Below, piece after piece: positions 1-64,000 of a DNA stretch of 64,000 nt; position 1 is the stretch's first letter; every line of letters starts with the position of its first letter. Both the position numbers and the translations under genes were made by a program. The notes beneath the pieces were generated by a model. It was not told the origin of the DNA and searched no databases. It saw only the letters and a list, made by a program, of their open reading frames with translations. Origin of the DNA: Terrihabitans soli (GTDB lineage: Bacteria; Pseudomonadota; Alphaproteobacteria; Rhizobiales; Methylopilaceae); assembly GCF_014191545.1 (NCBI RefSeq), contig NZ_AP023361.1, positions 1-64,000 on the forward strand, given 5' to 3'.

Positions 1-1443
1 ATGTCCGCGCCTGCTCATTCCCCTTCGTCCGGCGATCACGGGGCAGCCTGGCAGCGGACACAGCGACGTCTCCGAGCCGAGCTTGGCGAGGACATCTATC
101 TGTCCTGGTTTGCCCGCATCGAGCTGGAATCCGTCGATACCTCCGGCGCGGCCAATCTCTCCGTTCCGACGCGCTTCCTGAAGAGCTGGATTCTGTCGCA
201 TTACGCCGACCGCATCCTGCGCGCCTTCCAGGAAGAGAATTCCGACGTGCAGCGCATCGAACTGTCGCTGCGCACCGCTGGCGGCCGTGCGCCGGCTGCA
301 GCCCGCGCTCCGGCAGCAAATGCCGCGACGGCGCCGCGCACCGGCACGGCTCAGCCCGCTCCGCAGATCAACGGCGCAGACAACGCCGCCGGTGGCGGAC
401 TTGTCGGCTCCCCGCTCGACCGTCGCATGGGCTTCGACAGCTTCCTTGTCGGACGCTCCAATGCACTGGCGCACGCCGCCGCGCAGGAAGTGGCGAAGGC
501 GCGTGCCGGTGAGGCGATCCGCTACAATCCGCTTTACGTTCACGCCGCTGTCGGCCTTGGCAAAACGCATCTTCTGCACGCCATTGCCGGCGCCGCGGAA
601 ACCGGCGGCCGCCGCGTTCTCTATCTCACCGCCGAGCGCTTCATGTTCGGCTTCGTCTCGGCGCTGCGGGCGCAGACCGCTCTGGCGTTCAAGGAAACGC
701 TGCGCGGCATCGATATGCTCGTGATCGACGACGTGCAGTTCCTGCAGGGAAAAACGGTCTCCGCCGAATTCGGCCATACGCTGAACGCGCTGATCGATGC
801 CGGCCGCCAGGTCGTCGTCGCCGCCGACCGTCCGCCGACGGAGCTGGAAAGCCTCGACGATCGCCTGCGCTCGCGCCTTGCCGGCGGCCTTGCCGTCGAG
901 ATGGCCTCGCTCGACGAAGACCTTCGCCTGTCGATCCTCAAAAGCCGTGTCACCGTCGCCCGCGAAGCCAATCTCGGCTTTGACGTGCCGCCTTCGGTTC
1001 TCGCTTACGTGGCGCGCACCGTGACGGCGAACGGCCGTGATCTCGACGGCGCGGTAAACCGCCTTCTCGCCCACAACACGCTGACCGGCGCTGCCGTGAC
1101 GCTGGAGATGGCCGAGGAAGCGCTGCGCGATCTGATCCGCAACCGCGAACCCAAGCGCGTCAAGATCGAAGACATCCAGCGCATCGTCGCCCGTCACTAC
1201 AACGTCTCGCGCGCCGATATCCTCTCCGCCCGCCGCACCGCGACCGTGGTCCGCCCGCGTCAGATCGCCATGTATCTGTCGAAGGTCCTGACTCTGCGCT
1301 CGCTGCCGGAAATCGGCCGCCGGTTCGGTGGCCGCGACCACACCACGGTGCTGCATGCCGTCCGCAAGATCGACGGCCTCCTGCACAGCGACAACGCCCT
1401 GGCCGAAGACGTGGACCTCCTGAAGCGCATGCTCTCGGAGTAA
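1..1443 (+). CDS. dnaA: Chromosomal replication initiator protein DnaA
   Basis: DnaA is the AAA+ initiator that binds DnaA boxes at oriC and melts DNA to start replication. The 480-residue protein shows the expected order: an N-terminal DnaB/self-interaction domain (about 15-90), an Ala/Pro/Gly-rich linker (about 95-140), the AAA+ domain with Walker A GLGKTH (about 185-190) and Walker [10 protein letters not shown], and the C-terminal DNA-binding helix-turn-helix with the signature [12 protein letters not shown]. Residues just before the P-loop read HAAVGLGKT, where most DnaA proteins have two glycines instead of two alanines. It starts at base 1, so its promoter is outside the window. dnaN follows after 129 bases. 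The likely oriC is not next to dnaA but near 54 kb, as is usual in this order. Confidence 0.97.
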
Positions 1444-1496
1444 CCAACCAAGGCATTTTGCTTGCGAAATGGCTGGGGAGCAGTCAATCTCCCCGG

Positions 1497-1543
1497 CCCG
1501 GCGCTCGGATGCGCCGGGGACGGCCCGGCCTCTGCGCCGGGCC
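1497..1543 (+). promoter_or_regulatory. Tandem GC-rich hairpins between dnaA and dnaN
   Basis: Two consecutive perfect stems are visible. CCCGGCGC (1497-1504) pairs with GCGCCGGG (1511-1518), and GGCCCGGC (1522-1529) pairs with GCCGGGCC (1536-1543). There is no T-run after either, so these are not textbook intrinsic terminators. They could pause polymerase, protect RNA ends or separate dnaA from dnaN expression. The arms are similar enough to pair with each other in an alternative fold. Function is inference. Confidence 0.45.
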
Positions 1544-1572
1544 GAAACGTCCCATGGAACGGAAGACTTCCA

Positions 1573-2691
1573 ATGAAAGTGACCCTTGAACGGGCCGCGC
1601 TGCTCAGGTCCCTAAGCCATGTCCACCGGGTGGTGGAGCGCCGGACCACGATCCCGATCCTCTCCAACGTTCTCCTGAAAGCGGAAAAGGACGGGCTGCG
1701 CCTGCAGGCGACCGATCTCGATCTCGAAGTGGTTGAAACCACCGGCGCCGATGTCGGCAAAGCCGGCTCGACGACCGTTCCTGCCCATACGTTCTACGAT
1801 ATCGTCCGCAAACTGCCGGAAGGCTCGCAGGTTTCGCTCGAACAGAGCGGCGATACCGGTACGCTGACGATCCGCTCGGGCCGCTCGCGCTTTGCGCTGC
1901 AGACGCTGGCCGAAGCCGATTTTCCCGATCTTGCCGCCGGCGACATGCCCGTCAAATTCGAGCTCGCCGCGTCAGATCTGAAGCGCCTCATCGACAAGAC
2001 GCAGTTTGCGATCTCGACCGAAGAGACCCGCTATTACCTCAACGGCATCTATCTGCATGCGATGGAAGTCGACGGCGTCCCGATGCTGCGCGCGGTCGCA
2101 ACCGACGGTCACCGCCTCGCCCGCGTCGAGCTTCCGGCTCCGAAAGGCTCGGAGAAAATGCCGGGCGTCATCGTGCCGCGTAAAACCGTCGCGGAAGTGC
2201 AGCGCCTTGTCGAGGATCCGGCCGGCTCCGTCGCGATTGAACTTTCGCCGACGAAAATGCGGTTTACGCTCGGCGATGTCGTACTGACGTCGAAGCTGAT
2301 CGACGGCACCTTCCCCGACTATGCGCGCGTCATTCCGGTCGGCAACGACAAGAAGCTGACCGTCGACAAGGTCGAGTTCGTTGCCGCGGTCGACCGTGTC
2401 TCGACGATTTCGAGCGAACGCGGCCGTGCGGTGAAGCTTGCGCTGAACGACGGCAAGCTGACCCTCTCGGTCACAAACCCCGACTCCGGTTCGGCGACGG
2501 AAGAGATCGAAGTCGATTACGGCGCGGACGCGCTCGATATCGGCTTCAACTCGCGCTACCTCCTCGACATCGCGGCGCAGATCGATACCGAAACGGCGCT
2601 GCTGAAACTCGCCGATCCGGGCTCGCCGACGGTGATCCAGGACAAGGAAGGCTCGTCGGCTCTCTATGTCCTGATGCCGATGCGGGTGTGA
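1573..2691 (+). CDS. dnaN: DNA polymerase III beta sliding clamp
   Basis: The beta clamp is a ring-shaped homodimer that tethers DNA polymerases to DNA. The 372-residue product has the family length and three repeated clamp folds. It begins MKVTLERAALLRSL and ends with the expected hydrophobic tail YVLMPMRV. The ATG at 1573 was chosen over an upstream in-frame start near 1462, because the extra N-terminus there is only translation of the hairpin-rich spacer. A weak GGAAGA ribosome site lies just upstream. Its stop overlaps the GTG start of recF by 4 bases (GTGA), which indicates translational coupling in a dnaN-recF unit. Confidence 0.97.
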   Translation: MKVTLERAALLRSLSHVHRVVERRTTIPILSNVLLKAEKDGLRLQATDLDLEVVETTGADVGKAGSTTVPAHTFYDIVRKLPEGSQVSLEQSGDTGTLTIRSGRSRFALQTLAEADFPDLAAGDMPVKFELAASDLKRLIDKTQFAISTEETRYYLNGIYLHAMEVDGVPMLRAVATDGHRLARVELPAPKGSEKMPGVIVPRKTVAEVQRLVEDPAGSVAIELSPTKMRFTLGDVVLTSKLIDGTFPDYARVIPVGNDKKLTVDKVEFVAAVDRVSTISSERGRAVKLALNDGKLTLSVTNPDSGSATEEIEVDYGADALDIGFNSRYLLDIAAQIDTETALLKLADPGSPTVIQDKEGSSALYVLMPMRV

Positions 2692-3842
2692 TCGCAACGA
2701 ACACCGCCGCCAAACGGGTCGCGCTGACGCGGCTCCGCCTCACCCATTTCCGCAATCATCCTGGCCTCACTCTTGAGACCGGGGCCAAGAATGTTGCGCT
2801 CACCGGCCCGAACGGCGCCGGCAAGACGAATATTCTCGAAGCCGTCTCGCTGCTGACGCCAGGACGCGGGCTGCGCCGCGCGGCGTTCTCCGATCTCGCC
2901 CAGGCCGACGGCGACGGCTCGTGGACGGTGTTCGCCGAACTCGACGGCGCTTTGGGAGAAGCCGCGATCGGCACCGGCACCGATGTCGCCGAGGAGAATG
3001 GCGGCCGCCGCTGCCGCATCAACGGCGCCAATGTCTCGGGCCCCGGCGCCTTTGCCGATCATCTGCGGATCGTCTGGCTGACGCCGTCGATGGACGGGCT
3101 CTTCACCGGCCCGGCCGGCGACCGCAGGCGTTTTCTCGATCGCCTGGTTCTTGCCGTCGATCCCGAACACGGCGCCCGCGTCTCCGCCTTTGAGCGGGCG
3201 CTGAGAAGCCGCAACAAACTGCTGGAGGAGGGCGGCGCCGATCCGCGCTGGCTGGACGCCATCGAACACGAGACGGCCGAGCTTGCGATCGCCGTGGCCG
3301 CCGCGCGCATCGACACCGTTTCGCGACTCGCCGGCCTTATCGCCGAGACCCGCACCCCTAGTGCGGTCTTTCCCTATGCCGAAATCGCGCTGGGCGGCTG
3401 GATGGAGGAAAACATCGCCTCCGGCAGCGCCGCCGATGCCGAAGATCTCTACCGCGCCCGCTTGCGCGATCTGAGGGGCCGCGACCGGACGGCGGGCCGC
3501 ACGACCGAGGGCCCGCACGCCTCCGACCTCTCCGTCCGCCACGGGCCCAAACAGATGCCCGCCGAACTGTGTTCGACCGGCGAGCAGAAGGCCCTCCTGC
3601 TCGGCCTCGTTCTGGCCCATGCGCGGCTTGTGGCGCGCTTGTCAGGGACGACACCCCTCGTTCTTCTCGACGAGGTCGCGGCCCATCTCGACCCCGACCG
3701 CAGAGCTGCCCTTTATGCGGTGCTTTCGGACCTTGGCGCCCAGGTCTGGCTGACCGGCGCCGACCCCGCAGCCTTTGCCGAATTGGGCGCGGAATCGGTG
3801 CTTTTCCGTGTGTCTTCAGGGCACGCCGAAAGACTGGAATAA
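2688..3842 (+). CDS. recF: DNA replication and repair protein RecF
   Basis: RecF is an SMC-like ATPase that, with RecO and RecR, loads RecA at single-strand gaps. The 384-residue product has Walker A GPNGAGKTN (about 39-47), the RecF/SMC signature LCSTGEQKALLLGL and a Walker B LVLLDEVAAHLD near the C-terminus. The GTG start overlaps the dnaN stop by 4 bases. The order dnaA-dnaN-recF-gyrB is an ancestral replication cluster. No oddities were seen. Confidence 0.95.
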   Translation: MIATNTAAKRVALTRLRLTHFRNHPGLTLETGAKNVALTGPNGAGKTNILEAVSLLTPGRGLRRAAFSDLAQADGDGSWTVFAELDGALGEAAIGTGTDVAEENGGRRCRINGANVSGPGAFADHLRIVWLTPSMDGLFTGPAGDRRRFLDRLVLAVDPEHGARVSAFERALRSRNKLLEEGGADPRWLDAIEHETAELAIAVAAARIDTVSRLAGLIAETRTPSAVFPYAEIALGGWMEENIASGSAADAEDLYRARLRDLRGRDRTAGRTTEGPHASDLSVRHGPKQMPAELCSTGEQKALLLGLVLAHARLVARLSGTTPLVLLDEVAAHLDPDRRAALYAVLSDLGAQVWLTGADPAAFAELGAESVLFRVSSGHAERLE

Positions 3843-3879
3843 AAGCCGAAATTAGCCCCGGAATCGGTGCCAAAAGACG

Positions 3880-3913
3880 TGAATTTTCCGCCCGGAAAGC
3901 CTATATTCCGGGA
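3880..3913 (+). promoter_or_regulatory. Possible gyrB promoter with inverted repeat over the -10
   Basis: The 119-base gap before gyrB contains TATATT (3903-3908) as a candidate -10. A poor -35 (GTGAAT, 3880-3885) lies 17 bases upstream. An inverted repeat, CCCGGAA (3892-3898) with TTCCGGG (3907-3913), spans the -10. It could be an operator, or a structure sensitive to supercoiling, which would suit a gyrase gene. This is inference from position and symmetry only. Confidence 0.3.
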
Positions 3914-3958
3914 GCGGCGAATCGCGTCGGAAAGCCCGCATTTTTCAAGGAATTTTAG

Positions 3959-6690
<2,732 letters not shown>

Positions 6691-6703
6691 GTCTTTAAGC
6701 CTC

Positions 6704-6728
6704 GTTCTCGTGGGCACCCCACGAGAAC
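6704..6728. repeat. Perfect 11-bp inverted repeat in divergent spacer
   Basis: GTTCTCGTGGG (6704-6714) and CCCACGAGAAC (6718-6728) form a perfect inverted repeat with a 3-base loop. It lies between the divergent small gene and the antiporter gene, 13 bases upstream of the small gene's start. It could be a protein-binding operator or an mRNA hairpin in the small gene's leader. There is no T-run on either side, so a terminator is unlikely. Confidence 0.5.
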
Positions 6729-6878
6729 CAAGTTCCATGCCGGAAATTCTCGAACAAAATCAAAGGCCGCTTGCAGGCAAAACGCGTCTGGCGGAAAGTT
6801 CTGCCGGGCACAAACTGCCCTTTCGGCCAGCTTGCCGCCCGGCGCCATGGGCCGCATAGAAGGCTCAAGGAGAAAATC

Positions 6879-8693
6879 ATGGCCGCCGAAGCGCAGGGCG
6901 CACAGCTCGTCCAGATCGTTGCCCTGCTCGGTGCGGGCGTTGTCGCGGTGCCGATCTTCCGGCGCCTCGGCCTCGGTTCGGTGCTCGGCTATTTCGCGGC
7001 GGGCCTTGTCATCGGCCCGTTCGGCCTCGGCCTCTTCACCGATCCCGAAAACATCCTCCATGTCGCCGAGTTCGGCGTCATCATGCTGCTGTTCATCATC
7101 GGCCTCGAGATGCAGCCGTCGCGGCTGTGGTCGCTGCGCGGACAGATTTTCGGTCTCGGCATCGCTCATGTCGCCGCCTGCGCCGTCCTGCTGATGCTGG
7201 CCGGCATGTACATATTCGACTTCGATGCACGTGCGGCCTTCGTTGCCGGTGCGGGTTTCGTTCTGTCCTCGACCGCTGCCGTCACGCAAATGCTGGAAGA
7301 GCGCGGCGAACTTGCGGCGCCCGAGGGCCAGAAGGCCTTCGCTATTCTTCTCCTCGAAGACCTTGCCATCGTGCCGCTGCTCGCGCTCGTCGCGTTCATG
7401 GCGCCGCGCGCACCCGATGCGAACGCCGCTAGCCAGCTGGCGCAAGCGGGCTACGCAGTTGCGGCCATTGTCGGCATCGTCATCGCCGGGCGTTTCCTGC
7501 TCAATCCGATGTTCCAGCTTCTCGCCGCGGCTCGCGCCCGCGAAGTGATGACGGCGGCCGCCCTTCTTGTGGTGCTCGGTGCGGCTCTCGTGATGGATGT
7601 CGGCGGCATGTCCATGGCGATGGGCGCATTCCTTGCCGGGGTGCTGCTGTCTGAGAGTTCCTTCCGGCATCAGCTCGAAGCCGATATCGAGCCCTTCCGC
7701 GGTCTGCTGCTCGGCCTGTTTTTCCTCGCCGTCGGCATGTCGCTCGATCTTGCCGTCGTCGCGCGCGCCTGGCCGCTCATTCTCGCCATCACGCTCGTCT
7801 TCATCGCAATGTCCGGGATCGGCACCTACGCGGTTGCGCGCATTTTCAAGACGCCGCACCGCGCCGCTCTTGTCCGGACCACGATGTTCGCGCAGGGCGG
7901 CGAGTTCGCCTTCGTGTTGTATGGCGCGGCGCTCACCGCCGGCATTTTCGCCCCGGAACGCGCCGCGATCCTCAACGCCGCCGTCATCATCTCGATGGCG
8001 GTTGCGCCTCTGTCGGCCCTCATCGTCCGCCGCATGATGCCGCCGGAAGCGCCCTCGCTCGACGGACTTGAGACGCCGGACGAACTGAATGCGCATGTCC
8101 TGATCATTGGCTTCGGCCGTTTCGGCCAGGTGGCGTCGCAGGGCCTTTTGTCTCGCGGGTTCGATATCTCCATCATCGAGATCGATGTCGAGATGATCCG
8201 CGCCGCTTCCGATTTCGGCTTCCTCGTTCATTACGGCGACGGCACGCGGCTCGACATTCTCCACGCCTCGGGCGCCGGGCGCGCCGATGCCGTTCTCGTC
8301 TGTGTCGACAATCGTGAGGCCTCAAACCGGATCGTCGAGCTGATGCAGTCCGAATTCCCGCTGACCAAGCTCTATGTCCGCGCCTGGGATCGCGGCCATG
8401 CAATCCACCTCATCCACCGCAATGTGGATTTTCAAATTCGCGACACTTTCGAATCGGCACTCACGATGGGCCGCCGGGTGCTGGAGGGGCTCGGAGTGCC
8501 GGAAGAGGAGGCGCACGAGATCTGCCGCGAGGTCCGCCGCCGCGACGACGAAAGGCTGGATTTGCAAGTCGCCGGCGGTATTTATGCCGGACAGGATCTG
8601 ATGCTGGGCAACGCTCCGCGGCCCGGCCCGCTGACCGCGCCGCGCCGACCCGGGCGTGTGGTCGGCGAGGCCCCGCAACCGGATATTACCTAG
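6879..8693 (+). CDS. Kef-type K+/cation:proton antiporter with RCK domain (CPA2)
   Basis: This is an inner-membrane monovalent cation/proton antiporter of the CPA2 (KefB/KefC) family, expected to exchange K+ or Na+ for H+. The product is about 604 residues from the ATG at 6879, which follows an AAGGAG site. The first 380 residues hold roughly 12 hydrophobic segments with the typical GLEMQPSRLW and FLLxEDLAIVPLL-like motifs. A cytosolic RCK/TrkA-N domain follows, with the nucleotide loop GFGRFGQ (about 409-415). The C-terminal about 60 residues are charged and Pro-rich. Whether it is glutathione-gated like E. coli KefB/C cannot be told. It stands alone ahead of the fab genes. Confidence 0.9.
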   Translation: MAAEAQGAQLVQIVALLGAGVVAVPIFRRLGLGSVLGYFAAGLVIGPFGLGLFTDPENILHVAEFGVIMLLFIIGLEMQPSRLWSLRGQIFGLGIAHVAACAVLLMLAGMYIFDFDARAAFVAGAGFVLSSTAAVTQMLEERGELAAPEGQKAFAILLLEDLAIVPLLALVAFMAPRAPDANAASQLAQAGYAVAAIVGIVIAGRFLLNPMFQLLAAARAREVMTAAALLVVLGAALVMDVGGMSMAMGAFLAGVLLSESSFRHQLEADIEPFRGLLLGLFFLAVGMSLDLAVVARAWPLILAITLVFIAMSGIGTYAVARIFKTPHRAALVRTTMFAQGGEFAFVLYGAALTAGIFAPERAAILNAAVIISMAVAPLSALIVRRMMPPEAPSLDGLETPDELNAHVLIIGFGRFGQVASQGLLSRGFDISIIEIDVEMIRAASDFGFLVHYGDGTRLDILHASGAGRADAVLVCVDNREASNRIVELMQSEFPLTKLYVRAWDRGHAIHLIHRNVDFQIRDTFESALTMGRRVLEGLGVPEEEAHEICREVRRRDDERLDLQVAGGIYAGQDLMLGNAPRPGPLTAPRRPGRVVGEAPQPDIT

Positions 8694-8702
8694 TTTGGAG
8701 CC

Positions 8703-8729
8703 GGGGAACCTCTGTGTTAGAGGAACCCC
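8703..8729 (+). terminator. Imperfect hairpin between antiporter gene and fabA
   Basis: GGGGAACCTCT (8703-8713) faces AGAGGAACCCC (8719-8729) across a 5-base loop. Nine of 11 positions pair, with an internal A-A mismatch pair. It lies just after the antiporter stop and 43 bases before fabA, so it may end the upstream transcript or form part of the fabA leader. No T-run follows. Confidence 0.4.
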
Positions 8730-8771
8730 GCCGCGCGGCGGCGACCTCCACTAAAAAGGCCAAGAACCGGA

Positions 8772-9278
8772 ATGACCTCCCGCAAATCCAGCTTTACCTA
8801 TGAAGAGCTCCTGACCTGCGGGCGGGGCGAAATGTTCGGCCCGGGCAATGCCCAGCTGCCGGTTCCGCCCATGCTGATGTTCGACCGGATCACCGAAATT
8901 TCGGAAGAGGGCGGCCCGAACGGCAAGGGTTTCGTGCGCGCCGAGCTCGATGTGCGGCCCGATCTCTGGTTCTTCGACTGCCATTTCATCGGCGATCCGG
9001 TCATGCCGGGCTGCCTTGGCCTCGACGCCCTCTGGCAGATGGTCGGCTTTTATCTCGGCTGGCTCGGCTCGCCGGGCCGCGGACGGGCGCTCGGTGCCGG
9101 AGAGATCAAATTCACCGGCCAGGTTCTGCCCAGCGTCAAGAAGGTCGTCTACGGTGTCGACTTCAAGCGCGTGATGCGCTCCAAACTCGTTCTGGGCGTC
9201 GCCGATGGCTGGCTGGAAGCCGATGGAGAGGTTATCTATCGGGCAAGCGATCTGAAGGTTGGCCTGTTCACGACCTGA
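8772..9278 (+). CDS. fabA: 3-hydroxydecanoyl-ACP dehydratase/isomerase FabA
   Basis: FabA dehydrates 3-hydroxyacyl-ACP and isomerises trans-2- to cis-3-decenoyl-ACP, the branch point to unsaturated fatty acids. The 168-residue length matches the family. The hot-dog fold active site is visible as [21 protein letters not shown], with the catalytic His at about 71 and Asp in GLDAL. It is first in a fabA-fabB-fabI cluster, so the key enzymes of anaerobic-type unsaturated fatty-acid synthesis are made together. In many rhizobia an irr gene lies near fabA; here no regulator is adjacent. Confidence 0.96.
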
Positions 9279-9348
9279 CCGGCAACAGGCTTAAAGTTAC
9301 CCAACAAGAAGGAGCCGGGGCCTTTGCGCCCCGCGGCGGGAGAAAAGC

Positions 9349-10566
9349 ATGAGACGCGTCGTCGTCACCGGCATGGGCATTGTCTCCTCGATCGGCAATT
9401 CCACCCAGGAAGTCACCGCCAGTCTGCGCGAGGCCAAATCCGGCATCAGCCGCGCCGAGGATTACGTCAATCTCGGCTTCCGCTGCCAGGTGCATGGCGC
9501 GCCCGACATCAATGTCGAGGACCTCGTCGACCGGCGTGCGATGCGCTTCCACGGCGGCGGCACCGCCTGGAACCATGTCGCCATGGATCAGGCGATCCGC
9601 GATTCCGGCCTCGAGGCCAATGACATCTCAAACGACCGCACCGGCATCATCATGGGCTCGGGCGGTCCGTCGACCCGCGCCATCGTCGAAGCCGCCGACA
9701 TCACCCGCAAAAACAACAGCCCCAAGCGCATCGGCCCATTCGCCGTGCCGAAGGCCATGTGCTCGACGGCGTCGGCCACGCTCGCCACCTGGTTCAAGAT
9801 CAAGGGCGTGAACTATTCGATCTCGTCCGCCTGCGCGACCTCCAGCCATTGCATCGGCAATTCGGCGGAGCAGATCCAGCTCGGCAAGCAGGACGTGATG
9901 TTTGCCGGCGGCTGCGAAGATCTCGATTGGTCGCTGTCGAACCTGTTCGACGCCATGGGTGCGATGTCGTCTTCCTATAACGACACGCCGGCGACGGCCT
10001 CGCGCGCCTATGACAAAAACCGCGACGGTTTCGTGATTGCCGGCGGCGCGGGCGTTGTCGTTCTCGAAGAACTCGAACATGCGAAAGCGCGCGGCGCCCG
10101 TATTTACGGCGAGCTTGCCGGCTACGGCGCGACATCGGACGGTCATGATATGGTGGCACCGTCCGGCGAGGGCGCGGTCCGATGCATGCGCCAGGCGCTG
10201 TCGACCGTGAAGACAAAAATCGATTACATCAATCCGCACGCCACGGCGACGCCGGTCGGCGACGCCAAGGAGATCGAAGCGCTGCGCGAAGTCTTCGGCA
10301 AGGATTGCCCGCCGATTTCCGCCACAAAGAGCCTGACAGGCCATTCGCTCGGCGCGGCCGGCGTTCAGGAAGCGATCTATTCGCTGCTGATGCTGAACAA
10401 CGGCTTCCTCGCCGAAAGCGCCCATATCGAAGAGATCGATCCGCAATTTGCCGATATGCCGATCCTGCGCGAGCGCAAGGATGTGCAGGTCGGCACCGTG
10501 CTGTCGAACTCCTTCGGCTTCGGCGGCACCAACGCCACCCTCGTCTTCAAACGGCTCGACGCGTAA
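9349..10566 (+). CDS. fabB: Beta-ketoacyl-ACP synthase I FabB
   Basis: FabB condenses malonyl-ACP with acyl-ACP, including the cis-3-decenoyl-ACP made by FabA. The 405-residue protein has the Cys-His-His triad: nucleophile Cys in [10 protein letters not shown] (about 163), His in HATATPVGD and His in [12 protein letters not shown]. The ATG at 9349 follows GGGAGAAAAGC. Its stop overlaps the fabI start by one base (TAATG), which indicates translational coupling. Confidence 0.96.
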
Positions 10567-11414
10567 TGGTCGCAGGACTCCTCTCCGGCAAGCGCGCGCT
10601 CGTGATGGGCGTTGCGAACGATCACTCGATCGCCTGGGGCATCGCCCGCAAGCTTGCCGAGGCCGGCGCCGAAATCGCCTTCACCTATCAGGGCGACAGC
10701 CTGAAAAAGCGCGTCGGCCCGCTGGCCGCCAGCATCGGCTCGGACATTCTTCTGCCCTGCGATGTCGAGGACGAAGCCTCCGTCAAATCGGTTTTCGCCG
10801 CGCTGAAGGAGAAATGGGGTTCGCTCGACATTCTCGTTCACGCGATCGCCTTCTCCGACAAATCGGAACTCAAGGGCCGCTACGCCGATACGACGCGCGC
10901 CAATTTCTCCCGCACCATGGTGATCTCCTGCTTCTCCTTCACCGAAGTCGCCCGTCAGGCGGCCGAGCTGATGACGAATGGCGGCTCAATGATCACGCTG
11001 ACCTATGGCGGCTCGGTGCGCGTGATGCCGAATTATAACGTCATGGGCGTTGCCAAAGCCGCTCTCGAAGCGAGCGTGCGCTACCTCGCCTCCGATTTCG
11101 GCCCGAACAATATCCGCGTCAACGCGATTTCGGCCGGACCCGTCCGGACGCTTGCCGGCGCCGGCATTGCCGATGCGCGGCTGATGTTCAATTTCCAGAC
11201 CCGCCACGCGCCGCTGCGCCGCACGGTGACGATCGATGAAGTCGGGGGCGCGGCGCTCTATCTGCTGTCCGATCTCGGCTCGGGCGTCACCGGCGAAATC
11301 CATTATGTCGACAGCGGCTACAACATCATCTCGATGCCGCAGCCGGAATCGCTGAAGCTCGTCGATGCGGCGGAAGAAGCCGCCGAGAAAGCTCCGCCGC
11401 ACGCGGCGGAATAA
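10566..11414 (+). CDS. fabI: Enoyl-ACP reductase (NADH) FabI
   Basis: FabI reduces trans-2-enoyl-ACP in the last step of each elongation cycle. The 282-residue short-chain-dehydrogenase fold has the FabI-type nucleotide motif GVANDHSIAWGIA near the N-terminus and the active-site pair in YNVMGVAK (Tyr-x6-Lys). The ATG at 10566 overlaps the fabB stop. The C-terminal about 30 residues (Glu/Ala-rich, ending PPHAAE) extend past the family core. A strong bidirectional terminator follows. FabI is the triclosan-target class of reductase. Confidence 0.95.
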   Translation: MVAGLLSGKRALVMGVANDHSIAWGIARKLAEAGAEIAFTYQGDSLKKRVGPLAASIGSDILLPCDVEDEASVKSVFAALKEKWGSLDILVHAIAFSDKSELKGRYADTTRANFSRTMVISCFSFTEVARQAAELMTNGGSMITLTYGGSVRVMPNYNVMGVAKAALEASVRYLASDFGPNNIRVNAISAGPVRTLAGAGIADARLMFNFQTRHAPLRRTVTIDEVGGAALYLLSDLGSGVTGEIHYVDSGYNIISMPQPESLKLVDAAEEAAEKAPPHAAE

Positions 11415-11436
11415 AGCTTTCCAACGTTGAAACGAA

Positions 11437-11462
11437 AAAGGGCGGCCCCTCGGCCGCCCTTT
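11437..11462. terminator. Bidirectional intrinsic terminator between fabI and pnp
   Basis: AAAGGGCGGCC (11437-11447) pairs perfectly with GGCCGCCCTTT (11452-11462) around a CCTC loop. An A-run on one side and T-run on the other let it act in both directions. It lies between the convergent fabI (plus) and pnp (minus) genes. Confidence 0.9.
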
Positions 11463-11484
11463 CGATTCCGAACTTTTAAGAAGA

Positions 11485-13629
11485 TTATTCGGCGGCCGGA
11501 ACGGCTTCCGCGTTCTGCTTCTTTTCGAGGTCTTCGCCGGTTTCCTGATCGACGACCTTCATCGACAGACGCGTCTTGCCGCGATCGTCGAAGCCGAGCA
11601 GCTTGACCTTGACCTTGTCGCCTTCCTTGAGAACGTCCGAGACCTTCTCGATGCGGCGCGGAGCGATCTGCGACACGTGGACGAGACCATCGCGCGCGCC
11701 GAAGAAGTTCACGAAGGCGCCGAAATCGACGACCTTGACGACCGTGCCCTCATAGATCGTGCCGACTTCAGGTTCGGCAACGATCGAGTGGATCCAGTTG
11801 AGCGCGGCCTTGATGGCCTTGCCGTCGGCGGACGCCACCTTCACCGTGCCGTCGTCTTCGACATTGATCTTCGCGCCGGTCTTTTCGACGATTTCACGAA
11901 TGACCTTGCCGCCCGAACCGATCACGTCGCGGATCTTGTCGACCGGAATCTTGATCACTTCGATGCGCGGCGCGAATTCGCCGAGTTCCGGACGGGCTGC
12001 CGTGAGGGCCTTGCCCATTTCGCCGAGAATGTGATTGCGGCCGTCCTTCGCCTGCGCGAGGGCGACCTTCATGATGTTCTCGGTGATGCCGGCGATCTTG
12101 ATGTCCATCTGCAGGGCAGTGATGCCCTCGGTGGTGCCGGCGACCTTGAAGTCCATATCGCCGAGATGATCCTCGTCGCCGAGAATATCCGACAGAACCG
12201 CAAAGCGTTCGCCTTCGAGAATGAGGCCCATCGCAATACCCGCGACCGGACGCTTCAGCGGAACGCCCGCATCCATGGCCGCGAGCGAGGTACCGCAGAC
12301 CGTCGCCATCGAGGACGAGCCGTTCGACTCGGTGATCTCGGAGACAACGCGCAGCGTGTACGGGAACTCGTGGTTCGCCGGCAGCATCGGATGGATGGCG
12401 CGCCAGGCGAGCTTGCCGTGGCCGATTTCGCGGCGGCCGGGCGAACCCATGCGGCCGGTTTCACCGACCGAATAGGGCGGGAAATTATAGTGCAGCATGA
12501 AGGCTTCTTTATACGTGCCTTCGAGCGCGTCGATGAACTGCTCGTCTTCGCCGGTGCCGAGCGTCGCGACAACGAGCGCCTGGGTTTCACCGCGGGTGAA
12601 GAGCGAGGAGCCGTGCGTACGCGGCAGAACGCCGACTTCCGACAGGATCGGACGGACGGTTTTCACGTCGCGGCCGTCGATGCGGATGCCGTCGTCGAGA
12701 ATGTTCCAGCGCACGATCTTGGCTTCGAGATCGTGGAACACCGAACCGACTTTGGTGGCCGGCGGGGCCTTCTCGTCGCCTTCCGGCGAGAGCTTGGCGA
12801 TCACCGCTTCGCGAATTTTGCCGACCGCCGTATAGCGGTCCGTCTTCTTCTGGATCTTGTAGGCTTCGCGCAGATCCTTTTCGGCGATCTTGCGGATATC
12901 GGCCTCAAGTGCCGAATTGTCGACCGCTTCGATATCGCGCGGCTCCTTCGCCGCCTTTTCAGCGAGACGGACGATCGCGTCGATCACCGGCTGGAAGCCT
13001 TTGTGACCGAACATCACGGCGCCGAGCATGACCTCTTCGGAGAGCTCTTTGGCTTCCGACTCGACCATCAGCACCGCGTCCTGCGTACCGGCAACAACGA
13101 GATCGAGTTCCGATTCCTTGATCTTGTCGACCGTCGGGTTGAGCACGTACTCGCCATTGATATAGCCGACGCGGGCGCCACCGATCGGGCCCATGAACGG
13201 CACGCCCGAGATCGTCAGAGCCGCGGACGCCGCAACCATGCCGACGATGTCCGGATCGTTTTCGAGATCGTGCGAGAGAACGGTGACGACGACCTGCGTA
13301 TCGCAGCGCCAGCCGTCGACGAAGAGCGGACGGACCGGACGGTCGATCAGGCGGGAAACCAGCGTTTCCTTTTCGGTCGGACGGCCTTCACGCTTGAAGA
13401 AGCCGCCGGGAATGCGGCCCGCGGCGTAAAAGCGCTCCTGATAATTGACGGTCAGGGGCATGAAATCGACACCGGGCTTCGGCGCCTTGGCGGCGACGAC
13501 GGTGGCGAGAACTGTGGTGTCGCCATAGGTGGCGAGAACGGCGCCATGCGCCTGGCGGGCAACGCGGCCCGTTTCGAGGATGAGCTCGTGCCCACCCCAT
13601 TCAAAAACTTCACGATGAATATCGAACAT
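11485..13629 (-). CDS. pnp: Polynucleotide phosphorylase
   Basis: PNPase is a trimeric 3'-5' phosphorolytic exoribonuclease and degradosome component. The 714-residue protein has two RNase PH domains (the second with the FFRGETQA-like stretch [11 protein letters not shown]), an intervening helical domain, a KH domain ([21 protein letters not shown], about 560-580) and an S1 domain ([20 protein letters not shown]). The C-terminal tail is acidic. It is last in the rimP-to-pnp run. A terminator after rpsO suggests pnp also uses its own promoter in the 155-base gap. Confidence 0.97.
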
Positions 13630-13784
13630 ATGTGTCTTCTCACGGTCTGCGGCGATGCGGGCCGGACCACGAGCAGAATGGCGAGAAGCTCCTCAATGGA
13701 AGCGTCCGGCGATCCTGCCCGCGAACTCGATTGGCTCCGCATCACCTCGGATTGAGCGCGGCATCCTCATGAGGCCGCACCATG

Positions 13785-13813
13785 CAAAACGGCGCGCCGC
13801 GGGGGCGCGCCGT
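13785..13813 (-). terminator. Intrinsic terminator after rpsO
   Basis: On the minus strand ACGGCGCGCC (13813 to 13804) pairs with GGCGCGCCGT (13798 to 13789) around a 5-base loop, followed by TTTT (13788-13785 region). It lies 8 bases after the rpsO stop. It probably separates most rpsO transcripts from pnp; some read-through would explain a conserved rpsO-pnp pair. Confidence 0.8.
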
Positions 13814-13820
13814 ACATAAA

Positions 13821-14090
13821 TCAGCGGCGGATATTCAGCCGCTTGATGAGCTCTTCGTAGCGGCTCGTATCCTTCGACTTCACATAGTCGAGCAGCGAGC
13901 GGCGCTGGCTCACGAGCTTCAGAAGGCCGCGACGCGAATGATTGTCCTTCGCGTGTCCCTTGAAGTGCTCAGTGAGATTGTTGATGCGTTCCGTCAGGAT
14001 CGCGACCTGCACCTCCGGCGAACCCGTGTCGCCGGCTTTGGTGGCATATTCCTTCACGAGCGCCTGTTTGCGCTCTGCAGCAATCGACAT
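13821..14090 (-). CDS. rpsO: 30S ribosomal protein S15
   Basis: S15 is a primary 16S rRNA-binding protein of the small-subunit platform. The 89-residue length is exact for the family and the diagnostic motif [23 protein letters not shown] is split across about 50-72. It lies between truB and pnp, the usual order. An intrinsic terminator follows immediately. Confidence 0.97.
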
Positions 14091-14144
14091 CGGGTATCCT
14101 TTCTTGGCGACCGGCGTCAGCCGGCAGCGGTTGGTGTCCCAGGC

Positions 14145-15092
14145 TCAGCCCGGAAGATGGAACACGCGTTTGGGATGAACTTCGCCGCCTTCAGCCTCCG
14201 CCAGAGCGACAAGCGCACCCTGGGCGGTCACGTAACAAGTGCCTGAAAGCAGCGGCGCATCGCGTCCGCGCAACAAAACGGCCTGACCTCGTCTGAGGCG
14301 GGCCGCATCCGACCCGTTCACGGCCAGCGCCGGGATGTCGTCCAGCGCGGTCTCAACGGGAAGGAGGTGGTCTGCAAGGTTGCCCTCGCCGGGGGGACAT
14401 AACCCCAGGCGCTCGATTTCGTCCAGCGAAATAAGATCAGCTTCCTCAAAGGGGCCGACCTGGACGCGCCGGAGCGCCGAGACATGGCCGAAACAGCCGA
14501 GCGCCCGGCCCATATCGCGGGCCAGGGCGCGGACATAGGCCCCCTTGCCGGTTTCGGTTTCGAAGGTGGCGAAATCGTCAGTTTTCTCAACAAGTTCAAG
14601 GCGATGGACCGCGATCTCGCGCGCCTCGAGATTGACCTCTTCACCCTCGCGGGCAAGGTCATAGGCCCGCTCGCCGTCGATCTTGATGGCCGAGAAGCGG
14701 GGCGGGGTCTGGAGGATGTTTCCCGTGAAACCGGGCAGAACGGCCCGGATTTCGGCCTCGGAGGGCCGCTGGGGGGAGGTCTCTCCGGGGTGGCCCTCGC
14801 TGTCGTCGGTATCGGTCTCGATGCCCCAGGCCACGGTGAACCGGTAGATTTTCCGTCCGTCCATGGCGAAGGGGACGGTCTTGGTGGCCTCCCCGAAAGC
14901 AATCGGCAGGCAGCCCGTCGCCAGCGGATCGAGGGTGCCGGCATGGCCGGCCTTCTTGGCGCCAAACGCGCGTTTGACCCGTGCCAGAGCATGGGTCGAG
15001 GTCATGCCGGTCGGCTTGTCGAGGACAAGCCAGCCATGGACGTCGATCTTCTTGCGCTTGGGCTGAGCCGGAGACTGTGCGGGCGCGTTCAT
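14145..15092 (-). CDS. truB: tRNA pseudouridine(55) synthase TruB
   Basis: TruB makes pseudouridine 55 in the T-loop of tRNAs. The 315-residue protein has motif I GWLVLDKPTGMTS, the catalytic Asp in GHAGTLDPLATG (about 56), and later YDLAREGEEV and YVRALARDMG. The N-terminal Ala/Pro/Lys-rich 15 residues precede the fold. Its start overlaps the rbfA stop by 4 bases, so the two are translationally coupled. Confidence 0.95.
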   Translation of the reverse strand: MNAPAQSPAQPKRKKIDVHGWLVLDKPTGMTSTHALARVKRAFGAKKAGHAGTLDPLATGCLPIAFGEATKTVPFAMDGRKIYRFTVAWGIETDTDDSEGHPGETSPQRPSEAEIRAVLPGFTGNILQTPPRFSAIKIDGERAYDLAREGEEVNLEAREIAVHRLELVEKTDDFATFETETGKGAYVRALARDMGRALGCFGHVSALRRVQVGPFEEADLISLDEIERLGLCPPGEGNLADHLLPVETALDDIPALAVNGSDAARLRRGQAVLLRGRDAPLLSGTCYVTAQGALVALAEAEGGEVHPKRVFHLPG

Positions 15093-15496
15093 TCCTCGCC
15101 CTCCCTCTTGCTCTCGACATCGCGGCGCACTTCCGGCCGGTCGAGCAGCGCATCCATCTTGGCGCCGATATCGAAGCTGGTATCGACCATGAAGCGCAGA
15201 TCGGGCACCGAACGCAGCTCGACCCGTTTGCCGAGCGCGCCGCGCAGGAATGCTTTGTTCTTGGCGAGCGCTTTCACGATCTTGTCGGCATCCTTGCCTC
15301 CGAGCGGCATGACATAGGCCGTCGCAAGCTTCAGGTCCGGCGACATCTTCACTTCGGGGATCGTAATGACGGCCTTGCCGAGCGCGGGGTCCGGAATCTC
15401 GCCGCGCTGCAGAATTTCAGCGAGCGCATGGCGCACGAGTTCGCCGACGCGCAATTGCCGCTGGGACGGGCCCGCGGGCTGAGCTTTCTTGATCAT
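15089..15496 (-). CDS. rbfA: 30S ribosome-binding factor RbfA
   Basis: RbfA is a KH-fold protein that helps mature the 16S rRNA 5' end and aids cold adaptation. The 135-residue product shows SQRQLRVGELVRHALAEIL at the N-terminus and PDLRFMVDTSFDIGAKMDALL, both family hallmarks. It lies 64 bases downstream of infB and overlaps truB by 4 bases, in the conserved infB-rbfA-truB order. Confidence 0.94.
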   Translation of the reverse strand: MIKKAQPAGPSQRQLRVGELVRHALAEILQRGEIPDPALGKAVITIPEVKMSPDLKLATAYVMPLGGKDADKIVKALAKNKAFLRGALGKRVELRSVPDLRFMVDTSFDIGAKMDALLDRPEVRRDVESKREGEE

Positions 15497-15560
15497 GTTT
15501 TTCTAACCTCGAACCGTATGGACGCCGCGGAATTGGACCGCGACGCCCTCGTTCGTCACA

Positions 15561-18148
<2,588 letters not shown>

Positions 18149-18152
<4 letters not shown>

Positions 18153-18790
18153 TCCTGATCCGTTTCTGCGGGTTGCCCCGTATCGCCGTCCCTATAGCGC
18201 GCAAGCTGAAGCGCCCGCGCGATAAAAGCGTCGCTCACGGGGTCCGCGAGCAGCGCTGCATGTACCACATTCTCGCGGCCCAAGGCCAAATCCAATTGCC
18301 GCGAGGAAAAAAGGCTCAAGACCCTCACCTCGCCGCCGCCCGTGCCGCGCCTGGCCGCCTGGGCCAGTTTGCGCTTTCCGTCCTCGGCGGCATCGCCCGC
18401 ATGGAGCACCAGAGCCGCCTCATTCCGGTCGAGCGCCGTCTCAACCTTGCCGAACCCGGTCACGACCCGCCCGGCCTTATTGGCCAGGGAAAGCATGTCG
18501 AGCGCCGAGCGCTCGAGAAGGGCCTCGACCTCGGCGGCAAGATCCGCCGAAACCCGGCTCTCCGCCTTGAAGCCGCGGGCAAAAACCTTTTTCGCCACAG
18601 CCGCGCCGACAGACCCGGCCCGGGCCTCGACCCAGACGCCGCGGCCCGGCAGCCGCCGCTTCAGATCGGGAACCACCGCCCCGTCCGGCGCCCGGACAAA
18701 GCGGATAAGCTCCTCGACCGGATGGACCTTACGGCTTACCGCACAGCTGCGGGACGCGGCCCGCCGGTCGTCCTTCTCGTCCTCGCTCAG
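18149..18790 (-). CDS. ylxR: YlxR/DUF448 RNA-binding protein with L7Ae-like domain, apparent CTG start
   Basis: YlxR-family proteins bind RNA and sit between nusA and infB. The first canonical start in frame is a GTG at 18676, but it falls inside the YlxR fold. The frame upstream encodes the expected N-terminal half ([18 protein letters not shown]). Its only plausible initiator is CTG at 18790-18788, whose last bases form part of the nusA stop (CTGA). A strong GAGGAGGAGG ribosome site lies 7 bases before it. This gives 213 residues: YlxR domain (about 10-90), then an L7Ae/L30e-like domain ([16 protein letters not shown]) and a charged tail. The stop overlaps the infB start by 4 bases. Confidence 0.85.
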
Positions 18791-20382
18791 GCCGAAGCCT
18801 CCTCCTCGACGGGCTCTTCAGTTTCCGCCTGAGGCAGCTCGTCGATCCAGCCGGCCTTGAGGCGCGCCTGCATGATGAGAGCCTCGGCTTCTTCCTTGGA
18901 GACCGAGAAGCCTTCGAGGGCGCCGGGGAAACGCTTGGTTTCGTTGTCCTGGCGCTCGGTCCAGCCGAGAAGGTCGTCCGTCGCGGAGCCCGCGAGGTCT
19001 TCCACCGATTTGATGTCGTTTTCGCCAAAAGCAACCAGCATCGCGGTCGTGACGCCCGGAATGTCCTTCAGCTCGTCGGCGACGCCGAGTTCCTTGCGGC
19101 GATCGTCCTGCTCCGCTTCGAGGCGGGCCAGCGTCTCGCGCGCGCGGTTCTGGATTTCCGTCGCGGTGTCTTCGTCGAAGCCCTGTATGGACGCGATTTC
19201 GCCGATATCGACAAAGGCGATTTCCTCGACCGTGCCGAAGCCCTCAGCCGCGAGCAGCTGACCGACAACCTCGTCGACATCGAGCGCTTCCATGAAGCGC
19301 TGAGTGCGTTCGTTGAATTCTTTCTGGCGGCGCTCGGATTCTTCGGCTTCCGTCAGGATGTCGATATCCCAGCCGGTGAGCTGCGAAGCCAGACGCACAT
19401 TCTGGCCGCGGCGGCCGATGGCCAGCGACAGCTGGTCATCCGGAACGACGACTTCGATCTTGCCCGAATCCTCATCGAGCACGACCTTGACGACTTCCGC
19501 CGGCTGCAGCGCGTTGACGATGAACGTCGCCTCGTCCTGCGACCACGGAATGATGTCGATCTTTTCGCCCTGCAATTCGTTCACCACGGCCTGCACGCGC
19601 GAACCGCGCATACCGACGCAGGCGCCGACGGGATCGATCGATGAGTCACGCGAGATAACGCCGATCTTGGCGCGCGAACCCGGATCGCGGGCAACCGCCT
19701 TCACTTCGATGATGCCGTCGTAGATTTCCGGCACTTCCTGAGCGAACAGCTTCGCCATGAACTGCGGATGCGTGCGCGACAGGAAAATCTGCGGGCCGCG
19801 CGGCTCCGAGCGCACATCGTAGACATAAGCGCGGATGCGGTCGCCGGGGCGGAACATTTCGCGCGGCAGAAGTTCGTCGCGGCGGACAATCGCTTCGCCG
19901 CGGCCGAGATCGACGATCACATTGCCGTATTCGACGCGCTTGACGACGCCGTTGACGATATCGCCGATGCGGTCCTTGTATTCGAGGTACATACGCTCGC
20001 GTTCGGCTTCGCGCACTTTCTGCACGATGACCTGTTTCGCCGACTGCGCGGCGATGCGGCCGAAATCGAACGGCGGCAGCGTCTCGGAAATGTAATCGCC
20101 GGGCTGTGCCGCGGGATTGCGCTGGCGGGCCTCTTCGAGCGCGATGTCGGTCGAGGTGTTCTCGACCTTTTCGACGACATGCAGAAGGCGCGACAGGCGG
20201 ATTTCGCCGGTCTTCGGGTGGATCTCGGCGCGCACTTCCGTCTCGGCGCCGTAGCGGGCGCGCGCGGCTTTGGCGATCGCGTCCTCCATAGCGGCCAGCA
20301 CGATCTGCCGGTCGATCACTTTTTCCCGCGCAACCGCATCGGCGATCTGCAGAAGCTCCAGACGATTGGCGCTAACGGCCAT
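18787..20382 (-). CDS. nusA: Transcription termination/antitermination factor NusA
   Basis: NusA binds RNA polymerase and modulates pausing, termination and antitermination. The 531-residue protein has the N-terminal polymerase-binding domain, an S1 domain ([20 protein letters not shown]), KH domains ([42 protein letters not shown]) and a C-terminal helix-hairpin region ([16 protein letters not shown]) with an acidic tail ending VEEEASA. The tail codons double as the ylxR ribosome-binding site. It follows rimP by 3 bases. Confidence 0.96.
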
Positions 20383-20385
20383 GTT

Positions 20386-21015
20386 CTATCTCCGTCCCTT
20401 GCGTTGGACCGGCTCCTCGAGCGCGTCCACGTCCATTTCAAGTCCATCCTGAGCCGCTTCGCGTCCGGCAGCCTTGCCGCGCTTCAGCGTCTCTTCGATC
20501 AATGCATCGGTCAGAACGAGCCGCGCCTCGGCCATATCGGCCACCGGCAGAAGCACGGTCTTTTCCTCGCCCTCTTTCACATCGTCGCGCTCAAGCTTAG
20601 CGTTTTCACCTTCGATGCCGAGCAGCGTGCCGCGGAATTTCTTGCGGTTGTAAATCAGCGTTTCCATTTCGATCTTGGCGACATGGCCTGCCCAGCGCGT
20701 GAAGTCTTCGAGCCGCACCAGCGGCCGGTCGATGCCGGGTGAGGACATTTCGAGATAGTAGGCGCGCTCGATTGGGTCCTCGACATCGAGCACCGGCGAG
20801 ATCGCCTTGGAGCACTCTTCGCAGTCCTCGACATTCATCGTGCCGTCCGGACGCTCGGCCATGATCTGGACCGTGCAGCCGTTCTGCGACGTCACCTTGA
20901 CCCGCACCAGGCGATAACCGAGATCGCCGAGGATCGGCTCGACGATATGAGCGACGCGCGCGGCCACACCGGTTTCCCGGATCAGGCGGTCGTCGGCTGC
21001 GGTTTCATTCGCCAT
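20386..21015 (-). CDS. rimP: Ribosome maturation factor RimP
   Basis: RimP assists late 30S assembly. From the ATG at 21015 the product is 209 residues: an N-terminal alpha/beta domain ([52 protein letters not shown]) and a C-terminal SH3-like domain ([15 protein letters not shown]), then an acidic extension. An earlier in-frame ATG at 21075 was not chosen because its extra 20 codons run through a terminator-like hairpin. It is the first gene of the nusA-infB operon. Confidence 0.93.
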
Positions 21016-21028
21016 AGGCACCAAATGC

Positions 21029-21059
21029 GAAAAGAGCGGGCCCCCGGAGGAACCCACTC
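21029..21059 (-). promoter_or_regulatory. Attenuator-like hairpin in the rimP-nusA operon leader
   Basis: In the minus-strand transcript GAGTGGGTTCC (21059 to 21049) can pair over 11 positions (3 as G-U) with GGGGCCCGCTC (21044 to 21034) around a 4-base loop, followed by TTTT. It has the form of an intrinsic terminator, but lies between the operon promoter and the rimP start, 14 bases from the ATG. Since the operon encodes NusA, feedback through termination is plausible; this is inference. Confidence 0.55.
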
Positions 21060-21093
21060 TCATGAAGACAGTCATGAGATGGAAGTTGAGTTC

Positions 21094-21122
21094 TATATAG
21101 AGAAACCGCCCTGAAGAGGCAA
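21094..21122 (-). promoter_or_regulatory. Putative sigma-70-type promoter of the rimP operon
   Basis: On the minus strand TTGCCT (21122 to 21117) and TATATA (21099 to 21094) are separated by 17 bases, close to the sigma-70 consensus. It lies just after the Mop-domain gene stop and about 80 bases upstream of rimP, in the right place for the operon's main promoter. Confidence 0.55.
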
Positions 21123-21132
21123 GGCGCGGGGT

Positions 21133-21342
21133 CTAGTCGACCCCGACCATGACATCGGAAGCCTTGATGATGGCTACCGCTTTCTGACCTTTTTTGAGTC
21201 CCAGCTCATCGACCGCTTCATTTGTGATGGATGCGGTAACCATCTGGCCGCCGCCGATATCGATCCGCACATGAGAGGTCGTCGCTCCTTTGATGACCTC
21301 GGTCACCGTGCCCTTGATCTGGTTTCTGGCGCTGATTTTCAT
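21133..21342 (-). CDS. Mop-domain (molbindin-like) protein
   Basis: A 69-residue protein made of one Mop/TOBE domain: KISARNQIKGTVTEVIKGATTSHVRIDIGG then VTASITNEAVDELGLKKGQKAVAIIKASDVM. Such small domains form hexameric rings that bind molybdate or tungstate and buffer it in the cytoplasm. No other molybdate gene is nearby, so the link to molybdenum use is family knowledge only. It lies upstream of the rimP operon promoter and is divergent from the EamA transporter gene. Confidence 0.88.
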   Translation of the reverse strand: MKISARNQIKGTVTEVIKGATTSHVRIDIGGGQMVTASITNEAVDELGLKKGQKAVAIIKASDVMVGVD

Positions 21343-21460
21343 GGCTTTTTCCTCTTCCTGGGCATTTGGGCATTCCTGCTCCCCACCCCGGAAACTAGTA
21401 TCCTGCCCGCCGGGCGGCTAGGTTCCCGGCCCCTTTCCTCATTCCCCGTCCCCCATCTTC

Positions 21461-22384
21461 ATGCTCTCCCGCTGGCGCATGCCGGTCCTCAGCCGGCAGG
21501 AACTCGTTCTCGTCCTGATCACCATGATCTGGGGCGCGACCTTTCTTACCGTCCAACTGGCCATGCAGGTCTCCGGCCCGTTTTTCTTCGTCGGGGTGCG
21601 CTTCACCTTTGCCGGGCTTCTTTTGATGGCGGTCTTTGCGCCCCTGATGCGCGGGCTGACGCGGACCGAGCTTTTCGGCGGCATCGCCATCGGCGCCAGC
21701 CTCTTCCTCGGCTATTTCCTCCAGACTTACGGCCTTCAAACCATTTCGAGCTCGAAATCGGCTTTCATCACCGCACTTTACGTGCCGCTTGTGCCGCTCC
21801 TGCAATGGCTGGTGCTGCGCCGTCCGCCGGGCCTCTTCAGCTGGATCGGCATTGCGCTCGCTTTTACCGGGCTTGTGCTTCTCGCCGGTCCCGACGCGGG
21901 GCCGATCGCCTTCGAAGCCGGCGAGATCGCGACCGTTCTCTGCGCCGTCGCCGTTGCCGGGGAAATTATCCTCATCAGCCATTTTGCCGGACGGGTCGAC
22001 AGCCGCCGCGTCACCGCGGTTCAGCTTCTTGCAGCCGGTCTGTTTTCCTTTGCGCTGATGCCGGTCGCGGGCGAGCCGGTTCCGGAATTTTCCTGGTTCC
22101 TGGCGGCCAGCGCGCTTGGACTTGGCCTTGCCAGCGCGGGAATCCAGTTTGCGATGAACTGGGCGCAGAAATCCGTCTCGCCGACGCGTGCGACTTTGAT
22201 CTATGCAGGCGAGCCCGTCTGGGCGGGTATTGTCGGACGCATCGCCGGAGACCGGCTGCCGGCGCCGGCCCTGTTCGGCGCGGCGCTCATTCTCGCCGGT
22301 GTCATCGTCAGCGAACTGCGCTTCGGCAAGTCTCGCTCACCCGTCGAAGAAATTGACGACGGCATTTCGAAGGGACATCCCTAG
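21461..22384 (+). CDS. EamA/DMT-family transporter
   Basis: A 307-residue inner-membrane protein of the drug/metabolite transporter superfamily, with about ten hydrophobic segments in two EamA repeats. The first has the typical MIWGATFLTVQLAM and the second ends PVWAGIVGRIAGDRLPAPALFGAALILAGV. Substrate unknown; relatives export amino acids or metabolites. The C-terminus is short and charged (cytosolic). It is followed after 3 bases by the histidine-phosphatase-like gene, so the two are probably co-transcribed. Confidence 0.88.
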   Translation: MLSRWRMPVLSRQELVLVLITMIWGATFLTVQLAMQVSGPFFFVGVRFTFAGLLLMAVFAPLMRGLTRTELFGGIAIGASLFLGYFLQTYGLQTISSSKSAFITALYVPLVPLLQWLVLRRPPGLFSWIGIALAFTGLVLLAGPDAGPIAFEAGEIATVLCAVAVAGEIILISHFAGRVDSRRVTAVQLLAAGLFSFALMPVAGEPVPEFSWFLAASALGLGLASAGIQFAMNWAQKSVSPTRATLIYAGEPVWAGIVGRIAGDRLPAPALFGAALILAGVIVSELRFGKSRSPVEEIDDGISKGHP

Positions 22385-22387
22385 ACC

Positions 22388-22924
22388 ATGCGCGCACTTT
22401 CAACGCTCAGCGCGGCGCTCGCCGCCCTCCTTCTCGCGTCCGTAGCAGCCGAAGCCGGGCCGAAAAACGCGACGGTCATGATCATCCGCCATGCCGAGGA
22501 CGCGGACAGCGGACCTGGAATCAGCGCGGCAGGACAAGCGCGTGCGCAATCTTATGCCGGCCGTGGCTGGCCGGGCGGACGGCCGAGCCTTCTCATCGCG
22601 GCTTCCGATTCCAAAAAAAGCCAGCGCCCGCGCCTGACGCTTCTGCCTTTGAGCCGCGCCATCGGCATTCCGGTCAATGCCGGCTTCAACGATGAAAATC
22701 CCAATGGCGTCGCGCGCTATCTGTCGAATGCCGGCGCGGGCAAAACGACGCTGATCGCCTGGCGCCGCGAAGAGATGCCGCAACTGATCTCGGCGCTCGG
22801 CGGCAATCCCTCATCCTTCCTGCCGGGCGGCGGCTGGCCGAAGGGCGTGCACAATTGGACGGTCGTTCTGAAATTCGATGCGAGCGGCAATGTCGTTCCC
22901 GGCGAAAGCCGTCTCGTCCGCTAG
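22388..22924 (+). CDS. Exported histidine-phosphatase-superfamily protein
   Basis: The 178-residue product begins with a signal peptide (hydrophobic stretch about 8-20, likely cleavage after AEA). It continues with MIIRHAEDADSG, the RHxE-type phosphohistidine motif of the phosphoglycerate-mutase-like branch. A second motif, KTTLIAWRREEMPQLI, suits the usual C-terminal half, where a catalytic His is often found; here that position reads AWRRE, so catalytic competence is uncertain. Probably periplasmic. It follows the EamA gene by 3 bases and converges on trmB. Confidence 0.72.
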   Translation: MRALSTLSAALAALLLASVAAEAGPKNATVMIIRHAEDADSGPGISAAGQARAQSYAGRGWPGGRPSLLIAASDSKKSQRPRLTLLPLSRAIGIPVNAGFNDENPNGVARYLSNAGAGKTTLIAWRREEMPQLISALGGNPSSFLPGGGWPKGVHNWTVVLKFDASGNVVPGESRLVR

Positions 22925-22936
22925 TCGTCCCGAGCG

Positions 22937-23638
22937 TCAGATTTTCCTGAAGATCAGATAGGCCGGCGTGCGGGTTTCGCGGATCGCTTTCGCCTCATAG
23001 CGCGTGCCCGGCCAACCGGCCCAGGCCACACGCCAGTCATCGGCCTTTTCCGCCGTCCACTGCAAAGCGGGCTGCGCCCTGACATGGGCGAGCGTCCATT
23101 CGACATAGCTTTCAATATCGCTGGCGAAGCGGAACTCGCCGCCACTCTTCAGCGCACGAACAATCTTTTTGAGATTCTCCGGCGAGACGAAGCGGCGTTT
23201 GAACTGGCGCTTTTTCGGCCAGGGATCGGGATAGAGAAGATCGACGCGCGAAAGGCATCCGGGCGGCAGCCAGTCGAGCAAAAGCGCCGCGTCATTGTCG
23301 AACAGACGGATGTTCGGAATCTTCCGCTCGTCGATCCCTGCCAGCGCTTTCGCCATGCCGTTCAAAAACGGCTCAACGCCGATGAAACCGGTTTTCGGAT
23401 TTTGCTCGGCTTCGTGCAGGAGATGCTCGCCGCCGCCGAAGCCGATCTCCAGCCTGAACTCATCGACCGGCGCGCCGAACAGAGTGCGCAGATCGTCCGG
23501 CGCCGGAGTTGTCAGATCGATCTTAAGGCGCGGCAGCAAAGTGTCGAACCGCTCCGCCTGACCGGCGCGCAGCGGCTTGCCTTTGCGGCGCCCATAAAGA
23601 GCGCCGCGCCTGCGGTGTTCCTGATCGATATCGGACAT
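22937..23638 (-). CDS. trmB: tRNA (guanine-N7-)-methyltransferase TrmB
   Basis: TrmB methylates G46 in the variable loop of tRNAs using S-adenosylmethionine. The 233-residue protein has the SAM-binding motif [10 protein letters not shown] (about 62-71), the family signature [17 protein letters not shown] and a C-terminal TRYEAKA. It is downstream of metK, which makes the SAM it uses, separated by a palindromic repeat element. The N-terminus carries the basic [11 protein letters not shown] stretch. Confidence 0.95.
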
Positions 23639-23682
23639 TGCTGGTCTCTATTCCAAAACGGGGAGAACAGAGAGGGCTCTCT

Positions 23683-23783
23683 CCCTCTCCCCGCCTGCGG
23701 GGAGAGGGTCGGGGTGAGGGGCAAGAATGCGCCCCTCATCCGGCGGCTTCGCCGCTCGACTTCTCCCCGCTTGCGGGGAGAAG
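23683..23783. repeat. Rhizobial-type intergenic palindromic repeat
   Basis: This is a compound palindromic element between trmB and metK. Stem 1 is CCCTCTCCCCGC (23683-23694) with GCGGGGAGAGGG (23697-23708). A middle CGGCG/CGCCG stem lies at about 23741-23754. Stem 2 is CTTCTCCCCGC (23760-23770) with GCGGGGAGAAG (23773-23783). The look (GCGGGGAGA arms, CCCTCATCC, CGGCTTCGCCG) matches dispersed intergenic mosaic elements common in Hyphomicrobiales; the exact family needs a search. The distal stem may also end metK transcription. Confidence 0.75.
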
Positions 23784-23787
23784 TGAA

Positions 23788-24966
<1,179 letters not shown>

Positions 24967-25026
24967 GGCTTGCTCCGGAGGGAAGATTGCGGGCGCTTTG
25001 GGAGGCGCCCGGTCTTCTCGCAAGCC
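24967..25026 (-). promoter_or_regulatory. Structured metK leader (three nested helices)
   Basis: In the minus-strand RNA three helices can nest. GGCTTGC (25026 to 25020) pairs with GCAAGCC (24973 to 24967), directly before the GTG start. GAAGA (25017 to 25013) pairs with TCTTC (24986 to 24982), and CGGGCGC (25011 to 25005) with GCGCCCG (24996 to 24990) around an 8-base loop. The ribosome site lies partly in the outer helix. This could be a translational switch. I do not recognise a known SAM riboswitch class in it. Confidence 0.45.
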
Positions 25027-25061
25027 ACAGGAGAGCGGTCAAGCTCGCCTGCGCTGCGTCC

Positions 25062-25460
25062 TTAATCGCCGTCGGCGAGGGACGAAACGAGGTCGACGAT
25101 CCGGCGGCGAACCTTCGGATCCTTGACCTTCATGAAGCTCTTGGTGAGCTGGAGGCCTTCGGACGTGGCGAGGAAGTCGGCGACATAATCGCCCTTCTTG
25201 TCGCTGAAGCCGGGGGGCAGAGCCTCACCCTGGGCATCTTCAAAGAAGTAAGACACCGGAACGCCGAGAACTTCCGACATCTGCTGGAGGCGCGAGGCGC
25301 CGATCCGGTTGGCGCCTTTCTCGTATTTCTGGATCTGCTGGAAGGTGATGCCGAGTGCGGTACCAAGCTTCTCCTGGCTCATCCCGATCAGTAGCCGGCG
25401 CATGCGGACACGCGCACCGACATGTTTGTCGATCGGATTGGGGGCCTTGGTCGCCATCAT
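25062..25460 (-). CDS. XRE-family HTH transcriptional regulator (in frame with lnt)
   Basis: The 132-residue protein from the ATG at 25460 has an N-terminal lambda-repressor-like [46 protein letters not shown] (about 15-70). A C-terminal tail follows, with a SLADGD end. It has its own AGGAG ribosome site 8 bases before the ATG, so it can be made as a separate protein, although the lnt frame also runs into it without a stop. Position between lnt and metK is conserved in rhizobia. Its target genes are unknown; metK next door is a candidate. Confidence 0.88.
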
Positions 25461-27176
25461 GAAATGAGCTCCTGCCTCGGCAAGCGCCGCGGTCGTTGTT
25501 ACCGACGTTCGTGGAAAAGCCGGTTGGGAAGGGGACATGCCCCAGAGATTGTTATGTGCGCCGCCCACACGCGCGGCAGAATGGTTGCCTGCAGGAGTAA
25601 AGTCAAACCCACCGGGGGTCAGGACGGCCCCTACAATAGTTGTAAAATACATTATTACGAGCAGCCAAAGTCCATAGGCAGAATACACCGTAGTCCTTGA
25701 AGCCACAGGTAAATTTGTGTCCAGAATGCCCTCGCCTGCAAGCGGCAGCGAGACTAAGGTTCTACCAAGAGCATCCACTACTCCGGAGATCCCGGTGTTC
25801 GCCGCGCGGATCAAAGGAAGGCCCTGTTCGAGGGCCCGGACGCGGGCCTGAGCGAAGTGCTGATGGGGGCCCGGCGTGTCGCCGAACCAGCCGTCATTGG
25901 TGACATTGAGAAGGGCATCGGGCCGCTCCTCGTCATAAACGCCGGTCGGGAAGATCGCCTCGTAACAGATCAGCGGCCCGAGCTTCAGGCCGGAGGGCAG
26001 CGTGATGTTGTGCGGCGCCTCGCCGGGCGTGAAACCGCCGGGCAGCCGCGTCAGCTGCCGGAAGCCGATGGCTTCGAGGACACTCTGAAACGGCAGGAAC
26101 TCACCGCCCGGGACGAGATGTACCTTGTCATAGGTCGCAAGGATCGACCCGTCGCTGCCGAGGGCGTGAATGGAATTGAAGACGCGCCTTTTGCCCGGCA
26201 CGCCGTCCTCGTCGAGCCGCGCCGCCCCGGTCAGAAGGATTTGGCCGTCGGACAGGAGTCCGCCGATCTGCGCCAGGGCGTCGGGCGTCCGGGCGAGGAA
26301 GAAGGGGAAGGCCGATTCCGGCCAGACCAGAATATCGGCCTCATCCAGCGTGCCGTTCTCGGATGTCTTCTGCTGCGAGAGCGAAAGATAGCGCGCCATG
26401 ATCTCGGGTTTGGCGGAGGCGCGGAATTTGTCGTCCTGCGGGATGTTCGGCTGCATGATGCGGACTTTGGTGTCCGTGAACTGCGTCTCGCCGCTGATGT
26501 AAAGACGCGCCAAGCCAAAGAGCGCGAGCGCCGCGAGGGCGCCGAGCGCAATCGCCGGCGGCCGGAAGCGCCAGATTCCCGTCTCGTCGTTGAGCGTTGC
26601 CGGCGCCGCAAAAACCGCCACCGCTATGATCGTCAGGCCCTCGACGCCGAAGACGCTCGCCGATTGCCCCATCCAGGACGTATTGGCGAGCGCATAGCCG
26701 AACTCGTTCCACGGAAAGCCGGTGAGGAGATGACCGCGCAGCCATTCGGACGCCGAGAGACCGAACGCGAAAGCGAGGATGCGGCCCGGACCGTTCGACC
26801 AGAACGCACGGGCCAGCGCAAAACCAAACCCGGTGAAGAGAGCAAGAAGCAGCGGCAGGCCGAGAACCGCAAACGGCATCATCCATTGATAGCTGTCGCC
26901 CGGCACGAAGAACGCCATGCCGATCCACCACAGACCCGCAAGGAAATAGCCGAAACCGAAGGAAAAGCCGGCAATGGCTGCATCGCGCAGACCGGCGCGG
27001 CCGCCGCCGGTGCCGTCGAGGATCAGCACAGCCGCGGGAAATGTCAGAAAAAGAACCGGCCAAAGATCGTAAGGCGGCATGGCCAACGCCGAGACCGCGC
27101 CGACGACTGCCGCCACGAGAACGCGCGCTTTGCCGTCGAGAAGGACCAGAAGGTGGACGGGCAAAGCAAGCCGCAA
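25062..27176 (-). CDS. lnt: Apolipoprotein N-acyltransferase, open frame continuing into the HTH gene
   Basis: Lnt N-acylates the N-terminal cysteine of lipoproteins in the inner membrane. About six membrane segments (about 10-200) precede a nitrilase-type domain with the triad Glu in VWPESAF (about 284), Lys in [12 protein letters not shown] (about 350) and Cys in CYEAIFP (about 404). A last membrane segment ([18 protein letters not shown]) follows. After it there is no stop codon: a 50-residue low-complexity stretch leads straight into the HTH protein, so the frame spans 704 codons. A TTG at 27176, 4 bases after the corC stop, is the likely start. DNA for the Lnt C-terminus is GC-poor compared with the rest. 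Confidence 0.8.
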
Positions 27177-27180
27177 GCGT

Positions 27181-28173
27181 CTATCCCGCTTCCGTCTCGC
27201 TGGGTGAGGATGTTGCGCCGGCTTTCGATGGCGCCGGCTCGGATGCGGCTTCCGGACGGCGGCGGATGCGCACGCGCTTGACGCGGCGCGGATCGGCATC
27301 GAGCACTTCGAAATCGAGATCGCCGGGACCGGCGAGAATTTCGCCGCGCACCGGCACACGGCCGGCCAGCATCACAAGCAGCCCGCCGATCGTATCGACC
27401 TCGTCGGCAAGATCCGACAGGTCGATGTCCGGCAATTTCGCAACGAGATCTTCGACCGGCGCGCGGCCCTGCGCGATAAGAGTGTTGTCGCGGCCGCGGC
27501 GGATCATCGGCCCTTCCGCTTCGTCGTGCTCGTCTTCGATATCGCCGACGACCATTTCGACGAGATTTTCGATCGTCACGAGACCGTCCGTGCCGCCGTG
27601 CTCGTCGATGACGAGCGCCATGTGAATATGGTTGGCCTGCATCTTGGCGAGAAGATCGCTCGCCGGCATGCTCGGCGGTACATACAGTGTTTCGCGCACG
27701 AGATCGGCATCGATGATCGACACGTCGAGATCAGGCTTGCCGAGATCCAGGCGCTTGGCCTTGGAGCGCGTGCGCGAGCGCTTGGTCAGATAGGACAGAA
27801 CGTCCTTGATATGGACCATGCCCTTCAGGTCGTCGATCGTCTCGCCATAGACGGGCAGGCGCGAATGACCGGCTTCCTCGAACTTGATCAGAAGTTCGTC
27901 GAGCGAGGTCTCGCCCGCGACCGCCACGATATCGGGCCGCTGAACCATGGCGTCGCTGACATGCTGTTCGCGCAGGCCGAGGATGTTTTTGAGCATCGCC
28001 CGCTCCTCGGGCGAAAAGTCCGGCGCATCTTCGCCGGCATCTTCAGCAAGAGCATCCTCGATTTCGTCGCGCAGGGTCGGCGCCTGCTTCAGGCCGAGCA
28101 TGATTTTCAGGCGGTCGAGAAGACCGCGATCTTCAGACGCCGTACTACTTCGGCTGGAATCGTCGTTGGCCAT
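27181..28173 (-). CDS. CorC/HlyC-type CBS-domain protein (TlyC family)
   Basis: A 330-residue cytosolic protein with two CBS domains (about 70-200: [15 protein letters not shown]..., [20 protein letters not shown]) and a C-terminal CorC_HlyC domain ([22 protein letters not shown]). The membrane DUF21 domain of CorB-like relatives is absent. It is called magnesium/cobalt efflux factor or hemolysin in databases; its real role in alphaproteobacteria is not settled. In the conserved ybeY-corC-lnt order, it ends 4 bases before the lnt start. The N-terminus is acidic, the C-terminus Pro/Ser-rich. Confidence 0.88.
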
Positions 28174-28182
28174 GGGAATGCC

Positions 28183-28668
28183 CTAGCGGGGCTCGGTCTC
28201 CAGATAGGGATCGTCTATGCCGAGGCGGGCCAAAGCCGCGCGCTCGAGGTTTTCCATCTCTTCGGCGTCTTCATCATTCATATGATCGAAGCCGAAGAGG
28301 TGAAGGGTGCCGTGAACGACAAGATGGGCAAAATGCGCATCGAAGCTTTTGCCTTCACGCGCGGCCTCATCGGCCACGGTCTCGAAGGCCAGAACAAGAT
28401 CGCCGAGCAGCGGCGCGGTGGCGATCTCTTCGCCTTCGGCCGCCGGAAAGGACAGAACATTGGTCGGCTGATCCTTGTCGCGCCAATCGCGGTTCAGATC
28501 TTTCAGTTTCGCATTGTCGGCGAGGATGACCGCGAGCTCGGCATCTTCCATGTAGGGACGGCGCGCTTCGGCCAACGCCGCATCGACCGCGCGCCTGGCG
28601 ATCTCTTCGAGACCGGCGCGCGCGCTCCAGAGCGGGCTTTCCGCCACCACATCGACAACGGGGCTCAC
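28183..28668 (-). CDS. ybeY: Endoribonuclease/rRNA maturation factor YbeY
   Basis: YbeY is a zinc-dependent endoribonuclease for 16S rRNA 3' maturation and ribosome quality control. The 161-residue protein has the metal motif HGTLHLFGFDH (His-x3-His-x5-His, about 119-129) and the upstream RDKDQPTNVLSFP signature. It overlaps the phoH stop by 4 bases and is followed by the CBS-domain gene, the standard arrangement. Confidence 0.95.
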   Translation of the reverse strand: MSPVVDVVAESPLWSARAGLEEIARRAVDAALAEARRPYMEDAELAVILADNAKLKDLNRDWRDKDQPTNVLSFPAAEGEEIATAPLLGDLVLAFETVADEAAREGKSFDAHFAHLVVHGTLHLFGFDHMNDEDAEEMENLERAALARLGIDDPYLETEPR

Positions 28669-29672
28669 TTTCCGCCCCCGGGAAGCTTCGCGCGATCGGA
28701 AGCCTCATAGGCGCGGACAATGCGTCCGACGAGTTCGTGGCGCACGACATCGGCTTCGCCGAAGCGGCACACGGAAATGCCTTCGACATCGGCGAGCAGG
28801 CGCGTTGCTTCAATGAGGCCCGACATCTGCCCGGAGGGCAGATCGATCTGGGTGGCATCGCCGCAGACGATCATGCGCGAATTTTCGCCAAGACGCGTCA
28901 GAAACATTTTCATCTGCATCGCGGTCGCGTTCTGCGCTTCGTCGAGAATGATGACGGAGTTGAACAGCGTGCGGCCACGCATGAAGGCCAGCGGCGCGAT
29001 TTCGATGACGCCGGATTCCAGCCCGCGCTCGACGCGCTCCGGCGGCAGCATGTCGTAGAGAGCATCGTAAAGCGGGCGCAGATAGGGATCGACCTTTTCG
29101 CGCATATCACCCGGCAGAAAGCCGAGACGCTCGCCGGCTTCGACGGCGGGACGCGACAGAACGATGCGATCGACTTCGCCGCGCTCGAGCATGGACACAG
29201 CATGCGCGACCGCGAGATAGGTTTTGCCGGTGCCGGCCGGACCGATGCCGAAAACGAGCTCATGTTGTCCGAGCGCGCGCATATAGGCGTCCTGCGCGGG
29301 CGTGCGCGCAACGACGGTTTTCTTGCGCGTCGAGATATGCGTCATGCCCGGACGCGGGCCGCCGCCCGAGCCGAACAGATTTGCCTGATCGCCGGTCATG
29401 CGGATGGCGCCGTCGACATCGCCGAGGCCGACATCTTCGCCGCGCTTGACGCGCGCCAGCAGAGTTTCAAACACGCGCTTGGCCTGCGCCACAGCGTCGG
29501 GCTTGCCGCGGATCGCGACATGATTGCCGCTCGGCGTGACTTCGACACCAAGGCGCCGCTCGAGAAAAGCAAGATTCTGATCGTGGCTGCCGAAGATTCC
29601 GGACGCCAGACGATTGTCGTCAAAAGTCAGGACGATTTCGGATGTTTTCGGAGCAGGGACCGGACTTGTCAC
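28665..29672 (-). CDS. phoH: PhoH-family ATPase
   Basis: A 335-residue P-loop ATPase/helicase-like protein with an N-terminal KH-like segment ([20 protein letters not shown]) and the PhoH domain: Walker [14 protein letters not shown] (about 140-152), Walker [14 protein letters not shown], and [15 protein letters not shown]. Its partner YbeY is encoded next, overlapping by 4 bases, fitting a role in RNA processing. Its start overlaps the miaB stop by 4 bases. Confidence 0.94.
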
Positions 29673-31051
29673 GCCACCGCCTCCATTTCCGCATTCTGCG
29701 GCTGAGCTTCCACAATACCAAACAGACTGTTGCGGCCGTTCGACACGATTTTCACCGGAAGAACGTCGCCGATTGAAACTGTATCCGATTCGATCTGCAC
29801 CGGCTGCAGATAGGGCGAACGCCCGGCGATTTGCCCGGGATGACGGCCGGCGCGGTCGAACAGAACGCTCATCACGCGGCCGACACTGGAGCGGTTGAAA
29901 TCCTGCCGCTGCTCTTCGAGCAGCGCCTGCAATTCAAGAAGGCGCGCCGAGCGCACCTCTTCCGGCACCTGATCCATATCGGCGGCGGGCGTGCCGGGGC
30001 GCGGCGAATATTTGAACGAGAAGGTCGAAGCGAATGTGACGTCGCGCGCCAGCCGCATCGTCGCCTGGAAATCTTCATCCGTTTCGCCGGGGAAGCCGGT
30101 GATGAAATCGGACGACAGCGCAAGATCGGGCTGAGCGTCGCGGATGCGGTCGATGAGCTTCAGATAATCTTTCGCCGTATGGCCGCGGTTCATCGCATCG
30201 AGAATGCGATCCGAGCCCGACTGCACGGGAAGATGCAGATACGGCATCAGCTGTTTCAAATCGCGATGCGCAGCGATGAGCTCATCGTCCATATCGCGCG
30301 GATGGCTTGTGGTGTAGCGCAGGCGCGCAATACCCGGGATTTCAGCGATGCGGCGCAACAGGCGGCCGAGGCTCCAGATTTTTCCGTCCGGGCCTTCGCC
30401 GTGAAATGCATTGACGTTCTGGCCGAGCAGAGTGAGCTCGCGCACGCCATGGTCCGCGAGACGCTCAGCCTCGGTGATGATCTGCGACACCTGCCGCGAT
30501 ATTTCCGCGCCGCGCGTATAAGGCACGACGCAGAAGGTGCAGAATTTATCGCAGCCTTCCTGCACGGTGAGAAACGCTGCCGGGCCGCGCGCCAGAGTTT
30601 TCGCGGCGCTCGCGGCGGGCAGATGCGCAAATTTATCTTCGACCGCAAATTCGGTGTCGACGACGCGGCCGCTTTTCGCACGCGCTAGAAGATCGGGCAG
30701 GCGGTGATAGTTCTGCGGGCCGACGACAAGATCGACGCCCCGCGCGCGCTTTAGAATCTCGGCGCCTTCGGCCTGGGCCACGCAGCCCGCCACCGCGATC
30801 ATCACATCGCTGCCATCAGCGGCCTTTCGCTCGGCGCGCATTTCGCGCATGCGCCCGAGTTCCGAATAAACCTTCTCGGCCGCCTTCTCGCGGATATGGC
30901 AGGTGTTGAGGATGACGAGATCGGCGTCTTCGGCGGTTTGCGTCTCGACATAGCCTTCAGGAGCCAGCGCGTCCGCCATGCGCTGGGCGTCGTAGACGTT
31001 CATCTGACAGCCATAGGACCGGACGAAGAGCTTCTTTGGATGTGAATTCAT
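29669..31051 (-). CDS. miaB: tRNA-2-methylthio-N6-isopentenyladenosine synthase MiaB
   Basis: MiaB is a radical-SAM methylthiotransferase acting on A37 of tRNAs. From the ATG at 31051 the product is 460 residues. The N-terminal domain has three cluster cysteines ([21 protein letters not shown]). The radical-SAM motif CDKFCTFC lies at about 165-172, and a C-terminal TRAM domain ([24 protein letters not shown]) follows. A much longer upstream frame was rejected because the Arg/Gly-rich extension is a shadow of plsC. It overlaps phoH by 4 bases. Confidence 0.95.
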
Positions 31052-31128
31052 CAAAGTCGGAATGCCGCTCCGGCGCGGAGTACGCGCCTGTCCCTTTCGT
31101 CCTGCAATGCAAAAGCCGGACCCCGGTT

Positions 31129-31980
31129 TTAGCCGGTTTGGGCCTCCAAGAGAATAGCCAGCTCGCCGGAGGGCTCCGCCGGAGCGGAAGGGGCCTCGCC
31201 GCGGAGGGCCCGCAGGGTCATGGCCCGGACCTCGGCCTCGGCCCGCCGGGCGATGTCCTTGCGGTCGGTCTCGGCGGTCACGGCCATCGGCCGGCCGAAC
31301 GACACCACCGCCTCCGGGCCGCCAAATTTCATGATGTTCCACAGATGGTTAGGCAGGGTCATGCCGCCATACCAGGCAATGTCAGGACGCTCCCGGCGCA
31401 GCACGGGAAGACCATGGCGGCGGGGATAGGCGATGGAGACCGGCTGGACGAAAACCTCCGCCGAGCCGCCCTCGGCCCCCTCTAGAGAAAGGGCCTCGCG
31501 GGCGGCGCCGATCAGGGCCGAACGGAAAGGCAGCACCCGGTTATGGTCGCTCGACGTGCCTTCGGCGAACAGAACCATGGCATCGCCGGCATTCAGCCGG
31601 GCGGCAATATCCCTGGCGGTGCCGCGGGTTGCCGTCCGGCGGGCGCGGTCGACGAAGATCGTCCGCTGCAGGCGGGCGAGAAAGCCTATGCCCGGCCAGG
31701 CGCCGACTTCGCTTTTTGCAACAAAACTCACCGGCATCGCCGCCGACAGCACGACGATGTCGAGCCAGGAGACGTGATTGGCGAGAAGAAGAAGGGGACG
31801 CTGCGTCGCGAGCGCGCCGACATCCACGCGGCGAATGCCGAGAATGAAGCAGGCGGCGCGGTGATAGAAATGCGGGATCGCGCCGCCGCGGTGCGGCGCA
31901 AGTTTGAGCACGGCATATTGAAAAGGCAGAAGAAACAAAGTGAGCGCGATCACGGCGGATGCCGTGACGGGCGCCATCAC
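31129..31980 (-). CDS. plsC: 1-acylglycerol-3-phosphate O-acyltransferase PlsC
   Basis: PlsC makes phosphatidic acid from lysophosphatidic acid at the inner membrane. The 283-residue protein starts with a hydrophobic segment ([18 protein letters not shown]). It carries the acyltransferase motif NHVSWLD (NHx4D-type), FAEGTSSDH and VQPVSIAYP. Its start overlaps the fur/mur stop by 4 bases, and miaB follows after a 77-base gap. The C-terminal Ala/Pro/Glu tail is unremarkable. Confidence 0.92.
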
Positions 31981-32408
31981 TTGGTGTCGTCCTTCTGATC
32001 TTTCAGGGGCACCGCATAAAGCTCCATGCGGTGATCCACGAGCTTGAAACCTAAACGACGCGCGATCTCGGCCTGCAGACGCTCGATTTCCTCGTCGCGG
32101 AATTCGACGACCTTGCCGGTGCGAAGATCGATCAGATGATCGTGGTGCTCGTCCGGCACCGGCTCGTAACGCGAGCGGCCGTCGCGGAAATCGTGTTTTG
32201 CGACGATGCCCGCATCCTCGAACAGCTTGACGGTCCTATAGACCGTCGCAATCGAAATGCGGTTGTCGATCTTTGCGGCACGGCGGTGCAGCTCCTCGAC
32301 ATCGGGATGATCGGTCGCGGCTTCGAGCACGCGGGCGATCACCCGGCGCTGCTCGGTCATGCGCATGCCTTTGGCGGCGCATTGATCTTCGATTGAGTTG
32401 TGATCCAC
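31977..32408 (-). CDS. fur: Fur-family metalloregulator (Fur/Mur)
   Basis: A winged-helix repressor of the Fur family. In rhizobia the homologue in this gene order often senses manganese (Mur) rather than iron. The GTG at 32408, after an AGAGGT site, gives 143 residues. It shows MRMTEQRRVIARVLEAATDHPD, ISIATVYRTVKLFEDAGIV (recognition helix) and the metal-binding PDEHHDHLID. The paired CxxC motifs of E. coli Fur are absent, as is typical of Mur. Upstream in-frame codons only shadow rimI. It overlaps plsC by 4 bases. Confidence 0.92.
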   Translation of the reverse strand: MDHNSIEDQCAAKGMRMTEQRRVIARVLEAATDHPDVEELHRRAAKIDNRISIATVYRTVKLFEDAGIVAKHDFRDGRSRYEPVPDEHHDHLIDLRTGKVVEFRDEEIERLQAEIARRLGFKLVDHRMELYAVPLKDQKDDTK

Positions 32409-32421
32409 GGCGACCTCTATA

Positions 32422-32910
32422 TCAGCCCAGGGCGCGGGCGAGAACACGCGCTTGGCCGCGCGTTCCGTCCGGCCTTGCATAGTAAGCAGGGCGCGTGCCG
32501 ATTTCGGAAAAGCCGAACCGGGCATAGAGGCGAAGGGCAGGGACATTCTGTTCGTCGACTTCGAGGACCACACGGCGCGCGCCGGCGGCCTGAAGCCGGG
32601 CGAGATGCCGCGCGAGAAGCGGCGAACTTCCACCCTTTCCGCGACGCTTGGATGACACCGCGATCGACAGCAGCTCCGCCTCGTCAACCGCAATCCGCGA
32701 CAGGGAAAAGCCGTCGATCGTCTGGCTGCGCGCCTTCGCCCGCAAAATATCGGTGACGGTATTTCGATCCGCCATCAGCCGCTCGATCTCGGCGACCGAC
32801 CAGCCGCGGGCAAAGCTGGCCGCATGCAGTTCGGCGATCTGCGCTGCGTGCTTCGGCTGGGCGGGATCGACCCGCCACTCCACTTTGCGAAAGAAGTCGA
32901 ACAGCCCCAT
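32422..32910 (-). CDS. rimI: GNAT acetyltransferase, RimI-like
   Basis: RimI acetylates the N-terminus of ribosomal protein S18; related GNATs have other targets. The 162-residue protein has the acetyl-CoA motif around IAVSSKRRGKGGSSPLL (a Q/RxxGxG/A-type loop) and LEVDEQNVPALRLYARFGF near the C-terminus, as in RimI. It lies 5 bases after tsaB and 13 bases before fur, in the conserved tsaB-rimI-fur order. Confidence 0.86.
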   Translation of the reverse strand: MGLFDFFRKVEWRVDPAQPKHAAQIAELHAASFARGWSVAEIERLMADRNTVTDILRAKARSQTIDGFSLSRIAVDEAELLSIAVSSKRRGKGGSSPLLARHLARLQAAGARRVVLEVDEQNVPALRLYARFGFSEIGTRPAYYARPDGTRGQARVLARALG

Positions 32911-32915
32911 CGGCG

Positions 32916-33587
32916 TCAGACCCTTGGGATCTGGCCGGAGGCCGGCGGCGTCGCATCGGCGGGGCGCAGATAGACCGGCCGCGGCAGACGCTCGGGCACC
33001 GGCGCGGATGCGCCGAGGCGCGCCAGCCAGACCGGATCGGGCGCAAAACTGTCGGGGACTATTTCGTGTTTGATCTTCGAGGCTTCCTGAACGATGGCGG
33101 CACCCGATCCGACAAGCCGTACCGAGCCTTCGCCGGCCATGCGCGCCGCTTCCTTCGCCGTCAGGACACGCGCCGGCACGAGTCCCAGGCCGGAGGGCGC
33201 AAAGATCTGGAAGAAGACGCGGCCATGCCGCGCATCGATCGCCGCGGCGACGGCGCGTCCATCCGTCAGCGCCAGAGCCGGCGCGACCAGCGCAATCAAG
33301 GTCGTGACGCCGACGAGAGGCTTGCGGGTGGCGAGCGACAGGCCGCGCGCCGCAGACAGCCCGACGCGAATTCCGGTGAAACTTCCGGGACCTGTGGTGA
33401 CAGCGAGACGGTCGATGCCGTTCAGACCCGCGGAGCCGCCGACGACCTGATCGATCATCGGCAGGAGCGCTTCCGCATGGCCGCGCTCCATCGGCAGGCT
33501 GGCCCTGGCGATCACGCGGTCCGGAGATGTGTCGATGAGCGCCACGGAACAGGCCGCAAGCGCCGTATCGATGGCGAGCACGCGCAC
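32916..33587 (-). CDS. tsaB: tRNA threonylcarbamoyladenosine biosynthesis protein TsaB
   Basis: TsaB is an ASKHA-fold partner of TsaD in making t6A37 of ANN-decoding tRNAs. The 223-residue protein begins MRVLAIDTALAACSVAL and has the conserved TGPGSFTGIRVGLSAARGL (about 65-83). Catalytic residues are in TsaD, not here. It leads a run with rimI and fur, downstream of the NifU-like gene by 77 bases. Confidence 0.93.
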   Translation of the reverse strand: MRVLAIDTALAACSVALIDTSPDRVIARASLPMERGHAEALLPMIDQVVGGSAGLNGIDRLAVTTGPGSFTGIRVGLSAARGLSLATRKPLVGVTTLIALVAPALALTDGRAVAAAIDARHGRVFFQIFAPSGLGLVPARVLTAKEAARMAGEGSVRLVGSGAAIVQEASKIKHEIVPDSFAPDPVWLARLGASAPVPERLPRPVYLRPADATPPASGQIPRV

Positions 33588-33664
33588 GCGATCTGTCCCA
33601 GCCTCAACTGAAGGTTATTTACACTGCGGCCGTGGAAAGGCGATAGCGCGCGAGGGGCTTTCCC

Positions 33665-34231
33665 TCAGACGGGACGCACTTCCTGCACTTCCGGCACGAA
33701 ATGGCGCAGGAGATTTTCGATGCCCTGCTTCAGCGTGGCCGTCGAAGACGGGCAGCCAGCGCAGGAGCCCTTCATGTTCAGGAACACGACGCCTTCGCGA
33801 TAGCCCTTGAAGGTGATGTCGCCGCCGTCCTGGGCGACGGCCGGGCGGACGCGCGTCTCGATCAGCTCCTTGATCGTGCCGACGAGGGCCGCATCGTCCT
33901 CCTCGAAGAATTCGCCGTCTTCGACCGAGCCGGTGGCGGAGACGCCATCGGCCAGAAGCGGCTGATTCTTGAGGTAATGCTCCATGATGGCGCCGAGAAT
34001 GGCCGGCTTCAGATGCTGCCAGTCCTCATTGCCCGTCTTGGTCACGGTGATGAAATCCTGACCGTAAAAGACGCCGCCGACGCCGGGCACCGCGAACAAC
34101 CGCTCGGCCAGGGGCGATTTCTTGGCCGCGTCGAGCGATGTGATTTCGAGCGTGCCGCCGGGCAGCACATCGCGGCCGGGCAGGAATTTCAGGGTTGCCG
34201 GGTTCGGCGTGGCTTCGGTCTGGATGAACAT
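33665..34231 (-). CDS. nfuA: NfuA-type iron-sulfur scaffold/carrier protein
   Basis: The 188-residue protein has an N-terminal Nfu-N domain (MFIQTEATPNPATLKFLPG, FAVPGVGGVFYGQDFITVTK) and a C-terminal NifU domain with the cluster-binding CxxC in GSCAGCPSS (about 151-159). It carries and delivers Fe-S clusters. It stands between the small membrane gene and tsaB. No isc or suf genes are in the window. Confidence 0.92.
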   Translation of the reverse strand: MFIQTEATPNPATLKFLPGRDVLPGGTLEITSLDAAKKSPLAERLFAVPGVGGVFYGQDFITVTKTGNEDWQHLKPAILGAIMEHYLKNQPLLADGVSATGSVEDGEFFEEDDAALVGTIKELIETRVRPAVAQDGGDITFKGYREGVVFLNMKGSCAGCPSSTATLKQGIENLLRHFVPEVQEVRPV

Positions 34232-34333
34232 ATCTCTTTTCCGTCAGGCCGCCGGGTTCAAGGCGCGGGGCCGGGCGCTCGCCCTATAGATATGAAGCTT
34301 GCGCCCGGAATGCAAAACGGCCCGGCAGAAGGG

Positions 34334-34468
34334 TCAGTTCACCTTAACGCCGCCCGACCCGATGCTGATATCGAGCGTGTTTTCGTCACGCTCATGGGCC
34401 TGATAGGCAAAGATGGCGACCGCGCCGGCCAGAACGATGATCACTCCGATAAGAATTCCGCGGTTCAT
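34334..34468 (-). CDS. 44-residue single-span membrane microprotein
   Basis: A short gene not usually caught by length filters: ATG at 34468, stop at 34336-34334. It encodes MNRGILIGVIIVLAGAVAIF followed by a charged stretch (AYQAHERDENTLDISIGS) and ending GGVKVN. One N-terminal membrane helix (about 4-21) with a periplasmic or cytosolic charged tail is visible. A perfect GGGAGA ribosome site lies 6 bases before the start, but inside a 7-bp hairpin. The family is unknown to me; similar small proteins occur in rhizobia. It lies between trpS and nfuA. Confidence 0.75.
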   Translation of the reverse strand: MNRGILIGVIIVLAGAVAIFAYQAHERDENTLDISIGSGGVKVN

Positions 34469-34472
34469 TTCT

Positions 34473-34493
34473 GTCTCCCGATTGTGGGGAGAC
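34473..34493 (-). promoter_or_regulatory. Hairpin sequestering the microprotein ribosome site
   Basis: On the minus strand GTCTCCC (34493 to 34487) pairs with GGGAGAC (34479 to 34473) around a 7-base loop, 4 bases before the ATG at 34468. The GGGAGA half is the ribosome-binding site, so translation should be low unless the hairpin opens. This suggests regulation by temperature, protein or small RNA; it is inference from the fold only. Confidence 0.5.
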
Positions 34494-34538
34494 AAACCCC
34501 GGCAGGGCCTTTTCGTTCCCGATTAGGGAAGGGTCGCC

Positions 34539-35576
34539 TCAGCGGACGAAGCCGACAATATCCTTTACGGCGGCAATGTTCGGCGCGGCGATGGCATGGG
34601 CCCGCTCGGCGCCGTCCTTGAGGATCGCGTCGATCGAGGCCGGATCGGACACAAGCCGCTTCATCTCGGCGCCGATGGGGCCGAGCTTTGCGACGGCCAC
34701 GTCCACGAGCGCATTCTTGAAGGCCGAGAACTGGCCGCCGCCGAACTGTTTCAGCACCGCATCCTGTTCTGTGCCGGCGAGCGCCGCGTAAATACCCACA
34801 AGATTTGCGGCTTCCGGACGGCCTTCGAGACCTGCGCTCTCCGACGGCAGCGGCTCCGGGTCCGTCTTGGCCTTGCGGACCTTTGACGCAATCGCATCCG
34901 CATCGTCGGTGAGATTGATGCGCGACTGATCGGAAGGATCGGATTTCGACATTTTCTTCGAACCATCGCGCAGGCTCATCACGCGCGCGGCTGCGCCCTG
35001 GATCAAAGGCTCGGGCTGCGGGAAGAACGCGTCGCCATAACCTTTTGCCGAAATGCTGGCGGAAAAATCATTGTTGAATTTCTGCGCGATGTCGCGCGCG
35101 AGTTCCAGATGCTGCTTCTGATCTTCGCCGACGGGCACATGCGTTGCGCGATAGGCCAGAATGTCGGCGGCCATCAGCACCGGATAGGTGTACAGACCAA
35201 CGCTCGCATTCTCGCGGTCTTTGCCGGCCTTTTCCTTGAACTGCGTCATCCGGTTCAGCCAGCCGATGCGCGCCGTGCAGCCCAAAATCCAGGCGAGCTC
35301 GGCATGCGCCGACACCTGGCTCTGATTGAAGATGATGTTCTTCTTCGGATCAACGCCCGCCGCGATGAAGGCGGCGGCGACTTCGCGGATGGTGCGCGTC
35401 AGCTCGTTCGGATCCTGCGCCACCGTGATGGCGTGGAGATCGACCACGCAATAGAGGCACTCATGCTGATGCTGCAGCGCGACGAATTTCTGGATCGCGC
35501 CGAGATAATTGCCGAGATGCAGATTGCCGGTCGGCTGGACGCCGGAGAACACGCGCGGCGGGAATGTGGTGGTCAT
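34539..35576 (-). CDS. trpS: Tryptophanyl-tRNA synthetase
   Basis: TrpS charges tRNA-Trp. From the ATG at 35576 the product is 345 residues. It starts [28 protein letters not shown] with the HIGH-like motif NLHLGNY, has [11 protein letters not shown], and the KMSKS motif KKMSKSD (about 205-211). A start at 35672 was rejected since the added residues have no family counterpart. In rhizobia trpS follows murJ; here a small unknown membrane gene is upstream. Confidence 0.95.
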
Positions 35577-35637
35577 TTTGGGAATTCCGGAGTGGCGCGC
35601 CTTATCGCAATGGCCGAGGGGCCGCGCAAGCCCTGCC

Positions 35638-35910
35638 TCAATCCTCCATTTCCGCCACCCTGCGCCGGGCAAACCAGTGCAGCCCAGCGCTGAGCGTGCA
35701 GGCGAAAAGCAGGATTTTCAGATTGTCGAAGTCTTCGGCGTCGAGCCAGCTCCGCGGATTCCAGGTCCATCGGGTCGGATCTTCGTCCATCACCACCGGG
35801 ATGATGCCGACGGCCGCCACCGCGATCGCCATCCCGTTGATATAAAGAGCGCTCATCAGACGCCGCGCATTGCGCGCCGCCTTCGCGGGCACCTTAGCCG
35901 TTTTTGCCAT
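35638..35910 (-). CDS. Small inner-membrane protein, unknown
   Basis: A 90-residue protein with a basic N-terminus ([19 protein letters not shown]) and two likely membrane spans ([38 protein letters not shown]) joined by a Trp- and Asp-rich loop ([18 protein letters not shown]). I recognise no family. The alternating charge pattern suggests a small inner-membrane helper. It is divergent from the adenosine kinase gene with a 143-base spacer and lies 61 bases upstream of trpS, so they may be co-transcribed. Confidence 0.65.
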
Positions 35911-36053
35911 TGGATATTCGTCTCCCCAAGATCGTCCGCGCGAGCTTAGCCCCGCTCACTTTCCTTGAGGAAGGGATTGAGGACGTGGGTGGCCTTGGCT
36001 TCGGCCCCGCGCCCCGCTAAGCACCGCCATCTTCTCTTGTTGAAAGCGCCCAC

Positions 36054-37055
36054 ATGACCTCCCCCCGCTATGACGTGCTCGGCCTCGGTAACGCCATTGT
36101 CGACGTTCTGGCCCGGGTGGAGGACGACCTTCTGGTCAAGGAGGGCATGGCCAAGGGCTCGATGGCGCTGATCGACGAGGCGCGGGCCAAGGCTCTGTAC
36201 GATGTGATCGGCAGCCCGATCTATGTCTCAGGCGGTTCGGGCGCGAACACCTGCGCCGGCGTTGCCTCGCTCGGGGCCAAGGCCGCGTTCATCGGCAAGG
36301 TGCGGGACGACGAGCTCGGCACCGTCTTCGCCCATGACATCCGCGCGGCAGGCGTCCATTTCGCGACCCCGGCGGCGACGTCAGGCGCCGCGACCGCAAG
36401 CTCGACCATTCTCGTGACGGCGGACGGCGAGCGGACGATGAACACGTTTCTCGGCGCCAGTCAGGGCCTCGGCACGGCCGATGTCGATGCGGAACTCGTC
36501 CGCGCCTCGGGCATGATCTATCTCGAAGGCTATCTGTTCGATCCGCCGGAAGCGATCAGCGCGTTCCTGAAAGCTGCCGAGATCGCCCATGAGGCGGGAC
36601 GCAAAGTGTCGATCACTTTGTCCGACAGCTTCTGCGTCGACCGGCACCGCCAGGATTTTCTCGATTTCATCCGCTCGGGCGGCGTCGATCTCGTCTTCGC
36701 CAACGAGCACGAAGCGAAGGCGCTGTACGAAACATCTGATTTCGATACGGCTGTCGCCGCGCTGCGCAAGGACGCTCCGTCCGCCGTTGTGACGCGCAGC
36801 GAGAAGGGCGCGATCTTCATCGACAGGGCGAACACGACCGCCGTTCCGGCATTCCCCATCGAGCGCGTCATCGATGCGACCGGCGCGGGAGACTTGTTTG
36901 CGGCCGGTGTATTGACGGGCCTTGCGCGCAATCTGACGGTGGAAGATTCACTTCGCCTCGGCGCACTCGCCGCGGCTGAATGCCTGTCTCACATGGGCGC
37001 GCGTCCGCAGCGCAGCCTTGCCGGCTTTGCGGCGGAGAACGGGTTTTTGGGCTAG
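36054..37055 (+). CDS. PfkB-family kinase, adenosine kinase-like
   Basis: A 333-residue ribokinase-fold kinase with PfkB signatures: SGGSGANTCAGVASLGAKAAFIG (about 60-82) and DATGAGDLFAAGVL with the catalytic Asp (about 276-289). It resembles alphaproteobacterial adenosine kinases, phosphorylating adenosine to AMP and so clearing the product of S-adenosylhomocysteine breakdown. Substrate specificity is inferred. It converges on the atypical gene downstream, sharing the 4-base stop overlap CTAG. Confidence 0.88.
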   Translation: MTSPRYDVLGLGNAIVDVLARVEDDLLVKEGMAKGSMALIDEARAKALYDVIGSPIYVSGGSGANTCAGVASLGAKAAFIGKVRDDELGTVFAHDIRAAGVHFATPAATSGAATASSTILVTADGERTMNTFLGASQGLGTADVDAELVRASGMIYLEGYLFDPPEAISAFLKAAEIAHEAGRKVSITLSDSFCVDRHRQDFLDFIRSGGVDLVFANEHEAKALYETSDFDTAVAALRKDAPSAVVTRSEKGAIFIDRANTTAVPAFPIERVIDATGAGDLFAAGVLTGLARNLTVEDSLRLGALAAAECLSHMGARPQRSLAGFAAENGFLG

Positions 37056-37912
37056 GCCAAACAGGCGTCGACCCAACGATAGAACTCGGATTCCTGCTGG
37101 ACCGGCACCGCATTAATCAAAAGTTGCTCTACGGAGGTCGGAACCGGCGGCAGCTCTTGTCGTAGGAATGTTAAGTCTGCCGGATGACGCGGATTGCCAT
37201 TGAAGAATTCCTGACGGGACACGATCAGCCCGCCGTTCAACAATGCTTCGTCGCTGAGCCAGTGTTCCGCCAAGAAAACGATGGCATTTATTCGCCTAGA
37301 CTTGCCGAAGAACCGATTTGCGACAACATACAGGGCGGCCGTTGGATCGTCAGCAAACCAGGCCGCGGGGTACATACATACAATGATCGCCGGCTTATCT
37401 GACGGTAGCTGACCCTTCTTTCGAGCCAAGGTATTCACGAGCGTAGATTCCGCAAAGACGGGAGACGTCAATGACGTTACTTCGACATTTATTTCCTCGC
37501 CCCCTCGGACAACAGAAAAATCAAAGTCTTCGCCCTTGTTCATGCTCTCGGGTCTTGCATGAATGATGCAGCCACCCTGCATGAAGAGGCGTGCGGCAAG
37601 CGCCTCGAGAAACGCAGCCCTAAGATCGCGCGACTTAAGTCTGCGGCAGAACTCGGTGAAGCCGGGAGATCTTCTCAGAAGAAATATCGTTTCACCCATC
37701 ATTGTGACGCTCGTGCTGTATTGATAGCTCATGCCGCCACTGGGGTCGCGATATGCCTCAAGAAAGTTCTGCAGCCGTTGCGCAGCAAAGTTCTTCCGGA
37801 GGTATTGCGCGATAACAAACCCTGCGGCCGTGAGATATCTATGCTTGCGCATCTCGGGGCTCATGCTCGCCACGGCTTTTGCCAAATGCTTAGGAACTCG
37901 CGCAAATATCAT
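37052..37912 (-). CDS. Unknown protein with possible PD-(D/E)XK-like motif
   Basis: I recognise no family. The ATG at 37912 gives 286 residues. There is a basic N-terminal part (about 1-60), a helix FLEALAARLF (about 101-110), and then GEDFDFSVVRGGEEINVEVTSL (split about 127-147). The latter looks like the Asp...Glu-x-Lys strand pair of PD-(D/E)XK nucleases, but with Thr where Lys is expected, so activity is doubtful. Four counted 60-base rows are 47-60% GC, below neighbouring genes near 62%. It ends inside the adenosine kinase stop (CTAG) and starts 4 bases after yggS, so it looks like a later insertion. Signs of transfer are inferred. Confidence 0.68.
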   Translation of the reverse strand: MIFARVPKHLAKAVASMSPEMRKHRYLTAAGFVIAQYLRKNFAAQRLQNFLEAYRDPSGGMSYQYSTSVTMMGETIFLLRRSPGFTEFCRRLKSRDLRAAFLEALAARLFMQGGCIIHARPESMNKGEDFDFSVVRGGEEINVEVTSLTSPVFAESTLVNTLARKKGQLPSDKPAIIVCMYPAAWFADDPTAALYVVANRFFGKSRRINAIVFLAEHWLSDEALLNGGLIVSRQEFFNGNPRHPADLTFLRQELPPVPTSVEQLLINAVPVQQESEFYRWVDACLA

Positions 37913-37916
37913 GCGG

Positions 37917-38576
37917 TCACCGCACCCCAAAAATCGCCGAACCCACCCGCACATAGGTCGCGCCGAAGGAAATGGCGCTTTCGAAATCCGAGCTCATGCC
38001 CATTGAGAGTTCGGTGAGGCCGTTGCGCCTGGCGATCTTCTCCAACAGCGCGAAATGCGGCGCCGGGTTTTCCTCCGCCGGCGGGATGCACATCAGGCCG
38101 GTGACGTTCAGCCCATACTCACTCCTGCAGGCGGCGACGAAGGCGTCCGTCGCTTCCGGCAGAACGCCGGCCTTTTGCGGCTCGGCGCCGGTATTGACCT
38201 GAATAAGGAGCCTGGGCGCCCGGCCCTGCTTCTGAATCTCTTTGGCAAGCGCCCCGGCGATCTTCGGCCGGTCGACAGAATGGATGGCGTCGAACAGAGC
38301 GACCGCTTCCTCCGCCTTGTTGGATTGCAGCGAGCCGATGAGGTGAAGCTCAATCCCGGGATGCTTTTCCTTCAGGGCCGGATATTTGCCCTCGGCCTCC
38401 TGGACCCGGTTTTCGCCAAAGATCCTCTGCCCCGCCCCGATGACAGGCTCGACGGCCTCGGGCCCAAACGTCTTGGTCACGGCGACCAGCTTCACCGACC
38501 CCGCAGGACGCCCGGCGGACTTCTCGGCAGCGGCGATGCGGGCTCTGATCTCGGCGAGGTTTGAGAGGGTGGTCAT
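37917..38576 (-). CDS. yggS: YggS-family PLP-binding protein
   Basis: A 219-residue TIM-barrel protein that binds pyridoxal phosphate and keeps PLP and amino-acid pools balanced. It has LVAVTKTF with the PLP Lys (about 35), GENRVQEAEGK, HLIGSLQSNK and SMGMSSDFESAI with a C-terminal VRVGSAIFG, all diagnostic. It lies just upstream (minus strand) of the atypical gene. Two palindromic repeats separate it from leuS, which is divergent. Confidence 0.93.
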   Translation of the reverse strand: MTTLSNLAEIRARIAAAEKSAGRPAGSVKLVAVTKTFGPEAVEPVIGAGQRIFGENRVQEAEGKYPALKEKHPGIELHLIGSLQSNKAEEAVALFDAIHSVDRPKIAGALAKEIQKQGRAPRLLIQVNTGAEPQKAGVLPEATDAFVAACRSEYGLNVTGLMCIPPAEENPAPHFALLEKIARRNGLTELSMGMSSDFESAISFGATYVRVGSAIFGVR

Positions 38577-38613
38577 GCGACCGCTAAAGCACGAAGAGAG
38601 GTGATTGCGAAGG

Positions 38614-38660
38614 CCTCATGGTGAGGAGCGATGCGAAAGCATCGCGTCTCGAACCATGGG
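38614..38660 (+). repeat. Palindromic intergenic repeat, copy 1
   Basis: A 47-base element: outer arms CCTCATGGTGAGG and GTCTCGAACCATGGG, with an inner perfect stem GCGATGC/GCATCGC capped by GAAA. A second copy in inverted orientation lies 21 bases away. Such elements (CATCCTTCGAGAC...TCCTCAGGATGAGG) are common between genes in Hyphomicrobiales. Two bases that differ between the copies (GG/CC) change on both sides of the stem. Confidence 0.75.
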
Positions 38661-38681
38661 CGGCAGGAACGGGACTCGCGG

Positions 38682-38723
38682 CCCATCCTTCGAGACGGGC
38701 CTTCGGCCCTCCTCAGGATGAGG
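38682..38723 (-). repeat. Palindromic intergenic repeat, copy 2 (inverted)
   Basis: A 42-base inverted partner of the copy at 38614-38660. Read on the minus strand it gives CCTCATCCTGAGGAG, the inner stem GGGCC/GGCCC with a GAA loop, and GTCTCGAAGGATGGG. Compared with copy 1, GG/CC in the outer stem become CC/GG and the inner hairpin is replaced by a different one, so pairing is preserved. Confidence 0.75.
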
Positions 38724-38790
38724 ATCGAGGTTGACCCCGCCGCTCTGAGGAGCCAATTTCCGGCAACTTTTCCGGAAGGCTCACAGTATC

Positions 38791-41382
38791 ATGACGACGG
38801 AGCGCTATGACGCCCGCAGCGCCGAACCCAAATGGCAGAAAGCCTGGGATGAGGCCGAGACGTTCAAGGCCAAAAACGACGACCCGCGCCCGCATTATTA
38901 TGTGCTGGAGATGTTCCCCTATCCGTCGGGGCGCATCCATATGGGCCATGTCCGCAACTACGCCATGGGCGATGTCGTCGCCCGGGTGAAGCGGGCCAAG
39001 GGCTTCAATGTTCTCCACCCGATGGGCTGGGACGCCTTCGGCCTGCCGGCCGAGAACGCCGCCATCGAGCGTAAGGTCCATCCCCGCGAATGGACCTATT
39101 CGAACATCGCCACCATGCGTGGCCAGCTGAAAAGCATGGGCCTGTCGCTCGACTGGTCGCGCGAGATCGCTACCTGCGATCCCGAATATTACGCCCAGCA
39201 GCAGAAGCTGTTCATCGACTTCCTCAAAGCCGGGCTCGTCGACCGCAAACAGTCCAAGGTGAACTGGGACCCGGTGGACAACACCGTGCTCGCAAACGAG
39301 CAGGTCATCGACGGCCATGGCTGGCGCTCGGGCGCGCCGGTCGAGATCCGCGAACTGACCCAGTGGTTCCTGAAGATCACCGACTTCTCCGAAGACCTTC
39401 TGCAGAAGCTCGACACGCTCGACCGCTGGCCGGAAAAAGTCCGGCTGATGCAGAAGAACTGGATCGGCAAGTCGGAAGGCCTGCTCGTCCGCTTCATGCT
39501 GGAAGGCGCGCCGGACGGTTTCTCGGAAGTCGAAGTTTACACCACACGTCCCGACACTCTGTTCGGCGCGGCGTTTGTGGCCGTCGCGCCCGATCATCCG
39601 ATTGCGCAGGCGGTGGCGAAATCCGACAAGAAACTCGCCGCCTTCATCGACGAAGCGCGCAAGACCGGCACGTCGGCGGCCGCCATCGAGACGGCGGAAA
39701 AGCACGGCTACGACACGGGCGTTGCCGCGGTGCATCCGCTCGATCCGTCGCGCAAGGTTCCGGTCTATGTCGCCAACTTCATCCTGATGGATTACGGCAC
39801 GGGCGCGATTTTCGGCTGCCCGGCGCACGATCAGCGCGATTTCGAATTCGCCACCAAATACCGGCTGCCCATTACCCGCGTCGTCTCAAGCGATCCGAAG
39901 ACGGACAGCCTGCCGCTGAAGGAAGCCGATTCCGAAGACGGCGGCACGCTGATCAATTCGGAGTTCCTCAACGGAATGTCCGTACAGCAGGCGAAGGATG
40001 CGGTGGCGGCAAAGCTCGAAGCTGCAAGCCTCGGCAACCGCCCCGTCGGCAAGCGCCAGGTGAACTATCGCCTGCGCGATTGGGGCATTTCGCGCCAGCG
40101 CTATTGGGGCTGCCCGATCCCGATCATCCATTGCGAGAAGCACGGCCCCGTGCCGGTGCCGGACGATCAGCTGCCGGTGCGCCTGCCCGACGACATCACC
40201 TTCGATCGTCCCGGCAATCCGCTCGATCATCATCCGACCTGGAAGCATGTGCCCTGCCCGGTCTGCGGCGAGCCTTCGCGCCGCGAGACGGACACGATGG
40301 ACACGTTTGTGGACTCGTCGTGGTATTTCGCACGCTTCACCACGCCGCATCTGAACAAGCCCGTCGACAAAGCCACCGCCGACAAATGGCTGCCGGTCAA
40401 CCAGTATATCGGCGGCATCGAGCATGCGATCCTGCATCTGCTCTATTCGCGCTTCTTCACCCGCGCGATGAAGAAGGCGGGCTACACGACGCTCGACGAG
40501 CCTTTTGCGGGCCTCTTCACGCAAGGCATGGTCGTCCACGAAACCTACCGGGCGAACGGCGAATGGGTGTCGCCGGACGACATCGTCATTACCGGCGAGG
40601 GCGCAACGCGCACGGCCAAGACCAAATCCGGCGGCGCGGTCGAGATCGGCTCGATCGAAAAAATGTCGAAGTCGAAAAAGAATGTCGTCGATCCGGACGA
40701 CATCATCGCCCGCTACGGCGCCGACACGGCGCGCTGGTTCATGCTGTCCGATAGTCCGCCGGAGCGCGACGTCATCTGGACCGAAGCCGGCGTCGAAGGC
40801 GCGGGCCGTTTCGTCCAGCGCCTGTGGCGCATCGTGACCGACATCGCCGCCGTGGCGGACGGCGCCAAGCCTGCCGCGTTCTCGGAGGATGCGCTGACGC
40901 TCCGCCGCGCAACCCATCAGGCCATTGCCGCGGTCGACGAGAATATCGAGGGGCTCCGCTTCAACGTGGCCGTCGCCAAGATCTATGAGCTGGCCAACGC
41001 CATCGGTGTGGCGCGGACGAAACAGGCGGACGACAGTTTGGGCTGGGCCCTGCGCGAAGCGGGCCGGACCCTCATCCAGCTCATCGCCCCGATGATGCCG
41101 CATCTGGCCGAAGAGTGCTGGACGGCGCTCGGGCACAAAGGCCTCGTCGCACAGGCGAAATGGCCGGAGGCGGAGGCCTCGCTTCTCGTCTCGGATACGG
41201 TTACGCTCCCGGTGCAGATCAACGGCAAGAAGCGCGACGAGATCACGGTTCCTGCCGGGGCGAGCCCCGCAGAGGTCGAAGAGGCTGTCCGCAAGCTCGA
41301 TTCTGTTGTACGCGCTAGTGACGGGAAGCCGCTGAAAAAGGTCATCGTCGTCCCGCAAAGGATCGTCAATGTCGTGGTCTGA
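38791..41382 (+). CDS. leuS: Leucyl-tRNA synthetase
   Basis: LeuS charges tRNA-Leu and edits misactivated amino acids. The 863-residue class I enzyme has the HIGH motif as HMGH (about 50-53) after FPYPSGRI, the editing domain with [20 protein letters not shown], zinc-like [24 protein letters not shown], and [14 protein letters not shown] (about 624-637). It begins leuS-lptE-holA; lptE starts inside its last codons (14-base overlap). Confidence 0.97.
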
Positions 41383-41968
41383 TACCAAGCGCTTTGGCCG
41401 CATCGGGGTTCTGCTTCTCGCTGCCCTCGGCCTCGGCGGCTGCCTCCAGCCCATGTATGCCCAGGGCCCGGTCGTTGCCTCGACCGGACCGGGGGCTCCC
41501 ATTGCCGTCAGCCCGGAAGCAGGACTGGCCCAGGTCGACATCCTGCCGATCGACGGTCGGGTCGGTCAGAAAATCCGCAACGACCTCATCTTCACCCTGA
41601 CCGGGGGCGCCGGGGTCCCGACCGCGCCGCGTTACCGGCTCGACATCACCGTCCAGGTGATCGCCGCCCAGGTCGCCATCGTCGATCCGTTCACCAGCCG
41701 TCCGCAGCTGCAGACCGCCGGCGTCGATGCGTCCTATGTGCTGGTCGAAATCAACAAGGGCATTCCGATCGTCTCGGGCAATGCCATCGGCCGCGCCACC
41801 TATACCCGCAACCGCCAGCGCTTTGCCTCGACGCGCGCCCAGCGCGATGCGGAAGACCGCGCCGCAAAGGTCGTGGTCGAACAGATCCGCGCCAAGCTGC
41901 TTGCCCATTTCTCGGGACATGGCGTTCCGCCCGCCCCCGTCGTCGCGGTGAAACCCGCGGGCATCTGA
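41369..41968 (+). CDS. lptE: LPS assembly lipoprotein LptE
   Basis: LptE plugs and assists LptD in inserting LPS into the outer membrane. The 199-residue precursor has a basic start, a hydrophobic signal and the lipobox LGGC with the lipidated Cys at 25, then a beta-rich LptE domain ([31 protein letters not shown]). The C-terminal 20 residues are Pro/Val-rich. It overlaps leuS by 14 bases and is 4 bases before holA, a conserved trio. Confidence 0.9.
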
Positions 41969-41972
41969 TTTC

Positions 41973-42977
41973 ATGGTGGCGATCAAAGCGGCCGGCGCCG
42001 ACGCCTTTGTAGCCCGGCCCGATCCGAACGTTTTCTGCTTTCTCGTTTACGGCCCCGATTCCGGCCTTGTCGCCGAGCGCGCCGCGCATCTCGCCAAATC
42101 CGCGGTCGACGATCCGAACGATGCCTTCTCGCTCGTCCGCATCGACGGCGACGATCTCGCCTCCGATCCCGAACGCCTTCTCGATGAAGCGCACACCGTT
42201 GCTTTGTTCGGCGGCAGACGCGCCATCTGGATCCGCGCCGGATCGCGGCCGATCCAGGCCGCCGTCGAAAAGCTTCTTGCCGGGCCCGCGCCGGATGCGC
42301 GGATCGTCGTCGAGGCCGGAAACTTGGGCAAGGGCGCGCCGCTCCGCACCATGTGCGAAAAGAGCCCGAAGGCCGCAGCGCTCCCGTGCTTTGCCGACAA
42401 CGAAGCCGGCATCTCCAAACTCATCGACAAGGAGCTCGGCGAGGCCGGGCTGAAGATAGACCCCAATGCCAGGCAGGCGCTTCTGGCGCTACTCGGCGCC
42501 GACCGGATGGCGACGCGCCAGGAAATCGACAAGCTGGCTTTGTACGCACATGGCGAGGAGCGCGTGACACTCGCCCATGTCGATGCGGCCGTCGCCGATG
42601 TCTCGGCGGTGGCGCTCGACGATGCGGTGGATGCGGCTTTTGCCGGAAACACCGATGGGCTCGAGCGCGGACTTGCGGCCCTCGATGCCTCGGGCATTCC
42701 CGCTTCCGCTGCGCTTCTCGCGGCGCTGCGCCACGCGATCCAGCTGCACAAGGTCAGAGCGTCCGGCCAGGAGATCGAGCGCGCCTGGCCGCATCTGCAT
42801 TTCAGGCGCAAGGGCCTTGTCGAGATGGCGCTGTCGCGCTTTTCGACGGCGCGGATGGATGCCGCCGTGCAGCGGCTGGCGCAGGCTGTTCTGGAAGGAC
42901 GCCGCAGCGGTGCTTTAGGTGAAACAATCGCCCGGCGCGCGCTCGCCTCGATCGCGCTCGAAGCCAAGCGGCGCTAG
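41973..42977 (+). CDS. holA: DNA polymerase III delta subunit
   Basis: HolA (delta) is the clamp-loader subunit that opens the beta clamp encoded by dnaN in this window. The 334-residue protein starts MVAIKAAGADAFVARPDPNVFCFLVYG and has the delta-type Rossmann part with PDSGLVAERAAHLAK. Later come LLGADRMATRQEIDKLALYA and a C-terminal collar domain (LAALRHAIQLHKVR, AVLEGRRSGALG). It converges on parB with 15 bases between stops. Confidence 0.93.
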   Translation: MVAIKAAGADAFVARPDPNVFCFLVYGPDSGLVAERAAHLAKSAVDDPNDAFSLVRIDGDDLASDPERLLDEAHTVALFGGRRAIWIRAGSRPIQAAVEKLLAGPAPDARIVVEAGNLGKGAPLRTMCEKSPKAAALPCFADNEAGISKLIDKELGEAGLKIDPNARQALLALLGADRMATRQEIDKLALYAHGEERVTLAHVDAAVADVSAVALDDAVDAAFAGNTDGLERGLAALDASGIPASAALLAALRHAIQLHKVRASGQEIERAWPHLHFRRKGLVEMALSRFSTARMDAAVQRLAQAVLEGRRSGALGETIARRALASIALEAKRR

Positions 42978-42992
42978 CTCTTTCCGCTGAAA

Positions 42993-43865
42993 TTACCGCG
43001 CGCGTTTCAGACGGCGGGCGATCTCGTCGAGCTGTTCGAGGCTCGAATAGCGGATGATGACCTGGCCGCCCGGACCTTTGTGCGCGACTTCGACATTGAG
43101 GCCGAGCGCGTCCGAGAGAATCTTTTCGAGAACCGTCGTGTCCTCATCCTTGCGGCCGGGCTTTTTGGCTTTCGCCGTGCCGCTCGACTGGCCGAGCGCT
43201 TCGGCATCGCGCACCGACAGACCGCCATCGATAATGCGCTTCGCGGCGCCCGAAGGATCGGGATTGTTGATCAGCGCACGCGCATGGCCGGCCGAGAGTT
43301 TGCCGTCGAGAACCGCGGCCTTCACATCGTCCGGCAGCTTCAACAGGCGCAGCGTGTTGGCAATATGGCTGCGGCTTTTGCCGATGATTTTCGCCAGCGC
43401 ATCCTGCGTGTGACCGTAGGCCGAAATCAGCGCCTGATAGCCCGCAGCTTCTTCCACCGCGTTAAGATCGGAGCGCTGAACGTTTTCGACGATCGCAACT
43501 TCGAGCGCTTCCTTGTCGTCGATATCGAGCACGACGACCGGAACATCGTGAATACCGGCGCGCTGCGCAGCGCGCCAGCGGCGTTCGCCGGCGATGATCT
43601 CGAACACATTGTTTGCGCCCTGAACGGCACGCACGAGAATGGGCTGAAGCACGCCCTTTTCTTTGACCGAGGCGGACAGTTCCTGAAGATCGTCCTCGCC
43701 GAAGGTCTTGCGCGGGTTCTTCAGATTGGCGCGCAGGAACTCGATCGGGACGCGCTTCTGACCCTGCTTGGGCGATTGTGAGACCTGCTCATCTTCGCCG
43801 ACATCGCCGATCAGGGCCGCAAGCCCACGTCCAAGCCGCGGCCGGGCCGCCTCATCTGCCATCAC
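42993..43865 (-). CDS. parB: Chromosome partition protein ParB
   Basis: ParB is a CTP-dependent clamp that loads at parS and spreads, driving origin segregation with ParA and SMC. The 290-residue protein has an N-terminal ParA-stimulating basic stretch (RPRLGRGLAALIGD), the CTPase motif GERRWRAAQRAG (about 93-104), the HTH that reads parS (IIGKSRSHIANTLRLLKLP) and a C-terminal dimer domain. Three parS sites lie 1.5-5 kb away. Confidence 0.96.
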   Translation of the reverse strand: MMADEAARPRLGRGLAALIGDVGEDEQVSQSPKQGQKRVPIEFLRANLKNPRKTFGEDDLQELSASVKEKGVLQPILVRAVQGANNVFEIIAGERRWRAAQRAGIHDVPVVVLDIDDKEALEVAIVENVQRSDLNAVEEAAGYQALISAYGHTQDALAKIIGKSRSHIANTLRLLKLPDDVKAAVLDGKLSAGHARALINNPDPSGAAKRIIDGGLSVRDAEALGQSSGTAKAKKPGRKDEDTTVLEKILSDALGLNVEVAHKGPGGQVIIRYSSLEQLDEIARRLKRAR

Positions 43866-43887
43866 GTCACATCTCCCGAATTTCGCG

Positions 43888-44697
43888 TCACGCCGCGCGG
43901 AGCTTGCGCTCGCGCTGAATGATTTCGGACGCCAGTTTCAGATAGGCCTGGCTGCCCGAGCAATTGAGGTCATAGAGCAGGACCGGCTTGCCGTGGGACG
44001 GCGCTTCCGACACCCGCACATTGCGAGGAATGATCGTCTCGAAAACCTTGTCGCCCATATATTCGCGGACGTCAGCGACGACCTGGCCCGACAGATTGTT
44101 GCGGCCGTCGAACATGGTCAGCACGACGCCCTGGATCGTCAGATCCGGATTGAGCGTGTTGCGCACCTGCTCGATGGTGCGCAGCAGCTGCGACAGGCCT
44201 TCCAGCGCGAAGAACTCGCACTGCAGCGGCACGAGGATCGCCTGCGCCGCGGCCAGCGAATTGATGGTCAGAAGATTGAACGAAGGCGGGCAATCGACAA
44301 GTACATACGTGTAGGGCTCGCCGCCGTCTTCGGCCAGACCCTTCAGCGCCGCGCGCAAACGATAGGCGCGGTTCTTGTCGCCGGCGATTTCCATTTCGAC
44401 GCCGAGAAGATCCATGGTCGAGGGGGCCACATCGAGCTGCGGCACCGCCGTCGGCATCGCGATCTCGCGGATCTGCGCCATGCCCACCATCACATGATAG
44501 GTCGAGAGCTTTCGGCTTTTCCGGTCGATGCCCATGCCGGTCGAGGCATTGCCCTGCGGATCGAGATCGACGATCAGCACTTTCTCGCCGATGGCGGCGA
44601 GCGCCGTTCCGAGATTGATGGCCGTGGTCGTCTTGCCGACGCCGCCCTTTTGGTTGGCGATTGCCAGAATACGCGGCGCCTTCACTATGTCGTTCAT
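43888..44697 (-). CDS. parA: Chromosome partition ATPase ParA
   Basis: ParA is the Walker-type ATPase whose DNA-bound gradient pulls ParB-parS. From the ATG at 44697 the product is 269 residues, with the deviant Walker A KGGVGKTTT (about 17-25), VLIVDLDPQGNAS and VLVDCPPSFNLLT. An ATG 9 bases upstream is also possible. It is between rsmG and parB; the product is predicted to act with ParB on parS in this same cluster. Confidence 0.95.
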   Translation of the reverse strand: MNDIVKAPRILAIANQKGGVGKTTTAINLGTALAAIGEKVLIVDLDPQGNASTGMGIDRKSRKLSTYHVMVGMAQIREIAMPTAVPQLDVAPSTMDLLGVEMEIAGDKNRAYRLRAALKGLAEDGGEPYTYVLVDCPPSFNLLTINSLAAAQAILVPLQCEFFALEGLSQLLRTIEQVRNTLNPDLTIQGVVLTMFDGRNNLSGQVVADVREYMGDKVFETIIPRNVRVSEAPSHGKPVLLYDLNCSGSQAYLKLASEIIQRERKLRAA

Positions 44698-44725
44698 GTG
44701 CCTCATCCGCCCTTGAGGAGCATGG

Positions 44726-45370
44726 TTAGCGCGGCGTTACCTCGGAAACAACGGCTAGTCGTGCCGCCCCCTCGGTGCGACTCGGCACCAGCTCCAACGA
44801 AAGCGTCCAGCATTTAGTAGCTTCCGTCAATTCAGACTCTACATCTTGCCCTTTTGGAAAGATCCCGACCGTCCCCGCTTTCAACAGCGGATAGGCCAGG
44901 GCGATAAGTTTTTTCAGCGGCGCGAGCGCCCGGGCCGTTACGACGTCCGCCCCGTGCGGCCAACTTTCGAGCGCGGCCTCGACCCTGGCATTATGGATCG
45001 TCACCTCGACATTCATGGCGCGGGCGGCCTCGCGCAGGAACGCGCACTTCCTCTGATCGCTTTCGACGAGATGGACATGGGCGCCCTGGCGCTCGACCAG
45101 AACGGCCGCCAGGACAAGCCCCGGGAAGCCGCCGCCCGAACCGAGATCAACAAACACCCGCGCCGAGCGCGGGGCGATGTCGAGGATCTGAAGGCCGTCG
45201 GCGATATGGCGGACCCAGACCTCGTCGAGCGTTTTCGGCGCCACGAGATTGATGGTCTTCTGCCACTTCTGAAGATGGGTCACGAGCACGTCGAGCCGCG
45301 CCCATGTTTCACGTGAAACGTTCGGGAAGAGCGCCTGCGCTTTTGCCCGATCTGTTTGAGCTCCGCTCAT
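44726..45370 (-). CDS. rsmG: 16S rRNA (guanine-527-N7)-methyltransferase RsmG
   Basis: RsmG (GidB) methylates G527 of 16S rRNA; its loss gives streptomycin resistance. From the ATG at 45370 the product is 214 residues with LQKWQKTINLVAPKTLDEVWVRHIADGLQ, the SAM loop FVDLGSGGGFPGLVLA and VTARALAPLKKL. A parS site (45305-45320) lies within codons 17-22, where it encodes NVSRET. It is 28 bases upstream of the parA start. Confidence 0.95.
   Translation of the reverse strand: MSGAQTDRAKAQALFPNVSRETWARLDVLVTHLQKWQKTINLVAPKTLDEVWVRHIADGLQILDIAPRSARVFVDLGSGGGFPGLVLAAVLVERQGAHVHLVESDQRKCAFLREAARAMNVEVTIHNARVEAALESWPHGADVVTARALAPLKKLIALAYPLLKAGTVGIFPKGQDVESELTEATKCWTLSLELVPSRTEGAARLAVVSEVTPR
45305..45320. 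promoter_or_regulatory. parS: parS site inside rsmG
   Basis: TGTTTCACGTGAAACG carries the full 14-base palindromic core GTTTCACGTGAAAC of parS. It lies in rsmG codons 17-22 and is bound by ParB. It is one of three in 3.2 kb. Confidence 0.95.
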
Positions 45371-45371
45371 G

Positions 45372-47222
45372 TCACGCGGCGCGGCGCGCATGCGCCACGA
45401 GAAGCGTCAACGCCGCCGGCGTCATGCCTTCGATGCGGCTTGCCTGGCCGATGGTTTTCGGGCGGACGGCTTCGAGCTTCAAACGCAGTTCCGATGACAG
45501 GCCGGAGATGGACGCGTAGTCGAGCGTGTCCGGCACGGCGCGATTTTCTTCGCGGCGGAAATTCTCGATGTCGGCCGTCTGCCGGTCGAGATAGACGGCA
45601 TAGGTCGCATCGATTTCGACCTGTTCGGCGATGTTCGGCGCGAGCTCAGAGAACTGCGGCCAGATGTGCGCGAGATCGGTGACGGAAATTTCGGGACGCG
45701 AGAGAAGCTCGAAAGCCGTGCGGCGCACGCCGTCCTGATTGAGCTGCAGCCCGAAATTTTTTGCTTCGTTCGGCGTCAGCGAAACCGAGCGCGCAAGTTC
45801 GCGCGCCGCATCGAGCGCAGCACTTTTCGCGCGCCAGGCCGCGCTGCGTTCGGAGCCGACGACACCGAGCGAGATGCCTTTTTCGGTGAGTCGCTGATCG
45901 GCATTGTCGGCGCGCAGCGACAGCCGGTATTCGGCGCGCGAGGTGAACATGCGATAGGGCTCGGACACTCCACGTGTGACGAGATCGTCGACGAGAACGC
46001 CGAGATAGGCTTCGGACCGGTCGAACGTCGCGCCCTGCCCGCCGCCGGCAATGCGCGCCGCATTGAGACCGGCGAGCAAGCCTTGAGCCGCCGCTTCCTC
46101 ATAGCCCGTCGTGCCGTTGATCTGCCCGGCGAAGAACAGCCCGCCGACGCGCTTGGTTTCGAGCGTCGGGTTCAGTTCGCGCGGATCGACATAGTCGTAT
46201 TCGATGGCATAGCCCGGCCGCACGACACGGACCTTCTCAAGCCCCGGGATCGTCGCCAGAAGCGCGAGCTGCACCTCTTCGGCCAGCGAGGTCGAGATGC
46301 CGTTCGGATAGACGGTCGTGTCGTCGAGCCCTTCCGGCTCGAGGAAGATCTGATGGCTGTCGCGCTCGCCGAACCGCACCACCTTGTCCTCGATGGACGG
46401 GCAATAGCGCGGGCCGCGGCTGTCGATCTGGCCCGAATACATCGGCGAGCGGTGAATGTTCGCCTGGATGATTTTATGGGTCTCGGCCGTCGTCCGCGTG
46501 ATGTGGCAGAGGACTTGGCGGTTCTCGATCTTCGCGGTCAGCGACGAGAACGGCTCGGGCACATCGTCGCCCGGCTGGGGTTCGAGCGCGGCGTAGTCGA
46601 TGGTCGCGCCATCAAGGCGCGGCGGGGTGCCGGTCTTGAGGCGTCCGAGGGCGAACCCTTGCGCCTTCAAAGTGGCCGACAAACCCAGCGCGGGGGCCTC
46701 CCCGACCCGGCCGGCGGGCGTTTTGAATTCGCCAATATGGATGAGCCCGGACAGGAACGTGCCCGTGGTCAGCACCACAGCCCCGCAGGACAGCCTTCTG
46801 CCGTCCTTCAGGACGACCGCGGAGACCTTCCCCGCAGCGAGTTCGAGATCGTCGACCTCACCCTCCACGACCTCAAGGCCGGGCTGCTGGGAGATCGCCT
46901 CCTGCATGGCGGCGGCATAGAGCTTCCGGTCCGCCTGGGCGCGCGGCCCGCGGACGGCCGGCCCCTTGCGGCGGTTGAGAACCCGGAACTGAATTCCGCC
47001 CCGGTCCGCCACGCGGCCCATGAGCCCGTCCAGAGCATCGACCTCGCGGACGAGGTGGCCCTTGCCGAGACCGCCAATGGCGGGATTGCAGGACATGGCG
47101 CCGATCGTATCCCTGCGGTGCGTGACGAGCGCCGTCTTCGCCCCGGCGCGCGCGGCCGCCGCCGCGGCTTCGCAGCCGGCGTGCCCGCCTCCCACAACGA
47201 TAACGTCGAACTGGTGTTTCAC
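45372..47222 (-). CDS. mnmG: tRNA uridine-5-carboxymethylaminomethyl modification enzyme MnmG
   Basis: MnmG (GidA) works with MnmE to modify U34 of tRNAs, using FAD. The GTG at 47222 gives 616 residues beginning [19 protein letters not shown] (FAD loop). Other family stretches are [42 protein letters not shown] and [22 protein letters not shown]. The chosen start lies inside a parS site. Upstream codons are only the mnmE tail, so a longer N-terminus is unlikely. It ends 1 base before the rsmG start. Confidence 0.93.
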
Positions 47223-47230
47223 GTGAAACA
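47215..47230. promoter_or_regulatory. parS: parS site over the mnmG start codon
   Basis: TGTTTCACGTGAAACA is a perfect 16-base parS. On the minus strand the GTG start of mnmG falls in its centre (47222-47220). It also lies 3 bases from the mnmE stop. Confidence 0.96.
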
Positions 47231-47232
47231 GA

Positions 47233-48534
47233 TCACTTGCCGATACAGAAGGAACCGAAGATCGCGTCGAGCAGATCCTCGACGTCGACGCGCCCTGAAA
47301 TACGTCCGAGAGCCCGCGCGGACAAGCGGAGTTCTTCGGCCATGAGTTCCGGCGCGATGCCGGAGGCGGCGCGGGACAGATGCGCCTGCGCATCGACCAG
47401 GGACAGCCGGTGCCGCTCGCGGGTGATGAGCGCCGACTCTGCGGGCGCGAGTTCGCGCGCGAGCCAGTCGCCGAGCGCTTTCAAAAGCTGATCGACACCC
47501 TCGCCCGTCAGCGCCGAGATCGCGTAGTCCGCGCCGGATGAAGGCGCGACATCGATCTTGTTGCGCACCCGCCAGACCGGCGCGGCGATGTTGTGCGGCG
47601 GAGCGTCCGGAGCCGCCGCATCGTCGAACCAGAGAACGAGATCGGCATTGGACGCGCGCGCTTCCGCGCGGCGCAAGGCCTCCTGCTCTATTGGATCGTC
47701 CGTCGCGCGCAGGCCCGCCGTATCGATGAGCGTTGCCGGATAGCCGGAAAGATCGAGATGCACTTCGAGCATGTCGCGCGTCGTGCCGGCATGAGGCGAG
47801 ACGATCGCGACATCGCGTTTGGCAACGCGATTGAGGAAGCTCGATTTGCCGGCATTCGGCGGACCGGCGATGACGATGACCGCGCCTTCGCGCAGACGCT
47901 CCCCCGATTGCTGCGCGAGGGTGTTTCCGATTTGCGCGGCGAGCGCACCTGCGATCTGTGCGGCGCGCGCAATCAGTCCGGCAGGCACATCGCCCTCGTC
48001 CGGAAAATCGATCTCCGCTTCCGACAGCGCCAGCGCTTCGATCAAACGCCCGCGCCATTCTTCTGCGGCGCGGCCTATGCCGCCGTCGAGACCACGCAGC
48101 GCCTGGCGTCTTTGTGCGGCGGTCTCTGCATCAATCAAATCCGCGAGCGCTTCCGTCTCGGCGAGATCCAGTTTCCCGTTCTCAAAAGCGCGGCGCGTGA
48201 ACTCGCCAGGCTCCGCGAGCCTGAGGCCCGCCACGCGCGCCAGCGCATCGAGAAGTCCGGCAACGGAGGCGCGTCCGCCATGGATATGAAATTCGGCGAT
48301 GTCTTCGCCGGTCACCGAACGCGGCGCTGCAAAAAGAAGAACAAGACCCTTGTCGATCAGCTCGCCGCTCGTCGGATGACGGATCTCTGCGAGTTCCGCT
48401 TTACGCTGTTCGGGCACGCGCGCGGTCAGCGCTTTCAGCGCCGCCATCGCCTGCGGTCCGGACACGCGCACGACCGCAACGCCGGCACGGCCCGGCGCGC
48501 TCGACAGCGCAAAAATTGTCTCGTCGGCTCGCAT
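47233..48534 (-). CDS. mnmE: tRNA modification GTPase MnmE
   Basis: MnmE (TrmE) is a GTPase that with MnmG makes 5-carboxymethylaminomethyluridine at U34. From the ATG at 48534 the product is 433 residues: an N-terminal tetrahydrofolate domain ([22 protein letters not shown]), the G domain with G1 [12 protein letters not shown] (about 222-233) and DTAGLR, and the C-terminal CIGK motif. Other possible starts (GTG in the parS upstream) cannot be excluded. It has no clear Shine-Dalgarno site. Confidence 0.94.
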
Positions 48535-48535
48535 T

Positions 48536-48551
48536 TGTTTCACGTGAAACC
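48536..48551. promoter_or_regulatory. parS: parS site upstream of mnmE
   Basis: TGTTTCACGTGAAACC has the full parS core. It ends 2 bases before the mnmE ATG on the minus strand and thus covers its ribosome-binding region. Confidence 0.94.
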
Positions 48552-48593
48552 ATGTAGCGGGTAAAGACAAAGGCCGCTGCATTTTTCGGGGAC

Positions 48594-50608
<2,015 letters not shown>

Positions 50609-50612
<4 letters not shown>

Positions 50613-51145
50613 GGCCAAAGCACTTTCGTCCAGGCCGCGACGAACTGTTCGGACTCGGCCCGGGACGTTGCGGTGTGGTCGGCGCTGATGCGGAATTTGA
50701 CGAACTTGTTCTTCCATGAGGCCAGGCAGAGAAGACTGTCCGCGCCGAAGAACTGCCGCGACGGCGCCGTGATCTTATAGCTCGCGCACAGAAACTTTCC
50801 GGCGACGGTGAACTCGCGCCCGGCTTCGACCTTGTCGTAGCCGGCATTGTAGATGTCCTGCCGCGCCTGCTCGAAATTCTCGCGAAGGGTTTTCGATTTC
50901 AGCCCGGGCGGAATGGATGTCAGCCCGAGATCGTAGAGATAGACGGTGACCTTGGCGCCGGGCTTTTTATAGAAAAGCCCGTAGCCGAGGCCCGGGCTTT
51001 TCACCTCATAGTCCTGAACGCCGGCATAGGTCGCGCCGCCGACCGTCTCGGGAACCGTCAACCCGAAAAGCACCCGTCCTTCGCTGGCCTGGGAGACTGC
51101 GATCAGCGCGATCACACCCAGAACAGAAAGAACGACTCGCTGCAT
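50609..51145 (-). CDS. Exported protein of unknown function
   Basis: A 178-residue product with an N-terminal signal peptide ([20 protein letters not shown], cleavage about 20). The mature part has [35 protein letters not shown] and a single-domain, beta-rich pattern. Two Cys (FLCASY, LLCLASW) may form a disulfide. I do not recognise a family. Probably periplasmic. It starts at the base where rho ends, and ends within the DUF255 stop. Confidence 0.7.
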
Positions 51146-52407
51146 CAGGTGTTCATCGAGTCGAAGAAGTCCGAATTGGTTTTGGTCTGGCGCATCTTGT
51201 CCATGAGGAACTCGATGGCGTCGACCGTGCCCATCGGATTGAGGATGCGGCGCAGCACATACATCTTCTTGAGGATGTCGTTCGCAACCAGCAGCTCTTC
51301 CTTACGCGTACCCGAGCGGGTGATGTCCATCGCCGGGAAGACGCGCTTGTCGGAGACCTTGCGGTCGAGAATGAGCTCGGAGTTACCCGTGCCCTTGAAC
51401 TCTTCGAAGATGACTTCGTCCATGCGCGAGCCGGTATCGATGAGGGCCGTCGCGATGATCGTCAGCGAGCCGCCTTCTTCGATGTTGCGCGCGGCGCCGA
51501 AGAAGCGCTTGGGGCGCTGCAGGGCGTTGGCGTCGACACCGCCGGTCAGAACCTTGCCGGACGACGGCACGACCGTGTTGTAGGCGCGGCCGAGACGCGT
51601 GATCGAGTCGAGCAGGATGACGACATCGCGTCCGTGTTCGACCAGGCGCTTGGCCTTTTCGATCACCATTTCAGCGACCTGGACGTGGCGCACCGCCGGT
51701 TCGTCGAAGGTCGAGGAAACGACCTCGCCCTTCACCGTGCGCTGCATGTCGGTGACTTCTTCCGGGCGTTCGTCGATGAGAAGAACGATCAGATAGCATT
51801 CCGGATGGTTCGCGGTGATGGACCGCGCGATGTTCTGCAGCAGCACGGTTTTGCCGGTGCGCGGTGGCGCGACGATGAGGCCGCGCTGGCCTTTGCCGAT
51901 CGGCGAGACGATATCGATGATGCGGCCCGACGTGTCCTTGATCGTCGGATCGTCGATTTCCATGCGCAGCCGCTCATCGGGATAGAGCGGGGTGAGATTG
52001 TCGAAATGGACCTTGTGGCGCGCCGCCTCGGGGTCTTCAAAGTTCAGCGTGTTGACCTTCAGAAGGGCGAAATAGCGCTCGCCCTCTTTCGGACTGCGGA
52101 TATGGCCTTCGACCGTATCGCCGGTGCGCAGCGAGAAACGGCGGATCTGCGAGGGCGAGACGTAGATGTCGTCGGGGCCCGGCAGATAGTTGGCGTCGGG
52201 AGAGCGCAGAAAGCCGAAGCCGTCCTGCAGAACTTCGACCACCCCGCCGCCGATGATTTCGACATCGCGCGCCGCATGCTGTTTCAGAATGGCGAAGAGA
52301 AGTTCCTGCTTGCGCAGGGTCGATGCGTTTTCGACCGCGAGTTCTTCTGCCAGCGCCAGCAATTCCTGCGGCGTCTTGTTCTTCAGGTCCTGGAGCCTGA
52401 TCTCCAT
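51145..52407 (-). CDS. rho: Transcription termination factor Rho
   Basis: Rho is a hexameric RNA helicase that ends transcription of untranslated RNA. The 420-residue protein has an N-terminal helical domain, the cold-shock-like RNA-binding domain ([28 protein letters not shown]), Walker [13 protein letters not shown] (about 178-189), Walker [17 protein letters not shown] and the Q/R-loop region. A 206-base leader without a clear gene lies upstream, a position where rho autoregulation is common. Confidence 0.97.
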
Positions 52408-52613
52408 TGGGAGAGCCTTTTACGTATTGGGTTCGCCCGGAGGCGAAGGGAATGAAAGGGGAAATGTGCGCAGGCTGGCGGAGCGAAAGGGGCGCGTTTT
52501 ACGGGCCCAACTCGCTAGACGCTTTGCTGTTCCAGTTAAGCTGGTACGTGGCGCCTGCGGGGGAGAGAATTGAGCTTTTACGGATTCGCAGGCCGCCCCG
52601 CAAGGGGTTTCAA

Positions 52614-53039
52614 TCAGAAGGGCTTCACGACCACGAGAATGACGATGCCGATCAGGAGGATTGTCGGCACCTCGTTCACGATCCGGTAGAATCGGGCCGG
52701 GCGCGTGTTCTTGTCCGCGGCGAACCTTTTCACCGTGGCACCGCAGAAATGGTGAAAGCCGGTCATCAGAACGACGAGGAGCAGTTTGGCGTGCAGCCAG
52801 GGCTGGCTCCACGCATCCAGCTCATAAGCGAGCCACAGACCGAGAATCCATGTGGCTCCCGAGGCCGGTCCGCCGATCGCACGATACAGGCGCCTCTCCA
52901 TGACCTTGAAGGTCTCGGAAGTCTCGGACCCGACCTTCGCGTCCGCGTGATAGACGAACAGCCGCGGCAGGTAGAACAGCACCGCCATCCAGGCGACGAC
53001 GGCGATGATGTGGAAGGCCTTGAGCCACAGAAACAGCAT
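52614..53039 (-). CDS. hemJ: Protoporphyrinogen oxidase HemJ
   Basis: HemJ is the heme-binding inner-membrane enzyme that oxidises protoporphyrinogen IX. The 141-residue protein has four membrane segments, with conserved KAFHIIAVVAWMAVLFYLPRL, YHAD and HAKLLLVVLMTGFHH. It is 9 bases after hemE, which supplies the same pathway two steps earlier. In rhizobia hemE-hemJ-rho are commonly neighbours. Confidence 0.93.
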   Translation of the reverse strand: MLFLWLKAFHIIAVVAWMAVLFYLPRLFVYHADAKVGSETSETFKVMERRLYRAIGGPASGATWILGLWLAYELDAWSQPWLHAKLLLVVLMTGFHHFCGATVKRFAADKNTRPARFYRIVNEVPTILLIGIVILVVVKPF

Positions 53040-53048
53040 GGAACCGTT

Positions 53049-54086
53049 CTAGGCCGATTCCCTCAGCCGCGCCACGAGCCGTTCGACATGGGCGATCGGC
53101 GTCTCCGGCTTGATGCCGTGGCCGAGATTGAAAATATGCGGCCGCCCCGCGAAGCCCTGTCTGATCCGGTCGATCTCGGCATCGAGCGCAGCGCCGCCCG
53201 CGATCAGCACAAGCGGGTCCAGATTGCCCTGGACCGGCCGCCCGCTCGGCAGTAGCGCATCGACACCCGCCGGGCTCTCCGCGGTGTCGAGACCGATGGC
53301 GGCCTCGGGGATGGCCCTGGCGACCGCCGCAAGCTTCGTTCCTGCCGCCCGCGGAAAGACGATGACCGGCGTACCCGGATGAAGCTTGTGCAGCCGTGAA
53401 ACAATTTCCTTGAGCGGCGCGATGCACCAGCGCTGGAATTGCGCATCGGGAAGCTCGCCCGCCCAGCTGTCGAAAACCTGCACGGCCTCGGCGCCGGCAG
53501 AGATCTGCCCCGAGAGATGCTCGACGCTGGCATCGACAAGCCGGGCGATCAGCTGCCCGAAACCGTCGGGATCGCGCAGCGCCCACATCCGCGCCTCAGC
53601 GTGATCGGGAGAACTGCCGCCGGCAACCACATAGGTCGCGACGGTCCACGGCCCGCCGACAAAACCGATCAAGGTCGTTTCGCTCGGGAGAGCCGCACGG
53701 ATCTTCCCGATCGCCTCATAGACCTTGCCGGTCCGCCCGGTGTCGAGACGGTCCGAGAGCTTCGGCAGCTCTGCGGCCGATGTCACGGTCTCGAGCTTCG
53801 GGCCCTCGCCCTCGAGGAAGTCGAGCTTCAGACCGAGCGCATGCGGGATGATGAGGATGTCCGAAAACAAAATCGCCGCATCGAAGCCGAACCGGCGGAT
53901 GGGCTGCAGCGTTACCTCGGCGGCGAAGTCCGGCGTGTAGCAGAGGTCGAGGAAGGACCCGGCTTTGGCGCGAAGCTCCCGGTATTCGGGAAGGTAGCGG
54001 CCGGCCTGGCGCATGAGCCAGACCGGAGGGCTCGCAAGCCGCTCGCCGGCAAGGACGCGAAGGACAGGCTTGGAAGAGAAGGACAG
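53049..54086 (-). CDS. hemE: Uroporphyrinogen decarboxylase HemE, apparent CTG start
   Basis: HemE decarboxylates uroporphyrinogen III to coproporphyrinogen III. The first ATG in frame (54014) starts at the active-site motif MRQAGRYLPEY and cuts off the conserved N-terminus. The frame above reads SFSSKPVLRVLAGERLASPPVWL, as in other HemE proteins. Its only plausible initiator is CTG at 54086-54084, 8 bases after an AGAGGG ribosome site. This gives the normal length of 345 residues. The ribosome site lies in the spacer of the CtrA box. The motifs GFVGGPWT and FNLGHGIKPETPI are also present. Confidence 0.9.
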   Translation of the reverse strand: MSFSSKPVLRVLAGERLASPPVWLMRQAGRYLPEYRELRAKAGSFLDLCYTPDFAAEVTLQPIRRFGFDAAILFSDILIIPHALGLKLDFLEGEGPKLETVTSAAELPKLSDRLDTGRTGKVYEAIGKIRAALPSETTLIGFVGGPWTVATYVVAGGSSPDHAEARMWALRDPDGFGQLIARLVDASVEHLSGQISAGAEAVQVFDSWAGELPDAQFQRWCIAPLKEIVSRLHKLHPGTPVIVFPRAAGTKLAAVARAIPEAAIGLDTAESPAGVDALLPSGRPVQGNLDPLVLIAGGAALDAEIDRIRQGFAGRPHIFNLGHGIKPETPIAHVERLVARLRESA

Positions 54087-54398
54087 CTCGTTAACCCTCT
54101 ATTAACCAAGTTTACTTTTAGGTTCTGTTTTAGTGTGGGGGGTCATTAGCGGTGATCGCAGGCGGCCACAAGCTGCCCACAGATTGCCTCTCGGCGCGGG
54201 CGGACAAATCCGCCCCTCGTTCCAGAGAGCGTAGAGCGCTCCATCCCCGTTCTCCACATAGTGTCCTCTGGAACCGTCCCGGGCCGATCGCCTGTTGATC
54301 GATTTCGGGCTTACCCCCAGAGTGCCTAGCAGACGGTCGGGTTTCGCTCACCGGTCCACAGGTCTTCACAGCTCCTTGTATAACCCGCCGCCCCGGCC
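54087..54398. other. oriC: Probable chromosomal origin of replication (oriC)
   Basis: A 312-base gene-free stretch between hemE and maf, where the Caulobacter and rhizobial origins lie. It holds a CtrA box at 54091-54105, an AT-rich stretch (about 54101-54135) fit for unwinding, and DnaA-box-like sequences: TTCTCCACA (54250-54258, one mismatch to TTATCCACA), CTGCCCACA (54173-54181), CGGTCCACA (54352-54360), GTCTTCACA (54362-54370) and CCCCACA on the minus strand near 54134-54140. I saw no GANTC CcrM site in it. maf, aroE, coaE and hemE, rho are transcribed away from it. Confidence 0.8.
54091..54105. promoter_or_regulatory. CtrA-type binding site TTAA-N7-TTAA
   Basis: TTAACCCTCTATTAA fits the CtrA box TTAA-N7-TTAA exactly. 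It lies at the edge of the oriC region and over the hemE ribosome site. In Caulobacter, CtrA at such sites blocks initiation and represses the hemE promoter; the same is inferred here. CtrA itself is not in the window. Confidence 0.85.
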
Positions 54399-55019
54399 AT
54401 GACCGATCTTGCCCATCCGCTCTGGATAGAGCCCTGGCCGCTTGTGCTCGCTTCGGCGAGTTCTTCGCGCGCCGGCATGCTGCGCGCGGCCGGCATCCCG
54501 CTTGAGATTGCCCCCGCGGATATCGATGAGCGGGCTATCGAGGATGAGCTGGGAGACGATGCCGGCCTGATCGCCGCGGAACTTGCGGCGGCAAAGGCTG
54601 TCGCAGTCAGCGCAAGATTTCCCAATCGCCTCGTGCTCGGCGCCGATCAGACTTTGACGGTCGGTTCGGAGCGGCTGCACAAACCGTCCGGTCTTGCTGA
54701 TGCGCGCGCCCAACTTCTGAAGCTGCGCGACCGCGAGCATGTTCTGACGTCCGCAGCGGCGCTTGTTGTCGATGGCGCCGTGCTGGAAACCTTCATCAGC
54801 GCGGCGAAGCTTTATATGCGCCCCTTCACCGAAGAGTTTCTCGACCGCTATCTCGGCCAGGCTGGAGATGCGGTGATGACGAGCGTCGGCGGTTATCAGC
54901 TCGAAGGCGCGGGCGTTCATCTTTTCAATCGCGTTGAAGCCGATCATTTCACCGTGCTCGGACTTCCCTTGCTGCAAGTGCTTGCATCGTTGCGGGCGCG
55001 TGGAATGCTGCTCGAATGA
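54399..55019 (+). CDS. maf: Maf-like nucleotide pyrophosphatase
   Basis: A 206-residue Maf-family protein that hydrolyses (modified) nucleoside triphosphates such as m5UTP or dTTP. It starts with LVLASASSSRAGMLRAAG, has DERAIEDEL, LVLGADQTL and SVGGYQLEGAGVHLFNRVEADHFTVLGLPL. It begins a maf-aroE-coaE-dnaQ run leading away from oriC; the ATG is the first codon after the origin. Confidence 0.92.
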   Translation: MTDLAHPLWIEPWPLVLASASSSRAGMLRAAGIPLEIAPADIDERAIEDELGDDAGLIAAELAAAKAVAVSARFPNRLVLGADQTLTVGSERLHKPSGLADARAQLLKLRDREHVLTSAAALVVDGAVLETFISAAKLYMRPFTEEFLDRYLGQAGDAVMTSVGGYQLEGAGVHLFNRVEADHFTVLGLPLLQVLASLRARGMLLE

Positions 55020-55846
55020 AACACGCCTGCGTCATAGGCTGGCCGATCAAACATTCGCGCTCGCCGATCATCCATAATTACTGGTTGAAACAGCACGGGC
55101 TCGCCGGCGCATATGACAAGCGCGAAATCGCGCCGGACGGGCTGAACGATTTCGTTGCCGCAATCGGCCGTGAGATCGCCGGCTGCAATGTCACCGTCCC
55201 GCACAAGGAAAAGGCGCTCGAACTCGTCGACGATATCGATGAGACCGCGCGTGCTGTCGGTGCTGTCAATACAATCTGGGCGGACGCAAAAGGCGTCCAC
55301 GGCGCCAATACCGATGTCGAAGGTTTTCTGTCGAACCTTGACCAGGCGGCGCCGGGCTGGGATCGCGCGCCGCTGAAGGCGGTCGTGCTCGGCGCCGGCG
55401 GTGCGGCACGGGCCGTTGTGTTCGGGCTCATTTCGCGCGGCGCGGCCGACATCGCAATTGTGAACCGCAGTTTCGAGCGTGCTGAAGAACTGATGAAGGA
55501 TCTCGGCGGAAAAAGCCGCGCGGCGCATTTCGGCGAATTGCGCGCACTTTTGCCGGACGCAACGCTTTTGGTGAACGCCACGAGCCTTGGCATGCAGGGC
55601 AAGCCGCCGCTCGAGATTTCGCTCGATGGCCTCAATCCCAAGGCGCTCGTGACCGATCTTGTCTATGTGCCGCTGAAAACGCCGCTGCTCGAATCGGCGG
55701 AGGCGCGCGGCCATAAGACCGTCGATGGTCTCGGCATGCTGCTGCATCAGGCGGTGCCGGGTTTCGAAAAATGGTTCGGCGTCCGGCCGAAGGTCACTCC
55801 GGAACTGCGGCGTCTCGTCGAAGACGATATTGCGAGGACATCATGA
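55016..55846 (+). CDS. aroE: Shikimate dehydrogenase
   Basis: AroE reduces 3-dehydroshikimate with NADPH in the aromatic pathway. The 276-residue protein has the substrate site [25 protein letters not shown] with the catalytic Lys, GANTDVEGF with the Asp partner, and the NADP loop [11 protein letters not shown]. It overlaps maf and coaE by 4 bases each. Confidence 0.95.
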
Positions 55847-56436
55847 TCGTCCTCGGCCTCACGGGCTCTGTCGGCATGGGCAAGTCCACGGCCTCGAAAC
55901 TCTTCAGCGATGAAGGCATTCCGGTCTACGACGCCGATGCTGCGGTGCACGCTCTTTATAAAGGAGCGGCCGTGCCGCTGATCGAAGCGGCGTTTCCGGG
56001 TACGACCCGCGACGGCGAAGTCGACAGGGCCGTTCTATCGCGCGTGGTGTTCGGCGATCCCGAATCGCTGAAGAAACTCGAAGAGATCGTCCATCCCCTG
56101 GTGCGCGAAATTGAGACGAGTTTTGTCGAGGCGGCACGCGCCGCCGGCGCGCCCCTCGTCGTGCTCGATATTCCGCTCCTTTTTGAAAATGGCGGCGAGC
56201 AGCGCTGCGATCTTGTTGCGGTCGTCTCGGCCCCGCCGGAGATCCAGCGCGAACGGGTGATGCGCCGCGGCGATATGAGCGAAGAGAAATTCGAGGCCAT
56301 TCTCGCGCGCCAGGTTCCCGATGCGGAGAAGCGTGCGCGCGCCGATATCGTCATCGACACATCGGGTCCGATCGAAGATACGCGCCGGATGGTGAAAGAT
56401 ATTATTGCCAGATTCACAGCGCCTCCGGCTGCGTGA
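55843..56436 (+). CDS. coaE: Dephospho-CoA kinase
   Basis: CoaE does the last step of coenzyme A synthesis. From the ATG at 55843 the product is 197 residues with the P-loop [12 protein letters not shown] (about 5-16), [11 protein letters not shown] and [26 protein letters not shown]. It overlaps the aroE stop by 4 bases. The start upstream at 55771 was rejected as aroE shadow. Confidence 0.94.
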
Positions 56437-56465
56437 TAAGTTCCACGCGAATCACCGGGACATTC

Positions 56466-57176
56466 ATGCGCGAGATCATTTTCGACACCGAAACGACGGG
56501 CCTCGACCCGCTCAACGGCGACCGCGTCGTCGAGATCGGCTGCATCGAAACGGTCAACCTCATCGCGACCGGCAACACCTTCCACGTCTACATCAATCCC
56601 GAACGCGACATGCCGGAAGGCGCGTTCCGTGTGCATGGCCTCTCGGCGGAGTTTCTTGCCCAGCACAAGAAATTCGCGGAAATCGCCGATGAATTCGTCG
56701 CTTTTATCGGCGAGGATTCAAAACTCGTGGCGCATAACGGCACATTCGATATCGGCTTTTTGAACGCCGAGCTCGACCGTTGCGGCAAGCCCATTATCGC
56801 GCGCGAGCGCCTGATCGACACGCTCGTTCTCGCCCGCCGCCGTCACGGCTTTGCGTCGAACAAGCTCGATGATCTCTGCGCCCGCTACGGCATCGACAAT
56901 TCGCGCCGCACCAAGCACGGCGCTCTCCTCGACGCCGAACTTCTCGCCGAGGTCTATGCGGAATTGATGGGCGGCCGTCAGGCGAGCTTCGGCTTGGCCG
57001 TTGCCGATGCGCCGCGCGCCCGCCGCGGCGAAGAGATTGCCATTGCCGTCCGCCCCGAGCCGTTGGCGCCGCGCCTGACATCGGAAGATGTCGAAGCGCA
57101 TCGCAGCTTTATCGGCAATCTCGGTGAAGCGGCCCTGTGGTGGTCCTACGAACCGCAGACCGCCCCGGCCGAATAA
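56466..57176 (+). CDS. dnaQ: DNA polymerase III epsilon subunit (proofreading exonuclease)
   Basis: DnaQ is the 3'-5' exonuclease of the replicase. From the ATG at 56466 the product is 236 residues with ExoI FDTETTGLDP, ExoII HNGTFDIGFLN and ExoIII KHGALLDAELLAEVY. A GTG at 56433 overlapping the coaE stop is an alternative start. The C-terminus has the clamp and alpha-binding tail. It follows coaE and converges on secB. Confidence 0.92.
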   Translation: MREIIFDTETTGLDPLNGDRVVEIGCIETVNLIATGNTFHVYINPERDMPEGAFRVHGLSAEFLAQHKKFAEIADEFVAFIGEDSKLVAHNGTFDIGFLNAELDRCGKPIIARERLIDTLVLARRRHGFASNKLDDLCARYGIDNSRRTKHGALLDAELLAEVYAELMGGRQASFGLAVADAPRARRGEEIAIAVRPEPLAPRLTSEDVEAHRSFIGNLGEAALWWSYEPQTAPAE

Positions 57177-57191
57177 TCAGGCGGCCCAAAA

Positions 57192-57683
57192 TTAAGCGGT
57201 CTGGCCGCTTTCGCGCGCCAGACGCTGGCGGTAGAGCGCCGCAAAATCGATCGGATCGATCATCAGCGGCGGGAAGCCGCCATTGCGCACGGCATCCGAA
57301 ATCAGATGGCGGGCGAACGGGAAGAGCAGGCGCGGGCATTCGATCAGGATAAGCGGTGCGCGCTGCTCCTGCGGAACGCCGGCAATGCGGAAGACGCCGG
57401 CATAGACGATATCGACGCGGAACAGCGTCTTCGGCCCCTCGCCGGCCTGGCCCTCGATCTTCAGCTCGACCTCGACATCGTTATCGTTGAGGCCGCGGGC
57501 GTTCACATTGACCGAAATCTGGATGTCCGGGGCCTTGCCGCCCTGCGCGAGGGAGTTCGGCGCACCCGGATTTTCGAAGGAGAAGTCCTTCACATACTGG
57601 GCAAGGACGCCGAGAGACGGAACTTCGGGCTCCGCCTGCGCTGCCGCCGGCTTGCCGTCGCCATTCGTGCCCGTCTTTGCCAT
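57192..57683 (-). CDS. secB: Protein-export chaperone SecB
   Basis: SecB is a tetrameric chaperone that holds preproteins unfolded for SecA. The 163-residue protein has [18 protein letters not shown], the beta-sheet core ([25 protein letters not shown]) and [28 protein letters not shown]. The N-terminus is longer and Ala-rich, as in alphaproteobacteria. It is divergent from the Tim44-domain gene. Confidence 0.94.
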
Positions 57684-57918
57684 CGGTCTGAACTCCCCAC
57701 TCGGCCGCAGCGGCGCGGCGGCGTCGGGCTAGCACGGGCTGCTTGCCGCCCGCAAGCGGAGCCCGGTTGGCGGCCCCGTTGGCTGAAGGCGGTCGATGCT
57801 TTACCCTTGCGCCCTGGGCCTTGTCGCAATCAGGTGGCGCAAGGCACACAATCGCCCATATAAGATGATCTGCCGCTTTGAGGCGGCACAAAGCGGCAAG
57901 TTCTCAGTTCGGGTGGTC

Positions 57919-58617
57919 ATGAGCGACGTGTTCGACATCTACACCGTCATTTTCCTGGTTCTGGCGGTGTTTATCTTCCTGCGCCTGCGCAGCGTGCTAG
58001 GCACGCGGACGGGTCATGAGCGCCCGCCGATCGATCCCTATAGCCGCCAGGAGGCGCCAGCCGCGCCGAACGACAATGTCGTCGCCATGCCGCCGCGCAC
58101 CGACAGCCCCTTCGACCAGCCGGTCCCGGCGGCCGAGCGCTGGAAGGGCACGTTCGAAGCGGGCAGCGATGCCGAAAAGGGCCTCGACGCCATCGCCTCG
58201 GTCGATCCGAGCTTCGATGCCAATGCTTTCCTTCAGGGCGCCAAGGCGGCCTATGAAATGATCGTCTCCGCCTTTGCCAATGGCGACACCAAGACGCTCA
58301 AGGGACTTCTAGCCAAGGAAGTCTATGAGAGTTTTGCGGCGACGATCGCCGACCGCGAGCGCCGCGGCGAGACGGTGCAATCGACCTTCGTCGCCATCGA
58401 CCGCGCCACGATCCGCGACGCGGAGCTGCGCGGCGGCACCTCGGAGATCGAAGTGCGCTTTGCTTCCCAGCTCGTGACGGTGACGCGCGACAAGGACGGC
58501 GCGATCATCGACGGCAATCCCGACAAGGTCACCGAGCTGGTCGATATCTGGACCTTCGCCCGGGACGTGGCCTCGCGCGATCCGAACTGGAAGCTCGTCC
58601 GCACCGACGCCGCGTGA
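57919..58617 (+). CDS. Tim44/TimA-family membrane-anchored protein
   Basis: A 232-residue protein with an N-terminal membrane anchor (IYTVIFLVLAVFIFLRL, about 8-24) and a C-terminal Tim44-like domain (FLQGAKAAYEMIVSAFANGDTKTL, SLVTV, FARDVASRDPNWKLV). It resembles the alphaproteobacterial TimA adaptor related to mitochondrial Tim44; its role in export or envelope work is not settled. The ATG at 57919 is after a hairpin-bearing leader. Its stop overlaps mltA by 4 bases. Confidence 0.85.
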   Translation: MSDVFDIYTVIFLVLAVFIFLRLRSVLGTRTGHERPPIDPYSRQEAPAAPNDNVVAMPPRTDSPFDQPVPAAERWKGTFEAGSDAEKGLDAIASVDPSFDANAFLQGAKAAYEMIVSAFANGDTKTLKGLLAKEVYESFAATIADRERRGETVQSTFVAIDRATIRDAELRGGTSEIEVRFASQLVTVTRDKDGAIIDGNPDKVTELVDIWTFARDVASRDPNWKLVRTDAA

Positions 58618-59693
58618 AGACAGAATTTCTCGCAAGCGTACTCATCGCGCTCATCAGCGCGATGCCGGCGCGTGCCGCACCGCCTCAGCCCGATCTGCAG
58701 CCCTTGATGTTCGACGCCTTGCGCGGCTGGGCGGCGGAAGATCATGCTGCCGCCTTCATCCCGTTTCGCTTGAGCTGCGTTCAGCTTGCCGCACGATCTC
58801 CGGCGGAGCGGCCCGGTGCGCCGGGATCGCCGGGCCTCGATGCGGCCTGCGGTGCAGCGCTTGCCCTTCCCGAGCGGCCCGACAAGAAAGCGGCGCGGAA
58901 ATTCTTCGAGACCTGGTTCTCGCCGGCCTTGGTCACGCCGGACAAAAGCTCGTTCTTCACCGGCTATTACGAACCTGAATTTTCCGGCGCGTTGACGCCG
59001 AGCGAACGCTTTCCGACGCCGCTTCTCAAAATGCCCGACAAACTGCCCGATCCGGCGCCCGACCGCGCCGCCATCGAGGCGGGCCTTTTTGCGGGGCGCG
59101 GGCTTGAGCTTGTCTTTATGGATCCGATCGACGCCTTCTTCACCCATATTCAGGGCTCGGCGCGCATCCGGCTTCCCGACAGCAGCATGGTCCGCGTCAA
59201 CTTTGCCGGCCGCAACGGCTATCCGTTCACGCCGGTCGGCCGCGCGCTCGTCGAAAAAAAGCTGCTGACGCGCGAGCAGGCGAACATGCAGTCGATCCGC
59301 GCTTGGCTGACGGACAATCCGAAGCTCGCGCCGCAGATGATGCAGGAAAACAAATCGTACATATTCTTCCGCTTCGACAATGGGCGGCCCGAAGCCGAAG
59401 GCCCGATCGGCGCGCAGCGCGTGCCGCTGACGGCCGGGCGCAGCATAGCGGTGGATGATTCGATATGGCCGTATGGACTTCCCGTCTGGGTCGACGCCAT
59501 TCTGCCGGTGAGCAAAGGCGAGGCGCGCGTGCGCAGATTGATGATTGCGCAGGATACGGGGGCGGCCATCCGCGGTGCGGGCCGCGCCGATCTTTATATC
59601 GGCTCGGGCCCCGAGGCCGGCAAGATCGCCGGGCGTGTGCGCCATAACGGCCATTTCATCGTCTTCGTGCCGAAGGCCGGCCCGACGCAATGA
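58614..59693 (+). CDS. mltA: Membrane-bound lytic murein transglycosylase A
   Basis: MltA cleaves the glycan strands of peptidoglycan to anhydro-muropeptides. The GTG start gives 359 residues: a signal peptide (about 1-22, cut after ARA), the MltA domain (SSFFTGYYEPEFSGAL, VRVNFAGRNGYPF) and a C-terminal 3D domain with the catalytic Asp in AQDTGAAIRGAGRADLYIGSG. No lipobox Cys is visible, so it may be periplasmic rather than lipidated. It overlaps timA and smr by 4 bases. Confidence 0.93.
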   Translation: MKTEFLASVLIALISAMPARAAPPQPDLQPLMFDALRGWAAEDHAAAFIPFRLSCVQLAARSPAERPGAPGSPGLDAACGAALALPERPDKKAARKFFETWFSPALVTPDKSSFFTGYYEPEFSGALTPSERFPTPLLKMPDKLPDPAPDRAAIEAGLFAGRGLELVFMDPIDAFFTHIQGSARIRLPDSSMVRVNFAGRNGYPFTPVGRALVEKKLLTREQANMQSIRAWLTDNPKLAPQMMQENKSYIFFRFDNGRPEAEGPIGAQRVPLTAGRSIAVDDSIWPYGLPVWVDAILPVSKGEARVRRLMIAQDTGAAIRGAGRADLYIGSGPEAGKIAGRVRHNGHFIVFVPKAGPTQ

Positions 59694-60214
59694 GCGGCAG
59701 AAGGCGACGCGAGCTAAGTCCCGAAGAGCGGACGCTCTGGGAAAAGGTTGCGGAGACGATCAGCCCTCTGCCCGGACGCAAGAAGCTGAAACGGGCGGAA
59801 GCTCCGGCTGTCGAGGCGCCGGTGAAAAAGGCCAAGGCCCCGCCCGCCGCAAAGCCCGCCCGCCCGGCCATCGCCGCGCCGCCGCCCAAACCGAAAGCCC
59901 CGCCTCTTGCGCCGCTCGAGCCGAAACTCGCGCGCAATCTCAAGCGCGGCGGAGCGGTCGATGCCAGGTTCGACCTGCACGGCTACCGGCAGGACGAGGC
60001 GCATTCGAAGCTGCTGTGGTTTCTGAAGAGTCAGCGGACGCGCGGCGCCCGCGTCGTCCTCGTCATCACCGGCAAATCGGGCGTTCTCAACCGCATGGTG
60101 CCGATGTGGCTGGCGGAGCCGGATCTCCGCGAGACCGTCATCGGCTTCTCGCAGGCCTCATCGGCGCATGGAGGCGCGGGCGCATTGTATGTACGTTTGC
60201 GCCGCGAGCGCTAA
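59690..60214 (+). CDS. Smr-domain protein
   Basis: A 174-residue protein with a basic Lys/Pro/Ala-rich N-terminal half (about 1-85) and a C-terminal Smr domain (FDLHGYRQDEAHSKLLWFL, RVVLVITGKSG, SAHGGAGALYVRL). Smr domains are endonuclease-like and in rhizobia the gene follows mltA. The classic active-site LDxHG appears as FDLHG. Role likely in nucleic acid processing, unproven. Confidence 0.88.
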   Translation: MSGRRRRELSPEERTLWEKVAETISPLPGRKKLKRAEAPAVEAPVKKAKAPPAAKPARPAIAAPPPKPKAPPLAPLEPKLARNLKRGGAVDARFDLHGYRQDEAHSKLLWFLKSQRTRGARVVLVITGKSGVLNRMVPMWLAEPDLRETVIGFSQASSAHGGAGALYVRLRRER

Positions 60215-60225
60215 AGACCGCCCCG

Positions 60226-60798
60226 TTAAAGATTGGACTGCCATTCGCGGATCGCATCGAGCGGCCAGAGCAGCATGACGATGTTGAGCGCAAGGTTGTC
60301 GCGGATCATATAGGCCGTGCCGATCTCAAAAATGACGGCCAGCGCAATCACCGACCAGACCGGCAATCGCGCCGCCATAAAGAAGCCGAGCGCCATCATC
60401 AGCGCATCCGACACCGAGTTCAGAATGCTGTCGCCAAAGTGGTCGAGCGAGATCGTCGCCGCGCGGTAGCGGTTGATGATCATGTCGGTGTTCTCGAGAA
60501 TCTCCCAGGAGGCCTCGATGCCGAGCGCCAGAACAAGCCGCGGCCCGAGCGGCATGCGTGGGAAGAGAAAGCGCAGCAGCGCATAGAAAATGAATCCGTG
60601 AATGATGTGCGAGAAACTGTACCAGTCGGAAATGTGCTGTGAGTTCTCCGATGAGTTCACAACGCCGTGCCACAGCTTGACCGTGCCGCAGGTGCAGATC
60701 GGCACGCGGCCCATCCACCACAGGATTGCGGCCTGCAGGACGAGGACGCCGAGCGCGATGAGGGCCCAGCGCGGCGCGATGCGTATGTTTGCGGTCAT
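60226..60798 (-). CDS. UPF0314/DUF2585 membrane protein
   Basis: A 190-residue inner-membrane protein of the alphaproteobacterial DUF2585 (UPF0314) family: PRWALIALGVLVLQAAILWWMGR, then ICTCGTVKLWHGVVNSSENSQH and WEILENTDMIINRYR. About five spans are visible, and a conserved Cys pair (CTC) with His residues. Function unknown. The ATG at 60798 overlaps the stop of the upstream membrane gene by 4 bases. Confidence 0.88.
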   Translation of the reverse strand: MTANIRIAPRWALIALGVLVLQAAILWWMGRVPICTCGTVKLWHGVVNSSENSQHISDWYSFSHIIHGFIFYALLRFLFPRMPLGPRLVLALGIEASWEILENTDMIINRYRAATISLDHFGDSILNSVSDALMMALGFFMAARLPVWSVIALAVIFEIGTAYMIRDNLALNIVMLLWPLDAIREWQSNL

Positions 60799-61841
60799 GT
60801 GGCGGGAGACAGGTCGGGCGGCAGTTTTGTGCGCCATCCTTCCGGCACCGCGCGCAGAATGCGGCTGCGCAGAAAATTCCAGCCGGCGCTGAGAAGCAAT
60901 ACGAGCGCGCCGAGCGCCAGCAAAGTCAGCGGCGCCGCAATGCTGGAAAAGCCGGCCTCGCGGATCAGCGTGCCAAACGCGAAACCGGTATAGGAAAGGC
61001 CGGCGACAAGAATGGCGCGGCGGTTGACGAGAACCGCGACGCTCGCGAGCACGATAAAGACCGCGAGGATGGCAAAGGCCGTCGTGGATGTAAGCGTATC
61101 CGAGCTCATCATTCGCGACAGGACCGAGTGCACGATCAGGGGCGCGGCGAGGAGGTGAAGCCAGAAAGCAATGTCCGTACGCCGTGTCTGACGCAGCGGA
61201 TCGACCATGTCGAAGCGCATGGCCGCAGCGAAGATGGCAACGCCGCATAGGAACAGAAGCGGCTGCAGCAAAATGACAAGAGAGCCGTCTCCGACCGCAA
61301 AGAGTATGCCGGCGAAGATGGCAACAAGTCCGGCCGCGCCGGCCGCGATCGTGATCGGCACATGAAAGCGTGCGTAGTGGAGAAGCGCTCCAAGGGCGGT
61401 CAGAGCCCCGCCCGCGATGAAGGCGATGCCGGTACTGGGATCGAACATCGATGTTTCGGTGTGAGGCGCAATCACGGATGTCGTCGCCAGGAAGATCGCT
61501 CCGCAAAAGGCAAGGAGAAGAAGGATGCTCGGCAGTGCCATGCGGCGGCGGCGGGTGAAGAATTCCGCCAGAAGCCAGCTCGCGGCCGCGACGGCGATCC
61601 AGCCGCCGGCATAAGGTTCGGCCAATAAGTTTCCGAAATAGCGAATGGCTGACAGGAACAGCACAAGGCCTATGGCGACGAACACATCGCCGAAGCCGGT
61701 GATGAAGCGCAGCTTCTCCTCGTCCGGCGCGTCGAGGCGGCTTGCCGCAAGCTCGGCCTCGATGGATTTGAGGCTCTCGGCCTGGACCCGGGTGATGATC
61801 CCCCGCGACAGGGCCTCAGTGACCGCCTTTTCGGAAATCAT
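60795..61841 (-). CDS. Polytopic membrane protein (DUF2157-like)
   Basis: A 348-residue protein from the ATG at 61841. It has a soluble N-terminus (SEKAVTEALSRGIITRVQAESLKS) and about ten hydrophobic segments up to LTLLALGALVLLLSAGWNFL. The start pattern of a helical region followed by many spans recalls DUF2157 membrane proteins, but this is only a resemblance. Function unknown. A longer start at 61928 adds Arg-rich residues with no support. Overlaps the DUF2585 gene by 4 bases. Confidence 0.78.
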   Translation of the reverse strand: MISEKAVTEALSRGIITRVQAESLKSIEAELAASRLDAPDEEKLRFITGFGDVFVAIGLVLFLSAIRYFGNLLAEPYAGGWIAVAAASWLLAEFFTRRRRMALPSILLLLAFCGAIFLATTSVIAPHTETSMFDPSTGIAFIAGGALTALGALLHYARFHVPITIAAGAAGLVAIFAGILFAVGDGSLVILLQPLLFLCGVAIFAAAMRFDMVDPLRQTRRTDIAFWLHLLAAPLIVHSVLSRMMSSDTLTSTTAFAILAVFIVLASVAVLVNRRAILVAGLSYTGFAFGTLIREAGFSSIAAPLTLLALGALVLLLSAGWNFLRSRILRAVPEGWRTKLPPDLSPAT

Positions 61842-62034
61842 CGGACCCAACCCTCCCCGGCGGGCGGGAGTGTCCGCGAGGCAGGGATGCGCCGCAAGGG
61901 GCCAAAGAGTGCGCCTCCGATCTGGCATGCCAGCTCCCGCCCTGCTAAAGACCCGGCCAATCTCCTCAATTTGAGGGGTTTTTCATCTTTTCGTGCTGTT
62001 TAGGCGGGCTGTACCGCCTCAGGGAATGCGTAAC

Positions 62035-62631
62035 ATGACCCGCCGCGCCACCATCGCTCGCAAGACGAGCGAGACCGACATATCGGTAACCGTGAACCTC
62101 GACGGCCAAGGCCAGGCTAAGGTCTCGACCGGTATCGGCTTTTTCGATCACATGCTGGAGCTGCTCTCCCGCCATTCACTGATCGATCTCGAGGTGAAGG
62201 CCAAAGGCGACACCCATATCGACTTCCATCACACGACCGAGGATGTCGGCATCGCGCTCGGCCAGGCCGTCAAACAGGCCCTGGGCGACATGAAAGGCAT
62301 CACCCGTTATGCCGATTGCGCCCTGCCCATGGACGAGACTCTGACCCGCGTCGCCATCGACGTGTCGGGCCGGCCGTTCCTGGTCTGGAAGACGGAGTTC
62401 CCGGCGCAGAAGGTCGGCGAGTTCGACACCGAGCTCGTGCGCGAATTCTTCCAGGGCTTTGCGACCCATGCGGCGGTGACGCTGCACGTGGAAACCCTAT
62501 ATGGCGCCAATGCCCATCACGTGGCTGAAAGCTGTTTCAAGGGTCTCGCCCGCGTGCTGCGGACGGCTCTTGCCGTCGATCCCCGTACGGCGGATCGTGT
62601 GCCCTCCACCAAAGGCAGCCTCGGCGGCTGA
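62035..62631 (+). CDS. hisB: Imidazoleglycerol-phosphate dehydratase
   Basis: HisB dehydrates imidazole glycerol phosphate in histidine synthesis. From the ATG at 62035 the product is 198 residues, the plant/alphaproteobacterial monofunctional length, with [25 protein letters not shown] and [17 protein letters not shown] small hairpin (62002-62019) lies in the leader. It starts the his run here. Confidence 0.95.
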
Positions 62632-62639
62632 ACCGGTCT

Positions 62640-63131
62640 ATGCGTTTGTGGACGGTCTATGAGCCGCGCCATCCGGCAAATGCCGGAGAGCGCGCCGACA
62701 AGACGCTTTTCATCAAGGACGGCTTTTCCTGGCCGGGCCTTTTCTTCTCGCTGTTCTGGCTTCTGATCCAGAGGCTGTGGCTCGGCGCGGCGGTCTTCGT
62801 CGTGCTCGCCATGGCTGCCGCGCTCGTCGGCTCGCTCCTGCCGCTCAGCGACAATGCCGGCATGCTGCTGTCGCTGCTCGTCAATCTTTGGGTCGGGTTC
62901 GACGGCAACGACATGCGCCGCCGCAAGCTTTTGAAGAAAGGCTATGCGCAGGCGGGCAGCGTTCTCGCCAAGACGCAGGCCGAGGCGGAAGAGATTTTCT
63001 TTGCCAGCCGCAGCGCGCCGGATGATGAGCCGGTGGTGCACGCGCCGCCGCGCAGAACAAACTTCTCGGCCAGCGATGACGCGCTCGGTTTCTTCCCGAG
63101 GCCCTCCCCCAGATCTGGCGGCGTCTCGTGA
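62640..63131 (+). CDS. DUF2628 membrane protein
   Basis: A 163-residue protein of the DUF2628 family found between hisB and hisH in rhizobia. There are two or three membrane spans ([48 protein letters not shown]) and a basic, cytosolic C-terminus ([13 protein letters not shown]). Its role is unknown despite the his-operon position. It overlaps hisH by 4 bases. Confidence 0.86.
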
Positions 63132-63760
63132 GCGTCGCTCTTGTCGATTACGGCGCCGGCAATCTCCGCTCGGCCGCGAAAGCCATTGAGGTCGCGGGCG
63201 GCAAGGTCGAGATCACCTCCGATCCCGAGCGTGTGCTGGCGGCTGATAGAATTGTTCTCCCCGGCGACGGCGCCTTTCCCGATTGCCGCAGAGGACTTGC
63301 CGCGGTCGATGGTCTCGATGAGGCGCTGACGGAGGCCGTGCGCAAAAAGGGCAAACCCTTTTTCGGAATTTGCATAGGGATGCAGCTTCTGGCCACCGAA
63401 GGCCTCGAGCATGAAGGCGCCAAAGGGCTCGACTGGATTTCCGGCAAGGTCGTGCGCATCGCGCCGAAGGACAAAGCGCTGAAGGTCCCGCATATGGGCT
63501 GGAACACGCTCGTCTCGCAGAAGAGCCATGCTCTGCTCGACGGCATCCCGCTCGGGCCGCAGGGCTTGCACGCCTTTTTCCTGCACGCCTTTCATTTTGT
63601 GCCGCAAAGCCAGGACGATGTGCTGGCGGTCGCCGATTATGGCGGCCCCGTCACGGCCATGGTCGCGCGCGGCAATATCGCCGGAACGCAGTTCCATCCC
63701 GAAAAGAGCCAGCGCCTCGGCCTTGCTCTGATCGCCAATTTCCTGAAATGGACGCCATGA
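63128..63760 (+). CDS. hisH: Imidazole glycerol phosphate synthase glutaminase subunit HisH
   Basis: HisH supplies ammonia to HisF for imidazole glycerol phosphate synthesis. The GTG start (overlapping the upstream stop) gives 210 residues with the glutaminase Cys in GICIGMQ (about 83), and a His-Glu pair in TQFHPEKS. HisF is outside the window. It overlaps hisA by 4 bases. Confidence 0.95.
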
Positions 63761-64000
63761 TCCTTTATCCGGCGATCGATCTGAAAAGCGGCGAGGTCGT
63801 GCGTCTGCGCCAGGGCGACATGGCGCAGGCGACCGTCTACGGCACCGATCCCGCGGCCACGGCCAAGGGCTTCCAGGATGCGGGCTTTGCCTGGATCCAT
63901 GTCGTCGATCTCGACGGCGCCTTTGCCGGCCAGACCGTCAATCTGCAGGCGGTCGAAGCCGTGCTCGATTGCGTGAACATCCCCGTCCAGCTCGGCGGCG
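63757..64000 (+). CDS. hisA: HisA, partial (cut at window end)
   Basis: The first 81 codons of phosphoribosylformimino-5-aminoimidazole carboxamide ribotide isomerase. The visible part shows [19 protein letters not shown] with the catalytic Asp of AIDL (about 8), and [11 protein letters not shown]. The 3' end is beyond the window. Confidence 0.94.

Follow-up and report, generated by a model that had tools for sequence, protein, structure and literature searches.

A single open reading frame joins lnt and a putative PraR/PhrR-type regulator gene in Terrihabitans soli, with the ancestral lnt stop read out of frame

The window analysed here is a stretch of 64,000 nucleotides from Terrihabitans soli (contig NZ_AP023361.1, positions 1 to 64,000), in which a stop-free frame of 704 codons runs on the minus strand from position 27,176 to position 25,062. 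It encodes, in order, a complete apolipoprotein N-acyltransferase (Lnt) and a complete XRE regulator, putatively of the PraR/PhrR type, with a spacer of about 50 residues between them. On the 704-residue product, the Pfam domains LNT_N, CN_hydrolase and HTH_3 were found at residues 26-188, 237-492 and 591-644, respectively. Translation of positions 25,062-27,176 confirmed the claim of a preliminary description that no stop lies between the end of Lnt and the HTH gene, while the junction, which it had called low-complexity, turned out to be ordinary mixed sequence and not clearly of low complexity. The TTG at 27,176, from which the 704 residues are counted, was the choice of that description; the mechanically called ORF is longer, beginning upstream at a GTG (27,359) and reaching 765 aa. 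Three relatives (L004, L005 and L008) have a start codon at the position of this TTG or two codons further on, which lends weak support to it, as their rows were trimmed to the BLAST match.

The Lnt part occupies positions 25,608-27,176 on the minus strand (residues 1-523) and ends where the Lnt proteins of two relatives of the same genus, G001 and G003, stop. Its identity as Lnt is given by the LNT_N and CN_hydrolase domains, by a score of 327.1 bits against the NCBIfam lnt equivalog TIGR00546 (cut-off 132.9) and by the alignment with 13 relatives. Residues E287, K351 and C404, which we take to be the catalytic Glu, Lys and Cys known from the Lnt of E. coli, were invariant across the 14 aligned sequences. 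Moreover, solved Lnt structures matched residues 16-510 of the window protein or nearly so. What has gone is the basic tail of the enzyme: at least one Lys or Arg appears within the last 12 residues in 187 of 189 relatives, and none in the 12 residues preceding the motif TTTGAC in the window. A search of the genome itself (one contig, 3.11 Mb) returned a single lnt-like match at E-values up to 0.001, so that, on this search, the only Lnt of the cell must come from the fused frame. Long frames were also found antisense to lnt (25,857-27,281, plus strand, 474 aa) and to pnp (11,677-13,755, plus strand, 692 aa), both probably by-products of G+C-rich coding sequence.

The regulator gene lies at positions 25,062-25,460 on the minus strand, starting from an ATG at 25,460 or 25,457 and ending at the stop codon in 25,062-25,064. 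It carries an HTH_3 domain and is 88-93% identical to the regulators found at the same place in three relatives of the genus (G001, G002 and G003). The ribosome-binding site and start codon attributed to it in the preliminary description are both present, with AGGAG at 25,469-25,473, eight bases 5′ of the two consecutive ATG codons, and G001, G002 and G003 have purine-rich sites at this position. The order lnt-HTH-metK, with the genes adjacent, was found in the window and in all five relatives compared (G001, G002, G003, G005 and G014). This place between lnt and metK, together with the XRE-type HTH_3 domain and the gene order known for praR and phrR, suggests that the regulator belongs to the PraR/PhrR group. 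The PraR operator, published as CAAC-N5-GTTG (PMC5527310), was not found in the window junction, where the best site has two mismatches. However, that absence does not settle membership in the group, as the motif is not universal in junctions: sites with one or no mismatch appeared in 37 of 189 junctions, compared with 19 of 189 in a control drawn from lnt coding sequence. Two further regulators of this type are encoded in the same genome (718,533-718,961 and 1,013,544-1,013,903), being 69% and 59% identical to that of the window, respectively. Beyond metK, the intergenic region shared with trmB holds a palindromic repeat (23,640-23,790) with 18 matches listed in the genome, some of which are the two strands of one copy, and sub-threshold Rfam hits to isrJ and sX13 were obtained in that region (23,669-23,832).

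Comparison within the genus suggests where the two genes became joined. In G001 and G003, Lnt ends at the TGA inside the motif GTTTGAC. The corresponding TTTGAC of the window (25,602-25,607, minus strand) still holds this ancestral TGA, and is separated from a pair of conserved Val-Gly codons by a stretch of 21 bases (25,608-25,628) that includes a run of five C (25,614-25,618). Counted by eye, the distance is 22 bases in G001 and G003, and 21 bases in the window and G002; the computed phase of TTTGAC is accordingly 1 in the first pair and 0 in the second. With 21 bases, the motif is read as TTT GAC and the old stop falls out of frame. In G002, the shifted frame closes at a TAG after 14 codons (TTT GAC included), while in the window no stop is met before the regulator, and the frame continues for about 180 residues past the point at which G001 and G003 stop. 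In a tree of 11 proteins, the window pairs with G001 (support 99/99), followed by G002 and then by G003. As G001, the nearest to the window, has the normal stop, the phase common to the window and G002 can be explained only by two separate events, or by a single event that was later reversed.

The same bases also form part of a promoter-like element. Most of the -35-like hexamer TTGACT (25,601-25,606) lies within TTTGAC, and a -10-like CATTCT (25,578-25,583) follows it at 17 bases, with a counterpart CATTGT at 17 bases in G001 and G003 and at 18 bases in G002. Of the 189 relatives, 74 use the TGA of a TTGAC as the lnt stop and 115 have that stop outside such a motif, compared with only 4 of 190 regulator stops that fall in a TTGAC. 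Examples of the former include L005, L008, L077, L087 and L149, so the stop codon apparently has a double role in many relatives; in another of the 74 (L103), the motif is sited inside the start region of the regulator. Downstream of these 74 motifs, a hexamer matching CTATAT in at least four of six positions was found at a spacing of 17 bases in 14 cases and of 18 bases in 11, while each of the remaining spacings (8 to 39) gave 0-7 cases, spacing 8 excepted (11 cases). This enrichment of -10-like sequences at 17-18 bases is modest, and the CATTCT of the window itself matches CTATAT in only three of six positions. The spacing agrees with the published promoter consensus CTTGAC-N17-CTATAT of S. 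meliloti (PMC2873474). A generic promoter scan gave no site at its threshold in the junction, and the 73/154 obtained with a promoter matrix is not used as evidence, since the matrix was trained on the loci it was run on (the window and G002 excepted). Taken together, TTGAC and the -10-like bases are predicted to be the regulator's own promoter, with a -35 box overlapping the lnt stop. In R. leguminosarum, the praR promoter is described as autorepressed (PMC4149787), which implies a separate promoter there and fits with independent expression.

The spacer read as coding (25,461-25,607, minus strand, residues 524-572) does not look coding-like. Its G+C content at the three codon positions is.62/.62/.52, compared with.66/.48/.76 in lnt and.64/.39/.79 in the regulator. 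No unusual RNA fold was detected in it or in the junction (z -0.24), nor was any Rfam match found in the junction at E-values up to 1, and a simple scan revealed no terminator on the coding strand between the two genes. Furthermore, with the ancestral TGA no longer in frame, the 48 codons that follow TTTGAC were free of stops in 2,348 of 5,000 dinucleotide shuffles, so that an open spacer is in itself unremarkable. In the relatives, the regulator frame is open back past the lnt stop in 17 of 186 cases (the 189 without the three in which the lnt frame extends beyond the start of the regulator), and a single frame change at such a place could therefore fuse the genes. In the predicted structure, pLDDT was below 50 over residues 513-576, as in disordered stretches, and the regulator was modelled as helical; only these two features were used, as the model was weak overall (mean pLDDT 65.7, pTM 0.57) and poor in its nitrilase part, perhaps because of regulator-only rows mixed into the alignment.

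To establish how widespread the joint is, a total of 223 loci were considered, of which 14 were set aside beforehand (two paralogues from the same genome, two same-genus repeats of the regulator and ten long neighbourhood pieces). From the 209 loci that were examined, seven dropped out for want of an adjacent pair or a complete Lnt end, and another 12 as duplicate junctions, so that 190 distinct junctions remained, that of the window among them. The Lnt and regulator matches lay in the same frame in 93 of them, and yet the window alone was fused. Likewise, among the matches listed in whole-genome searches of 61, 397, 4 and 385 genomes (overlapping sets), only the window spans both domains without a stop; in many of the genomes from the order and class, these matches place lnt and a regulator gene side by side. 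It should be noted that the relatives lack phylogenetic independence, having been chosen for their similarity to the window protein and, in part, for the length of their reported frames. Reported open-frame lengths had suggested fused relatives (G011, G030 and G051, for example); stops were found when their DNA was read directly, and these lengths were not used. The loci considered include 40 that were chosen deliberately, 32 of them from genomes for which the matches listed gave a frame of at least 605, and none was fused; one of them (L215) had no usable pair and two repeated loci already in the set. In L103, L110 and L199, the lnt frame overlaps the regulator start, although the genes are unfused. 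Thus, the comparison with relatives that the preliminary description had proposed showed the joint to be rare.

Considering these results, the lnt stop was probably lost through a small frame change at the tail of the gene and the spacer was open by chance, rather than through any need for a joined protein. The change would have hit the last lnt codons, 3′ of the final membrane helix, leaving the ancestral TGA within the -35-like box of the regulator, where it would be read out of frame, while the non-coding spacer happened to lack stops and to share the frame of the regulator. We infer promoter activity, expression and the fate of any fusion from the layout of the sequence. Of the products foreseen in the preliminary description (a fusion, a free HTH protein or both), the free regulator is well supported by this layout, namely by the start codon, the ribosome-binding site and the promoter-like -35 and -10 elements common to the same-genus relatives, and most likely its own promoter and ribosome-binding site would supply the regulator mainly as a free protein. 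The fusion follows from the lack of any stop, provided that the sequence is correct and that the lnt message extends into the regulator; ribosomes translating lnt on such a message would yield a fusion of Lnt, spacer and regulator, which trimming would turn into a longer Lnt. As the C terminus of Lnt presumably faces the cytoplasm, the fusion would place the regulator on that side of the membrane.

A sequencing or assembly error, in which a normal lnt stop is masked by a single miscalled base within the 21-base stretch, would remove the fusion altogether and is unlikely, though it is the main rival. The window is one base off G001 and G003 just before the expected stop, in a stretch with a five-C run, a kind of place where miscalls occur; another frame of the window runs straight into TGA at the expected place, and the remaining 189 distinct junctions are all unfused. 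Nevertheless, the same phase appears in the separate assembly of G002, and the genome is a single contig with 99.1% completeness. Moreover, when 32, 33 and 32 stretches of the window were compared with G001, G002 and G003, respectively, a second frameshift was not clearly seen. The comparison did flag stops in 6, 3 and 4 of these stretches and second-frame matches beside three of the 33; as ORFs were found at those places, the flags were interpreted as out-of-frame ORFs that overlap, or as reading beyond the end of a gene (rpsO being examined individually).

If the sequence is right, the fusion might have been selected, the regulator being tethered to the inner membrane through Lnt so that the maturation of envelope lipoproteins is coupled to PraR-type control of attachment and stress. 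Both domains are complete, lnt and a regulator gene adjoin each other in many genomes from the order and class among the matches listed, and the spacer is predicted to be unstructured, which would make a tether physically possible. However, this reading is very unlikely, as the fused frame is restricted to one genome, the spacer is not coding-like and the regulator retains its own start and promoter-like site; no sign of a selected or functional fusion was found among the 190 junctions. A fuller version is a long shot, in which free and Lnt-tethered forms of a PraR-type regulator coexist, with lnt translation setting the membrane pool and thereby linking lipoprotein maturation to attachment and stress control, and which would have arisen when the old stop was kept in the promoter while the frame slid past it. 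Hardly credible is slippage of the polymerase or the ribosome at the end of lnt, by which part of the product would end at the old TGA and normal Lnt would still be made. An intact TGA does lie one frame away, just downstream of the five-C run, but five C are short for slippage, no classical slippery heptamer was seen by eye in the right phase and the RNA fold is not unusual.

Loss of the stop by a small frame change, with a spacer open by chance, is therefore preferred, and it offers a view at sequence level of the merging of two adjacent genes into a single frame, in which the stop was not mutated but left behind, apparently because the same bases serve as the promoter box of the next gene. 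The presence of lnt stops within TTGAC in many relatives may also explain why the junction is conserved in DNA and loose in reading frame. If the regulator were indeed membrane-tethered, lipoprotein maturation would be tied to gene control. No paper bearing on an Lnt-HTH fusion or on a stop-loss fusion of lnt was found in the open-access literature searched.

Compared with known systems, the Lnt part resembles characterized apolipoprotein N-acyltransferases over its full length (residues 16-510 exactly in PDB 5n6h, 5vrg and 5xhq), and differs from them in the extension of the frame beyond the usual end. The locus as a whole resembles the Sinorhizobium phrR/lnt and the praR loci, as a regulator of similar type adjoins lnt in named loci of Ensifer, Rhizobium, Mesorhizobium and Azorhizobium, as it does in an annotated record of S. 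meliloti. Here, actA of Sinorhizobium is assumed to be lnt, and the loci compared are taken to be phrR and praR themselves (praR in the case of Rhizobium leguminosarum and Azorhizobium caulinodans). The window departs from these loci in lacking the published PraR site at the junction and, above all, in that lnt and the regulator, which occupy separate frames there, share one frame here. Fusion of co-directional neighbours by loss of a stop is a known class of event, to which the present case belongs, with the difference that the lost stop was not mutated away here and survives inside a promoter-like element.
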